Shown: one piece after another, positions 1-43,136 of the stretch | How positions within the stretch are numbered: position 1 is the stretch's first letter | How the letters are laid out: each line of letters starts with the position of its first letter | NCBI GenBank assembly: GCA_944326735.1 | Contig: CALVFC010000002.1 | Span: forward strand, 1-43,136 | Length of the DNA stretch: 43,136 nucleotides | Source of the DNA: an uncultured Limosilactobacillus sp. | GTDB lineage: Bacteria > Bacillota > Bacilli > Lactobacillales > Lactobacillaceae | Reading direction: 5' to 3' | Notes under the pieces: generated by a model | Seen by the model: the letters and a program-made list of their open reading frames with translations, nothing else | Told to the model about the DNA's origin: nothing | The model's database searches: none | Made by a program: the position numbers and the translations under genes

Positions 1-1010
1 AAGAAAGCGACAACCACTGCGGTGAAACCAGTTTTACCACCGATGGCGATCCCGGCTGATGATTCAACGTAGGCAGAAGTTGGGGTAGTTCCCATGAAGG
101 CACCACCAAGCATTGACAAGGAGTCAGCCATTAAAGCACGGCCGATCCGTGGCATCTTGTTGCCCTTCATGATGCCGGCTTGTTGAGCCAAACCAATCAA
201 GGTACCAGCAGTATCAAAGAATGCCACGAGCAAGAAGATCAGCACAACGGCCCACATCTTAGGATCGGACATTACAGACAGGTGTGTTAGACCAACAGCA
301 AATGTTGGCTTCAGGCTTGGGGCCATGGAAATGATATGGTGAGGGGCCTTAATCAAACCGGTGAAAAGTCCTAATAAAGTAGTGGCAACTAAACCGATGA
401 AGATAGCGCCAGGAACCTTTTTGGCCATTAAGATCGCAATGACAAAGATGCCGAAGATGGTTAACCAAACCGTTGGAACGGTAAAGGAACCAATACCAAC
501 TAATGACGATTTGTCGGCAACAATTAAGCCCCCTCCTTGGAGACCTACGAATGAGATAAAGATCCCGATACCGGCAGCCATCGCGTATTTCAAATCTTGG
601 GGGATGGCATCAATCACAATTTCCCGGACTTTTAGGAATGACAGGATAGTAAAGAGAACTGAAGCAACCAAAACCCCCGCCATGGCATCTTCCCATGGAA
701 TTCCCATGGCAATAACAACAGAGTAAGTAAAGAAGGCGTTGTCACCTAAACCAGGGGCAATGGCGATTGGGTAGTTAGCAAGAATTCCCATTAATAAGGA
801 ACCTAAAATTGCTGACAGAGCTGTAGCTGTGAAAACAGCCCCCTTATTCATCCCCGCATCACCTAAGACAGATGGGTTAACGAATAGGATGTAAGCCATC
901 GAAACGAAGGTTGTTAAACCAGCTAAAGATTCCCGCTTAATAGAGGAACCACTCTCTGAGATATGGAAGGCACGATCGATCCCTCCAGATAATGTTCGTG
1001 TTTTACTCAC
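1..1010 (-). CDS. NCS2-family purine permease (AzgA/PbuG type), 3' end outside the window
   Basis: The reading frame is open from a GTG start at 1010, preceded by GGAGTG, to the left edge of the window, so about 336 N-terminal residues are present and the C-terminus is missing. The product is very hydrophobic with many membrane segments. It carries the N-terminal pattern of the AzgA/PbuG branch of NCS2 permeases, including FVSMAYILFVNP, an ATALSAILGSLLMG segment, an APGLGDNAFF loop, and later AFFDTAGTLIGLAQQ and GTTPTSAYVESSAGI. Proteins of this branch import adenine, guanine or hypoxanthine with protons. Divergence from the adenine/adenosine deaminase supports a role in purine-base salvage. 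The exact substrate cannot be read from sequence. Confidence 0.88.
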   Translation of the reverse strand, partial: MSKTRTLSGGIDRAFHISESGSSIKRESLAGLTTFVSMAYILFVNPSVLGDAGMNKGAVFTATALSAILGSLLMGILANYPIAIAPGLGDNAFFTYSVVIAMGIPWEDAMAGVLVASVLFTILSFLKVREIVIDAIPQDLKYAMAAGIGIFISFVGLQGGGLIVADKSSLVGIGSFTVPTVWLTIFGIFVIAILMAKKVPGAIFIGLVATTLLGLFTGLIKAPHHIISMAPSLKPTFAVGLTHLSVMSDPKMWAVVLIFLLVAFFDTAGTLIGLAQQAGIMKGNKMPRIGRALMADSLSMLGGAFMGTTPTSAYVESSAGIAIGGKTGFTAVVVAF

Positions 1011-1092
1011 GATTTACACTCCTTTGAATCAGTATGTGTGGATTATTGCACACTATAATTTGAAAATCAAGGGAATTTGTTCGTAAAAACTC

Positions 1093-1120
1093 TTGAAAAC
1101 GAATTTTTTGATGATACAAT
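1093..1120 (+). promoter_or_regulatory. Promoter of the deaminase gene
   Basis: TTGAAA at 1093-1098 and TACAAT at 1115-1120 are separated by 16 bases, a good sigma-A type promoter about 45 bases upstream of the start codon. The gap is shared with the divergent purine permease. Confidence 0.6.
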
Positions 1121-1137
1121 AGCATCAACGTCGGAAA

Positions 1138-1149
1138 AATACGAACTTT
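1138..1149 (+). promoter_or_regulatory. PurBox-like operator
   Basis: The 12 bases match the Bacillus PurBox pattern AWWWCGAACWWT at every position. It lies between the deaminase promoter and its start codon. A second, weaker inverted copy (GTTCG at 1079-1083) lies in the same divergent gap. The family knowledge is that PurR binds such boxes near purine genes; binding here is inferred. Confidence 0.45.
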
Positions 1150-1167
1150 AATTTGGAGGTTTAGTTC

Positions 1168-2184
1168 ATGTCTACTGAAATTACGAAGGAATTTACCCAA
1201 GGATTACCAAAAGCGGAGCTTCACGTACATATTGAAGGAACACTGGAACCAGAATTGAAATTAAAATTGGCTAAACGTAATCACGTTAATATTGGTCAGT
1301 CCACGATTGAGGAAGTTCGTCAATCATACCAATATGATGACTTAGCTTCATTCTTAGCAGTTTACTATCCCGCAATGAATGTTCTGCAAACGGAACAAGA
1401 TTTCTACGACCTGGCAATGGACTACCTCCATCGAGCTGCTAAAAACAGCGTTCGTCATGTGGAGATCTTCTTTGATCCTCAAGCACACACCTCACGGGGA
1501 ATTGCCTTCAAGACAGTGATCGATGGCTTATACAAGGCGACTGTTGATGCCCGTGCATTGAACATTGATGCGCGCTTAATCATGTGCTTCCTTCGGGACT
1601 TTTCACGTGACTCTGCACGTGAAACGCTGGAAAAAGCGCTCAAGTACAAGGATAAGATTCTTGGGGTGGGCCTGGATTCTGATGAACACAATAATCCACC
1701 AATGAAGTTCTTTAACCAATTCACCAAGGCAAGTGCTGAAGGTTTTCACTTGACCGCTCACGCTGACATTGATCAAAAGAATTCCATCGAACATATTCGG
1801 GAACTGCTTGAAGTCATCGGTGTTGAACGGGTGGACCACGGAACTAACGTGGTGGAAGATCCAGATTTAGTTGATTTTGCGGCGAAGAATAAGATTGGTT
1901 TTACTTCCTGCCCACTGTCTAATTCATTTGTTAGTCCAGAAATGAAGGGGAAGGAAGTCCTGGAGCTCTTGAAGAAGGGTGTAAAGGTTTCTATCCACTC
2001 TGATGATCCCGCTTACTTCGGTGGCTACATTGGTGATAACTACTACGCAATCGCTAATAAGTTCAACTTGACCCGTGACCAAGTCATCACTTTAGCACGG
2101 AACTCATTTGAAACTAGTTGGATTTCAGATGAACAAAAGGCCCTTTACCTCAAGGAACTTGATGACTACGTTGCTAAGCACTAA
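1168..2184 (+). CDS. Adenine/adenosine deaminase family protein with altered catalytic motif
   Basis: The product is 338 residues and belongs to the adenosine/adenine deaminase amidohydrolase family. Metal ligands are visible as H19 and H21 in LHVHIEGTLEPE, H198, and D279 in SIHSDDPAYFGGY. H224 sits in VDHG. The SDDPAYFGGY signature and the VEIFFDPQAHTSRG stretch are more typical of Aah1-type adenine deaminases than of classical adenosine deaminase. The usual HAGE motif, whose Glu is the proton shuttle, reads HADI here (198-201), so the catalytic Glu position is Ile. The ATG follows a TTGGAGG ribosome-binding site. It would act in purine salvage (adenine to hypoxanthine, or adenosine to inosine) next to a divergent purine permease. 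Family membership is secure; substrate and activity are not. Confidence 0.85.
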   Translation: MSTEITKEFTQGLPKAELHVHIEGTLEPELKLKLAKRNHVNIGQSTIEEVRQSYQYDDLASFLAVYYPAMNVLQTEQDFYDLAMDYLHRAAKNSVRHVEIFFDPQAHTSRGIAFKTVIDGLYKATVDARALNIDARLIMCFLRDFSRDSARETLEKALKYKDKILGVGLDSDEHNNPPMKFFNQFTKASAEGFHLTAHADIDQKNSIEHIRELLEVIGVERVDHGTNVVEDPDLVDFAAKNKIGFTSCPLSNSFVSPEMKGKEVLELLKKGVKVSIHSDDPAYFGGYIGDNYYAIANKFNLTRDQVITLARNSFETSWISDEQKALYLKELDDYVAKH

Positions 2185-2208
2185 ATAATTATTGAAGACA
2201 AAAATGAA

Positions 2209-2239
2209 GGAGCTGCGGTACTTGACCGTAGCTCCTTTT
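2209..2239 (+). terminator. Rho-independent terminator after the deaminase gene
   Basis: An 11-bp stem (GGAGCTGCGGT pairing with ACCGTAGCTCC, one wobble) is followed by TTTTATT. Confidence 0.85.
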
Positions 2240-3071
2240 ATTCTTCGTCAATTAAACCATCCATGAACTTCTGAATGGCAATTCGTCCACCGGTTAGTTG
2301 CTTACCTTGTTGATGCAACATTTGAGCGTGGACGTTTTCGTAACCGAACAAATTATTAGCATGGGTACTCAGCTGCTCGTCATAGGGGTTATCAATTAGC
2401 TGGTTACTAAGGTTGACCAACCCGACCTTAATGGCCCGGCGCATCCGCTGTTCCATGATCTTCTTTTCGTGACTACTAATTCCTAAGCTTTCTGTGAGAT
2501 TCAAGTTGCGGTAATTCTGGTGGTGGAGTTTCATCATTTTAACAACCTGTAAAATATCACTGGCTCCCCGTTCTGATGACATTCCGAGTGCTTTAAGAAT
2601 TACGGCTGCCTGATCAGGCGAAGAGTGGGGTTGACGTTTAACGGGATTTGATTGCCCGTTAAACTGGTTGACCATCGCAGAAATGGAGGAGAGTTGGGCA
2701 GACATTTTGATATTTTGTTCTACTTTTTCAATCACGGATTTAACTTCAATGATATTCAACGGTTTATTGATAAAGAACTCAATGCCTGCTTGGTAAGCCT
2801 TAGCCCGCATGTCACTGTCCTGGACTTTAGAAATCATAATAAACCGAATGTTGGGCTTAGTGGCTTTGATGGCTTGAATCAGGTCAATCCCAGATATTTC
2901 TGGCATCAACAGGTCGACCAAAACAATATCAACGTCACGGAGTTGAATATCGTTAATGGCCTTTTCGGGGTCACTACTCATCCCGATAACTTCATCATCA
3001 AAGTTTTGTTCAATAATATTTTGTAATACATATAAGATTGATTGTTCATCATCAACAAGATAGAACTTCAT
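2238..3071 (-). CDS. Response regulator, GlnL/YcbB type
   Basis: The 277-residue product starts with a complete receiver domain: acidic pair D7/D8, phosphoacceptor D53 in IVLVDLLMP, S81 and K103 in FINKP. The C-terminal half (about 155-270) resembles the YcbB/GlnL output domain, with segments such as ALGMSSERGASDILQVVKMM and KKIMEQRMRRAIKVGLVNLSNQ. In Bacillus subtilis GlnL answers glutamine through the GlnK kinase and controls an adjacent transporter operon. The start codon overlaps the stop of the upstream kinase gene (ATGA), so the two are translationally coupled. The facing YfcC transporter is the likely target, by position only. Confidence 0.85.
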   Translation of the reverse strand: MKFYLVDDEQSILYVLQNIIEQNFDDEVIGMSSDPEKAINDIQLRDVDIVLVDLLMPEISGIDLIQAIKATKPNIRFIMISKVQDSDMRAKAYQAGIEFFINKPLNIIEVKSVIEKVEQNIKMSAQLSSISAMVNQFNGQSNPVKRQPHSSPDQAAVILKALGMSSERGASDILQVVKMMKLHHQNYRNLNLTESLGISSHEKKIMEQRMRRAIKVGLVNLSNQLIDNPYDEQLSTHANNLFGYENVHAQMLHQQGKQLTGGRIAIQKFMDGLIDEE

Positions 3072-4363
3072 TGCGTTACCTCCTGCCTGCTGGTGAGCTT
3101 ATTTTTATTCATCGTGACGAAGAAGGTGGTCCCAACTTTAGGCTGTGAATCCACCTTGATTTGCCCAGCAAACTGTTCTTTAACGATAGTTTGGACGTTG
3201 GAAAGGCCAATTCCCCGATATATATCACCCGACTGATCAAACTTAGTTGAGAAACCGGGTTTAAAAATCAATGGCAGCATTTCCCGGGAAATACCAGAAC
3301 CGTTATCGGTGACGGCCAGCTTGATATTGTCACCGTCTTGACTGACCTGGATAAGGATTTCACCATTGCGTTTATTGCCAATCGCATCAATTCCGTTAAG
3401 AATGAGGTTGGATATGATTGTGACAAGGTAATAGTGCTCCGGGACGGTGCAATTGACGGTGTTGTGGACGACGAGACTAATGGATAAGTGACGACTACGG
3501 ATGATCATCTGCGTGTAGGATGAAACAATCTTTAAAATATCGTTCATCCGCATTGGGGCGTTGTCCTGGTCATTGAAATAGTCTCCCAACCCCTTGATAA
3601 CGTCCTGGTAAGAATGCTTAATTTCGTGAACATGCTGGGCAATCTCATAGGCCATTTTTTGTTCTTCTGTGTGTCCTTCACTTTTGAGGTGCTCATTTAA
3701 GACATAGGCCCTTTTCGTCACTTGTTCGATGTCGCTAATGGTCTTACGCATAAAATAGACTTCACTCTTAACGGCAGAGGCCACCCAAATGAAGTGGTAG
3801 TATTGCCGTTCATGCTCTTCACTATTAACGATCAAGAGTTGGAAATAGTGAAGCAGGAAGGCCACGAGTGAAGCCAGGGTGGTCCGGGCCAAGGCCACAA
3901 TGAAGACCACGGCTAAAACGTGAATCGTGTATCCATGGAAGTTAGTTAAGAAACCAATCTCCAACACATTCGAAGCATAGTCACAAATAATGATGGTCAG
4001 AAAAAACGCAACGTCATTGTGATAAACCAGACGCCAGTATAACAAGTAGTAAATTACTGTATATAGCAAGAAATAAAGGATATCCGCAATCGTATAAGCA
4101 ACCACGTGGGCAGAATTCTGGGTTAAAAGCAGGATAAAACCACGAAATACCGGTGAAGCAATCGCAATTGCACAGCCGAGCTGCAGGGGATTAATATCCT
4201 GGTTGAAGTAGAGAAAAATCGGTAACAAGAACGCCGACAGGGCAATGATGAATCCCGGCGCAAAAGCCTGGAATTGTACCTGGGAAGCGAGGGCCACACA
4301 AATAGCCGCAATAATGATCCGCTGGTATTTACGGTAGTGGAGGAAACTGATGTTTTTAAGCAT
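3068..4363 (-). CDS. Membrane sensor histidine kinase, GlnK/YcbA-like
   Basis: From the ATG at 4363 (AGGTG six bases upstream) the product is 431 residues. The first ~180 residues form six or seven membrane segments with no obvious extracellular sensor domain. A coiled linker then leads to the phosphorylation helix with H246 in VHEIKHSYQDV. The GHKL ATPase domain follows, with N319/N323 in ISNLILNGIDAIGN, D353-G357 in VTDNGSGI, and GIGLSNV near 384. An upstream in-frame extension to 4471 exists but lacks a ribosome-binding site. The gene overlaps its response regulator by 4 bases. The ligand is unknown; an amino acid is the reasonable guess from the facing transporter. Confidence 0.85.
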   Translation of the reverse strand: MLKNISFLHYRKYQRIIIAAICVALASQVQFQAFAPGFIIALSAFLLPIFLYFNQDINPLQLGCAIAIASPVFRGFILLLTQNSAHVVAYTIADILYFLLYTVIYYLLYWRLVYHNDVAFFLTIIICDYASNVLEIGFLTNFHGYTIHVLAVVFIVALARTTLASLVAFLLHYFQLLIVNSEEHERQYYHFIWVASAVKSEVYFMRKTISDIEQVTKRAYVLNEHLKSEGHTEEQKMAYEIAQHVHEIKHSYQDVIKGLGDYFNDQDNAPMRMNDILKIVSSYTQMIIRSRHLSISLVVHNTVNCTVPEHYYLVTIISNLILNGIDAIGNKRNGEILIQVSQDGDNIKLAVTDNGSGISREMLPLIFKPGFSTKFDQSGDIYRGIGLSNVQTIVKEQFAGQIKVDSQPKVGTTFFVTMNKNKLTSRQEVTQ

Positions 4364-4410
4364 GTGAACACCTGAATTAGTTGTGATGATATTTGAAGAA
4401 CTTTGATGAT

Positions 4411-4430
4411 TATAGAAAGCGCTTTCTATA
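4411..4430. promoter_or_regulatory. 20-bp perfect palindrome, cre-like
   Basis: TATAGAAAGCGCTTTCTATA is an exact palindrome in the divergent gap between the kinase and the YfcC transporter. Its core fits the catabolite-responsive element pattern WGNAANCGNWNNCW, so CcpA or another LacI-family regulator is the likely binder. Confidence 0.6.
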
Positions 4431-4560
4431 ATTAAACGCGTGATTGATTGGGGATAAAAATACCAAATCAATATTCATTTATCATTATACAACTTGTGAA
4501 ATCCTGATTCTGCAGGTTGTTCATGATTAGCAATTATTATTTAGGTAAGGAGTAAAGGTT

Positions 4561-6108
4561 ATGGATGCAACAGTTGAGAAACCAAAGAAAAAATGGAAAC
4601 TGAAGATGCCTGGCGCCTTCACGATTCTGTTTTTCCTAACGGTCATTTCAGTATTTCTGACTTGGTTCGTTCCCGCTGGTTCCTATTCTAAGCTGACTTA
4701 TGGTCACAATGAATTAACGGTTACACAACCAAGTGGTAAAAAGACGACAATGCCTGCTACCCAAGCTTCATTGAAGAAGCTGAATGTGCAGATTGATATC
4801 GATCAATTCAAGTCAGGGGCAATTAGCAAGCCAGTTTCTGTTCCAGGAACTTACAAACGCTTAAAGCAACACCCTGCTAGTCTTTATTCCATCTTCACCA
4901 GTATGGTTAACGGGACGATGGAAGCCGTTGATATTATGATCTTTATCTTTGTCCTTGGTGGTTTAATTGGGGTCGTTAAAGCCAGTGGGGCCTTTGAGTC
5001 TGGACTGGAGTCATTAACGAAGAAATCCAAGGGAAAAGAATTTATCTTAGTCTTCATGGTCGCAGTATTGCTGGCCTTTGGGGGAACGTTGTGTGGGATT
5101 GAAGAAGAGGCCGTGGCCTTCTATCCAATCTTGGCACCAGTCTTTATTGCAATGGGTTACGACTCGATTGTGGTTGTCGGGGCCATCTTCCTGGCTTCCT
5201 CAATTGGGACAACCTTCTCAATCATTAACCCATTCCAAGTGGTAATCGCTTCTAACGCTGCCGGAACGCAGTTTACCCAAGGGATGCCTGGCCGTATCGT
5301 TGGGTTCACCGTGGCCGTTATCTGCCTGCTCCTCTACCTGCACTGGTATGCGCGGAAGGTTCAGAAGGATCCAACGTTCTCATACACTTACGAAGATAAG
5401 GCTAAGTTTGATGCAATGTGGTCCATGGATTCATCCGAAGAAAAGGACCTGACCTTCACGATGAAGAAGAAGATCATCTTGGTTCTCTTCGCGGCCTCAT
5501 TCGTTGTAATGATTTGGGGTGTTATGGCAAAGGGTTGGGCCTTCCCAGAAATGGCTTCATCCTTCTTGCTGATTGCCGTAATTATTATGTTCTTAACCTG
5601 CTTTGGCCCTAAGGATGGTCTGGGCGAATACCAGACTACTGAAGCCTTCTCACGTGGGGCTGCCAGCCTGGTTGGGGTTTCCCTGATCATTGGTCTGGCC
5701 CGGGGAATTAACAACATCCTGAATGATGGTTACATCTCTGACACCATTTTGTACCAATCATCTGAAATGGTTCGGCACATGTCTGGTTCCGTCTTCATCA
5801 TCATGATGATGCTGATCTTCTTCGTTCTTGGTTTCATCGTGCCATCATCATCTGGTTTGGCAGTGCTTGCTATGCCAATCATGGCACCATTGGCCGACAC
5901 GGTTCACATTCCACGATACATCGTTGTTACCGCCTACCAATTTGGTCAATACGCAATGCTCTTCTTAGCACCAACCGGATTGGTCATGGCTACTCTGCAA
6001 ATGCTCGACATGAAGTACTCCCACTGGGTACGGTTCGTCTGGCCAGTTGTTGCCTTCGTCCTCATCTTTGGTGGTGGTATCTTGGTAACCGAAGTACTGA
6101 TGAATTAA
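4561..6108 (+). CDS. YfcC-family membrane transporter
   Basis: The product is 515 residues, with the DcuC/YfcC superfamily layout. A short basic cytoplasmic N-terminus leads to a first membrane segment, a hydrophilic loop of about 80 residues, and then roughly ten further membrane segments. Conserved-looking stretches include FGGTLCGIEEEAVAFYPIL, INPFQVVIASNAAGTQF and FIVPSSSGLAVLAMPIMAPLAD. Members carry C4-dicarboxylates or basic amino acids, and in lactobacilli they are often linked to arginine/ornithine metabolism; the substrate is not readable here. The gene faces a two-component operon and has a cre-like palindrome upstream, so it is probably regulated by both. GGTAAGGAG provides the ribosome-binding site. 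Confidence 0.82.
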   Translation: MDATVEKPKKKWKLKMPGAFTILFFLTVISVFLTWFVPAGSYSKLTYGHNELTVTQPSGKKTTMPATQASLKKLNVQIDIDQFKSGAISKPVSVPGTYKRLKQHPASLYSIFTSMVNGTMEAVDIMIFIFVLGGLIGVVKASGAFESGLESLTKKSKGKEFILVFMVAVLLAFGGTLCGIEEEAVAFYPILAPVFIAMGYDSIVVVGAIFLASSIGTTFSIINPFQVVIASNAAGTQFTQGMPGRIVGFTVAVICLLLYLHWYARKVQKDPTFSYTYEDKAKFDAMWSMDSSEEKDLTFTMKKKIILVLFAASFVVMIWGVMAKGWAFPEMASSFLLIAVIIMFLTCFGPKDGLGEYQTTEAFSRGAASLVGVSLIIGLARGINNILNDGYISDTILYQSSEMVRHMSGSVFIIMMMLIFFVLGFIVPSSSGLAVLAMPIMAPLADTVHIPRYIVVTAYQFGQYAMLFLAPTGLVMATLQMLDMKYSHWVRFVWPVVAFVLIFGGGILVTEVLMN

Positions 6109-6118
6109 ATTTGAATAT

Positions 6119-6160
6119 AAGAAAGTGGCTGGAGAAATTTTCTCCAGCCACTTTCTTTAT
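6119..6160 (+). terminator. Terminator after the YfcC gene
   Basis: The stem GAAAGTGGCTGGAGAA pairs with TTCTCCAGCCACTTTC, followed by a T-rich run. It is A-rich on the other side and could also end the convergent regulator transcript. Confidence 0.88.
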
Positions 6161-6202
6161 TCTATTGCACAAGGAGTCATAACATATTCGAAGACTTAGA
6201 AG

Positions 6203-7045
6203 CTAACTCGGCTCACACTCACTCAACAGTCCATTGAAGAACTGCTCCACCTCAATCCGGCCGCCAGATTTGCGTTCACCCTTCAAGAACTTAATTTCAT
6301 TCTCGACGCTTTCAAAACTATAGAGGTTATTAGCGTATTCGATAATTCGATCATCGGTGTTGAAGGTCAGGCAGATGTGGGCAAGGTTGTTTAATCCCTT
6401 CTTTAAATCACGACGGATTCGTTGCAGGAGCACCTTCTTACCCTCGCTATCAAAGTGGTAGATTTTCTCCAGATCCAGGTCATCAAATGAGCATTCCTGT
6501 TCAATCATCATTTTGAGAATCCGAATAATATCAGGAACGCCTAGTCCACCGGAGATCCCCAGAAAACGCAGAATCGATTTGGCCTGTTGTTCGCGTTTCG
6601 TCTTGAAGTCGAATGACTCAGTGTGGTGGTTAGCGGCACCACTTACCAGGTCAAGAATTTGCAAGAGGCGGCGCGACATCCTGATATTTTCGATCGTTAG
6701 CCGCATTTGCTTATTCAGCTCTTCCATGTTGATTGGTTCGTCGAGCAGGTAGTCAGCGTCGTCCTTAAAAATTTGACTCTTAATGGTTGGTGACAGGCTT
6801 TTGCCAATCAAAATGAAGTGGGGATGGTGGTGACTTTGTTGGATCTTGCGCATTAACTGGTGACCGTCATAGGGTTTAAGTTTGTAATTAATAAATATAA
6901 TATCGACACTTAATCGCAGGACGTCCTGATAGGCTTGATCTGGATTGTCAGTAATTCCCAAAATGGAGTTATCAAAATCGCGTTCAATCGCTTTCTTGAG
7001 TACTTGTTGCTGCTTCTTATCGCAATCCACAATATAAAAATTCAT
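6203..7045 (-). CDS. Orphan GlnL/YcbB-like regulator with a degenerate receiver domain
   Basis: From the ATG at 7045 (AGGAGA upstream) the product is 280 residues and aligns without gaps over the receiver domain to the GlnL-like protein encoded at 2238-3071. The phosphotransfer residues are lost: D53 is N53 (IIFINYKL), S81 is G81, K103 is E103, and one of the acidic pair, D8, is C8. The C-terminal output domain is kept (FLGISGGLGVPDIIRILKMM, VLLQRIRRDLKKGLNNLAH). No kinase gene accompanies it. It faces an arginine/ornithine-type antiporter. It is therefore likely a phosphorylation-independent transcription regulator, perhaps acting as a partner or antagonist of its paralogue; that role is inference. 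Confidence 0.82.
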   Translation of the reverse strand: MNFYIVDCDKKQQQVLKKAIERDFDNSILGITDNPDQAYQDVLRLSVDIIFINYKLKPYDGHQLMRKIQQSHHHPHFILIGKSLSPTIKSQIFKDDADYLLDEPINMEELNKQMRLTIENIRMSRRLLQILDLVSGAANHHTESFDFKTKREQQAKSILRFLGISGGLGVPDIIRILKMMIEQECSFDDLDLEKIYHFDSEGKKVLLQRIRRDLKKGLNNLAHICLTFNTDDRIIEYANNLYSFESVENEIKFLKGERKSGGRIEVEQFFNGLLSECEPS

Positions 7046-7337
7046 TTGAATTATCTCCTCGTGCTTATTTGAATATTTATGAAGTAACGTGAATTTATAG
7101 AACGCCTTCATTATAGTTCACAAGAATGCAATAAGCGTTAATAATTCGCATTAAATGCCGTTTTAGCGGATAAAAGCCGCTTTTGCCTAATAAAATTGCA
7201 AATTTATGAATTCCTTTGTGAGGATTTCCGTGGCTTTTTGAAGTGCCAACTTAGAATAAACATTGTGAAAACGTTTTCGAACACTGCGTAATTACCGTAT
7301 ATAAAATTACTTAGATATCAGGAAGGGATGGCTAAGA
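7046..7337. promoter_or_regulatory. Divergent intergenic region with cre-like site
   Basis: About 290 bases separate the orphan regulator from the facing permease. It contains a 12-bp perfect palindrome GAAAACGTTTTC at 7267-7278, set in a good cre context (TGAAAACGTTTTCG, 7266-7279). A small hairpin AGCGG/CCGCT lies near 7173-7190, and an A/T-rich -10 candidate near 7297-7303 lies downstream of the palindrome. No gene is seen. Confidence 0.5.
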
Positions 7338-8804
7338 ATGGTAAAGCAGGATCACATTAAACAAAAAGTTGGCCTGGGGGGCTTAACCGGGCTGGTTGTT
7401 GGTGGAACGATTGGTTCAGGGATCTTCGCCCTACCAGCAACAGTTACTGCCGGTGCTAACCCAGAAGCAATTTTAATTGGTTGGGCAATTGTTGCTGTGG
7501 GGATGTTCTCATTAGCTGGTGTTTACCGGAACCTGACGTTGCAACAGCCTGACATCGATGATGGTATTTATGGTTGGTCGAAACACCTCTTTGGTCACCT
7601 TGGTGGTTTCATCGCTAACTATGGTCACGGAATTGGTGATGCCGTTGGGGATGCTTCCTATTTGACGGTCTTATTCTCCGCCTTTGGTTCATTTGGCATT
7701 TTCTCATTCTTTGGGAATGGGACGACCTGGCCATCAATCATTGCCGCTTCCATTGTGCTTTGGTGTGTCACGGCACTAGTAATGCATGGTGTTAAAACCG
7801 ATACGATGATGAACAACATTACGACGATTGCCAAGGTTATTCCAATTGCCATGTTCATCATTTTAGCTATTTTGAATTTTAATCCACACACCTTTATGGC
7901 CCACTTTAACTCGACCGCTGTTTACAGTGTGTCTGCTGGACACTGGACACATGTTTCCATTTTTGATCAAAGTAAAACGGTCCTCCTGTCTGCAATGTGG
8001 ACATTAATTGGGATTGAATCCGGGACGATTTTTGCTACCCGTGCAAAGAAGTTATCAGATGTTGCTAAGGCGACGACGATCGGTGCTATTATTGTTATTA
8101 TTCTGTTAGTTGGTACTTCTGTTCTGTCACTAGGGTTAATGGCACCAAGCAAGATTAGTGCTTTACATGATCCTTCAATGGCTGGCCTGATGGCATCTAT
8201 GACTGGTGCTTGGGGTGGTTACCTAATTGATATCTGCCTGATCATTGCCGTTACTGGGGCTTTAATTGCCTGGGTTGATATGTGTTCTGAAGAGTTACGT
8301 TTGCCAGGTCGGGGTGGTTCTGCTACCGTTTGGCTCGACAAATTGAACAAGAACGAAGCTCCTTCCAACGCTCTCTGGGTCACTTCTGGTTTAACCCAAG
8401 TTCTGATGATTATCGCCGGAATTTACTCCGCTGGATATGCTGTTTTGCTGAAGTTCTCAACCTCACTGTCAATCGTTCCATACCTCTTTGTTGCTTTGTA
8501 CGCACTGAAGAGTGTCATTAAAGGAACTGGTTTTGAGAACCGGCCAACTCATGAACGGGTCACCTCTGGTATTTTGGCTGTCTTAGCCGTTGCCTTTGCC
8601 CTCTTCATGGTCTTCGGTGCCGGTTTACGGTACTTGCTCCTGGCTGCCATTGTTTGGATGACTGGTTTCTGGTTCTTCTACAAAGGTGAGAAGGAACAAC
8701 ACATCAAGTTCACCACTACTGAAAAGATCTGCTGGATTATCATTGCCTTAATGGCATTGGCTGGCTTGATTGGTCTTCTCACTGGAAAGCTGGTCGTGGG
8801 TTAA
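7338..8804 (+). CDS. APA-family basic amino acid antiporter (arginine/ornithine type)
   Basis: The 488-residue protein has about 12-13 membrane segments and the APC superfamily signature GLVVGGTIGSGIFALPATV at the start of TM1. The features IESGTIFATRAKKLSDVAKATTIG, MCSEELRLPGRGGSATVWLDKLNKNEAPSNALW and YLFVALYALK match the ArcD/arginine:ornithine (or related basic amino acid/polyamine) antiporter branch. It would exchange cationic amino acids at the membrane and so serve the arginine deiminase pathway or acid resistance. The pathway enzymes are not in this window. It faces the degenerate GlnL-like regulator and has a cre-like site upstream. AGGAAGG provides the ribosome-binding site. Confidence 0.82.
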   Translation: MVKQDHIKQKVGLGGLTGLVVGGTIGSGIFALPATVTAGANPEAILIGWAIVAVGMFSLAGVYRNLTLQQPDIDDGIYGWSKHLFGHLGGFIANYGHGIGDAVGDASYLTVLFSAFGSFGIFSFFGNGTTWPSIIAASIVLWCVTALVMHGVKTDTMMNNITTIAKVIPIAMFIILAILNFNPHTFMAHFNSTAVYSVSAGHWTHVSIFDQSKTVLLSAMWTLIGIESGTIFATRAKKLSDVAKATTIGAIIVIILLVGTSVLSLGLMAPSKISALHDPSMAGLMASMTGAWGGYLIDICLIIAVTGALIAWVDMCSEELRLPGRGGSATVWLDKLNKNEAPSNALWVTSGLTQVLMIIAGIYSAGYAVLLKFSTSLSIVPYLFVALYALKSVIKGTGFENRPTHERVTSGILAVLAVAFALFMVFGAGLRYLLLAAIVWMTGFWFFYKGEKEQHIKFTTTEKICWIIIALMALAGLIGLLTGKLVVG

Positions 8805-8828
8805 TTACCACCAATCCCTAGAGAATAA

Positions 8829-8868
8829 AGAAAGAGCTCGAACTGCAACTAGTTCGAGCTCTTTTTAT
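8829..8868 (+). terminator. Terminator after the antiporter gene
   Basis: A 14-bp stem AAAGAGCTCGAACT/AGTTCGAGCTCTTT with a 6-base loop is followed by T's. Symmetry suggests it also ends the convergent nhaC-type transcript. Confidence 0.9.
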
Positions 8869-8878
8869 ATAGAATTAA

Positions 8879-10264
8879 TTAGTCTTTAGCAGGTTTGTGA
8901 CCGCCTTGCCACTTCAAACCAATTCCGGTGAATCCGGACAGGATGGAGAAGATTGGCGAGCAGATACTAAAGAAGACGAATGGTAAGAAGTGGGTAACTG
9001 GAATGTCAAGAGTTGAGGCAGTAAACAAACCAGCAACACCCCATGGAATCAGGTAGTTGATAACAGACCCACCATCTTCAAGGACCCGGGATAATGCCAA
9101 TGGTGACAACTTCATGTCATGGAAGGCTTGCTTGAAGGCCCGTCCGGGAAGGATTACTGACAGGTATTGTTCACCGACGAAGAGGTTGACACCGATTCCG
9201 GAAAGAATGGTTGCGGTAATCAAGCTACCAGCACTGTGCAGGTGCTTAACAAGTGGTTCCATTGCTGACTGAACAACGTGGAATTGCATCAAGATACCAC
9301 CAAGTGACAGGGTAACGATGATTAAGGAAACAGTTCCCATCATACTGGTGATTCCACCCCGAGATAACAAGGCGTTAACTGAAGCATCACTCGTGTGGGC
9401 AACAAACCCATCAGTTAAGAGGGAAGTTAATGACTTGAGTGAAGTGTGAGGAGCTTGGCAGAAAATCATCACAACTGTAACGATAATGTTGATGAATAAG
9501 GTGGCAATTGCGGGAATGTGCCGCCAAGCACAAACGAACATTAAGATAATTGGTAACAATGCCCACCAAGAAACGGGGAAGTGTTGCTGAAGGATTGCCG
9601 TGGTGTGAGCAATCTTGGCAGAACTCATTGAAGTAGCGGATGAACCCATGATCCAGAATAAAATGAAGGAAACGATGAATGATGGGATCGTGGACCACAT
9701 CATGTTAGTAATGTGGTCGAACAGGTCACTACCAGCAATGGCAGATGCCAGGTTAGTAGAGTCAGAAAGAGGTGACATCTTATCACCAAAGACCGCACCT
9801 GAAACAATCGCCCCGGCTAACAATGGTAAGTTAATTCCCATGGCTGCACCAACGGCAAATAGGGCTAAACCAATTGTTGAGATGGTCGTGAACCCAGAAC
9901 CAATGGACAGACCAACCAGTGAACAAACGATGAAGGTTGATGGAACGAACCACTTAGCTGAGATCAACTTGAAACCGACAACCATGATCGAAGGAATGAT
10001 TCCGGCTTTGATCCAAACGGCGATGAGGGCCCCGATCAAGATGAAAATGAAAATTGGAATAATAGCTGTTCCGATCCCATCTTGAATACCCTTATGAACA
10101 TCGTCCCAGCTAGCGCCACGCAGCTTAGCCCAGAACATGATCAATGCGATAACGAATAATACTGGAATTTGTGGGGACAATCCAAACTTAATAACTGATG
10201 TCCCCAAGATAATTAACATAACCACCAGAATAGTGATGGCTTCACCAAACTTAATTTGTTTCAT
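8879..10264 (-). CDS. NhaC-family antiporter, putative amino acid (tyrosine?) transporter
   Basis: The 461-residue membrane protein carries NhaC-family features. These include LSIGSGFTTISTIGLALFAVG, the GAVFGDKMSPLSDSTNLASAIAG stretch near residues 170-195, and VGEQYLSVILPGRAFKQAF in the C-terminal half. NhaC proteins are named for Na+/H+ exchange. A T-box leader directly upstream shows that expression answers an uncharged tRNA, so the natural cargo is probably an amino acid. T-box controlled NhaC-like proteins in Firmicutes have been proposed as tyrosine transporters, and a TAT codon sits at a plausible specifier position here. The ribosome-binding site AAAGGGAG lies eight bases before the ATG and can be paired by an upstream small ORF. 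Confidence 0.8.
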   Translation of the reverse strand: MKQIKFGEAITILVVMLIILGTSVIKFGLSPQIPVLFVIALIMFWAKLRGASWDDVHKGIQDGIGTAIIPIFIFILIGALIAVWIKAGIIPSIMVVGFKLISAKWFVPSTFIVCSLVGLSIGSGFTTISTIGLALFAVGAAMGINLPLLAGAIVSGAVFGDKMSPLSDSTNLASAIAGSDLFDHITNMMWSTIPSFIVSFILFWIMGSSATSMSSAKIAHTTAILQQHFPVSWWALLPIILMFVCAWRHIPAIATLFINIIVTVVMIFCQAPHTSLKSLTSLLTDGFVAHTSDASVNALLSRGGITSMMGTVSLIIVTLSLGGILMQFHVVQSAMEPLVKHLHSAGSLITATILSGIGVNLFVGEQYLSVILPGRAFKQAFHDMKLSPLALSRVLEDGGSVINYLIPWGVAGLFTASTLDIPVTHFLPFVFFSICSPIFSILSGFTGIGLKWQGGHKPAKD

Positions 10265-10287
10265 TTTGACAACTCCCTTTCAATTTC
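10265..10287 (-). promoter_or_regulatory. Sequestered ribosome-binding site of the NhaC-family gene
   Basis: The site AAAGGGAG (10273-10280 on the opposite strand) is flanked by GAGTTG and ATTGAA. These two can pair with CAACTC (10311-10316) and TTCAAT (10301-10306) in the upstream small ORF, giving two 6-bp helices around a small internal loop. Confidence 0.45.
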
Positions 10288-10295
10288 ACTGAACT

Positions 10296-10346
10296 TTAAC
10301 ATTGAATGGTGAGTTGATAACGAATAATTCCACCACAATTTTCCAT
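10296..10346 (-). CDS. Small ORF between T-box and nhaC-type gene (candidate leader peptide)
   Basis: An ATG at 10346, eight bases after a strong AGGAGG, opens a 16-residue frame, MENCGGIIRYQLTIQC, ending in TAA. It lies after the T-box terminator and before the transporter gene. It has one Tyr codon (TAT, 10317-10319). The bases just after this codon (CAACTC) are complementary to GAGTTG, which overlaps the transporter's ribosome-binding site. A ribosome held at the Tyr codon would therefore open that site. Translation and regulatory action are inferred. Confidence 0.5.
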   Translation of the reverse strand: MENCGGIIRYQLTIQC

Positions 10347-10363
10347 TTTCCAATCCTCCTAAT

Positions 10364-10591
10364 AAAAAATCCCGCTGATGTTAAAAACATCAACGGGACG
10401 ATCGAATTAACCGCGGTACCACCCAGCTACGTATAATATTTATACGCTCTCGTATCAGGTGGTAACGGCGCTAACTAGGGCCGGACAATTATTAAAACCG
10501 CGATAATTCGTAAATCTTCGCCTGACCGGTTCGCACATCCCCACCGGCTCTCTGAACGCCGAACGAAGCAACTACTGTAACGATAATTGTT
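10364..10591 (-). ncRNA. T-box riboswitch upstream of the NhaC-family gene
   Basis: Read on the minus strand, the leader contains the T-box core GGGTGGTACCGCG (10412-10424). A stem I distal element (AGAGAGCCGGTGG...GTGCGAACCGGT) and the AGTA of the specifier loop are also present. A terminator stem CCCGCTGATGTT with a U-run lies at 10364-10398. The antiterminator bulge TGGT fits a tRNA with discriminator A. A TAT triplet at 10503-10505 follows GAAT, at the place matching ATC in the BrnQ T-box, so tyrosine is the best guess. An alternative reading (ATT) in the neighbouring bases is not excluded. Confidence 0.9.
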
Positions 10592-10597
10592 GGTATT

Positions 10598-10626
10598 ATC
10601 TTAGCGTGACTAAATTAGATTGTCAA
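10598..10626 (-). promoter_or_regulatory. Promoter of the T-box/NhaC transcript
   Basis: A consensus TTGACA and TAAGAT are separated by exactly 17 bases, just downstream of the preceding permease gene on the same strand. Confidence 0.8.
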
Positions 10627-10651
10627 CACTTTTATTAAAAAATAATGAGAT

Positions 10652-11971
10652 TTAATCTTTGGCTGGCTTTTCCTTACCATAACCGTTAAAGAGCAGGTTC
10701 AGTAAGACGGCGGCTAAACTACCGACAACCACACCGTTACCAAGGATGATTTGGGCTTCGGTTGGTAAGAATTGGAAAATATGTGGATACATCGTGACCC
10801 CTAAACCGAGACCAACTGAGACGGAGGCTACTAAGATATTCCCATTATCGGTAAAGTCGACCTTGTGCAAAATTTGAATTCCCTGGACACCGACAATCCC
10901 GAACATCACGATCATGGCACCACCCAAGACTGGATTAGGAATAATCGTTGCTAGTGCCCCAACCTTGGGAAGCAAACCCAGTACTAGCAGCATGAAGGCA
11001 GCGTAGTAAACTGGCCGCCGTGTTTTGACACCGGACATCCGTAAGACCCCAACATTTTCGGAGAAGGTGGAGTAAGGGAATGTGTTAAAGAGGCCACCGA
11101 GGATGGCGGCAATCCCTTCCGCCCGGTAACCACGTTCAATATCCTTAGTGGTTAGTTCACGGCCAGTAACATCAGCGAGGGCAAAGAAGACCCCCGTGGA
11201 TTCAATCATGGTCGTCAGGGAAACCAGGATCATCGTGATCATCGCGGACCCATTAAAGTGGGGGACACCGAAGAAAAACAGTTGCGGCGCATGTAACCAC
11301 GCGGCTTCACGAACGGGTTTCAGGGATACCAGTCCCATTGCCCCGGCGATAAACGAACTAATCAGGATCCCTAACAGGATCGCGATAGAACGTAGAAATC
11401 CTTTGGCCCAGGCGTTTAGACACAGGATGATGGCGATGGTGATAAAACCAACGATCAGGTTCTTCGGATCACCAAAGGAGTGGGCAGTGGGGTCACCACC
11501 ACCCAGATCCTGAAAACCAACAGGGACCAGGGTGAAGCCGATGATGGTGATTAATGAGCCAGTAACCACGGGTGGAAAGAGCTTCTTTAATTTAGAGAAG
11601 ACCCCGGCAATTAAGAATACGAATATTCCGGCCGCAATAATGGCACCATACATATAGGTAATGCCGAGCTTTGCCCCGATGGATTCCAACGGGGTAACGG
11701 CCTGGACGGCACATCCCAGAACGACAGGCAGGCCAATTCCAGTGAGGGCCGTTTGCTTCAGTTGCAAGAGGGTCGCAATCCCACACATAAAGATGTCGAT
11801 GGAAACCAGGTAAGTCATTTGCAGGGTTGAGAAATGCAAATAGTTCCCGATCAGTAAGGGTACCAGGACATCCCCAGAATACATGGCCAGCAAGTGCTGG
11901 AAGCCGAGAATAAAATCGCGCCATGAAAAGAAGCGGCCTTTATTAGTAGTTGCTACTGATTGTTCGTCCAC
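10652..11971 (-). CDS. pbuX: NCS2-family xanthine/uracil permease (PbuX-like)
   Basis: The 439-residue protein begins with GTG after GGGAGG. It has the NCS2 nucleobase:cation symporter pattern: LGFQHLLAMYSGDVLVPLLIG in TM1, GLPVVLGCAVQAV, a TGSLITIIGFTLVPVGFQ segment and the TTMIESTGVFFALADVTGRELT motif, with PYSTFSENVGVLRMSGVKTR further on. These point to the xanthine/uric acid branch (PbuX) more than to UraA. A purine riboswitch of the guanine-sensing class lies directly upstream, so the gene is switched off when guanine or hypoxanthine is plentiful. That fits purine-base uptake. The adjacent nhaC-type gene on the same strand has its own promoter. Confidence 0.87.
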   Translation of the reverse strand: MDEQSVATTNKGRFFSWRDFILGFQHLLAMYSGDVLVPLLIGNYLHFSTLQMTYLVSIDIFMCGIATLLQLKQTALTGIGLPVVLGCAVQAVTPLESIGAKLGITYMYGAIIAAGIFVFLIAGVFSKLKKLFPPVVTGSLITIIGFTLVPVGFQDLGGGDPTAHSFGDPKNLIVGFITIAIILCLNAWAKGFLRSIAILLGILISSFIAGAMGLVSLKPVREAAWLHAPQLFFFGVPHFNGSAMITMILVSLTTMIESTGVFFALADVTGRELTTKDIERGYRAEGIAAILGGLFNTFPYSTFSENVGVLRMSGVKTRRPVYYAAFMLLVLGLLPKVGALATIIPNPVLGGAMIVMFGIVGVQGIQILHKVDFTDNGNILVASVSVGLGLGVTMYPHIFQFLPTEAQIILGNGVVVGSLAAVLLNLLFNGYGKEKPAKD

Positions 11972-11985
11972 AATAATCCTCCCAA

Positions 11986-12019
11986 TAAAAAATCCCTACT
12001 TGAGCAAATCAAGTAGGGA
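11986..12019 (-). terminator. Riboswitch expression-platform terminator
   Basis: An 11-bp stem TCCCTACTTGA/TCAAGTAGGGA with a 5-base loop and a T6 tract sits between the purine aptamer and the permease start. Confidence 0.9.
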
Positions 12020-12030
12020 ATCATCGATTT

Positions 12031-12096
12031 GCTTATAGTCCAGAGTTTACGGCTCTGGGTAGAAACTCGCCGACCATATTACGGCATTATATAGGC
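12031..12096 (-). ncRNA. Purine riboswitch, guanine class
   Basis: The minus strand carries the conserved three-way junction core: TATATAATGCCG, ATATGG, GTTTCTACC, GCCGTAAA and GGACTATA. The specificity base is C (GACTAT, not GATTAT), which marks the guanine/hypoxanthine class. The P1 arms pair at 12090-12096 and 12031-12037. A terminator follows, so ligand binding should lower expression of the permease. Confidence 0.93.
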
Positions 12097-12110
12097 AGTT
12101 AGTGTTTGTA

Positions 12111-12139
12111 ATCCTATCACCTGACGCCAGTTCATGCAA
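12111..12139 (-). promoter_or_regulatory. Promoter of the riboswitch/xanthine permease transcript
   Basis: TTGCAT and TAGGAT are separated by 17 bases and lie just upstream of the aptamer. Confidence 0.55.
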
Positions 12140-12213
12140 GTGAAAGTCGGTGAACAGTGGTATGATAATGGTAACTGTTTCTAATAATAATTTAATGGAA
12201 GGATGCGACGATA

Positions 12214-13644
12214 ATGAGTCGATCAAAGCTGAGTTCATGTACAGCAATGTTAGTGGGAAAAGGGGCGTCAATTGATGGTTCAACCATGATTGCCCGGAAT
12301 GAAGATTACTATGATGGGGTTAACCCCAAGACCTTCCAAGTATATCCAGCCAAGGATTATACTGGTGAACATTTTGTTTCGACTTATGATGGCTTAGAAG
12401 TCGACCTTGATGGCAAGGGATGCCGGTTTACTGCCACGACGAATGGTGATATTCACCATGGTCGGTGGGATGAACAGGGGATTAATGAATACAACGTGGC
12501 CATGTCCGCTTCGGAAACGGAAATGACGAACCCCTGTGTCCTCGGTCACGACCCGTTAGTAGAACATGGGGTTGATGAAGATTCCATGATTTACTTAGTA
12601 TTGCCATTTGTTAAGACCGCCCGTGAAGGGGTTCAGCGCCTTGGTAGCCTCATTGAAAAGTACGGGACTGGTGAATCAAACGGGATTGCCTTCTCCGATA
12701 AGGATGAGGTTTGGTATTTCGAAACCGCTGGTGGTCACCAGTGGGTTGCTGAACGAATTCCAGACAATGCCTATGCCATCTGCCCAAACATTATGGTGAT
12801 TGAAGAAATTGACTTCGATGCTCCTGACCACTTTATGTATGCTAATGGCATTAAGGAATTTGTTGAAAAGTACCACTTGAACCCATACGATGCTGGCTTC
12901 AACTTCCGGCGGATCTTTGGGACGAACGACGAAGCTGACCAATACTACAACACCCCACGGACTTGGTACGGTCACAAATTGTTTACTCCTTCCCACCAGT
13001 ACGAACCAACGAGCTTAGATATTCCATTCTTTGAACGTCCTGATAAGAAGATTGCGGTTGAGGATGTCGAATTCTTCCTGTCATCGCACTATAACGGCAC
13101 CCCTTATGACCCAACTGGTTCCTATGCTTCCGGGGATGCAAATGACCAGCGTAAGTTCCGTTCGATTGCTTTGGACCGGAACCAAAGCTCGTGCATTATG
13201 CAAATCCGTAATGATGTGCCTGCCGAATACGCCGCCATCCAATGGATTAACTTTGGCTTCTTTGCCTACAGCCCATACGTACCATTCTTCACTAATATCA
13301 ACGACACCCCAACAGCTTATGACCATGCCGGTAATGAAGTTGATGATTCTGCTTACTGGCTGCAGAAGCGTCTCGAAGTACTGGTTGAACCACACTATCA
13401 TGACTACATTAATGAAGTGCTGGCTTTCCGGGATGAATGCCAGAGCTTCGGTGTTGGCCAAGTTGATAAGCTGACGGGTGGTGCTGCCGGCAAGAGTGGT
13501 CAAGAATTGACGGACTACCTGACTGCTGGTAATGCTGAATCAGCTGACCACGCGATGGGAGCAACGAAGAAATTAATGAACTCTCTTATTCACCACGCAT
13601 TATTGAACTCGAAGTTCCAATTTGAACGTGGCGATAACTACTAA
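12214..13644 (+). CDS. pepD: C69-family dipeptidase (PepD)
   Basis: The 476-residue product matches the length of lactobacillar PepD/PepDA dipeptidases. It is an N-terminal nucleophile hydrolase: the N-terminus reads SSCTAMLVGKGASIDGSTMI, with Cys9 as the expected nucleophile, exposed by removal of the first eight residues. ARNED follows at 27-31. It should split dipeptides of broad specificity in the cytoplasm, completing peptide use together with the PepI and PepX enzymes encoded further along. AAGGATG precedes the ATG at 12214. An extended -10 (TGGTATGAT near 12158-12166) is a possible promoter, with the purine permease running divergently. Confidence 0.9.
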   Translation: MSRSKLSSCTAMLVGKGASIDGSTMIARNEDYYDGVNPKTFQVYPAKDYTGEHFVSTYDGLEVDLDGKGCRFTATTNGDIHHGRWDEQGINEYNVAMSASETEMTNPCVLGHDPLVEHGVDEDSMIYLVLPFVKTAREGVQRLGSLIEKYGTGESNGIAFSDKDEVWYFETAGGHQWVAERIPDNAYAICPNIMVIEEIDFDAPDHFMYANGIKEFVEKYHLNPYDAGFNFRRIFGTNDEADQYYNTPRTWYGHKLFTPSHQYEPTSLDIPFFERPDKKIAVEDVEFFLSSHYNGTPYDPTGSYASGDANDQRKFRSIALDRNQSSCIMQIRNDVPAEYAAIQWINFGFFAYSPYVPFFTNINDTPTAYDHAGNEVDDSAYWLQKRLEVLVEPHYHDYINEVLAFRDECQSFGVGQVDKLTGGAAGKSGQELTDYLTAGNAESADHAMGATKKLMNSLIHHALLNSKFQFERGDNY

Positions 13645-13659
13645 TTGAATATCGAATTA

Positions 13660-13704
13660 ACGGGTGCGAAGAAGACAAATGGGTCATTCTTCGTACCCGT
13701 TTTC
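13660..13704 (+). terminator. Terminator after pepD
   Basis: A 14-bp stem ACGGGTGCGAAGAA/TTCTTCGTACCCGT with one mismatch is followed by TTTT. A TATAAT at 13708-13713 immediately after is a candidate -10 for the next gene. Confidence 0.85.
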
Positions 13705-13737
13705 CGTTATAATGTTAGTAACAAGGAGGCGGATAAC

Positions 13738-14859
13738 ATGGTTGAAATTGCACCGTTTGGCGTTGAAGCATGGCTAAATAAGTGGGAGAAAAGTGCCCAG
13801 TATGATATTTCGCAAAGTACGATTGCGTCGCTCACAATGAATGAACTCCTCAATCTCGATGGTCACAATGGCCAAGAATTCTATCAAATGCTTGATCAAC
13901 AAAAGATGAATTATGGCTGGATTGAAGGGTCGCCAGAGTTTAAGCAGGAGGTCGCAAAATTATACGAACACGTCGATCCCGACAACATCTTGCAAACAAA
14001 CGGGGCCACCGGGGCAAACCTCTTGGCTATCTATGCCTTAGTTCAAGCTGGTGACCATGTCATTTCAGAGTACCCGTCTTACCAGCAGCTTTATGACATT
14101 CCGCGTTCTTTAGGTGCCGACGTTGACCTTTGGCAAATTCATGAAGAAGATCAATGGTACCCAGATATTGAGGAATTGAAACAGCTAATTCGCCCCGATA
14201 CCAAGCTTATTTGTCTAAATAACGCTAATAATCCTACGGGGACAATCCTTAGTCGGGCGTTCTTGGAACAGGTTGTCGACATTGCTAAGTCGGTCGGTGC
14301 TTATGTCCTCGTCGATGAAGTTTACTTACCATTGAATCATCCTGAGCGTTTCACATCCATCGTCGATCTGTATGATAAGGGAATTGCTACCAACTCACTC
14401 TCGAAGACATATTCGATGCCTGGTATCCGCATTGGGTGGACAGCAACAAATGCTCAGTTAGCCAACTTGTTTCGGAAGTTTCGTGACTACACAATGATTT
14501 GTGGTGGGGTCTTCAATGACCAAGCAGCGACCTATGTTTTGCGCCACCGTGACCAAGTGTTAGCACGGAACCGGAAGTTAGTGTTGGGTAACCTGGCAAT
14601 TTATCGGGACTGGATTGCCCATGAAGAGCGGGCCAGTGTCGTGATGCCCGAAGCAGTTTCCACATCATTCCCTAAGCTGGAAGTGCCGGTTGATATCCGA
14701 ACTTTCTGTCGCGGATTGTTGCGTGATGAGGGCGTGTTGTTAGTGCCAGGGGATGCCTTTGATACCCCAGGACATGTCCGGCTTGGATACTGTGCGCCAG
14801 AAGCGACGTTGCGTGAAGGATTGAAACGGTTATCTAAGTACCTTCATCAATATGACTAA
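13738..14859 (+). CDS. PLP-dependent aminotransferase, class I/II
   Basis: The ATG at 13738 follows ACAAGGAGG, and the product is 373 residues, a normal length for fold-type I aminotransferases. The cofactor residues are in place: NPTG at 165-168, D193 in VLVDEVY, the Schiff-base lysine K223 in NSLSKTYSMPGIRIGW, and a C-terminal GHVRLGYC with the substrate-binding Arg. It transfers amino groups between an amino acid and a keto acid in the cytoplasm. The substrate is not readable; similar proteins are annotated simply as aminotransferase. An in-frame extension upstream would overlap the pepD terminator and lacks a ribosome-binding site. Confidence 0.88.
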   Translation: MVEIAPFGVEAWLNKWEKSAQYDISQSTIASLTMNELLNLDGHNGQEFYQMLDQQKMNYGWIEGSPEFKQEVAKLYEHVDPDNILQTNGATGANLLAIYALVQAGDHVISEYPSYQQLYDIPRSLGADVDLWQIHEEDQWYPDIEELKQLIRPDTKLICLNNANNPTGTILSRAFLEQVVDIAKSVGAYVLVDEVYLPLNHPERFTSIVDLYDKGIATNSLSKTYSMPGIRIGWTATNAQLANLFRKFRDYTMICGGVFNDQAATYVLRHRDQVLARNRKLVLGNLAIYRDWIAHEERASVVMPEAVSTSFPKLEVPVDIRTFCRGLLRDEGVLLVPGDAFDTPGHVRLGYCAPEATLREGLKRLSKYLHQYD

Positions 14860-14860
14860 A

Positions 14861-14894
14861 AAAACAGCGAAGCGCATCACGCTCCGCTGTTTTT
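14861..14894. terminator. Bidirectional terminator between aminotransferase and CorA genes
   Basis: The stem AAAACAGCG-AGCG pairs with CGCT-CGCTGTTTT around a CATCA loop, with A's and T's on both sides, between two convergent genes. Confidence 0.85.
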
Positions 14895-14896
14895 AA

Positions 14897-15814
14897 TTAT
14901 TTCCACCATTTTCGCGTCATCATAAAGATCGCACATAGCAGCATTAGCAGGATAGTTACAATGAGGGTGAAAATCCATGACCACCAGGCGTTGGCGACGG
15001 GTAGTTTAACGTTTTCACCATAGAAACCAGAAACAATTGTTGGAATAGAAAGGACGATGGAATAAATGGTTAGGTACTTCATCGTTTGGTTCAGGTCGCT
15101 ATCCAAGACCTTACTATAGGCATTGGAGACCCGTGCAGAAACGTCAGAAGTCATCTGGGCCATTTCTAGTCCCTGTTGGGCTTCGACGATAACGTCGTCG
15201 AGGTCATTTTGCTGACGGGATGACATTTTATTGCCCATCCGCCGCTTGAATTCTTCAAGTAGGGAAACGTTCCCCTTTAGTGAAGTTAAAATATAAACCA
15301 GGCCGGTTTCAATTTCCATAAACTCACCAATGGCTTTCCGCCCAATCCGGTGTTGAATGTTGCGTTGGATCATCTGCCGCTGCTGGTCAACCCGCCGCAA
15401 GGGGCCAAAATATTCCGTTGATAGACGGTAAAGGACGGCCATCACCAAACTGAGCTTTTCGACAACACTGTCTCGGTGACCGAGTTGTTTCAGTTGATTG
15501 GCAATAATCCCATTGACAAAGTTGGTCTTGGCATTGGTAAAGGTAATTAAATTATTAGCAGTAATCATCAAGCCAATTGGGGCCGTTTGCGGTGCTGTTA
15601 CCGCGTGGGTAGGTACGTAAACGTCGAAAATTAGCAGGGTGACACCGGCGTCCGGGTCAACTTCCACCCGGGCCTTTTCGTAGGGGTCGATAGCGTAATC
15701 AAGCAACTCTTGAGTAACTTCGTATTTTTGAATTAAGTCGCGCCGCTCATGGGGAAGGGGTTCAAAAACACTAATCCACCAACTGTGAGCATTGATTCGT
15801 TGCTTGCTCATCAT
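14897..15814 (-). CDS. CorA-family divalent cation transporter
   Basis: From the ATG at 15814 (AAGGAG nine bases upstream) the product is 305 residues. The long N-terminal part is soluble, with helix-rich stretches, and two membrane segments close the C-terminus (about 240-300), ending in basic residues. This is the CorA/MRS2 plan, in which a pentamer carries Mg2+ or related ions. The loop after the first membrane segment reads SGFYGENVKLP, where canonical CorA has YGMN. The Met to Glu change at the selectivity loop is seen in other CorA-like proteins of Firmicutes and may alter ion choice. An extended start at 15853 lacks a ribosome-binding site. Confidence 0.87.
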   Translation of the reverse strand: MMSKQRINAHSWWISVFEPLPHERRDLIQKYEVTQELLDYAIDPYEKARVEVDPDAGVTLLIFDVYVPTHAVTAPQTAPIGLMITANNLITFTNAKTNFVNGIIANQLKQLGHRDSVVEKLSLVMAVLYRLSTEYFGPLRRVDQQRQMIQRNIQHRIGRKAIGEFMEIETGLVYILTSLKGNVSLLEEFKRRMGNKMSSRQQNDLDDVIVEAQQGLEMAQMTSDVSARVSNAYSKVLDSDLNQTMKYLTIYSIVLSIPTIVSGFYGENVKLPVANAWWSWIFTLIVTILLMLLCAIFMMTRKWWK

Positions 15815-15965
15815 CGCTATCATCTCCTTAAAAGCACTTATAAATCTATTCAACTATTTTCAGAGATAAAAGTAAAGCATGTTCACCGCGCCAAGGCAAA
15901 ATTGACGATATTTCCCGGGAAATCCTTTATACTAAAATGAGCATTACGAACGGGAGGAACATCTA

Positions 15966-16943
15966 ATGTGCACAAGTATTTATCAAGTCACTGATAACCA
16001 TACGCATCTGTTAGCGCGGACGATGGACTGGCCAGTATTGGCGGTTTCGCCGCTGTTTGTTCCTCGGCAGTTTAAATGGGCCACGGCCTTTGACCACCGT
16101 ATCTACACCAATAAGTATGCCTTGATCGGTGGTGGTAGCTTGTCTTCTACCAGGATTGATGTTTCCGACGGGGTCAATGAACACGGCTTGATGGCGCAAA
16201 AATTAACGTTTGCGAACGGTGCTCATTACGTTGATGACCGGCATGCCGACAAGGTCCAATTAGCCGCTTACGAATTTATTTTTTGGGTCTTAGGTAATTT
16301 TAAGTCAATTGACGAATTAGAAGCCCACCTTAATGAGGTGGAATTAATGAGTGAATTGAATAGTGACACGAAGTATGGTAAGCCGGAACTCCACTTTGCC
16401 CTAGCTGATGAAACGGGGCGGGTAGTAGTCATCGAGCCAACGGCAAACCCAATGCGGGTGATTGACAATCCACTCGGGGTCGTCACTAACAGTCCGCATT
16501 TTGCAAAACAACTGGCCCAAATGAATGACTATGTCGAATTTACCCCGGCATTCAAAGCGGGGAAGGTACCGCTAAATACTCCCCGGGTGACTACTGGACG
16601 ACTTTCCGGTAAAACTAATCCGCCGGGTTACTATTCACCGAGTGCCCGCTTTATCCGGGCCGCTTACTTGAAAGAACGGGCGGATGTGCCAGCTAATGAA
16701 GAGGAGGGTCTAACTTCCGAATGGCACCTCTTAGACAGCGTGACCGTTCCACAAAATTCCCGTCACCAGCGTACCTACTCTGTTTACCGGGCAGTTACCG
16801 TGGCGGAAAGTCGCTCCTACTATTTCCAGTCATACCACCGGGGCGATATTACGAAGCTGCAGTTAACCGATGATATGTTAACGTGGACGAAGCCAAAGGT
16901 TTACCACGTTCCAGACCGGCTAACGGTGCGTGAGGTGAAGTAG
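15966..16943 (+). CDS. Choloylglycine hydrolase family protein (bile salt hydrolase/penicillin acylase type)
   Basis: The 325-residue product starts MCTS, so Cys2 becomes the N-terminal nucleophile after Met removal. R18 and D21 in LARTMDW match the conserved active-site pair. VSDGVNEHGLMAQ, NPLGVVTNSPHF and SARFIRAAYLK supply the further Asn and Arg positions typical of the family. Members split linear amide bonds in conjugated bile salts, penicillin V or acyl-homoserine lactones. GRT is usual before the Asp where ART is seen here, and several substrate-loop segments differ from well-known bile salt hydrolases, so the substrate is left open. GGGAGG precedes the ATG. The pseudouridine synthase gene follows after two bases. 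Confidence 0.85.
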   Translation: MCTSIYQVTDNHTHLLARTMDWPVLAVSPLFVPRQFKWATAFDHRIYTNKYALIGGGSLSSTRIDVSDGVNEHGLMAQKLTFANGAHYVDDRHADKVQLAAYEFIFWVLGNFKSIDELEAHLNEVELMSELNSDTKYGKPELHFALADETGRVVVIEPTANPMRVIDNPLGVVTNSPHFAKQLAQMNDYVEFTPAFKAGKVPLNTPRVTTGRLSGKTNPPGYYSPSARFIRAAYLKERADVPANEEEGLTSEWHLLDSVTVPQNSRHQRTYSVYRAVTVAESRSYYFQSYHRGDITKLQLTDDMLTWTKPKVYHVPDRLTVREVK

Positions 16944-16945
16944 CA

Positions 16946-17869
16946 ATGACACAAGCACGATGGCAGCTGACAGAAGCGGTCAGGCCTAACGAGGGTGGTC
17001 AGCCTTTACGGTCATTACTACAAAGGACTTGGCTGTTACCCAAACGACTGGTTCATTACTTGCGGATCCGTCAAAACGTGGTCGTCAATGGCCAATACCG
17101 ACCGATGAATCGCATCGTTCAAGCCGGAGATATGATTCAGATGACGTTCCAGGGGGATGAATTTCGTACGCCAAATGCTAACCAGTATCTGCCAACGGCC
17201 CACCCACAGCTGCAAGTCCTATATGAAAATCGCAATTTGTTGGTGGTCAATAAACCCCGGGGACAAAAGACTCACCCGAACGATGAAGGCGAGACCGGTA
17301 CTTTAATGAATGATGCTGCAGGCTATCTTGGTGGCCAAGCTTATATGGTGCACCGAATCGATAAGCAAACCAGTGGGGCGGTTATTATTGCCAAGAATCC
17401 GGTAGTGGTGCCTGTTTTAGATCGGCTGATTGCGGCCGGCAAAATCCACCGGGAATACTTGGCAGTTGTCGATGGCCTGTTAGAGGGGAGCGGGGAATGG
17501 CAGTGGCCCATTGGTGACGATCCATCTGATCCCTGGCGACGGATGGTTAATGGTCAAGGGGCACAATCGGCAGTGACTCATTACCAGTCAATTGCCGCTA
17601 GTCAAGATTGCTCGCTGGTACGCTTGCACTTAGAAACAGGGCGGACTCACCAGCTCCGTGTCCATTTAGCACACAGTGGGCATCCAATTGTCTGCGACCC
17701 CATTTATAATCCCGGGTCCCCGGCAGGAATGTTACTGCACGCTGCTTGCCAGCAGTTAATTGTCCCGTTTAGCATGCACAATCTGGTTATCCAGGCGCCA
17801 CTACCTGATTATTTTGCCCAGACTCTGGTAAAATATAACTTAGAATCTAAAAGTAAAGGAGACAGCTGA
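16946..17869 (+). CDS. RluA/RluD-family pseudouridine synthase
   Basis: The 307-residue protein shows an N-terminal S4-like RNA-binding segment (about 20-70, RLVHYLRIRQNVVVNGQYR). The catalytic domain follows, with Asp139 in MVHRIDKQTSG, then REYLAVVDG, and ETGRTHQLRVHLAHSGHPIVCDPIY near the C-terminus. It converts uridines to pseudouridine in rRNA or tRNA. HRIDKQTSG instead of the commoner HRLDKDTSG is a minor variation. GAGGTGA provides the ribosome-binding site inside the end of the preceding gene. Tight spacing on both sides makes it part of a run with the amidase, TerC and thioredoxin genes. Confidence 0.9.
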   Translation: MTQARWQLTEAVRPNEGGQPLRSLLQRTWLLPKRLVHYLRIRQNVVVNGQYRPMNRIVQAGDMIQMTFQGDEFRTPNANQYLPTAHPQLQVLYENRNLLVVNKPRGQKTHPNDEGETGTLMNDAAGYLGGQAYMVHRIDKQTSGAVIIAKNPVVVPVLDRLIAAGKIHREYLAVVDGLLEGSGEWQWPIGDDPSDPWRRMVNGQGAQSAVTHYQSIAASQDCSLVRLHLETGRTHQLRVHLAHSGHPIVCDPIYNPGSPAGMLLHAACQQLIVPFSMHNLVIQAPLPDYFAQTLVKYNLESKSKGDS

Positions 17870-18670
17870 TTGTCACTTTTAACTAAATTATATGGTCCCT
17901 TCTTCGATGGACATAACTGGGCAACGGTCATTACGTCCGGCCAGGACTGGTTAGTTATCTTATCCCTGGTATTAATCGAATGCCTATTGTCTGTCGACAA
18001 TGCGATCGTTTTGGCAGCCCAGACGCGGGTCCTGCCAAGTTTGAAGGAACAAGAAGAGTCCCTCTTCTATGGTATTTGGGGCTCTTACATCTTTCGTTTC
18101 TTAGTCATTGGAATTGGGACTTACCTGATCCACTTCTGGGAAATTAAAGTCATTGGTTCGCTTTACTTGATGTACCTGGTTTATCGTTTCTTTGCCAGCA
18201 AATTGAAGCACCAGGCGAAGCAAACAAAGGCGCATCCTAAAATCCGGAACCGGCACCTCACTGGTCGTCGGTTATTCTGGTCAGTCGTTGCGCAGATTGA
18301 AATGATGGATATTATTTTCTCCATTGATTCTGTCTTGGCATCGTTGGCCATTTCCAGCAACCCCGTGATCGTTCTGATTGGGGGGATGATCGGGATTGCC
18401 TGCATGCGGGGCGTGGCCGAAGTAATCATGCGCCTCATGCGCAAGATTCCAGAACTGGAGCCAATGGCATATGTACTGATCTTTATTATTGCTATTAAGC
18501 TCTTCCTGACGATTCCGGCAATTGACATTGAAATTCCATCTGGCCAGTTTGGGATCTTCGTCGTGGGGGTATTTGCGGTAACATTAATTGCCCACTTTAT
18601 CCGTAACCCCAAGGGGAAGGGCGATCAACCAACAAAGGAGGATCAAAATGATCGAAGCAACCGCCACTAA
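17870..18670 (+). CDS. TerC-family integral membrane protein
   Basis: The gene starts with TTG directly after the stop of the pseudouridine synthase gene, with AAAGGAG nine bases upstream. The 266-residue product has about seven to nine membrane segments. It carries the two acidic TerC motifs, LIECLLSVDNAIVLA near residues 38-52 and IEMMDIIFSIDSVLAS near 143-158. Related Bacillus proteins export manganese and assist metalation of secreted enzymes. No yybP-ykoY manganese riboswitch is seen because the gene sits inside an operon. Its end overlaps the start of the thioredoxin gene by 23 bases. Confidence 0.88.
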   Translation: MSLLTKLYGPFFDGHNWATVITSGQDWLVILSLVLIECLLSVDNAIVLAAQTRVLPSLKEQEESLFYGIWGSYIFRFLVIGIGTYLIHFWEIKVIGSLYLMYLVYRFFASKLKHQAKQTKAHPKIRNRHLTGRRLFWSVVAQIEMMDIIFSIDSVLASLAISSNPVIVLIGGMIGIACMRGVAEVIMRLMRKIPELEPMAYVLIFIIAIKLFLTIPAIDIEIPSGQFGIFVVGVFAVTLIAHFIRNPKGKGDQPTKEDQNDRSNRH

Positions 18671-18962
18671 TTTTGCCGAAGCTGTTGCGGGACCACTAAC
18701 GGTCGTCGATTTCTGGGCACCGTGGTGTGGCCCTTGCAAGATGATGGCACCGATTATGGAAAAGCTCGAAAAGCAATATGGTGACCATATCAAATTCGTC
18801 AAAATGAATGTTGATGGGAACCAGGAGATTGCTCAACGTTACAAGGTGATGTCCATTCCTTCCCTCGTCCTCTTCAGGGATGGGGTTGCCAAGGAAAAGG
18901 TGACGGGCGTCTACCCAGAAGCAAAGCTCGCCCATTACTTTGAACGTAAAATTAATGAGTAA
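18648..18962 (+). CDS. trxA: Thioredoxin
   Basis: The ATG at 18648 has a very strong AAAGGAGG seven bases upstream, located inside the end of the TerC gene. The 104-residue product has the thioredoxin layout with the redox pair in APWCGPCKMMAP (C27 and C30), a cis-proline segment VMSIPSLVLF and the normal length. It reduces protein disulfides in the cytoplasm. The 23-base overlap with the TerC gene implies co-translation. An in-frame extension to 18588 is just TerC coding sequence in another frame. Confidence 0.95.
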   Translation: MIEATATNFAEAVAGPLTVVDFWAPWCGPCKMMAPIMEKLEKQYGDHIKFVKMNVDGNQEIAQRYKVMSIPSLVLFRDGVAKEKVTGVYPEAKLAHYFERKINE

Positions 18963-18966
18963 AACG

Positions 18967-19010
18967 AAGCCGTTAGTAGGATGATGAAAATCCCTACTAA
19001 CGGCTTTAAT
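18967..19010 (+). terminator. Terminator after the thioredoxin gene
   Basis: A perfect 14-bp stem AAGCCGTTAGTAGG/CCTACTAACGGCTT is followed by TAATTTATTTTT. It is placed to serve the convergent MATE gene as well. Confidence 0.88.
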
Positions 19011-20339
19011 TTATTTTTGATCAAAATGAGGTTCATAAATCTTATAGAATATCAGACTCAGGATCAGTGTTAGGACATCCGAACAGGCTTGGGCAGCTAG
19101 GATTCCGGTGTAACCAAAGAAGTGGGCGAGGATGGCAATTGAGAAGCCAAAGATGAGCCCTTGACGACTGAAGGATAACCAGAAGGCTGGTGAGGCCTTG
19201 CCCATGGACTGGAAAGCGGTGGTGAATACCAGAATGATCCCAGCAAGGGTGGTTGTTAATGACAGCCAGCGGAGCATCAAGCCCCCTTCGCGAACAATCG
19301 TCGGATCGGACATGAAGAGGCGAATAACGTGCGGGGCAAAGATTAGCAAGACCACCGTCAAGACGATGTTAATTGCGGAAATCACAAAGAGGTCAAAGTG
19401 GATTGTTTCATAGAACCGCTTTTGGTTGTGGGCTCCGTAGGCATAACCGATTAATGGTTGGGCGCCGAACGCAAAGCCGACCATAATCATAACGATGATG
19501 GAATTAGCTTTCATAGCAATTCCCATTGCGGCGACACTGCTGGCCCCGTAAGAAATCAAGTACCGGTTGGTCAGGGCCGTTGCAAAGGAAACCATGATGT
19601 TGGTGATCGATGCGGGGATCCCGATGGCGTAGATCTGCCACTGCAATTGACCACTAATTTTGGTTTCATGAATCGATGTTGTCAGTTTCTTACTCTTGGT
19701 GCGCAGGTAGTAGACCATGATAACGTCAGCAATCACACTGGAGGTAACAGTGGCCAAAGCTGATCCCGCGGCCCCTAACCCGCACGTGAAAATAAAGATG
19801 GGGTTCAAGAAGATATTGATAATTGTTCCGGCCATTGAACCGATCATTGACTGGACGGCCAAGCCTTCAGTCCGCAAAATATTGTTCGGCGATAGGCCGA
19901 AAATAACAAAGGTGGCCCCGCCAGCAATTACCAAGTAGTATTCACGGGCATATTTCCAGGTGGCCGGTGAAGCCCCTAACATGTGCAGGATGGGTGTTTG
20001 AAAGACGAACAGGAGCAGGGTCACGATTAACCCGCAGGCAATTGAGTAGTAGAAGCAATAGCCGTAAACATTTCGGGCAATCTTATCCTTGTGCTCGCCG
20101 AACAGGCGTGAAATCAACGAACTGCCCCCAAGACCAAAAATATCACCAATGGCAATCATGAGGGTGAAAATGGGGGCACCTTGAGAGACCCCCGCCACCA
20201 AGTTAGGGTTCCCGGTCTTAGAAACGAAGAAAGTATCGACCAGGTTATACACGAGGGTGACAGCCATACTCAGCACCACAGGCAAAGCGAGGGTAAAGTA
20301 GGCTCTTTTGATCGACATGTTTTCAAACAGATTATTCAC
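19011..20339 (-). CDS. MATE-family efflux protein
   Basis: The 442-residue protein has about twelve membrane segments in two similar halves. It has MATE features such as LPVVLSMAVTLVYNLVDTFFVSKTG, GLGGSSLISRLFGE and GFAFGAQPLIGYAYGAHNQKR. The length and the VDTFF start are like MepA-type Na+- or H+-coupled multidrug exporters. The start is a GTG with AGGAG eight bases upstream. A hairpin that looks like the terminator of the preceding arsR-type gene lies only 25 bases upstream, so the pump may be expressed by read-through from the metal-resistance operon or from a promoter hidden in that hairpin. Confidence 0.88.
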   Translation of the reverse strand: MNNLFENMSIKRAYFTLALPVVLSMAVTLVYNLVDTFFVSKTGNPNLVAGVSQGAPIFTLMIAIGDIFGLGGSSLISRLFGEHKDKIARNVYGYCFYYSIACGLIVTLLLFVFQTPILHMLGASPATWKYAREYYLVIAGGATFVIFGLSPNNILRTEGLAVQSMIGSMAGTIINIFLNPIFIFTCGLGAAGSALATVTSSVIADVIMVYYLRTKSKKLTTSIHETKISGQLQWQIYAIGIPASITNIMVSFATALTNRYLISYGASSVAAMGIAMKANSIIVMIMVGFAFGAQPLIGYAYGAHNQKRFYETIHFDLFVISAINIVLTVVLLIFAPHVIRLFMSDPTIVREGGLMLRWLSLTTTLAGIILVFTTAFQSMGKASPAFWLSFSRQGLIFGFSIAILAHFFGYTGILAAQACSDVLTLILSLIFYKIYEPHFDQK

Positions 20340-20364
20340 GAGTTACTCCTTTCTATTTCACTAT

Positions 20365-20400
20365 AAAACGAGCGTTAGAACTATTTCTGACGCTCGTTTT
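20365..20400 (-). terminator. Terminator after the ArsR-type gene
   Basis: An 11-bp stem AAAACGAGCGT/ACGCTCGTTTT with a 14-base loop ends in TTTT on the minus strand, between the repressor gene and the MATE gene. Confidence 0.8.
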
Positions 20401-20415
20401 GCGTAATAATTTCCG

Positions 20416-20745
20416 TTAGTAGAGGTTTTTCGGATGTGGTTCACCCTTAATTTCATGTTTAACGTGTTCAATCATATCATCAGTTAATTGAACAATGTGG
20501 GGATCATCTAATATGTAGAAAACTCGCGTGCCCGATTTACGTGAACAGACCAGTTGGTAGCGCCGCAGAATCCCTAATTGCTTGGACACTACCGGCTGCG
20601 ATAATTGGAGGTCATTGACAATTGTTTTAACGTCAACTTCACCATTGTGGTGACGAAGGTAATAGAGGATCCTAATCCGGGTACTGTTACTCAGGACTTT
20701 ATAGATCTTAGCGGCTTCGTTAATTAAATCGTCAGGTTGGTTCAC
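20416..20745 (-). CDS. ArsR/SmtB-family metal-sensing repressor, CzrA type
   Basis: The 109-residue winged-helix protein has the ArsR recognition helix LSQPVVSKQLGILRRYQLV. It lacks the CxC site of arsenic and cadmium sensors. At its C-terminus it has the full alpha-5 motif D81-x-H83-x10-H94-x2-H97, the zinc/cobalt site of CzrA and SmtB. It should release DNA when Zn(II) or a similar ion binds. It starts with GTG after AGGAGG and follows the CadD gene by 32 bases, so it is in one operon and probably represses it. Confidence 0.88.
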   Translation of the reverse strand: MNQPDDLINEAAKIYKVLSNSTRIRILYYLRHHNGEVDVKTIVNDLQLSQPVVSKQLGILRRYQLVCSRKSGTRVFYILDDPHIVQLTDDMIEHVKHEIKGEPHPKNLY

Positions 20746-20777
20746 AATTCCGGCCTCCTAAGTTAGTCTGGAGATTA

Positions 20778-21353
20778 TTATACCAGACCAATCGCCTGCG
20801 CCAAGTGGCTAATCAAACCGCTGTCGTAAAAGACGTACAGACCGACTCCAATGTAAATCACCTTCATAACTTTTTCACTGTACTTGTCCATCAGCCGGGT
20901 GATTACGGGGATTTTACCAACTTGCTTAATCAAGATCACGACCAGCATTATTAGCACCAGGATAAACAACAGGGCAATGCCAAACTGGTTGGTTGATAAG
21001 TCCGTCAAAATTGGCAGGAAAATCGACAGGTTGCAGCCTGTACAGACGGCTAGGTAGGTAATAAGGACAATCGCAATGGGTGACCTCGTGGCTGACTGTG
21101 GATTGGCTTCTTCATCATTGTCATGGAGTGCCATGTAGATTGGGAGAATTCCTAAGACGCCCAGGATCCACTCGGGAAGAAATAGTGCGAGGGCTTTACC
21201 GATGAGGAAGCTAGCAATTACTAGCAAACCGCCCCCTAATACGTAACCAATGATTACATCACGCAGCGGGTACTTATTCACTAGACACAACAGGATAAAG
21301 AAGAAATCTAGGTTGACAGCGATAAAGGTAATGAAAATAAGTCCGTAGTTCAT
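20778..21353 (-). CDS. cadD: CadD-family cadmium resistance transporter
   Basis: The 191-residue membrane protein has about five or six segments. It has family features FITFIAVNLDFFFILLCL at the N-terminus, ILGVLGILPIYMAL, and AVCTGCNLSIFLP in the middle. CadD proteins give cadmium (sometimes zinc) resistance in Gram-positive bacteria and are typically paired with an ArsR-family regulator, as here. GGAGGT lies eight bases before the ATG and forms the edge of a large inverted repeat in the promoter. Confidence 0.88.
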   Translation of the reverse strand: MNYGLIFITFIAVNLDFFFILLCLVNKYPLRDVIIGYVLGGGLLVIASFLIGKALALFLPEWILGVLGILPIYMALHDNDEEANPQSATRSPIAIVLITYLAVCTGCNLSIFLPILTDLSTNQFGIALLFILVLIMLVVILIKQVGKIPVITRLMDKYSEKVMKVIYIGVGLYVFYDSGLISHLAQAIGLV

Positions 21354-21364
21354 CGTTTAAACCT

Positions 21365-21424
21365 CCAATATTCCAAAAACGATATATTTGATATTATCAA
21401 TATATACCGAATTTGGAATATTGG
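21365..21424. promoter_or_regulatory. Nested inverted repeats over the cadD promoter
   Basis: Two perfect 13-bp arms (CCAATATTCCAAA at 21365-21377 and its complement at 21412-21424) enclose an inner palindrome TTGATAATATCAA (21388-21400). On the minus strand TTGCCA (21422-21427) and TATATT (21399-21404), 17 bases apart, form the promoter. The inner palindrome covers the -10 and fits an ArsR-family operator. The outer left arm touches the cadD ribosome-binding site. Confidence 0.65.
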
Positions 21425-21429
21425 CAAGC

Positions 21430-22194
21430 CTAGTCTTCAAAGTAGGTGTAGAGCTGGTCAGTGGTAATCTTTTCCTTTTCGGCAGCGTTTAAGTCGGCCT
21501 TAATTTGACCATCTTTGAGAACAATCAAGCGGTTACCGTAAGTGAGGGCATCTTCCAAGTGGTGAGTGATCATCAGGGCTGTGAGGTGGTCCTTAGTGAT
21601 TCGCTCATTTGTGGCATGGAGGAGGTTCAAACTGGTATGGGGGTCAAGGGCGGCCGTATGTTCATCCAAAAGGAGAATGTCAGGGCGCTTTAGCGTTGCC
21701 ATCAAGAAACTGAGGGCTTGCCGTTGCCCACCGGATAAGGCCCCGGTCGCTGTTGTCATCCGGTTCTCCAACCCGTTATTCATTGTGGCCGCTAATTTAG
21801 TAAACCGGTCCATATTTTGTTTCAGCTTCCGCATTACCAGGTGCCGTTTTTCACCCCGCTTAGTGGCCAAAAGCATGTTTTCAGCCACCGTCATCCGGGG
21901 AGCGGTCCCTAATTTAGGATCCTGGAACACGCGCGCCAGAAAACTGGTCCGATCTTCTTCACTTTCATTGGTAATGTCCTTGCCGTTGTGGAGGATTGTC
22001 CCTTCATCTGCGGGCAGATTACCACCGATCACGTTAAAGAGGGTTGACTTACCAGCCCCGTTGGTTCCCACGATGGTAATAAAGTCACCTTCATTGATAG
22101 TGAGGTTGATCCCTTTAAGAATAGTGGTTTCGTTTGAGGTCCCCTTATTAACAATTGTTTTAACATTGCGTAGTTCTAAAATTGCTTTACTCAT
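21430..22194 (-). CDS. ABC transporter ATPase, TrpZ-like
   Basis: The start chosen is ATG at 22194, ten bases after AAGGGGG, giving 254 residues. Walker A is GTNGAGKST at 43-51, the signature is LSGGQRQ, and Walker B is DILLLDEHTAALDP. It is the nucleotide-binding subunit of the importer made with the two genes upstream, and its start overlaps the permease gene end by 8 bases. A longer in-frame start at 22278 lies inside the permease gene and has no ribosome-binding site. No clear terminator separates it from the cadD promoter region. Confidence 0.85.
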   Translation of the reverse strand: MSKAILELRNVKTIVNKGTSNETTILKGINLTINEGDFITIVGTNGAGKSTLFNVIGGNLPADEGTILHNGKDITNESEEDRTSFLARVFQDPKLGTAPRMTVAENMLLATKRGEKRHLVMRKLKQNMDRFTKLAATMNNGLENRMTTATGALSGGQRQALSFLMATLKRPDILLLDEHTAALDPHTSLNLLHATNERITKDHLTALMITHHLEDALTYGNRLIVLKDGQIKADLNAAEKEKITTDQLYTYFED

Positions 22195-23086
22195 GTGGAC
22201 GAACCCCCTTGAGAATTGGTTTCCGAATGTTAACGACTTTTTCAAATTGTGGAATGACCATGCAGATGGCCAGAACAATTGAAGAAATCAGGTTGAGGTC
22301 ATTAGCAGAGAATCCGAGTTGCAGAACGGCCAGTAAAATCAGCCGGTAGATAATGGAACCCAAGGTGACGGCAACTAGCCGTTGGTTTAATGTTAATTCG
22401 CCAAAGGCAACTTCACCAATGATGATCGAAGCCAGGGCGATAACGATGGTCCCGATTCCCATGTTGACATCAGCGTAGCCGTTAGATTGAGCAACGAGGG
22501 CGCCACAAAGGCCAACCATCCCGTTGGAAACCATCAGCCCCATATTGATCATCTTGTCAGTATGAATTCCCAGTGACTTGGCCATCGTGGTGTTATCACC
22601 GGTTGCAATGAAGGCCTGGCCATAATCGGTTGCCAAAAATAGCATCATGAGAATGGTAACAACTGCAATCACAATCATCCCCATCGTCACTGTATCAAAG
22701 TATTGGGGAAGGCTCCGCATGAAGTCACCCGAGAACAAGGTGTTGTGACCAAGGAGGGAGACGTTAGACTTACCCATGATTCGTAAGTTAACCGAGTAGA
22801 TCGCGGTCATTGTCAGAATCCCGGCTAACAAACTAGGAATTTTGCCTTTAGTGTACAGTAATCCGGTAATGAGGCCGGCAATCATCCCAACCACAATTGC
22901 TAAGAGGGTTGCCAGTAACGGGTTCATACCGTGGGCGATAGCAGCGGCAGCGGTGGCCGCACCCAGTGGGAATGTTCCTTCAACCGTCATATCACAGAAG
23001 TCGAGGATCCGGAATGTTAAGTAGAGGCCAAGGCCGAGAAGAGCCCAGAGTAAACCTTGCCCGATTGATGAGACGATTAAATTCAT
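22187..23086 (-). CDS. ABC transporter permease, TrpY-like
   Basis: The 299-residue membrane protein has about nine segments and resembles the permeases paired with PF04392 binding proteins and with LivH-type systems. Recognisable parts are QGLLWALLGLGLYLTFRILDFCDMTVEGTFPLGAA at the N-terminus and GLMVSNGMVGLCGALVAQSNGYADVNMGIGTIVIALASIIIGE in the centre. Its start overlaps the stop of the binding-protein gene (ATGA) and its end overlaps the ATPase gene. It forms the membrane channel of the importer. Confidence 0.83.
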   Translation of the reverse strand: MNLIVSSIGQGLLWALLGLGLYLTFRILDFCDMTVEGTFPLGAATAAAAIAHGMNPLLATLLAIVVGMIAGLITGLLYTKGKIPSLLAGILTMTAIYSVNLRIMGKSNVSLLGHNTLFSGDFMRSLPQYFDTVTMGMIVIAVVTILMMLFLATDYGQAFIATGDNTTMAKSLGIHTDKMINMGLMVSNGMVGLCGALVAQSNGYADVNMGIGTIVIALASIIIGEVAFGELTLNQRLVAVTLGSIIYRLILLAVLQLGFSANDLNLISSIVLAICMVIPQFEKVVNIRKPILKGVRPHE

Positions 23087-24072
23087 TTGAAGACCTCTCC
23101 TTTCGTTTCTGCTTCATGTTGGAACTTCTTTGGAACTTGTAAGTGGAGTTTCCGTGCTTGCTTGAGGTTCAGCACTGGTTCACCGTGACGGATGTATTCG
23201 ATTGGCATGTCGCCGATCTTCTTCCCCTTGAGAACCCGGACCGTCATCTTCGCGGACTTCACACCCAGTTCGTACTGGTTAACACTGTAGGTAGCGACCC
23301 CACCTTGCTTAACCATTGAATCGGCAGCGGGGAAGACCGGCTTGTTAACGGCATTGGCATTTTTAACCAGGGTCTGCATTGCGCCGGCGACGGTGTTATC
23401 TTCTGGAACAATAACGGCGTCGACTTGGGACAGCATCTGTTCTGATACCTGGTTTAAGTCATTACTGTTGGCAATTGAGTATGCCTTCAGGTTAATGTGC
23501 ATCTTCTTCGCTTCTTTAGCAATATCCTTGTAACCAGTGACCCCAGAACTATCACTCGAAGTGTAAATGACACCGAGCGTCTTCATGTTCGGCATGAACT
23601 CCTTAATCAGTTGCAGCTGTTCCCTTGCCGGTGCTAAGTCAGACACCCCGGAAATGTGACCGCCAGGGTGACGATTATTTTTAACTAATCCGGCACCTTG
23701 GGGATCGGAAACCGCACCGAGCACGATTGGGGTCCGATTATCCGCGTTGGCTAATGCCTGGGCAGCGGGGGTTGTGATCCCCAACATTACAGACGGGTTA
23801 TCGTTGGCCAGCTTCGTTGCCATGTTCTTTAAGTTACTTTGGTCCCCATTGGCATTTTGATATTCAATTTTAATATTCTTGCCGTTGTGGTAACCTTCCT
23901 TAGCTAACTCATCGACATACCCTTTGTAGATTTGGTCTAAGGCGGGGTGGTGCATCAGGGTTAATACCCCAACTGTTGGTGTCTTGGATTGCTTGAACCC
24001 ACCGTTTTCGGTGAAGAAGGCAACCCCCAGGAAACCTAACAGGATGATAATTAATGTGTACATCCGTTTCAT
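23083..24072 (-). CDS. ABC transporter substrate-binding protein, TrpX-like (PF04392 type)
   Basis: The 329-residue product has an N-terminal hydrophobic anchor (about 4-19) and then the two-lobed fold of the ABC_sub_bind family: VGVLTLMHHPALDQIYKGYVDELAKEGY, LGITTPAAQALANA, PIVLGAVSDPQGAGLV, VIYTSSDSSG and AVIVPEDNTVAGAMQ. No lipobox cysteine follows the hydrophobic segment, so it is probably held by its uncleaved N-terminus. Related trpXYZ systems in streptococci and lactobacilli are proposed tryptophan importers. A Trp codon in the leader ORF upstream fits this, though the substrate is not proven. Expression likely depends on the structured leader. GAGAGGAG precedes the ATG. Confidence 0.83.
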   Translation of the reverse strand: MKRMYTLIIILLGFLGVAFFTENGGFKQSKTPTVGVLTLMHHPALDQIYKGYVDELAKEGYHNGKNIKIEYQNANGDQSNLKNMATKLANDNPSVMLGITTPAAQALANADNRTPIVLGAVSDPQGAGLVKNNRHPGGHISGVSDLAPAREQLQLIKEFMPNMKTLGVIYTSSDSSGVTGYKDIAKEAKKMHINLKAYSIANSNDLNQVSEQMLSQVDAVIVPEDNTVAGAMQTLVKNANAVNKPVFPAADSMVKQGGVATYSVNQYELGVKSAKMTVRVLKGKKIGDMPIEYIRHGEPVLNLKQARKLHLQVPKKFQHEAETKGEVFK

Positions 24073-24089
24073 GAAATAAACTCCTCTCT

Positions 24090-24322
24090 AACAAAAAACG
24101 GGGGCCCTCAGTAAGGACTCCCGTTTTGGAATGCAAAATAAAAGTCCGCATGTAGGATCCATGCAGACTGAATGAACGCTAAAACTCAGCCGGCACAGAT
24201 GCAATCTGTCACATCAGGTTGCATCCATGACGGGACCAACCTGAACTACCGGCTTTGCCAACGATTATTCACAGTTTGAGTTTTAGAAATGCTCATTGTA
24301 TTTTACTTCCTTTGCTTTTGTT
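24090..24322 (-). ncRNA. Structured leader RNA of the trpXYZ-type operon
   Basis: The leader of about 250 bases folds into an outer 10-bp stem (24277-24286 with 24179-24188) and a GCCGG/CCGGC stem (24249-24253 with 24189-24193). These enclose two hairpins (24214-24221 with 24237-24244; 24195-24200 with 24204-24209). Two terminators follow: a 10-bp stem at 24143-24169 with TTTTATTTT, and a GC-rich stem at about 24092-24126 ending in T6. The loop bases TCCCGT (24229-24235 area) can pair with ACGGGA of the second terminator. No T-box core is present. The fold matches no riboswitch class known to me. Confidence 0.6.
24246..24296 (-). CDS. Leader ORF of the trpXYZ-type operon (candidate attenuator peptide)
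   Basis: Starting about 26 bases after the predicted transcription start and nine bases after AAGGAAG, an ATG opens a 16-residue frame, MSISKTQTVNNRWQSR, ending in TAG. Its single Trp codon (24258-24260) is four codons before the stop. Codons 4-7 contain the 5' arm of a perfect 10-bp long-range stem with 24179-24188, and the last codons lie in the 5' arm of the next stem. The position and base pairing suggest ribosome-controlled folding of the leader. It is a prediction from sequence. Confidence 0.55.
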   Translation of the reverse strand: MSISKTQTVNNRWQSR

Positions 24323-24328
24323 GTTATC

Positions 24329-24357
24329 AGTATAGCGAAGGACAATATCACTGTCAA
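24329..24357 (-). promoter_or_regulatory. Promoter of the trpXYZ-type operon
   Basis: Consensus TTGACA and TATACT are separated by exactly 17 bases, followed closely by the leader ORF. Confidence 0.85.
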
Positions 24358-24472
24358 CACAAAAATGAGATTTTTTTAATAATTGCTGGTGAGCCGTGGT
24401 AATAATAGAACCGGAACCGCATGTATGATAGGATAATTGTTGACTTTAAAAAAGACATAGGAGATGAATTTC

Positions 24473-26014
24473 ATGGCAGTGTTAGATGTTGAAGGCTTAA
24501 CAATGAGCTATGCAGATAAACAGTTATATAACGACGCGAGCTTTCAACTAGAAAAACATGAGCACATGGGAATTGTCGGCCAAAATGGGGCCGGTAAAAG
24601 TACATTAATTAAGATCTTAATTGGTAAAGTCCTCCCGGTTTCCGGAACAGTGAAGTGGGCAAAGAACGTCAAGATTGGTTACCTCGACCAGTACGTTGAT
24701 ATTCCACACGGGATGACGTTAATTGACTTCTTACACACCGCCTTTGCGGATTTATATGCGATCAATGACCGGATGAATAAGCTGTATGAAGAATATGCTT
24801 CTAATATGGATGACAAGTTATTAACCAAGGCCGGTCGTCTCCAGGAAGAGCTAGATGCCCATAACTTCTACGATATTGAAACCGAAGTGGAGCGGGTCAT
24901 GAATGGTTTAGGTCTTACAGAAATCGGTAAGGACCACGTTGTCTCAGAAATGAGTGGTGGACAGCGTTCTAAGATTATTTTGGCCAAAATGCTGTTGGAA
25001 AATCCAGACGTTATACTACTTGATGAAGCGACCAACTACATGGATACGGCACAAATTGAATGGTTAATCGACTACCTAAATGACTTTGACGGCGCCGCAA
25101 TGATTATTTCCCACGATTACGATTTCTTGGAACAGGTCACAAACACGATCTGTGATGTTGCTTTTGGTAAGATCACCAAGTACCGTGGCAGCTTTGAGCA
25201 AGCAATGCGGCAAAAGGAAGAACGGAAGGAAACTCAGGAACGGGAGTACGAGAAACAACAAGTCGTGATCGAAAAGGCCGAACGCTTCATTAGAAAGAAC
25301 AAGGCGGGATCGAAGTCGACAATGGCGAAGTCACGGGAAAAGATGCTTGCGCGGATGAAGCGGATTGACCCACCTTCGGATAACTTAAAGGCGACCTTCC
25401 ATTTTCCATACGAAAATACAGGTTCTGCCAATGCCTTGCGGGTTGAAAACCTCTCTGTCGGCTATGGTCACCCGTTGCTGAAGCCGGTCACCTTTTCCAT
25501 GACGATGGGGGAGAAGTTGCTATTCACCGGATTTAACGGGGTTGGTAAATCAACGCTGATTAAGTCAATCCTCAAGAAAATTCCCGCACTAGGCGGGACG
25601 GCGACCTTCTCCCCATCTGCCCGGGTGAACTACTTTGACCAGGACCTGGAATGGGATGATCCTTCATTAACGCCATTGCAGACCATCCAAAACATGTTCC
25701 CCACCATGCAACCAAAGACGATCCGCCGGAAGTTAGCCCAAGCTGGGATTAATGCGGCGAACACTGCCAAGCCCCTGCACCTTCTTTCTGGTGGTGAGCA
25801 AACAAAGGTTAAACTAGCGATTTTGGAACTGACTCCCTGCAACTTCCTGATCATGGACGAACCGACGAACCACCTTGATGATGAAACTAAAGATGGTTTG
25901 AAGGATGCCCTCCAGGAATTCCCTGGGAACCTCATTCTGGTTAGTCACGAAGAGAGTTTCTATAATGGGTGGTTAGATAAGATCTTGAATGTTGAGAAGC
26001 TAAGCCTGAAATAG
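24473..26014 (+). CDS. ABC-F family ATPase (ribosome-associated translation factor type)
   Basis: The 513-residue protein has two ABC domains and no membrane segment. The first has Walker A GQNGAGKST (about 36-44), signature MSGGQRSK and an unusual Walker B region LLDEATNYMD. A charged linker helix of about 80 residues follows (EERKETQEREYEKQQ...). The second domain has GFNGVGKST, LSGGEQTKVK and MDEPTNHLD. This is the YkpA/YbiT-like housekeeping branch of ABC-F proteins, which act at the ribosome E site, rather than a clear antibiotic-resistance member. The start at 24473 is nine bases after GGAG; an ATG nine bases earlier overlaps that site. Confidence 0.88.
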   Translation: MAVLDVEGLTMSYADKQLYNDASFQLEKHEHMGIVGQNGAGKSTLIKILIGKVLPVSGTVKWAKNVKIGYLDQYVDIPHGMTLIDFLHTAFADLYAINDRMNKLYEEYASNMDDKLLTKAGRLQEELDAHNFYDIETEVERVMNGLGLTEIGKDHVVSEMSGGQRSKIILAKMLLENPDVILLDEATNYMDTAQIEWLIDYLNDFDGAAMIISHDYDFLEQVTNTICDVAFGKITKYRGSFEQAMRQKEERKETQEREYEKQQVVIEKAERFIRKNKAGSKSTMAKSREKMLARMKRIDPPSDNLKATFHFPYENTGSANALRVENLSVGYGHPLLKPVTFSMTMGEKLLFTGFNGVGKSTLIKSILKKIPALGGTATFSPSARVNYFDQDLEWDDPSLTPLQTIQNMFPTMQPKTIRRKLAQAGINAANTAKPLHLLSGGEQTKVKLAILELTPCNFLIMDEPTNHLDDETKDGLKDALQEFPGNLILVSHEESFYNGWLDKILNVEKLSLK

Positions 26015-26028
26015 TGAAGGTGATCAAA

Positions 26029-26622
26029 GTGAAAAAAGAAACAAAAGTGATTATTGCGAGTGTCCTTGCAGCATTGCTAGTAATCTTTGGAATTTGCGCG
26101 GCAACCATTCACCAGTCGCCACTATCGGGAATGCCACGAGAGACACACTCCTCTGATATTAGTACGAGCGAATTTATTAAGCAGGTGGCACCCGCTGCAC
26201 AACGTGAACAGAAGCGTTACCAAATTCCCGCCAGCATTACGATTGCGCAGGCGGGCCTGGAATCGGAATGGGGACGCTCCAAGCTCGGGTACAAGTACAA
26301 CAACCTCTTTGGGATGAAAGCAACGAAGGGGGATGAACGGGTCCGGATGTACACGATCGAGAATATCAATGGTCGCAAACGTTACATTCCTGCTTACTTT
26401 ACTGTTTACGAAAGCTGGGCGGATTCCATTGACGCCCATACAGACCTGATCGTCAACGGTACCCGCGATGACCATGCCCGTTTCCAAAGTGTCCGTACCG
26501 GTACGGATTATGAAAAGGCAGCACGTGAATTGCAACGGCATGGGTACGCCACTGATCCCGATTATGCTAACAAACTGATTTACGCAATTAAGAAGTTTAA
26601 CCTAAACCGTTATGATCAATAA
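26029..26622 (+). CDS. Secreted/membrane-anchored glucosaminidase-family peptidoglycan hydrolase
   Basis: The GTG at 26029, just after AAGGTGAT, gives 197 residues. A basic N-terminus and one hydrophobic segment (about 5-28) act as signal or anchor. The rest is a single glucosaminidase domain (PF01832 type), with ASITIAQAGLESEWGRSKLG carrying the catalytic Glu, then YNNLFGMKA and YFTVYESWADSIDAHTDLI. It should cut N-acetylglucosaminyl bonds in the cell wall. No cell-wall-binding repeats are present, so it is a minimal enzyme. It follows the ABC-F gene by 14 bases and is probably co-transcribed. Confidence 0.87.
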   Translation: MKKETKVIIASVLAALLVIFGICAATIHQSPLSGMPRETHSSDISTSEFIKQVAPAAQREQKRYQIPASITIAQAGLESEWGRSKLGYKYNNLFGMKATKGDERVRMYTIENINGRKRYIPAYFTVYESWADSIDAHTDLIVNGTRDDHARFQSVRTGTDYEKAARELQRHGYATDPDYANKLIYAIKKFNLNRYDQ

Positions 26623-26628
26623 GATAAT

Positions 26629-26667
26629 AAAAGGCTGGATTACCGTGATGGCAATCCAGCCTTTTAT
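26629..26667. terminator. Bidirectional terminator between glucosaminidase and brnQ
   Basis: A 13-bp stem AAAAGGCTGGATT/AATCCAGCCTTTT with an 11-base loop has A and T runs on both sides, between convergent genes. Confidence 0.88.
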
Positions 26668-26775
26668 TGATTCTCCGTAATAGAGAAGCCAAATAGTACT
26701 TAACTTTTTGAACACTTTGTATTGTAACGTATTTATAGTAAAAAATGAAGTAAGTTTGATATTTCCTAACTTTTA

Positions 26776-28155
26776 TTAGTTTGTCTCTGCTTGGTTAACG
26801 CTGACCCGACCACGACGGAAGAAGTGGACGAGGAGACCAACCACGAGGCCGACTAATGCGGGAACTACCCAGGAGAGTCCCATGCTTGCTAGCGGTAATG
26901 TGCTCCGAACCCCGGCAACCCAGAGGCCAAAGGAACTTTGGGAAACAACTGATGGGAAGGCCACGACCATATCACCAAGCGCGGGAACGACGGTCATCAA
27001 GACAACGAAGAAGTAAACGACCCCGTCACGTTTGAAGAGTGGTGATGAGACTGATAACAGGATCAGAACCATGGCCAATGGGTATAAGAACATAAGCATT
27101 GGCGTTGACCAAGCGATGATTTGGTCAAGCCCAAAGTTAGCAGTCAGGAATGATGCTAGGCAGGAGAGGGCTAACCAAGCGTGGTAAGAAACCTTTGGGA
27201 AGTGCTTGTGGAAGTCTTGGGCAAAGGCTGCTACTAAACCAACGGCGGTCGTTAAGCAGGTAACAGTTAATAAGAATGCTAAGACAACTTGACCAAATGC
27301 ACCAGCATAGTAATTAACTAATTGGTTGAAGGCCACTCCACCATCGGCAGAGACCTTAAAGCGACCTAATGACATTGCACCAAGAACGATCAAGAGTAAG
27401 TAGATGAACGCAACGGCACCCATCGCCAGTAAACCAGACTTGGTAACAACCTTCGAAACCGCTCCGGGGCGCTTAACGCCCATTGAACGAATTGCGGTGA
27501 CAACAGTGACCCCAAAGGCTAAACCAGCCAGGGCATCCATGGTGTTGTAACCTTCTAAGAAACCATTAGTGACTGCGGAACTTGCGTAAGCGTGAGTAAC
27601 TGGTGCAGTTGCTGGGTTCCCCATTGGACTAGCAAAAGCAACGACAAACACTAAGAATAACAGGGCTAAGAAAACAGGGTTCAAAACCTTACCAACGTTG
27701 GCCAGGATGTTGTTCTGGTGGTAAGAGAAGGCAAAGGCTAGTCCGAAGAAGACTGCGGAGAAAAGCAACAGGGCCCAACCTTGCGCAGCTTTTGGTAAGA
27801 ACGGTGCCACCCCAACAGTAAATGATACCGTGGCAGTACGCGGGGTTCCGAAGAGGGGACCGATGGTTGCGTGAATCAAAACCATGAAGACCAGGGCAAA
27901 GCCAACACCGAGGGGACGACCGATATCATAAACCCCTTCCGCACGGGTGACCGCAACGGCAAGGACAGACAGTAGCGGTAAGAGAACCCCGGTAACACAG
28001 AAACCAACGGCAGCGGGGCCCCAGTGAGCACCAGCCAATTGTCCCAAGTGGAGTGGGAAAATCAGGTTCCCGGCACCAAAGAACAATCCAAATAGTAGTG
28101 ATGCGACGACAAGGTATTGTCGGAATGACAATTTCTTCTTTGTAAGATCCTGCAT
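26776..28155 (-). CDS. brnQ: Branched-chain amino acid transport protein BrnQ
   Basis: The 459-residue protein has about twelve membrane segments and clear BrnQ family motifs. These include SLLFGLFFGAGNLIFPLHLGQLAG in the first segment, IGPLFGTPRTATVSFTVGV, GFLEGYNTMDALAGLAFG and TCLTTAVGLVAAFAQDFH. BrnQ imports leucine, isoleucine and valine with Na+ or H+. A T-box leader with an Ile (ATC) specifier lies upstream, so expression rises when isoleucyl-tRNA is uncharged, which agrees with the transport role. AGGAGGAAG precedes the ATG. Confidence 0.94.
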   Translation of the reverse strand: MQDLTKKKLSFRQYLVVASLLFGLFFGAGNLIFPLHLGQLAGAHWGPAAVGFCVTGVLLPLLSVLAVAVTRAEGVYDIGRPLGVGFALVFMVLIHATIGPLFGTPRTATVSFTVGVAPFLPKAAQGWALLLFSAVFFGLAFAFSYHQNNILANVGKVLNPVFLALLFLVFVVAFASPMGNPATAPVTHAYASSAVTNGFLEGYNTMDALAGLAFGVTVVTAIRSMGVKRPGAVSKVVTKSGLLAMGAVAFIYLLLIVLGAMSLGRFKVSADGGVAFNQLVNYYAGAFGQVVLAFLLTVTCLTTAVGLVAAFAQDFHKHFPKVSYHAWLALSCLASFLTANFGLDQIIAWSTPMLMFLYPLAMVLILLSVSSPLFKRDGVVYFFVVLMTVVPALGDMVVAFPSVVSQSSFGLWVAGVRSTLPLASMGLSWVVPALVGLVVGLLVHFFRRGRVSVNQAETN

Positions 28156-28208
28156 AATTTCTTCCTCCTAAATGATAATTAGAATAAATGCACTTAGTCG
28201 ATCCCAAC

Positions 28209-28493
28209 AAAAAAGTCCCTTAGCCAAATTACTTTGACTAAGGGACGCTTGAGCGTGGTACCACCCTATTTTCGCGTTAACATTGCTGCTAACACCTTGC
28301 ACGTACGGCCAACTGGCGATACGCAGACGCGATAATGGGCGTTTACCATTGAATCTTACTAGGGTTAAGATTCAAGCTCGAAAGTGATTTTCTGTTAAGC
28401 AGGGAACTATCTCCTTTCACCAACCGAGACTCGCTAAAAGTTATCACTTAACGTACTCTTCTTTCTCATTGCGATCGAATAATTAAATTTGAT
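28209..28493 (-). ncRNA. T-box riboswitch of brnQ (Ile specifier)
   Basis: The minus strand shows the core AGGGTGGTACCACG at 28254-28267, and GTTAAG/CTTAAC above the specifier loop. The loop has AGTA on one side and AGAAAATCA on the other; the ATC codon is at 28386-28388. A terminator of about 14 bp lies at 28209-28246, ending in T6. The TGGT bulge fits a tRNA with discriminator A, as in tRNA-Ile. Confidence 0.92.
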
Positions 28494-28500
28494 GATTCTT

Positions 28501-28528
28501 ATTCTAATGAGTTTTTAATAAAAGTCAA
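28501..28528 (-). promoter_or_regulatory. Promoter of the T-box/brnQ transcript
   Basis: TTGACT and TAGAAT are separated by 16 bases, directly upstream of the T-box and just downstream of the DUF2325 gene on the same strand. Confidence 0.7.
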
Positions 28529-28556
28529 CACTTTTTTAGAAAAAACTCAAATATTA

Positions 28557-29771
28557 TTATTCTTCGCCACTCGCTGCGTATGCTGGATCACCGTTTAACG
28601 CCCGGCCAATTGCCCGTTCCACCATGGTATTAGCGGAGGTATTGGCAATTGCTAACGGCTTATCATACCGTTTAGCATGGTGGTTAGCTAACTGACTAAT
28701 CCGGTGGTGGATCTTATCGATGCAGACGATGACAAAGTCGGCTTCCCGGATTGCCCGTTTGATCTTACTTGAGGAAACATTATCTTCCATTGAGGCATCA
28801 AGGCCATGGTAGACACCGTGGTGCTGGTCGACAACGCTCTTGAGTTCTTTGACTTGTTTCTTATCGCCAGTGATTACCAGGACGATTCGTTGCTTCAGGT
28901 CATAATCGAGCTTTTGAGCGTAGTCATGGCGGGGATGCTCGACTTTCTTGGTCTGCTTTGGTTTAGCAGGTTGTTTGGTAGTATCGAAGTCCTGCTTCTC
29001 ATGGATCCACCGAATAGAACCATTCTGGGTATCTGCTAAACCATTCCCATGGTCAACGTAGGCGTAGTCAATTACCATGCCGGGCTTCAGAGTACGGCCA
29101 GGGTACTTGAAGGGGTCAATTACAACGGTATTGGCGGCATTCTCATCCAGGATGGAATTTCCTTTCATGGTAGAGCTGATTTGCAGAACGTCTGAACCAG
29201 GGACTGTTGCCAAAGTGGCGTATTCCAGAACGTCAATTTTTGTGGGCTCATAGTCATCAAGGTGCTGGCTGGTTACCCGCCGAATAACTGGCAAGCCACG
29301 GACCGTTTGCGTTGGATCCAGTTGCACGATGTCACCATCGTCAATTGGAAAGTGGAGACTATGGAGCAACGCTTCGTTGTAGTAACGGTGGTTGATCTCC
29401 GCCCCGCTTAACTTCCGGTGAACCACGTAAAGGTCGTCAGCTGCTAACCGTTCTTCTTGCGAAATTTCTTGTGGTGTGGTAACTGGCTCCGCTGAAGCTA
29501 CTGGCTTCGCCTTTTTTGCTGGCGTTGTTTCGGGGCCAGTAAAGAGCGATTGGTTGCTGCTTTGTTGACGGTGTGGTTGCTGATGGACGTGCGGGTGTCG
29601 TTGCCGCTGGACAAAGTGGTGGGCAACCGGCTGTTCATCGTTATGGTCATAGTGATTGAGAATATGGATAATCGTGTTGAGACTCTTCAATGTCGTGTGA
29701 AGGCTTGCCTGGTCACTGCCAGTACCTTCTAACAGTTGAATGAGCTCTTGCCGATAATCATAAAGAGCCAT
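28557..29771 (-). CDS. DUF2325 domain-containing protein
   Basis: The start at 29771, nine bases after AAAGGA, gives 404 residues. The N-terminal ~50 residues are helical. A low-complexity stretch follows, rich in His, Gln and Pro (about 55-85). The middle part is unrecognised (about 95-280), and a charged linker leads to a C-terminal DUF2325 domain. That domain reads IVLVITGDKKQVKELKSVVDQHHGVYHGLDASMEDN and FVIVCIDKIHHRISQLANHHAKRYDKPLAIANTS, a Rossmann-like fold. The function of this domain family is not known to me. The His-rich stretch could bind metal. It is divergent from the broken DHH phosphoesterase gene. Confidence 0.75.
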   Translation of the reverse strand: MALYDYRQELIQLLEGTGSDQASLHTTLKSLNTIIHILNHYDHNDEQPVAHHFVQRQRHPHVHQQPHRQQSSNQSLFTGPETTPAKKAKPVASAEPVTTPQEISQEERLAADDLYVVHRKLSGAEINHRYYNEALLHSLHFPIDDGDIVQLDPTQTVRGLPVIRRVTSQHLDDYEPTKIDVLEYATLATVPGSDVLQISSTMKGNSILDENAANTVVIDPFKYPGRTLKPGMVIDYAYVDHGNGLADTQNGSIRWIHEKQDFDTTKQPAKPKQTKKVEHPRHDYAQKLDYDLKQRIVLVITGDKKQVKELKSVVDQHHGVYHGLDASMEDNVSSSKIKRAIREADFVIVCIDKIHHRISQLANHHAKRYDKPLAIANTSANTMVERAIGRALNGDPAYAASGEE

Positions 29772-29891
29772 TTTAGTCATTCCTTTCAAGTGCATACTAA
29801 TTTAATCATACCAATAAGTGCCCACTATGTCAGGAAAAACGCCCCCTGGTACGGTATAATAATGACGAATTGACAAGAAGGAATGATAAAG

Positions 29892-30968
29892 ATGGCTCAA
29901 CAACTAATTAAAGTTTTTTCCCACAATGATCTTGATGGCTTTGGTGCTCCATTGTTGCTGAAGGCCGTGCAACCAACGATGTTCGCTAACGTGGAAATCA
30001 GCATGACCAACTGTGGTGCAGGGCGGATCGATGAAGAGTTTGCTAAGTGGCTAACCACGTCCGAAGCATCTCAAGCCACAGATGTTTACATTATGGATAT
30101 GACGCCGGATAGTGACTATACTTTCCAATAATTAAATAGCAACTTTGCAAACCACTGGCTCGTCTTTGACCACCATGAGAGTGAAGCCGAGTTGCGGAAT
30201 AAGTACGCAGCAAATAGCATTACGCCCGCCAACCCTGAGATTGCTCCTAGTGCCACCAGTTTGGTATGGGATTGGTTGAAAAACCAAGACCACTTTGCTG
30301 ATTTACCTGAGCAACGGCAACATGATTTAGCATACTTAGTGGAATTAATTCGGGCCTACGATACCTGGGATTGGCAAAATGATCCCGATATGACGGACCA
30401 GGAGCGGCAGGATGCCGATAACTTTGATCAATTATTCTGGTTCTACCCATTACAAGATTCAGCCGCGTTTGTTGAGAACGTTCTGGCAACTGACTGGCAA
30501 ACGTACGCGGCACAAAACAGTCTGCTGATTAAGACCCTTAATGAACGGCGGGCTAAGTACTTGAAGAGCCACCTGAAGGACACGTTAGTTACCAAGGTCG
30601 ACGGTCACACATTTGGGGTGGTTTACGCCAGTGACTATAAGTCGGAAATCGCCCATGAATTGTTGAAGGAGCACCCGGATGCTGAAGCGGCATTAGTGGT
30701 TAGTCCGGTGAGTGTATCGTTACGTTCCAATGGCAAATTGGATGTCGCTAAATTTGCGGAAGAGTACTTCAATGGTGGCGGCCATGCCGATGCGGCGGGT
30801 GGTCGTTTGACCGTGAACCCGGTGAAAGTCGGTGAACAAGCCGTTGTGGATGATCTGATTCAGGCCATTAAAAACCATCAAGAAAGTAACCAGACGAGTG
30901 ATCAGGGAACATTAGCAGATGATATTGACCCTGAATTAGCAGAGAAAATGCGTAATTTATTTAAGTAA
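29892..30968 (+). pseudogene. DHH-family phosphoesterase (NrnB/YngD-like) broken by one in-frame stop
   Basis: The frame begins at 29892 after AAGAAGGA and would encode about 358 residues, but a TAA at 30129-30131 stops it after residue 79. The frame continues intact beyond the stop. Before the stop are the first motifs (SHNDLDGFGAP and YIMDMTP); after it come VFDHHES, AYDTWDW and the DHHA1 signature FNGGGHADAAGG. A single C to T change (CAA to TAA) would explain the break. Relatives degrade short oligoribonucleotides or cyclic nucleotides. The first fragment lacks the DHH motif and should be inactive. The second has no ribosome-binding site. Read-through or a sequencing error is possible. 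Confidence 0.85.
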
Positions 30969-30975
30969 AACAAAG

Positions 30976-31006
30976 TCCCCGAACATCTAGTAAGACGTTC
31001 GGGGGC
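30976..31006 (+). terminator. Terminator after the DHH gene
   Basis: A stem TCCCCGAAC/GTTCGGGGG with an 11-base loop is followed by AATTTTAG. Confidence 0.75.
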
Positions 31007-31053
31007 AATTTTAGTTTGAGGATGAATTGAAGGTTGTACTAGAGTGAAGTTGA

Positions 31054-31144
31054 GGTGTGAGCAGTAGCTGATTGGACATTCACACCGATAAATCGGGTGT
31101 GACTATCCTAATCAGCCTTGCAGGGGCTCACAGACGAAAACAAG
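31054..31144 (-). other. Large composite hairpin in intergenic region
   Basis: GTGAGC and GCTCAC enclose a long hairpin at 31068-31115 (CTGATT...AATCAG outside, TCACACCGAT/ATCGGGTGTGA inside). It is the far end of the repeat element downstream of the SteT-like gene. No coding potential is seen. Confidence 0.5.
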
Positions 31145-31412
31145 TTTTCTGGTTCGCTCCCTCGCCGGGACTTCTACTGCAACATAGTCGAAATGTGCTC
31201 GGCCTAAGCTCTCCTAATGCAGCTGAGTCGAAATGTGCTCGCGGATTCTAATGCAACTGAGTCGAAATGTGCTCGCCGCTTCTACTGCAACATAGTCAAA
31301 ACGTGCTCGGCCTAAGCCCTTAGTGTCTAGCTACGTAAGGATACTTGATGCGCTTCGCACCTCAAGCACCTTACTAGGCTAGCCATACAGGGCTTTTAAC
31401 GGCCTCGCACTC
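31145..31412 (-). repeat. Mosaic 3' element, copy 1 (downstream of the SteT-like gene)
   Basis: In gene orientation it starts GAGTGCGAGGCC, sharing its first G with the TAG stop of the permease. A long nested hairpin follows (outer arms GGCC/GGCC and AAGCCCT/AGGGCTT at 31389-31404 and 31309-31320; inner arms GTAAGG/CCTTAC at 31335-31340 and 31369-31374). Four 29-base modules then lie at 31280-31308, 31246-31274, 31212-31240 and 31172-31200. A related copy follows potD at the right end of the window. Function is unknown. Confidence 0.75.
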
Positions 31413-32743
31413 TATCTCATCCTATGCTGATCCATCCGCTTAACCGCGTACAGAATTGGCAAACCAACCACGACAATCCCGATGAACAGGACAACTCCAG
31501 CCGGGTCATTCAAAATTTCACTAATCAATACGAAGACCCCACCGGCAATCGCAATCAATGGTACCCATGGATAAAGCGGGGTACTAAATGGCCGTGGTCC
31601 TTGATTACGCCGCCGCAGAATAAAGATTCCGAAGAAGGCTAGTAAGTAGAAGCAGTAAACCGTGAAGACACACAGGTCCGAAAGGTGATCTGGGTCAAAG
31701 AAGAACATCATCACCGTTGCCAAAGCCACGATGAATAGGGTAGCAACGACTGGCGACTTCCCTTTAGGAGTAACGTACGACAGGAACCGCGAAAATGGTA
31801 AGTCACCACGCCGCGCCATTGCGTACACAATCCGTGGGAAGGTAATCATTTTACCGTTAAGGGTCCCCATCATCGAGATGATAATACCAGCCGAAAGTAG
31901 CTTTCCACCGATATTACCGAAAGCCTTAACGGCGAGGTAAGCAGTTGCGTTTTCGCCCAGCCGATGAATTTGGTTAGCAGGCAAGAATTTAAGGATCCCA
32001 ATTGTAATCAACGTATAGATAACCAGAACTGCTGTAATCCCAATCACAATGGCCTTGGGTAACAGCTTTTGTGGGTTCTTCATTTCACCACCAAGGTTGG
32101 CAATTAAAATCCAGCCATCGTAACCGAAGAGGGTGGCTAACACGGCAACCCCGAAACCACCCGTGGCGTGTTGGACTTCGGTCACGGTTTGACCAAAGGC
32201 GTGTTGATTACCCCAGAACAAACCGAAGATGATAATAGCTGCAATCGGAATCATCTTACCAGCAGTGGTAATGATGGCGAAGATCGCCCCGACCTTGTTT
32301 TCTAATAAGTTCATAATTCCGATGGCCAGCACAGTGATCACTGCTAACGGGATCCGCCATTCGGTACCCAGGCCAAAGAAGTTTGCCATCAGGATACTCA
32401 TGAAACCAGCGACCGAAGCAATGATAGCTGGGCCGTAAACAATCACCTGCATCCAGCCGGCCAAGAAGCCGAGTAGGCGACCATAAATATTTTCAATGTA
32501 AACGTAGAGACCACCAGTGTAGGGCATTTGCGAACCAATTTCGGCGACCGTTAAACCACCGGTTAAGGTGATCACCCCACCAAACACCCAGGCCGCAATG
32601 GCGAGTGTTGACGTACCGGCACTATCTAAGACCGATCCTTGTTTGAAAAAGATTCCAGAACCGATAATCGTCCCCACGACAATCGAAATTGCCGACCAGA
32701 AGCCCAGCGACCGTTTTAAATCTTCTTTAGGTTGCGTATTCAT
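31412..32743 (-). CDS. APC-family amino acid permease (SteT-like serine/threonine exchanger type)
   Basis: The 443-residue protein (ATG at 32743, seven bases after GGAGG) has about twelve membrane segments and LAT-branch APC motifs. These include the TM1 signature SIVVGTIIGSGIFFKQGSVL, then GGLTVAEIGSQMPYTGGLYVYIENIYG, and RGDLPFSRFLSYVTPKGKSPVVAT. The Bacillus SteT exchanger for serine and threonine belongs to this branch. Independent support for serine comes from the leader ORF upstream, which contains seven Ser codons. The gene's stop codon merges into a repeat element. Confidence 0.83.
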   Translation of the reverse strand: MNTQPKEDLKRSLGFWSAISIVVGTIIGSGIFFKQGSVLDSAGTSTLAIAAWVFGGVITLTGGLTVAEIGSQMPYTGGLYVYIENIYGRLLGFLAGWMQVIVYGPAIIASVAGFMSILMANFFGLGTEWRIPLAVITVLAIGIMNLLENKVGAIFAIITTAGKMIPIAAIIIFGLFWGNQHAFGQTVTEVQHATGGFGVAVLATLFGYDGWILIANLGGEMKNPQKLLPKAIVIGITAVLVIYTLITIGILKFLPANQIHRLGENATAYLAVKAFGNIGGKLLSAGIIISMMGTLNGKMITFPRIVYAMARRGDLPFSRFLSYVTPKGKSPVVATLFIVALATVMMFFFDPDHLSDLCVFTVYCFYLLAFFGIFILRRRNQGPRPFSTPLYPWVPLIAIAGGVFVLISEILNDPAGVVLFIGIVVVGLPILYAVKRMDQHRMR

Positions 32744-32770
32744 CCTCATTCCTCCATTCAAATTTGGCAT

Positions 32771-32837
32771 AAGAAAAAGCCGGATCCACTGTTAACCAAA
32801 TGGTGTTCGTTGCCAAATGATTAAGTGAACCCGGCTT
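32771..32837 (-). terminator. Attenuator terminator between the leader ORF and the SteT-like gene
   Basis: Arms AAGCCGGGTTCAC and GTGGATCCGGCTT form 13 pairs (two wobble) around a long loop, followed by TTTTT. It lies inside the leader, before the ribosome-binding site of the permease. Confidence 0.8.
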
Positions 32838-32872
32838 CTTATTAAACCGTTTTATAAGTACACTAAAACCAC

Positions 32873-32944
32873 TCAGCCTCGGATAGAGCTAGAGGCTGAG
32901 GAAGAAGATTGTTGATTAAAGTTTAAGTTAAAAGTTAACATCAT
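32873..32944 (-). CDS. Serine-rich leader peptide of the SteT-like gene
   Basis: A 23-residue frame starts ATGATG, with AGGAGGAG four to seven bases upstream, and ends in TGA. Residues 11-20 read QQSSSSASSS: seven Ser codons (TCT, TCT, TCC, TCA, TCT, AGC, TCT) in eight positions, from several Ser tRNA families. The Ser codons overlap the 5' arm of a perfect 9-bp hairpin (32892-32900 with 32872-32880) whose 3' arm covers the end of the frame. A terminator follows. This is the classic layout of ribosome-mediated attenuation, here apparently for serine. Translation is inferred. Confidence 0.75.
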   Translation of the reverse strand: MMLTFNLNFNQQSSSSASSSIRG

Positions 32945-32979
32945 AAATCTCCTCCTAGGTACTTACTTGATTGTAAATT

Positions 32980-33008
32980 AGAATATCATTAGAAAAGTTA
33001 AAATGCAA
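32980..33008 (-). promoter_or_regulatory. Promoter of the serine-leader/SteT-like transcript
   Basis: TTGCAT and TATTCT are separated by 17 bases with a TG extension before the -10. The transcript would begin about 29 bases before the leader ORF. Confidence 0.75.
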
Positions 33009-33022
33009 CTACTTTTTGCAAA

Positions 33023-33673
33023 TTAATTAATCTTCAAGAGGTCACTTGGTTGGTGCAACGGGAAGTCTGCGTCCGCAATATTTTGGGGCTGGGATGAACC
33101 GTACAGGGCTCCAGCGCACTTAATACCGGCATTGTGAGCCGCCTTCAGGTCATTAATCGTGTCACCAACATAGACTGATGATTCTGGACTAGCATCTAGC
33201 TTTTTCATTGCCAGCAAAATAGGGTCTGGATCAGGCTTGTGCTTGCTGGTTTGGTCTTCAGTTACTACGGCATCAAACCAGTTTGACCAATCCCACACAT
33301 TGGCGAAGTGGTGATCATAAGCATCCTGATTTTTGGATGTGGCAATGGCGATGTGAGTGTCGGGACGGGTGGCTAATTCCTTGAGGGTAGAAACGACGCC
33401 ATCAAATACTTTGACTTGGTCTTCACGGGAAAAGGCTAATTTACCCCATTCATCAACCATTTCTGGAATATCTTCATCACGAATGCCTGCCAGCCGTAGG
33501 GAGTCAGCACCGGTAATTCCGAAGAGCTTTTTCTTCATCGGTTCCACTTGATCTGCTGGCACGTGGTAACCATGCTTTTCCATGATTTCAATCATGGCTG
33601 GCATATACATATCGTAGGTGTCAATGAGGGTTCCGTCGATGTCAAAAATGAAATTGGTAATTTGATGTTCCAT
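33023..33673 (-). CDS. HAD-family phosphatase (phosphoglycolate phosphatase-like)
   Basis: The 216-residue product has the HAD motifs in order: nucleophile in FIFDIDGTLIDT (about 8-19), motif II IAIATSKNQ near 110, Lys in KHKPDPDP near 144, and VYVGDTINDLKAA near 165. A helical cap lies between the first two. It should dephosphorylate a small phosphorylated metabolite in the cytoplasm. It resembles Gph/PpaX-like enzymes, but the substrate is not readable. GAGGT precedes the ATG. The PadR operon runs divergently. Confidence 0.87.
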   Translation of the reverse strand: MEHQITNFIFDIDGTLIDTYDMYMPAMIEIMEKHGYHVPADQVEPMKKKLFGITGADSLRLAGIRDEDIPEMVDEWGKLAFSREDQVKVFDGVVSTLKELATRPDTHIAIATSKNQDAYDHHFANVWDWSNWFDAVVTEDQTSKHKPDPDPILLAMKKLDASPESSVYVGDTINDLKAAHNAGIKCAGALYGSSQPQNIADADFPLHQPSDLLKIN

Positions 33674-33783
33674 TACTTTAACCTCGCAATCATAAGTCTC
33701 GTGTATATTTTATAAGAATTGGTCTACAAATGCGAGCCAAGTTCATCAGAAAAAAGCATTGACGAATATTATGATATTATATA

Positions 33784-33796
33784 GCATATAATATGC
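33784..33796. promoter_or_regulatory. Palindrome upstream of the PadR operon
   Basis: GCATATAATATGC is a perfect 13-base palindrome, about 20 bases before the padR-type start codon, in a very AT-rich promoter region that includes TTGACG at 33759-33764. Its place suggests an autoregulatory PadR operator. Confidence 0.55.
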
Positions 33797-33817
33797 GATG
33801 AGAAATGGAGTGATGAT

Positions 33818-34144
33818 ATGAAAATCCAAATTACCGCGGATCTTTTGGATGGGATGGTCCTTGCTCTGCTAGAACAGAATGACCACTATGGTTACGAACT
33901 GACGCAGCAGATTCAGCAAGTGGTTGATATTTCAGAGTCCACCATGTATCCAGTGCTTCGCCGCTTGAAAAAGGATGGCTTTTTAACGACTTACGACCAG
34001 CCTTATCAGGGACGCAACCGTCGATACTATCAGATCACGGAGACGGGACGCCAAGATTTAGCAAACATTCGTCGCTTGTGGAAAAACTATAAATTAAAAC
34101 TAGACTCGCTCTTAAATCAACAGGGAGAGGAGAATGAACAATGA
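33818..34144 (+). CDS. PadR-family transcription regulator
   Basis: The 108-residue protein has the PadR winged helix: LLDGMVLALLEQNDHYGYELTQQI, then SESTMYPVLRRLKKDGFLTTY, the wing GRNRRYYQITETGRQ and a C-terminal helix of about 25 residues for dimerisation. It belongs to the short PadR subfamily that precedes DUF1700/DUF4097 genes and controls its own operon. Its stop overlaps the start of the next gene (ATGA). GGAGTGAT precedes the ATG. Confidence 0.92.
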   Translation: MKIQITADLLDGMVLALLEQNDHYGYELTQQIQQVVDISESTMYPVLRRLKKDGFLTTYDQPYQGRNRRYYQITETGRQDLANIRRLWKNYKLKLDSLLNQQGEENEQ

Positions 34145-34755
34145 ATGCACGCGAAAAGTATATTGCAGAACTAGCAACATATTTAGGGTCGCTCACTCAA
34201 GCTGACCGGGATGATGCCCTCGAATTTTACGATGAGTATATTGCGGATGCTCAGCTAACGACGATCGCAGCGATCGAAGAAAAGTTGGGCACCGCAAAAC
34301 AATTGAGTCACCAAATATTGGCTGATTATTCAATTAAGACGAACGAACAATCAGCGGCCAACGGCAAGCCTGCAAGTCCCCACGCTAACTGGCGGGTCTT
34401 TTGGTGGGTAGTACTCGCCATTATTAGTTCGCCCTTCCTTTTTGGTGTCGGGATTGCTGCGCTAGTACTACTGATAACAGTCGCTGCGGTGGCCTTTGGA
34501 CTAGTGGTGGGCCTCCTCGGTTGCTTTGTTGGCTTAGCCGTAGCCGCGGGAACTACCCTATATACCGGAGTTAGCTTGTTGAGTGCTCAGCCATTTGTCG
34601 GTCTCTTTTATGGGGGCCTTGGACTAAGCTTGATTGGGCTCTTCCTTATTTGCTTGCCACTGTTGTATTGGATTGTTCGCTGGCTCAGTCAACAAGTTGC
34701 CAACCTGGCGAAGTTCTTATACCGGAAACTACAAGAACGGAGGAATAAGCAATGA
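34141..34755 (+). CDS. DUF1700 (HAAS-domain) membrane protein
   Basis: The 204-residue product begins with a soluble HAAS-type domain (about 1-65, KYIAELATYLGSLTQADRDDALEFYDEYIADAQ, then AIEEKLGTAKQLSHQILADYS). A long hydrophobic region of about four membrane segments (85-185) follows, with a basic tail. It sits between the PadR regulator and the DUF4097 protein, overlapping both by 4 bases. These three genes form a recurring unit in Firmicutes, thought to act at the cell envelope. The molecular role is unknown. Confidence 0.85.
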   Translation: MNAREKYIAELATYLGSLTQADRDDALEFYDEYIADAQLTTIAAIEEKLGTAKQLSHQILADYSIKTNEQSAANGKPASPHANWRVFWWVVLAIISSPFLFGVGIAALVLLITVAAVAFGLVVGLLGCFVGLAVAAGTTLYTGVSLLSAQPFVGLFYGGLGLSLIGLFLICLPLLYWIVRWLSQQVANLAKFLYRKLQERRNKQ

Positions 34756-35519
34756 AAAAGTTACTTAAAATCGGCGTTGTGGTTCTTGTACTGGGCCTGA
34801 TCGCCCTGGGGATTGGTTTTATTAACCACGGCAACAAGAACGTCACGTTTTATGGTTCACGGCCACAGGTTTCTTCAAAAGCGAGTTCGCGAACGGTTAA
34901 GGTTAACCGGAAATTTAACCAGGTGGATGTTGATGTATCCACGGCGAATGTTACCGTTACGCGGGGGAATAAATTTCAGATCATTTACCGTGGTAAGAAT
35001 GCACCACAAATTGATGTAAAAAATGGTCGCGCCACGATCCGTCAAACAGGTGGTAACAGTAATGGTTTCAAATTGTCATCCAGCGAGTCCTACGGTGCAG
35101 ATACGGTCACAATTGTTTTACCAGCTGGCTCCCAATTAGCAGGGAAAATCCATGTCAGTGAGGGTGACCTGGTTGTTAATAAGACATCGCTAAAGCAATT
35201 AACGGCTGCAGTAGAAGAGGGGGACGTTCGTTTAATGAACGTCGTCGCTGATGGCGGCAAGATCACCTTGAATGAAGGTGACTTTACGGCTCATCAGCTG
35301 ACGGTCAACCACCACTTCAAAGTTGCTAATGATGAAGGTGATAACACTGTTCAGGGAGTTTCAGCAGATGGTTATTACTTACAGACTGATGAAGGTGATA
35401 ACACACTTTTCCACCATGAAGAAGATGGGGATGACTCGTCGGTATTGCAAAAGAATAGTCACGCAACAAACGTGCTGACCTTGATCACTAGTGAAGGCGA
35501 TAATAGTATCCACTATTAA
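34752..35519 (+). CDS. DUF4097-family envelope protein with EGD beta repeats
   Basis: The 255-residue product has one N-terminal membrane segment (about 5-24) and an outside domain made of short beta strands. Six EGD triplets occur at residues 137, 156, 175, 195, 214 and 248, mostly 19-20 residues apart, in strands such as IHVSEGDLVV, VEEGDVRLM and TDEGDNTLF. Such spacing suggests a right-handed beta solenoid with acidic turns, typical of DUF4097 (adhesin-like) proteins. It is the last gene of the PadR operon. Its function is unknown; an envelope-stress role is a guess from related operons. Confidence 0.83.
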   Translation: MKKLLKIGVVVLVLGLIALGIGFINHGNKNVTFYGSRPQVSSKASSRTVKVNRKFNQVDVDVSTANVTVTRGNKFQIIYRGKNAPQIDVKNGRATIRQTGGNSNGFKLSSSESYGADTVTIVLPAGSQLAGKIHVSEGDLVVNKTSLKQLTAAVEEGDVRLMNVVADGGKITLNEGDFTAHQLTVNHHFKVANDEGDNTVQGVSADGYYLQTDEGDNTLFHHEEDGDDSSVLQKNSHATNVLTLITSEGDNSIHY

Positions 35520-35557
35520 AATACGCCCAAGCAGGAGTTCCTGTTTGGACGTATTTT
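35518..35557. terminator. Bidirectional terminator between the DUF4097 and pepI genes
   Basis: A 19-bp stem (AAAATACGCCCAAGCAGGA with TCCTGTTTGGACGTATTTT, wobble and one mismatch) separates two convergent genes. Confidence 0.88.
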
Positions 35558-35559
35558 CA

Positions 35560-36471
35560 TTACTTGTTAAATGTGCCGGCTTCGACCTGACGAATGAAAT
35601 CGGCCAGGTGCTTGTAGTAAACATCAGGGTTATCAACCATGTGGTGGTGACCACCGTTTGGCGTCGTGACTAGTTTAGAGTTTGGAATCAGTTGGTCCAT
35701 CTTCTTAGCGGTGTCCAGGGGCATCGTCTCGTGTTCGCCAAATGTTAAGAGGGTTGGAACCTTGATCTTATGCAGTTGATCACGGAAGTGCCAGCTCTTG
35801 AGCTTCCCAGTGATGACAAATTCATTATCACCTTGGAAAACGTGGTAAACAGCGTCGCCGCCTAAGTCCTTCAGGTGTTCCAACTTAGAAGGTTGTTTCC
35901 GGTCGACGTATTCTTTGTTCATGACTTCGACGTATTGTTGGTACTTTGGATTGCTGTAATCATTCCGTTGTTCGCAATCCTGCATGAAGGCCACTGCTTC
36001 GGGCGATAACGTCTTTTCACGTAAAGCGTTCACGTGGTCCACGTACTCATCGATTTCATCAACCATTGATGAAATGATGGCCCCCTTCAAGTGTTGACCA
36101 TATTTAACAGCGTATTCTTGAACCAGCAGGCCACCCCAGCTTTGGCCAATTAAATACATATTATCGAGGCCCAGCTTCTGACGCACTTCTTCAACTTCAT
36201 CAAGAAAGTAATCATAGGTAAGGTACTTATCTGCGATTGCAGGGTCAGAATAGTCGGGTTGGTCTGAATACAGGGAACCCAGTTGGTCGTACATGGTAAC
36301 CTGGACGTTCAGCCCTTGCTTCTTAAGCTGATCGGCAGCGTCTTCCCAGTACTCGTGATTGCCACCAGGACCACCGTGTAATGCCAACAAGTGGATATCC
36401 CCTTCACCCTGCGTGTTGGTCCAGAGGTGGTAGCCATTATCCAATGTTAAAATTTTTGTTCCAGTTTTCAT
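35560..36471 (-). CDS. pepI: Proline iminopeptidase (PepI)
   Basis: The 303-residue alpha/beta hydrolase has the S33 proline-iminopeptidase motifs: oxyanion motif HGGPGGNHEYW near residue 33, nucleophile elbow GQSWGGLLVQEYA (Ser near 109), and the His in GGHHHM near 277. It removes N-terminal proline from peptides in the cytoplasm. Together with PepX encoded next on the same strand and the C69 dipeptidase at 12.2 kb, it equips the cell to use proline-rich peptides such as casein fragments. GGAGAT precedes the ATG. Confidence 0.92.
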   Translation of the reverse strand: MKTGTKILTLDNGYHLWTNTQGEGDIHLLALHGGPGGNHEYWEDAADQLKKQGLNVQVTMYDQLGSLYSDQPDYSDPAIADKYLTYDYFLDEVEEVRQKLGLDNMYLIGQSWGGLLVQEYAVKYGQHLKGAIISSMVDEIDEYVDHVNALREKTLSPEAVAFMQDCEQRNDYSNPKYQQYVEVMNKEYVDRKQPSKLEHLKDLGGDAVYHVFQGDNEFVITGKLKSWHFRDQLHKIKVPTLLTFGEHETMPLDTAKKMDQLIPNSKLVTTPNGGHHHMVDNPDVYYKHLADFIRQVEAGTFNK

Positions 36472-36591
36472 CTAATCAATCTCCTCATTAACGAAAATGA
36501 TAAACACATAATAATAAGTTTAGCGCATTTTAATCACAATTGCGAAAATTATGCATGATGAGGAATATTAGACTTTTAATAAGTAAGAGAA

Positions 36592-36641
36592 AAGCAGACC
36601 CGAAGATCCACTTACTGAGTGGGGTTAGGAGTCTGCTTTTT
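36592..36641 (-). terminator. Terminator after pepX
   Basis: Arms AAAGCAGAC and GTCTGCTTT with an inner CCACT/AGTGG stem form a composite hairpin followed by T's on the minus strand. Confidence 0.75.
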
Positions 36642-36646
36642 ACCTG

Positions 36647-39034
36647 TTATTTAATTGTTAGTTGGGCGTCATTCACATCAAGTGTATATTTAACCGCTTC
36701 GTTACCCCGGAGTGTGAACTCATAGTCGGTCCCGTAGACAATCAGGGCTAAACGATGCCCCTTTGCCAACCGGTGGAAGATCGGTTGCAATTCAAATGAC
36801 ACGGTCACCATTTGGTTAGGCGCTAATTCATCCACCTGAGCGGCACTATGCCGGTTTTGTAAATTAATGTGTCCGCTGGAAATTACCTTAGCTTTAGTCG
36901 TCTTCTTTTGCTGCTTGAATTCCCGGAGATCATCAGTTGCCCAGTGGAATCCTAACTGGAGGCCACCACGATTAATGAGGACTGGTGACGTAGTGAGCCG
37001 CTTGGCGTCACCTAAATCAACCAGTTCTGCGGACAATAAGCCGTGGTCCAACGAAGAGGCCACCTTGATAGTTAACGTTGGGGTTCCCCGTAGTAACAGT
37101 TCTTGAGATGCCGGTGCTGAGGTAAAGTGCCGGCTGAATTGGCCATCATCCTTCAGCAATGCCCGTTGCCACTGGGCTGGCGACTGGCACCAAGCCTTGT
37201 ACTGATCAGTTGGTTGCTGGTCATCAAATGACAGCGAATCTTGGTTAGCCAGTGGCTTATCCGTAAGCTGTTTCCCGCTTAAGTACCATTGTTGAGCTTG
37301 GTTCGTCCAGTGGTCGTAGGCTGTCCACTTTTCTGCACTGACGTTGTCCTGGACCAGGACGTTTGGCAATAGTTGGTCTGCATTATTATCCAATCCCCAT
37401 AGCTTATTAGCTAACCACAGGTTGACCATCTCGGAAAAGTCTAGTGATTGAAAGGCGTTGATGTAGATGTGTTGACCCTGGTGAAGGACCAGCTTACTAG
37501 TGACGGGCAATTTCTGCAGGGCATCATATAATGCCTTAACATTACTTGGCTTAACGTTCGTGTCGTTCAGACCATGGACCATCATCACTGCACACTTGAT
37601 GCCGGCAAAGTTCTTGCGGTAATTTCGGGCATCCCAAAAGGCATTGTAATTCCCAGTAGCCCGGTCCATTGCCTTAGCCATTTGTTGGGCATACTTTTGG
37701 TAGGTAGCTTCAATCCGCTTGTAGTCGGCGGGACGCTTAGTTCTGGAGAATGTTTCGTCCGCCAACGTATCAGCATCTTCTCCTTGAAAACCACCGGCAG
37801 CGCGGACTAAACCATTTTCACGGTAGTAGTCATACCATGAGGAAATGGCTGCTTCGGAGATGATTGCTTTTAGTCCAGCAACGCCGGTTGTAGCGACTGC
37901 GGTTGACAGGGTTCCTAAGTATGAACGGCCCGTCATGGCGACATTGCCGTTGCACCACCATGCATCGATTTCAATCCCGCTGTGACGGTCAGTAAAGGCA
38001 CGCCGGTCACCATGGAGCCATTCAACGACGGCCTTCATGGAGTCGGTTTGTTCTGGTGATCCACAGGTCTGCAGACCATCAGAGTCTTTAGTGCCAATTC
38101 CTGCCGCATAGACGATGGCGTAACCCCGCACTGCTAAGTAGTTATTTAAGGTGTAGGCCGGAGTAGTTGCAAAACTTTCCGTGGCTTCTTTAGCGTGCCC
38201 GGCAACCAGCTGGTGCTTGCTTTTAGTTGGAAAGGTCATTTCTGCTGGTGCTTGGTAGTGAGGATCCTTATGGGTGAGCGGATGGTTGACGTGGTGAGTT
38301 GAGATGTCACCCCATTCGTCGTTCGTTCCCTGGTTATATGGGCTGGCAGTAAAGACAGCGGGCACCTTTAAGCCCTGTTCAGTGTCCATCGGCCGCATAA
38401 TTTCGGCTTTTACGAGGTCGGCATGTCCGTCGAAGTCGGTGTCCAAGTCGGTTTCAATATAGACAACTTCACGGATGAACTTAGCCGGGTCAAAGCAGGC
38501 GATTGGTTTGCCATTGAAAAACAATGGTTTCTGGTCGGCTGGCAGGTCATAAGTCCATGCTAAAAAACCTTCACTAGTTAACTGGTCAAGGTAGATTTGG
38601 CCATTCTTATTACGGGTGTTAAGAAGTAAGTAGAAAGCATCAATAACGTCCGCAGTTGTCCAGGACGTATGTTGACGATAAGGCAAGCCAATCTGGGCCC
38701 AGTCCATGAATGGTTGGTCTAAGTGAAAGTCAACGGCTGGCTCGTATTGTAACAGCTGAAAGGCGACCCGGTAGAAAATATCGGTTGTAAGGGGCTCGTC
38801 ATCAGCTAGCCAATCATCGACCGCCTGATCTGGTGTTGCCAGCAGGTCGTGAAGCCATTGACGAATAGCAATTGGCTCCTGGCTAGCCGTGTTGACACGG
38901 GTAAGGAATGTTAACCACATTTGGTTGGGGTCAAGCTCGTCGGCCTCGTTGTCTTTCAGTAAGTGGAGTTGCTGTAATTCTTTAATTTGTTGGTCAGTAT
39001 CTGTTTGGCAAATGCTAAATTGATGAATATGCAC
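36647..39034 (-). CDS. pepX: Xaa-Pro dipeptidyl-peptidase (PepX)
   Basis: The product is 795 residues, the usual length of lactobacillar PepX. The nucleophile is in NVAMTGRSYLGTLSTAVATTG. Further family marks are VYIETDLDTDFDGHADLVKAEIMRP in the first third, GLNDTNVKPSNVKALYDAL with the catalytic Asp, and a His in VLHQGQHIYIN. A C-terminal beta-sandwich domain closes the protein. It releases X-Pro dipeptides from peptide N-termini in the cytoplasm. The start chosen is GTG at 39034, six bases after GAGGTG; the in-frame GTG at 39043 overlaps that ribosome-binding site. Confidence 0.95.
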   Translation of the reverse strand: MHIHQFSICQTDTDQQIKELQQLHLLKDNEADELDPNQMWLTFLTRVNTASQEPIAIRQWLHDLLATPDQAVDDWLADDEPLTTDIFYRVAFQLLQYEPAVDFHLDQPFMDWAQIGLPYRQHTSWTTADVIDAFYLLLNTRNKNGQIYLDQLTSEGFLAWTYDLPADQKPLFFNGKPIACFDPAKFIREVVYIETDLDTDFDGHADLVKAEIMRPMDTEQGLKVPAVFTASPYNQGTNDEWGDISTHHVNHPLTHKDPHYQAPAEMTFPTKSKHQLVAGHAKEATESFATTPAYTLNNYLAVRGYAIVYAAGIGTKDSDGLQTCGSPEQTDSMKAVVEWLHGDRRAFTDRHSGIEIDAWWCNGNVAMTGRSYLGTLSTAVATTGVAGLKAIISEAAISSWYDYYRENGLVRAAGGFQGEDADTLADETFSRTKRPADYKRIEATYQKYAQQMAKAMDRATGNYNAFWDARNYRKNFAGIKCAVMMVHGLNDTNVKPSNVKALYDALQKLPVTSKLVLHQGQHIYINAFQSLDFSEMVNLWLANKLWGLDNNADQLLPNVLVQDNVSAEKWTAYDHWTNQAQQWYLSGKQLTDKPLANQDSLSFDDQQPTDQYKAWCQSPAQWQRALLKDDGQFSRHFTSAPASQELLLRGTPTLTIKVASSLDHGLLSAELVDLGDAKRLTTSPVLINRGGLQLGFHWATDDLREFKQQKKTTKAKVISSGHINLQNRHSAAQVDELAPNQMVTVSFELQPIFHRLAKGHRLALIVYGTDYEFTLRGNEAVKYTLDVNDAQLTIK

Positions 39035-39174
39035 GGAAATCACCTCATTGCTTTAATACCTTAATTATCGCACTGATTGCAGGTAAGGGAAAATGTCATC
39101 CAATCGTCACCTATTTGCGACAAAATCAGGGTATAATTTAGCTTGCATGAATTCGACTAGTTGAGGAAAAACAA

Positions 39175-40266
39175 ATGGGGAAGAATATACTAGAATTTCG
39201 TCACGTTGGGAAGAAATACGATGACAACGTGGTCTTAAAAGACATCAGTTTCGATATTGAAGCGGGTAAATTTTATACTTTGCTGGGTCCATCTGGATCG
39301 GGGAAAACTACGATTTTGCGGATTATTGCTGGCATTGATGATGCCACTAGTGGTGATGTTTATTTTGATCGACAACGAATTAATGACGTGCCAGCTAACA
39401 CTCGCCAGGTCAATACGGTATTCCAGGATTATGCCCTGTTCCCGCATATGAATGTGGCCGAGAACGTCGCTTTTGGACTGCAGATCAAGGGTGTTGATAA
39501 GAAAACCATTCAAGAACGTGTTCACCAGGCCCTCCACATGGTTCGCCTGGACGGCTATGAGGAACGTGAAATCACCGCGATGTCTGGTGGTCAGCGGCAG
39601 CGGGTCGCAATTGCCCGGGCGATCGTGAACCGGCCCAAGGTACTGCTATTGGACGAAGCTTTGTCCGCACTAGACCACAAGCTGCGGGTTGATATGCAGA
39701 CTGAATTGCGGCAATTACAGCGGCAATTAGGGATCACCTTCATCTTTGTCACCCATGACCAGGAAGAAGCACTGGCCATGTCTGACCAGATCATGATCAT
39801 TAACGATGGTAAAATCCAACAGACGGGGACCCCGGTCGATATCTACGACGAACCGCTCAACCATTTTGTGGCGGACTTCATTGGCGAAAGCAACATTGTT
39901 CCCGCGGTAATGAAGGCGGACTACCTCGTTAACATTAACGGTCAGGACTTTGAGTGTGTCGATGCGGGGATGAAGGCCAACGAGCGGGTGGAAGTGGTTC
40001 TCCGTCCTGAAGACTTGGACATCACTACACCGGACAGGGGGAAATTAGTCGCTACGGTGGACACCCAGCTTTTTCGTGGCGTTGACTACCAAATCACTGC
40101 CCATGACCTCCGTAATCATGAATGGAAGATCAACTCGATCCATAAGACGACGGTCGGGCAACAGGTTGGCCTGACATTTGATCCCGAAGACATCCACGTG
40201 ATGCGGTACAACGAAAGTGAAGCTGACTTTGATGCCCGGCTGGACAGCTATGAGGAGGAAGAATAA
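39175..40266 (+). CDS. potA: Spermidine/putrescine ABC transporter ATPase PotA
   Basis: The 363-residue ATPase has Walker A GPSGSGKT at 38-45, the signature [14 protein letters not shown], Walker [13 protein letters not shown] and the switch His in [16 protein letters not shown]-terminal TOBE-like regulatory domain follows (about 240-350). Gene order potA-potB-potC-potD with overlapping ends identifies the polyamine importer. GAGGAAAAAC precedes the ATG, and TATAAT at 39132-39137 is a probable -10. The murB gene that often precedes potABCD in lactic acid bacteria is not here. Confidence 0.94.
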
Positions 40267-41072
40267 TGCGCCAAAAAGCAGTTTTTATTGTTCCTTACGC
40301 CTTGTGGATTGTGCTCTTTGTGATCGCGCCGCTTGTCCTGATCCTTTACCAGTCCTTTTTCAACATTGATGGGCAGTTCACCTTTAATAACTACCTGACT
40401 TATTTAACGTCCAGTGTGTATCTTAAAATGACGGTTGCCTCTGTGTGGTACGCGTTTTTGATCACGGTAGTCACCCTGGTGATTTCGTACCCCACGGCAT
40501 ACGTCCTGATTCACTTACGGAATAAGCAATTCTGGTTGTTACTGGTGATCCTGCCGACCTGGATCAACCTATTGCTAAAGACATACGCCTTCATTGGCTT
40601 ATTTTCACGCAATGGTTCAATTAATAACTTTTTACGGTTTGTGGGGTTAGGTACCCACCAATTGCTCTTTACGGACGCGAGCTTTATGTTCGTGGCGGCC
40701 TATATTGAAATACCTTTTATGGTGCTGCCAATTTTCAATGCATTGGCGGAAATTAACCCTTCATTGATCAATGCCAGTAAGGATTTAGGGGCAACTTCTT
40801 GGCAGACTTTTCGGGCCATCATCTGGCCGTTGTCGTTGCCGGGGGTTAAGGCTGGTATTCAAGCAGTCTTTATTCCATCCCTGTCCCTCTTTATGATTAC
40901 CCGCTTGATCGGTGGCAACCGTGTTATCACCCTCGGGACCGCGATTGAAGAGCACTTCCTTACTACCCAGAACTGGGGGATGGGGTCCACGATCGGGGTT
41001 ATTTTGATCATTGCCATGTTTATCGTGATGTTCATCACCGGGGATACTCGCCAGAAGGGAGGGCGCCACTAA
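40266..41072 (+). CDS. potB: Spermidine/putrescine ABC transporter permease PotB
   Basis: The 268-residue protein has six membrane segments and the permease coupling loop INASKDLGATSWQTFRAIIWPLSLPGVKAG near residues 165-195, with the EAA-type Gly. It is one of two membrane subunits of the polyamine importer. Its ATG shares a base with the potA stop (TAATG), so translation is coupled. Confidence 0.93.
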   Translation: MRQKAVFIVPYALWIVLFVIAPLVLILYQSFFNIDGQFTFNNYLTYLTSSVYLKMTVASVWYAFLITVVTLVISYPTAYVLIHLRNKQFWLLLVILPTWINLLLKTYAFIGLFSRNGSINNFLRFVGLGTHQLLFTDASFMFVAAYIEIPFMVLPIFNALAEINPSLINASKDLGATSWQTFRAIIWPLSLPGVKAGIQAVFIPSLSLFMITRLIGGNRVITLGTAIEEHFLTTQNWGMGSTIGVILIIAMFIVMFITGDTRQKGGRH

Positions 41073-41890
41073 TGAAAAAGCACTCGCTCAAATGGAGCAC
41101 GATCTACTTAGCCTTTGTGTTCATCATTCTGTACGCTCCCATTCTGTATCTCGTGATCTACTCCTTTAGTGCCGGTAAGACGATGGAATCGTTCCATGGC
41201 TTCTCTTTCCAACACTACTTGGACCTGTTCGCTGACACCCGGATGATCACGATTGTTATTAATACCCTGTTAGTAGCACTACTGGCATCTTTGCTGGCAA
41301 CAATCATCGGGACGCTAGGTGCACTAGCTATCAAGGATAGTCACGGTAAATGGCGGAATAGTTTACTATCACTGAATAATGTCTTGATGGTTTCACCAGA
41401 TGTCATTATCGGGGCCAGCTTTCTGATTTTCTTCACTGTTTTAGGGGTTCGACTGGGATTCATCTCAGTTCTCCTTTCACATATTGCCTTCTCAATTCCA
41501 ATCGTGGTCCTGATGGTTTTGCCAAAGTTGAATGAATTATCCCCAACGCTGGTGGACGCTGCTTATGACCTTGGTGCGTCCCGGTGGCAAGCCCTGACGC
41601 GGGTTATTTTACCGGCGATCGGACCGGGTATCATGGCTGGATACTTTATGGCCTTTACCTATTCGTTGGATGACTTTGCGGTCACCTTCTTTGTTACCGG
41701 GAATGGTTTCTCAACCTTATCCGTTGAAATCTACTCCCGGGCCCGGCAGGGGGTTAACCTGGAGATCAATGCCCTGTCCACCTTAATGTTCATTGCATCC
41801 CTTTTACTAGTGATCGGTTACTACTTCATCAGTCAGCATGCTGGTCGCCGGCACCGCTTGGTAACGGTTAAGGAGGGTGATGCTCAATGA
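41072..41890 (+). CDS. potC: Spermidine/putrescine ABC transporter permease PotC
   Basis: The 272-residue protein has six membrane segments and the coupling loop VDAAYDLGASRWQALTRVILPAIGPGIMAG. YSLDDFAVTFFVTG follows, a stretch typical of PotC. It pairs with PotB in the membrane. It starts within the potB stop (TAATG) and its end overlaps potD by 4 bases. Confidence 0.93.
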   Translation: MKKHSLKWSTIYLAFVFIILYAPILYLVIYSFSAGKTMESFHGFSFQHYLDLFADTRMITIVINTLLVALLASLLATIIGTLGALAIKDSHGKWRNSLLSLNNVLMVSPDVIIGASFLIFFTVLGVRLGFISVLLSHIAFSIPIVVLMVLPKLNELSPTLVDAAYDLGASRWQALTRVILPAIGPGIMAGYFMAFTYSLDDFAVTFFVTGNGFSTLSVEIYSRARQGVNLEINALSTLMFIASLLLVIGYYFISQHAGRRHRLVTVKEGDAQ

Positions 41891-42960
41891 AAAAACTCTT
41901 ATCTGTTTTCGTGGGTATCCTAGCCCTGTGCCTCCTGTTAGCAATTGGCGACTACGCAATGAACCGCCAAACGACCGGCGGTGGGAGTCACACCTTAACC
42001 GTCTACAATTGGGGTGACTACATTGATCCGGCACTGATCAAAAAGTTTGAACGGCAGAGTGGTTACCATGTTGACTATGAAACATTCGATAGTAACGAAT
42101 CGATGTTGACGAAGATTCGCCAGGGTGGGACCAACTATGATGTGGTGGTCCCCAGTGAATATACTGTGCAACGAATGAAGAAGGAACATTTACTAGCCCC
42201 GTTGGACCACCGGAAGATTCCCAATCTGAAGTACATTGATCCGCAGTTTTTGCACCGTGACTTTGACCCCAGCAATCGTTACTCAGTCCCGTACTTCTGG
42301 GGAACGCTCGGGATCGTCTACAATGATCAGAAAGTGGCTGGCAACCAGGTTGCCCACTGGGAACAACTGTGGAGCCCACAACTGCGTAATAATGTCATGC
42401 TGATTGACAGTGCCCGTGACGTGTTTGCGGTGGCACTGATTACGCAGGGTAAATCGGTTAATACCACGAATTACCAGCAATTGAAGCAGGCGCAAAGCCA
42501 TTTGAAACAATTGACGCCCAATGTGAAAGCAATTGTGGCCGACGAGATGAAAATGTACATGGAACAGGGGGAGGCCGCTGTTGGCATTACTTATTCGGGG
42601 GATGCTCGCGAAATGATGTCCGTTAACCACCACTTGCACTATGTTGTGCCGACGGAGGGGAGTAACATCTGGTTTGATAATCTGGTCATTCCACGGACGG
42701 CAAAGAATAAGCAGGGCGCTTACCAGTTTATTAACTTTATGCTGAAGCCGGAGAATGCGGCGCAGAACGCTCGTTATGTTGGCTATGCGACCCCAAATTG
42801 GAAGGCAAAGCAGGAATTGCCGAAGAAGATTACGGATGATCAGGCATTTTACCCGCCACGGCAGACGATGCGCCATTTGCAGACGTATCATGATTTGTCG
42901 TTGAAGACTTTGGGCGTTTATAATGATTTGTTTTTGGAGTTTAAGATGTTTGTAAAATGA
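41887..42960 (+). CDS. potD: Spermidine/putrescine-binding protein PotD
   Basis: The 357-residue product has an N-terminal hydrophobic segment (about 4-21) and then the PotD fold: LTVYNWGDYIDPALIKKFERQSGYHVDYETFDSNESMLTKI, DVVVPSEYTVQRM, VPYFWGTLGIVYN and GSNIWFDNLVIPRTAKNKQGAYQFINFML. The aromatic and acidic residues in these stretches normally bind polyamine. The only cysteine in the leader (C15) sits within the hydrophobic core rather than in a normal lipobox, so a lipoprotein anchor is doubtful. The stop TGA runs directly into a repeat element. Confidence 0.93.
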   Translation: MKKLLSVFVGILALCLLLAIGDYAMNRQTTGGGSHTLTVYNWGDYIDPALIKKFERQSGYHVDYETFDSNESMLTKIRQGGTNYDVVVPSEYTVQRMKKEHLLAPLDHRKIPNLKYIDPQFLHRDFDPSNRYSVPYFWGTLGIVYNDQKVAGNQVAHWEQLWSPQLRNNVMLIDSARDVFAVALITQGKSVNTTNYQQLKQAQSHLKQLTPNVKAIVADEMKMYMEQGEAAVGITYSGDAREMMSVNHHLHYVVPTEGSNIWFDNLVIPRTAKNKQGAYQFINFMLKPENAAQNARYVGYATPNWKAKQELPKKITDDQAFYPPRQTMRHLQTYHDLSLKTLGVYNDLFLEFKMFVK

Positions 42961-43136
42961 GAGTGCGAGCCAGCAAAGAGCTTGCGGAAGGCTAGCAATT
43001 TCTCCTGACGAAGGCGTTGCACGCCTAGGAAGGAGTTTGCTAGCTCTAGCAAGCTCCTGGCGAGCACATTTAGACTCAGTTGCATTAGAACTCCCGACAA
43101 ACGGCGACTTGTCGTCGGCGGAGGAGTGCGTTAGCT
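42960..43136 (+). repeat. Mosaic 3' element, copy 2 (downstream of potD, runs to the window edge)
   Basis: Directly after the potD stop comes GAGTGCGAGCC, then nested stems GAGCTTGC/GCAAGCTC (42978-42985 with 43049-43056) and GCTAGCAA/TTGCTAGC (42991-42998 with 43037-43044). An inner GGCGT/ACGCC hairpin follows. Next is one 29-base module at 43062-43090 and a GC-rich hairpin around 43091-43125. The order matches copy 1 at 31145-31412, in the same orientation relative to the gene. The right edge is cut by the window. Confidence 0.75.

Follow-up and report, generated by a model that had tools for sequence, protein, structure and literature searches.

A short, serine-rich open reading frame (ORF) that precedes an amino acid permease gene in a Limosilactobacillus genome very probably belongs to a ribosome-mediated transcription attenuator of the his/trp type that senses charged tRNA-Ser, as judged from sequence comparison and RNA folding. 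The ORF lies in a stretch of 43,136 nucleotides, referred to here as the window. A sequence-only reading of this DNA had proposed a serine leader-peptide attenuator for a SteT-like permease; comparison with relatives strongly supports the core of that idea, but the antiterminator that it put forward is not conserved. Sister leaders with other sensor codons were found before other permease genes of the Lactobacillaceae.

Results

Anatomy of the leader

The leader, about 250 nt long, is on the minus strand; a HAD-type phosphatase gene (33673-33023) precedes it and the amino acid permease gene (32743-31412) follows (Table 1). Direct reading and the ORF list bore out the previously described 23-codon ORF with its Shine-Dalgarno (SD) sequence and seven Ser in eight codons. 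Among the 23 SD-led short-ORF starts in the window, only this ORF, which has two nested ATGs, has seven Ser within eight codons; the 20 first-order Markov windows that served as a chance control for the Ser run contained no stretch of at least seven. The perfect 9-bp hairpin that had been read from the letters, with the Ser codons as its 5' arm and the ORF end as its 3' arm, is present (CUCAGCCUC/GAGGCUGAG), and folding confirmed a terminator with T5 followed by the permease, though a simple terminator scan with loops limited to 3-8 missed it. The region 32743-32990 folds at -78.3 kcal/mol versus -50.7 ± 4.5 in 200 shuffles (z -6.2). The promoter claim held in part: by eye the site is of the extended -10 type, but it is absent from the output of a strict promoter scan of the window. 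Of the 48 Ser leaders, 36 have TATTCTAA at most 60 nt upstream of the ORF. A TTCTAATGRTATTCTAAT-like stretch at the promoter (window 32980-33000) is seen again upstream of Ser and Thr leaders whose genes are unlinked, and the likeness of this stretch among leaders is greater than the -10 box requires.

Table 1 Positions of the permease gene and of the leader elements in the window
Feature	Position	Strand	Basis or remark
Probable promoter (TTGCAT, 17-nt spacer, extended -10 TGA-TATTCT)	32980..33008	-	By eye
Outer helix P0, 5' strand, just before the leader SD	32957..32966	-	Pairs with 32854-32864
Shine-Dalgarno AGGAGGAG of the leader ORF	32949..32956	-	Direct reading
Leader ORF, 23 codons and TGA stop, MMLTFNLNFNQQSSSSASSSIRG	32873..32944	-	ORF list and direct reading
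Sensor, codons 13-20, TCT TCT TCC TCA GCC TCT AGC TCT	32885..32908	-	7 Ser in 8 codons
Segment 1: P1 5' arm CUCAGCCUC, within the Ser codons	32892..32900	-	Hairpin and covariation
Segment 2a: P1 3' arm GAGGCUGAG, contains the stop codon	32872..32880	-	Hairpin and covariation
Segment 2b: antiterminator 5' strand GCUGAGUGGUU	32867..32877	-	Folding, alignment
P0 3' strand, partly reused in the outer antiterminator	32854..32864	-	Folding, alignment
Segment 3: antiterminator 3' strand AAUCAUUUGGC, near the apex on the 5' side of the terminator	32812..32822	-	Folding, alignment
Intrinsic terminator hairpin with U5	32774..32840	-	Folding; region -35.6 kcal/mol
APC/LAT-type amino acid permease (SteT-like)	31412..32743	-	SD GGAGG 32751-32755; ORF list, profile and structure matches

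The permease matches PF13520 (8.7e-60), its best NCBIfam model is TIGR00911 (L-type amino acid transporter; 196.3 bits, below the cut-off of 701.8) and the nearest solved structures are 9h76 and 6f2g. It is 98% identical to the permease of Limosilactobacillus frumenti. We chose ATG 32743 as its start; the ORF list also has an in-frame ATG upstream at 32770, just behind the terminator. On the strength of the PF13520 match and the L-type relatives, the predicted protein is a member of the SteT/LAT-type APC exchanger family, so that the SteT-like label given to it before is fair at the family level, with the L-type model below its cut-off, but is not a statement about substrate.

Conservation of the serine run

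A single scan for the permease's relatives yielded 132 confirmed places, 79 loci of which were kept and, together with the window, gave 80 upstream regions. We scored as a leader any SD followed by an ORF of 12-40 codons with at least four Ser (or at least four Asn/Asp) in nine codons, within 300 nt before the gene. Such leaders were present in 51 of the 80 regions (48 Ser, 3 Asn/Asp), and among 2,883 control windows from other parts of these loci, most of them coding DNA, 30 also qualified. The other 29 regions, which belong to more distant or sister permeases and include one locus whose contig ends inside the gene (L052), had none. Neither the letters nor the length of the Ser run is constant (SSSSASSS, SSSSTSSS, SSSSSSSSS), and UCN codons occur alongside AGY codons. 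A set of 30 non-redundant Ser leaders has 611 codons, of which 196 encode Ser (TCN in 165 cases, AGY in 31), and 21 of the 30 leaders use both codon families, which argues that the amino acid rather than one RNA sequence has been kept. The Ser-run peptide is kept in place and length, and its N- and C-terminal residues vary freely.

In a quick tree of 99 permeases, all 44 Ser-leader rows fell on one side of one branch (SH-aLRT 89), next to a Limosilactobacillus permease group (pontis, kribbianus and others) without the leader. This tree left out the Ser loci L007, L024, L042 and L044 as well as L073, all five because their translations, begun at the recorded start of the match, ran into an early stop; of the additional Weissella and paralogue loci it included only a selected 24. 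Homologous leaders lacking an ORF or Ser enrichment, the observation that had been named in advance as a refutation, were absent from the permease clade concerned. The alignment across relatives called for by the same reading indicates that the leader ORF, Ser run, competing helices and terminator are kept; by this comparison, an SD-led ORF with a run of Ser codons, the first requirement of an attenuator, is present and conserved. Relative to the window, a 1-nt change in the loop shifts the frame of the ORF in L007, L009 and others, and both frames run into a TGA inside CUGAGUGA (..GGC TGA in the window versus ..GCT GAG TGA in L007), the RNA arms being unchanged and the arm supplying stops in two frames.

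Competing helices in the leader RNA

Two helices enclose the codon run: in P1 the Ser codons pair with the end of the ORF, and in P0 bases before the leader SD pair with bases after the stop. On alignment A3 (23 Ser and Thr leaders), P1 has 93.2% of its cells paired and 14 two-sided changes; none of 500 shuffles was as high in paired cells or score, and slid registers reached 24-44%. Taken together on alignment A2 (19 leaders), P0 and P1 show 21 two-sided changes, where shuffles give 9.3 and none of 500 is as high, and 82.6% paired cells versus 30-47% in slid registers; five pairs have a two-sided change, a count that 277 of 500 shuffles reached. P0 alone pairs 67.6% of cells on A2. When the arms of each leader were compared with dinucleotide shuffles, complementarity reached 0.05 or below in 17 of 33 leaders for P1 and in 13 of 33 for P0; the window on its own gave p 0.005 for P1 and 0.075 for P0. 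P1 as tested is missing in the three Weissella leaders of this 33-leader set (L069-L071, p 0.63-1.0), and P0 is weak in several Lactobacillus leaders and in L069. Other clades keep the P1 pairing in changed letters (CUCAACC/GGUUGAG, CUCAAG/CUUGAG). Hairpin 1:2 of an attenuator is present over the codon run.

The arm at the ORF end, read through the stop codon, can alternatively pair near the apex of the terminator, on its 5' side. This antiterminator consists, in the window, of GCUGAGUGGUU/AAUCAUUUGGC, extended by AGUG/CACU, ACU/GGU and CGGUUU/AAGCCG, and its region folds at -24.5 kcal/mol versus -35.6 for the terminator region; in other clades it becomes GGUUGAGUGA/UCACUUAACC, with changed letters and the pairing kept. 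Paired cells amount to 87.7% on A2 and 92.2% on A3, versus less than 50% in slid registers. Column covariation is modest, with two-sided changes in 5 (A2) and 4 (A3) cells and shuffles reaching the percentage in 15 and 26 of 500, respectively. Complementarity within leaders is better evidence: the duplex has -13.3 versus -8.3 kcal/mol when shuffled, at 0.05 or below in 24 of 33 leaders (p 0.10 for the window alone), and together with the placement of the duplex this evidence is strong. Swapping arms between species gave duplexes nearly as good (-14.4 versus -16.2) because both arms are conserved, so this test does not discriminate for the antiterminator. The antiterminator first suggested for this leader, a CCGAGGCT-like arm paired with AGCCGG, did not survive the comparison: AGCCGG occurs in 2 of 19 aligned leaders and in 4 of 48 Ser leaders, and we rejected this site for the conserved one on the apical terminator 5' side.

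We then folded the leaders with a simulated ribosome that masks 15 nt downstream of the A site. For a ribosome at the first sensor codon or at the middle one, all 33 leaders had the antiterminator in their minimum-energy fold, at a mean energy z of -2.6 versus shuffled downstream RNA. Shuffled downstream RNA formed at least 6 antiterminator pairs in 53% of cases, with weaker energies, so that this lenient 6-pair threshold alone proves little. With the ribosome at the stop the antiterminator formed in 0 of 33 leaders because its arm is masked. The leaders contain a competing antiterminator 2:3, and a terminator 3:4 stands before the gene, with a hairpin and a U-rich run in the 28 leaders folded for it; a hairpin followed by a U-rich run was also seen in all 25 folded Thr, Asn and Weissella Thr/Ser leaders.

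From this arrangement we infer translation of the ORF, stalling at its Ser codons, read-through on serine shortage and serine transport by the permease. When serine is plentiful, the ribosome would reach the stop codon and cover the ORF-end arm, and the terminator would form. When Ser-tRNA is short, the ribosome would stall on the Ser codons and block P1; the freed ORF-end arm could then pair with the 5' side of the terminator, and RNA polymerase would continue into the permease gene. An untranslated leader would terminate by default, since P0 and P1 together would hold the whole antiterminator strand.

The same folds bear on a different reading, in which the upstream ORF (uORF) senses a general slowing of ribosomes by a drug or another stress and its Ser codons are merely incidental slow codons. 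The leaders of ermC and ABC-F genes contain uORFs that respond to slowing by a drug, and they share the uORF and terminator layout; moreover, some antiterminator pairing is already favoured in free RNA in 17 of 33 leaders. However, the clear leaders that we opened stand before amino acid permeases, and each permease type goes with its own run (Ser, Thr+Ser or Asn), an amino acid logic that we know of in no drug leader. We regard general slowing as improbable.

Sister leaders with other sensor codons

A covariance model built from 19 Ser leaders alone (R1) matched 21 of 301 Lactobacillaceae genomes, eight of them twice. For seven of these eight, the second match is a Thr+Ser leader (LTSTSTTTT or similar) upstream of a different permease. 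In one genome (G221) the Ser leader was the weaker of the two matches, and one opened match (L157, E 0.03) had no leader ORF. The permease behind the Thr+Ser leaders belongs to PF00324. Among NCBIfam models it scores best with ThrP ('bifunctional threonine/serine APC transporter'), at 553 bits where the cut-off is 850, and this target fits the codons of its leader. A Thr leader was present in only 9 of 60 upstream regions of ThrP-like permeases.

A more inclusive model (R2), built from 23 Ser, Thr and Weissella Thr/Ser leaders, matched 54 places in 33 of 35 genomes of a Limosilactobacillus genus sample, with two places in 21 genomes; R2 contains several of the leaders that were opened, so close relatives are recovered by construction. 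Among the 28 loci opened from this survey, 19 carry Thr+Ser leaders with ThrP-like genes and nine carry Ser leaders. Eight of the nine were labelled SteT-like by the script, and the unlabelled one (L268) has the same leader peptide as the SteT-like locus L024. In 395 genomes of the order, R2 matched 11, all already in the family sample; because weak matches are lost under the stricter filters of the R1 family run and the R2 order run, the restriction to part of the Lactobacillaceae is provisional. Beyond the two permease types, the opened R2 loci included no third kind of target, except for the unlabelled L268 and a weak match, L184 (E 0.36), which lies before a gene for a PTS_EIIC_2 membrane protein. 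The short ORF at L184, MTNFNTNIINNALLLNLLLI, has six Leu codons in eight and may be either chance or a Leu leader.

Weissella carries two close relatives of the window permease. By the script, 30 Weissella loci (L110-L139) comprised 16 with Asn or Asn/Asp leaders, three with Thr/Ser leaders and 11 with none, including one (L125) in which an Asn run is visible. Three of the 16 Asn loci are L069-L071 or near-identical to them. The Asn peptides include VNNNNNND and FMNNNNNR, and two leaders (L110 and L111) mix Asp and Asn. The three Thr/Ser leaders (L135, L138 and L139) are on the second Weissella paralogue, and L084, L158 and L160 are further Weissella Thr/Ser leaders. A third model (R3), made from six Asn leaders, matched 18 of 28 Weissella genomes at E <1e-12; besides these, it matched a second piece in G012 (4.6e-8) and, weakly, further places with E values of 7e-4 or more. 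In G012 (C18:190351-191547) the Weissella Asn-leader permease is found only as pieces in different frames and has perhaps decayed. The Thr+Ser and Asn leaders would act in the same way as the Ser leader, each on its own downstream permease.

These sister runs also speak to the idea that the UCU/UCC tract is a CU-rich anti-Shine-Dalgarno sequence or a structural element of the RNA and the Ser run its by-product. The window fold does pair the tract with the leader SD, but the runs are equally homogeneous in other letters, such as ACC TCC ACC TCA ACC ACA ACA for Thr and AAC AAT AAT for Asn, and AGY codons occur in the 21 Ser leaders noted above, which makes such an element very unlikely.

T-boxes and riboswitches

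An Rfam scan of the leader gave no family at threshold, the best sub-threshold match being CopA (E 0.28), and we rejected a T-box or other Rfam family at this place. The sole T-box of the window is at 28238-28478 (minus strand, 110.6 bits), upstream of a gene for an amino acid carrier that we take to be of the BrnQ branched-chain type; its specifier is perhaps CUU, Leu. With the Ser leader, one window therefore holds both kinds of regulator on amino acid carriers. The same window has a purine riboswitch aptamer at 12016-12114 (minus strand, 70.3 bits). No T-box was found before the 20 leaderless SteT-like relatives scanned (of 29). When 20 of the 60 ThrP-like upstream regions were scanned, T-boxes appeared in two (L219 and L224). 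Both read GAA-A-ACU-A-CC where the Rfam consensus has GAA-a-UUC-a-CC, so their specifier is read as ACU, Thr. As read from sequence, a Thr specifier before ThrP-like orthologues is a hint of specificity independent of the leader peptides, and it means that T-box and leader peptide swap on one permease family. In the Bacillus cereus group, the orthologue of SteT (ykbA) is preceded by a Thr T-box according to PMC2494555 (Wels and others).

That T-boxes sit on two orthologues of the second permease is the one point in favour of explaining the Ser leader itself as a T-box or another tRNA or metabolite riboswitch; given the outcome of the Rfam scan at the leader, we hold this to be highly improbable. 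Still less credible is a functional small Ser-rich peptide with independent hairpins, which would suit a run kept in place and length but not termini that vary freely or a stop frame that differs between the window and L007 while the RNA arms stay. The exchange of Ser, Thr and Asn codon runs fits each of these four alternatives less well than it fits attenuation.

Discussion

The leaders of the enteric his, trp, leu and thr operons consist of an SD-led short ORF with a sensor run, helices 1:2, 2:3 and 3:4 and an intrinsic terminator. The leaders described here resemble them in the SD-led ORF, the codon run, the alternative helices and the intrinsic terminator, but differ in the host family (Lactobacillaceae), in their target, a transporter, and in their Ser and Asn codons. 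In its available part, PMC3766115 gives His, Leu, Thr and Trp attenuator motifs in Rfam and also Ile/Val and Phe, does not list Ser or Asn, and describes the targets as mostly biosynthetic enzymes.

Several systems in Firmicutes come close, as far as the accessible portions of their reports describe them. The Leu-rich ilvD leader attenuator of Staphylococcus aureus (PMC5794164, which cites predictions in Lactococcus and Streptococcus) likewise combines a leader peptide, in the same phylum, with a terminator and a proposed antiterminator; it differs in its Leu/Ile codons, its biosynthetic operon and an antiterminator said to act on the poly-U. The His leader before hisS paralogues of bacilli (PMC2965389, to its knowledge the first regular leader peptide in Firmicutes) is also a regular leader peptide and replaces a T-box, but has His codons and a gene of the tRNA synthetase family. 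The B. cereus group T-box mentioned above similarly places a SteT-family permease under amino acid-specific transcription antitermination, but through tRNA binding and without translation. The sinR gene of Bacillus subtilis (PMC3862929) again takes the speed of ribosomes at UCN Ser codons as a serine signal, but one that acts on the yield of its own coding sequence, without a leader or terminator. PMC11109978 deals with uORF motifs of Corynebacterium and Streptococcus. None of the literature matches listed, which are open-licence papers and leave absence unproven, describes a Ser, Asn or Thr leader peptide in lactobacilli. We regard the system as a known mechanism whose specificities are new and whose sensor codons are exchanged, unusually, on a single scaffold.

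We favour, by a narrow balance of probability, a broader reading in which one attenuator scaffold was copied between unlinked transporter genes and recoded, as Ser for SteT-like permeases, Thr+Ser for ThrP-like permeases and Asn for the Weissella SteT-like paralogue. The sensor codons would then read out the transported amino acid, and Ser and Asn would join the known leader-peptide specificities. This reading concerns a bacterial family in which T-boxes usually do the amino acid sensing; PMC3766115 and PMC2965389, in the portions that we cite, describe leader-peptide attenuation as chiefly a matter of proteobacteria and of biosynthesis, its role in Firmicutes being taken by T-boxes. Conserved Ser, Thr+Ser and Asn leaders on transporter genes of lactobacilli would widen the range of amino acids that are sensed in this way. 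Their sensor codons would directly predict the substrates of orphan permeases, and the leaders would provide gut lactobacilli with a simple switch for serine or threonine that can be tuned.
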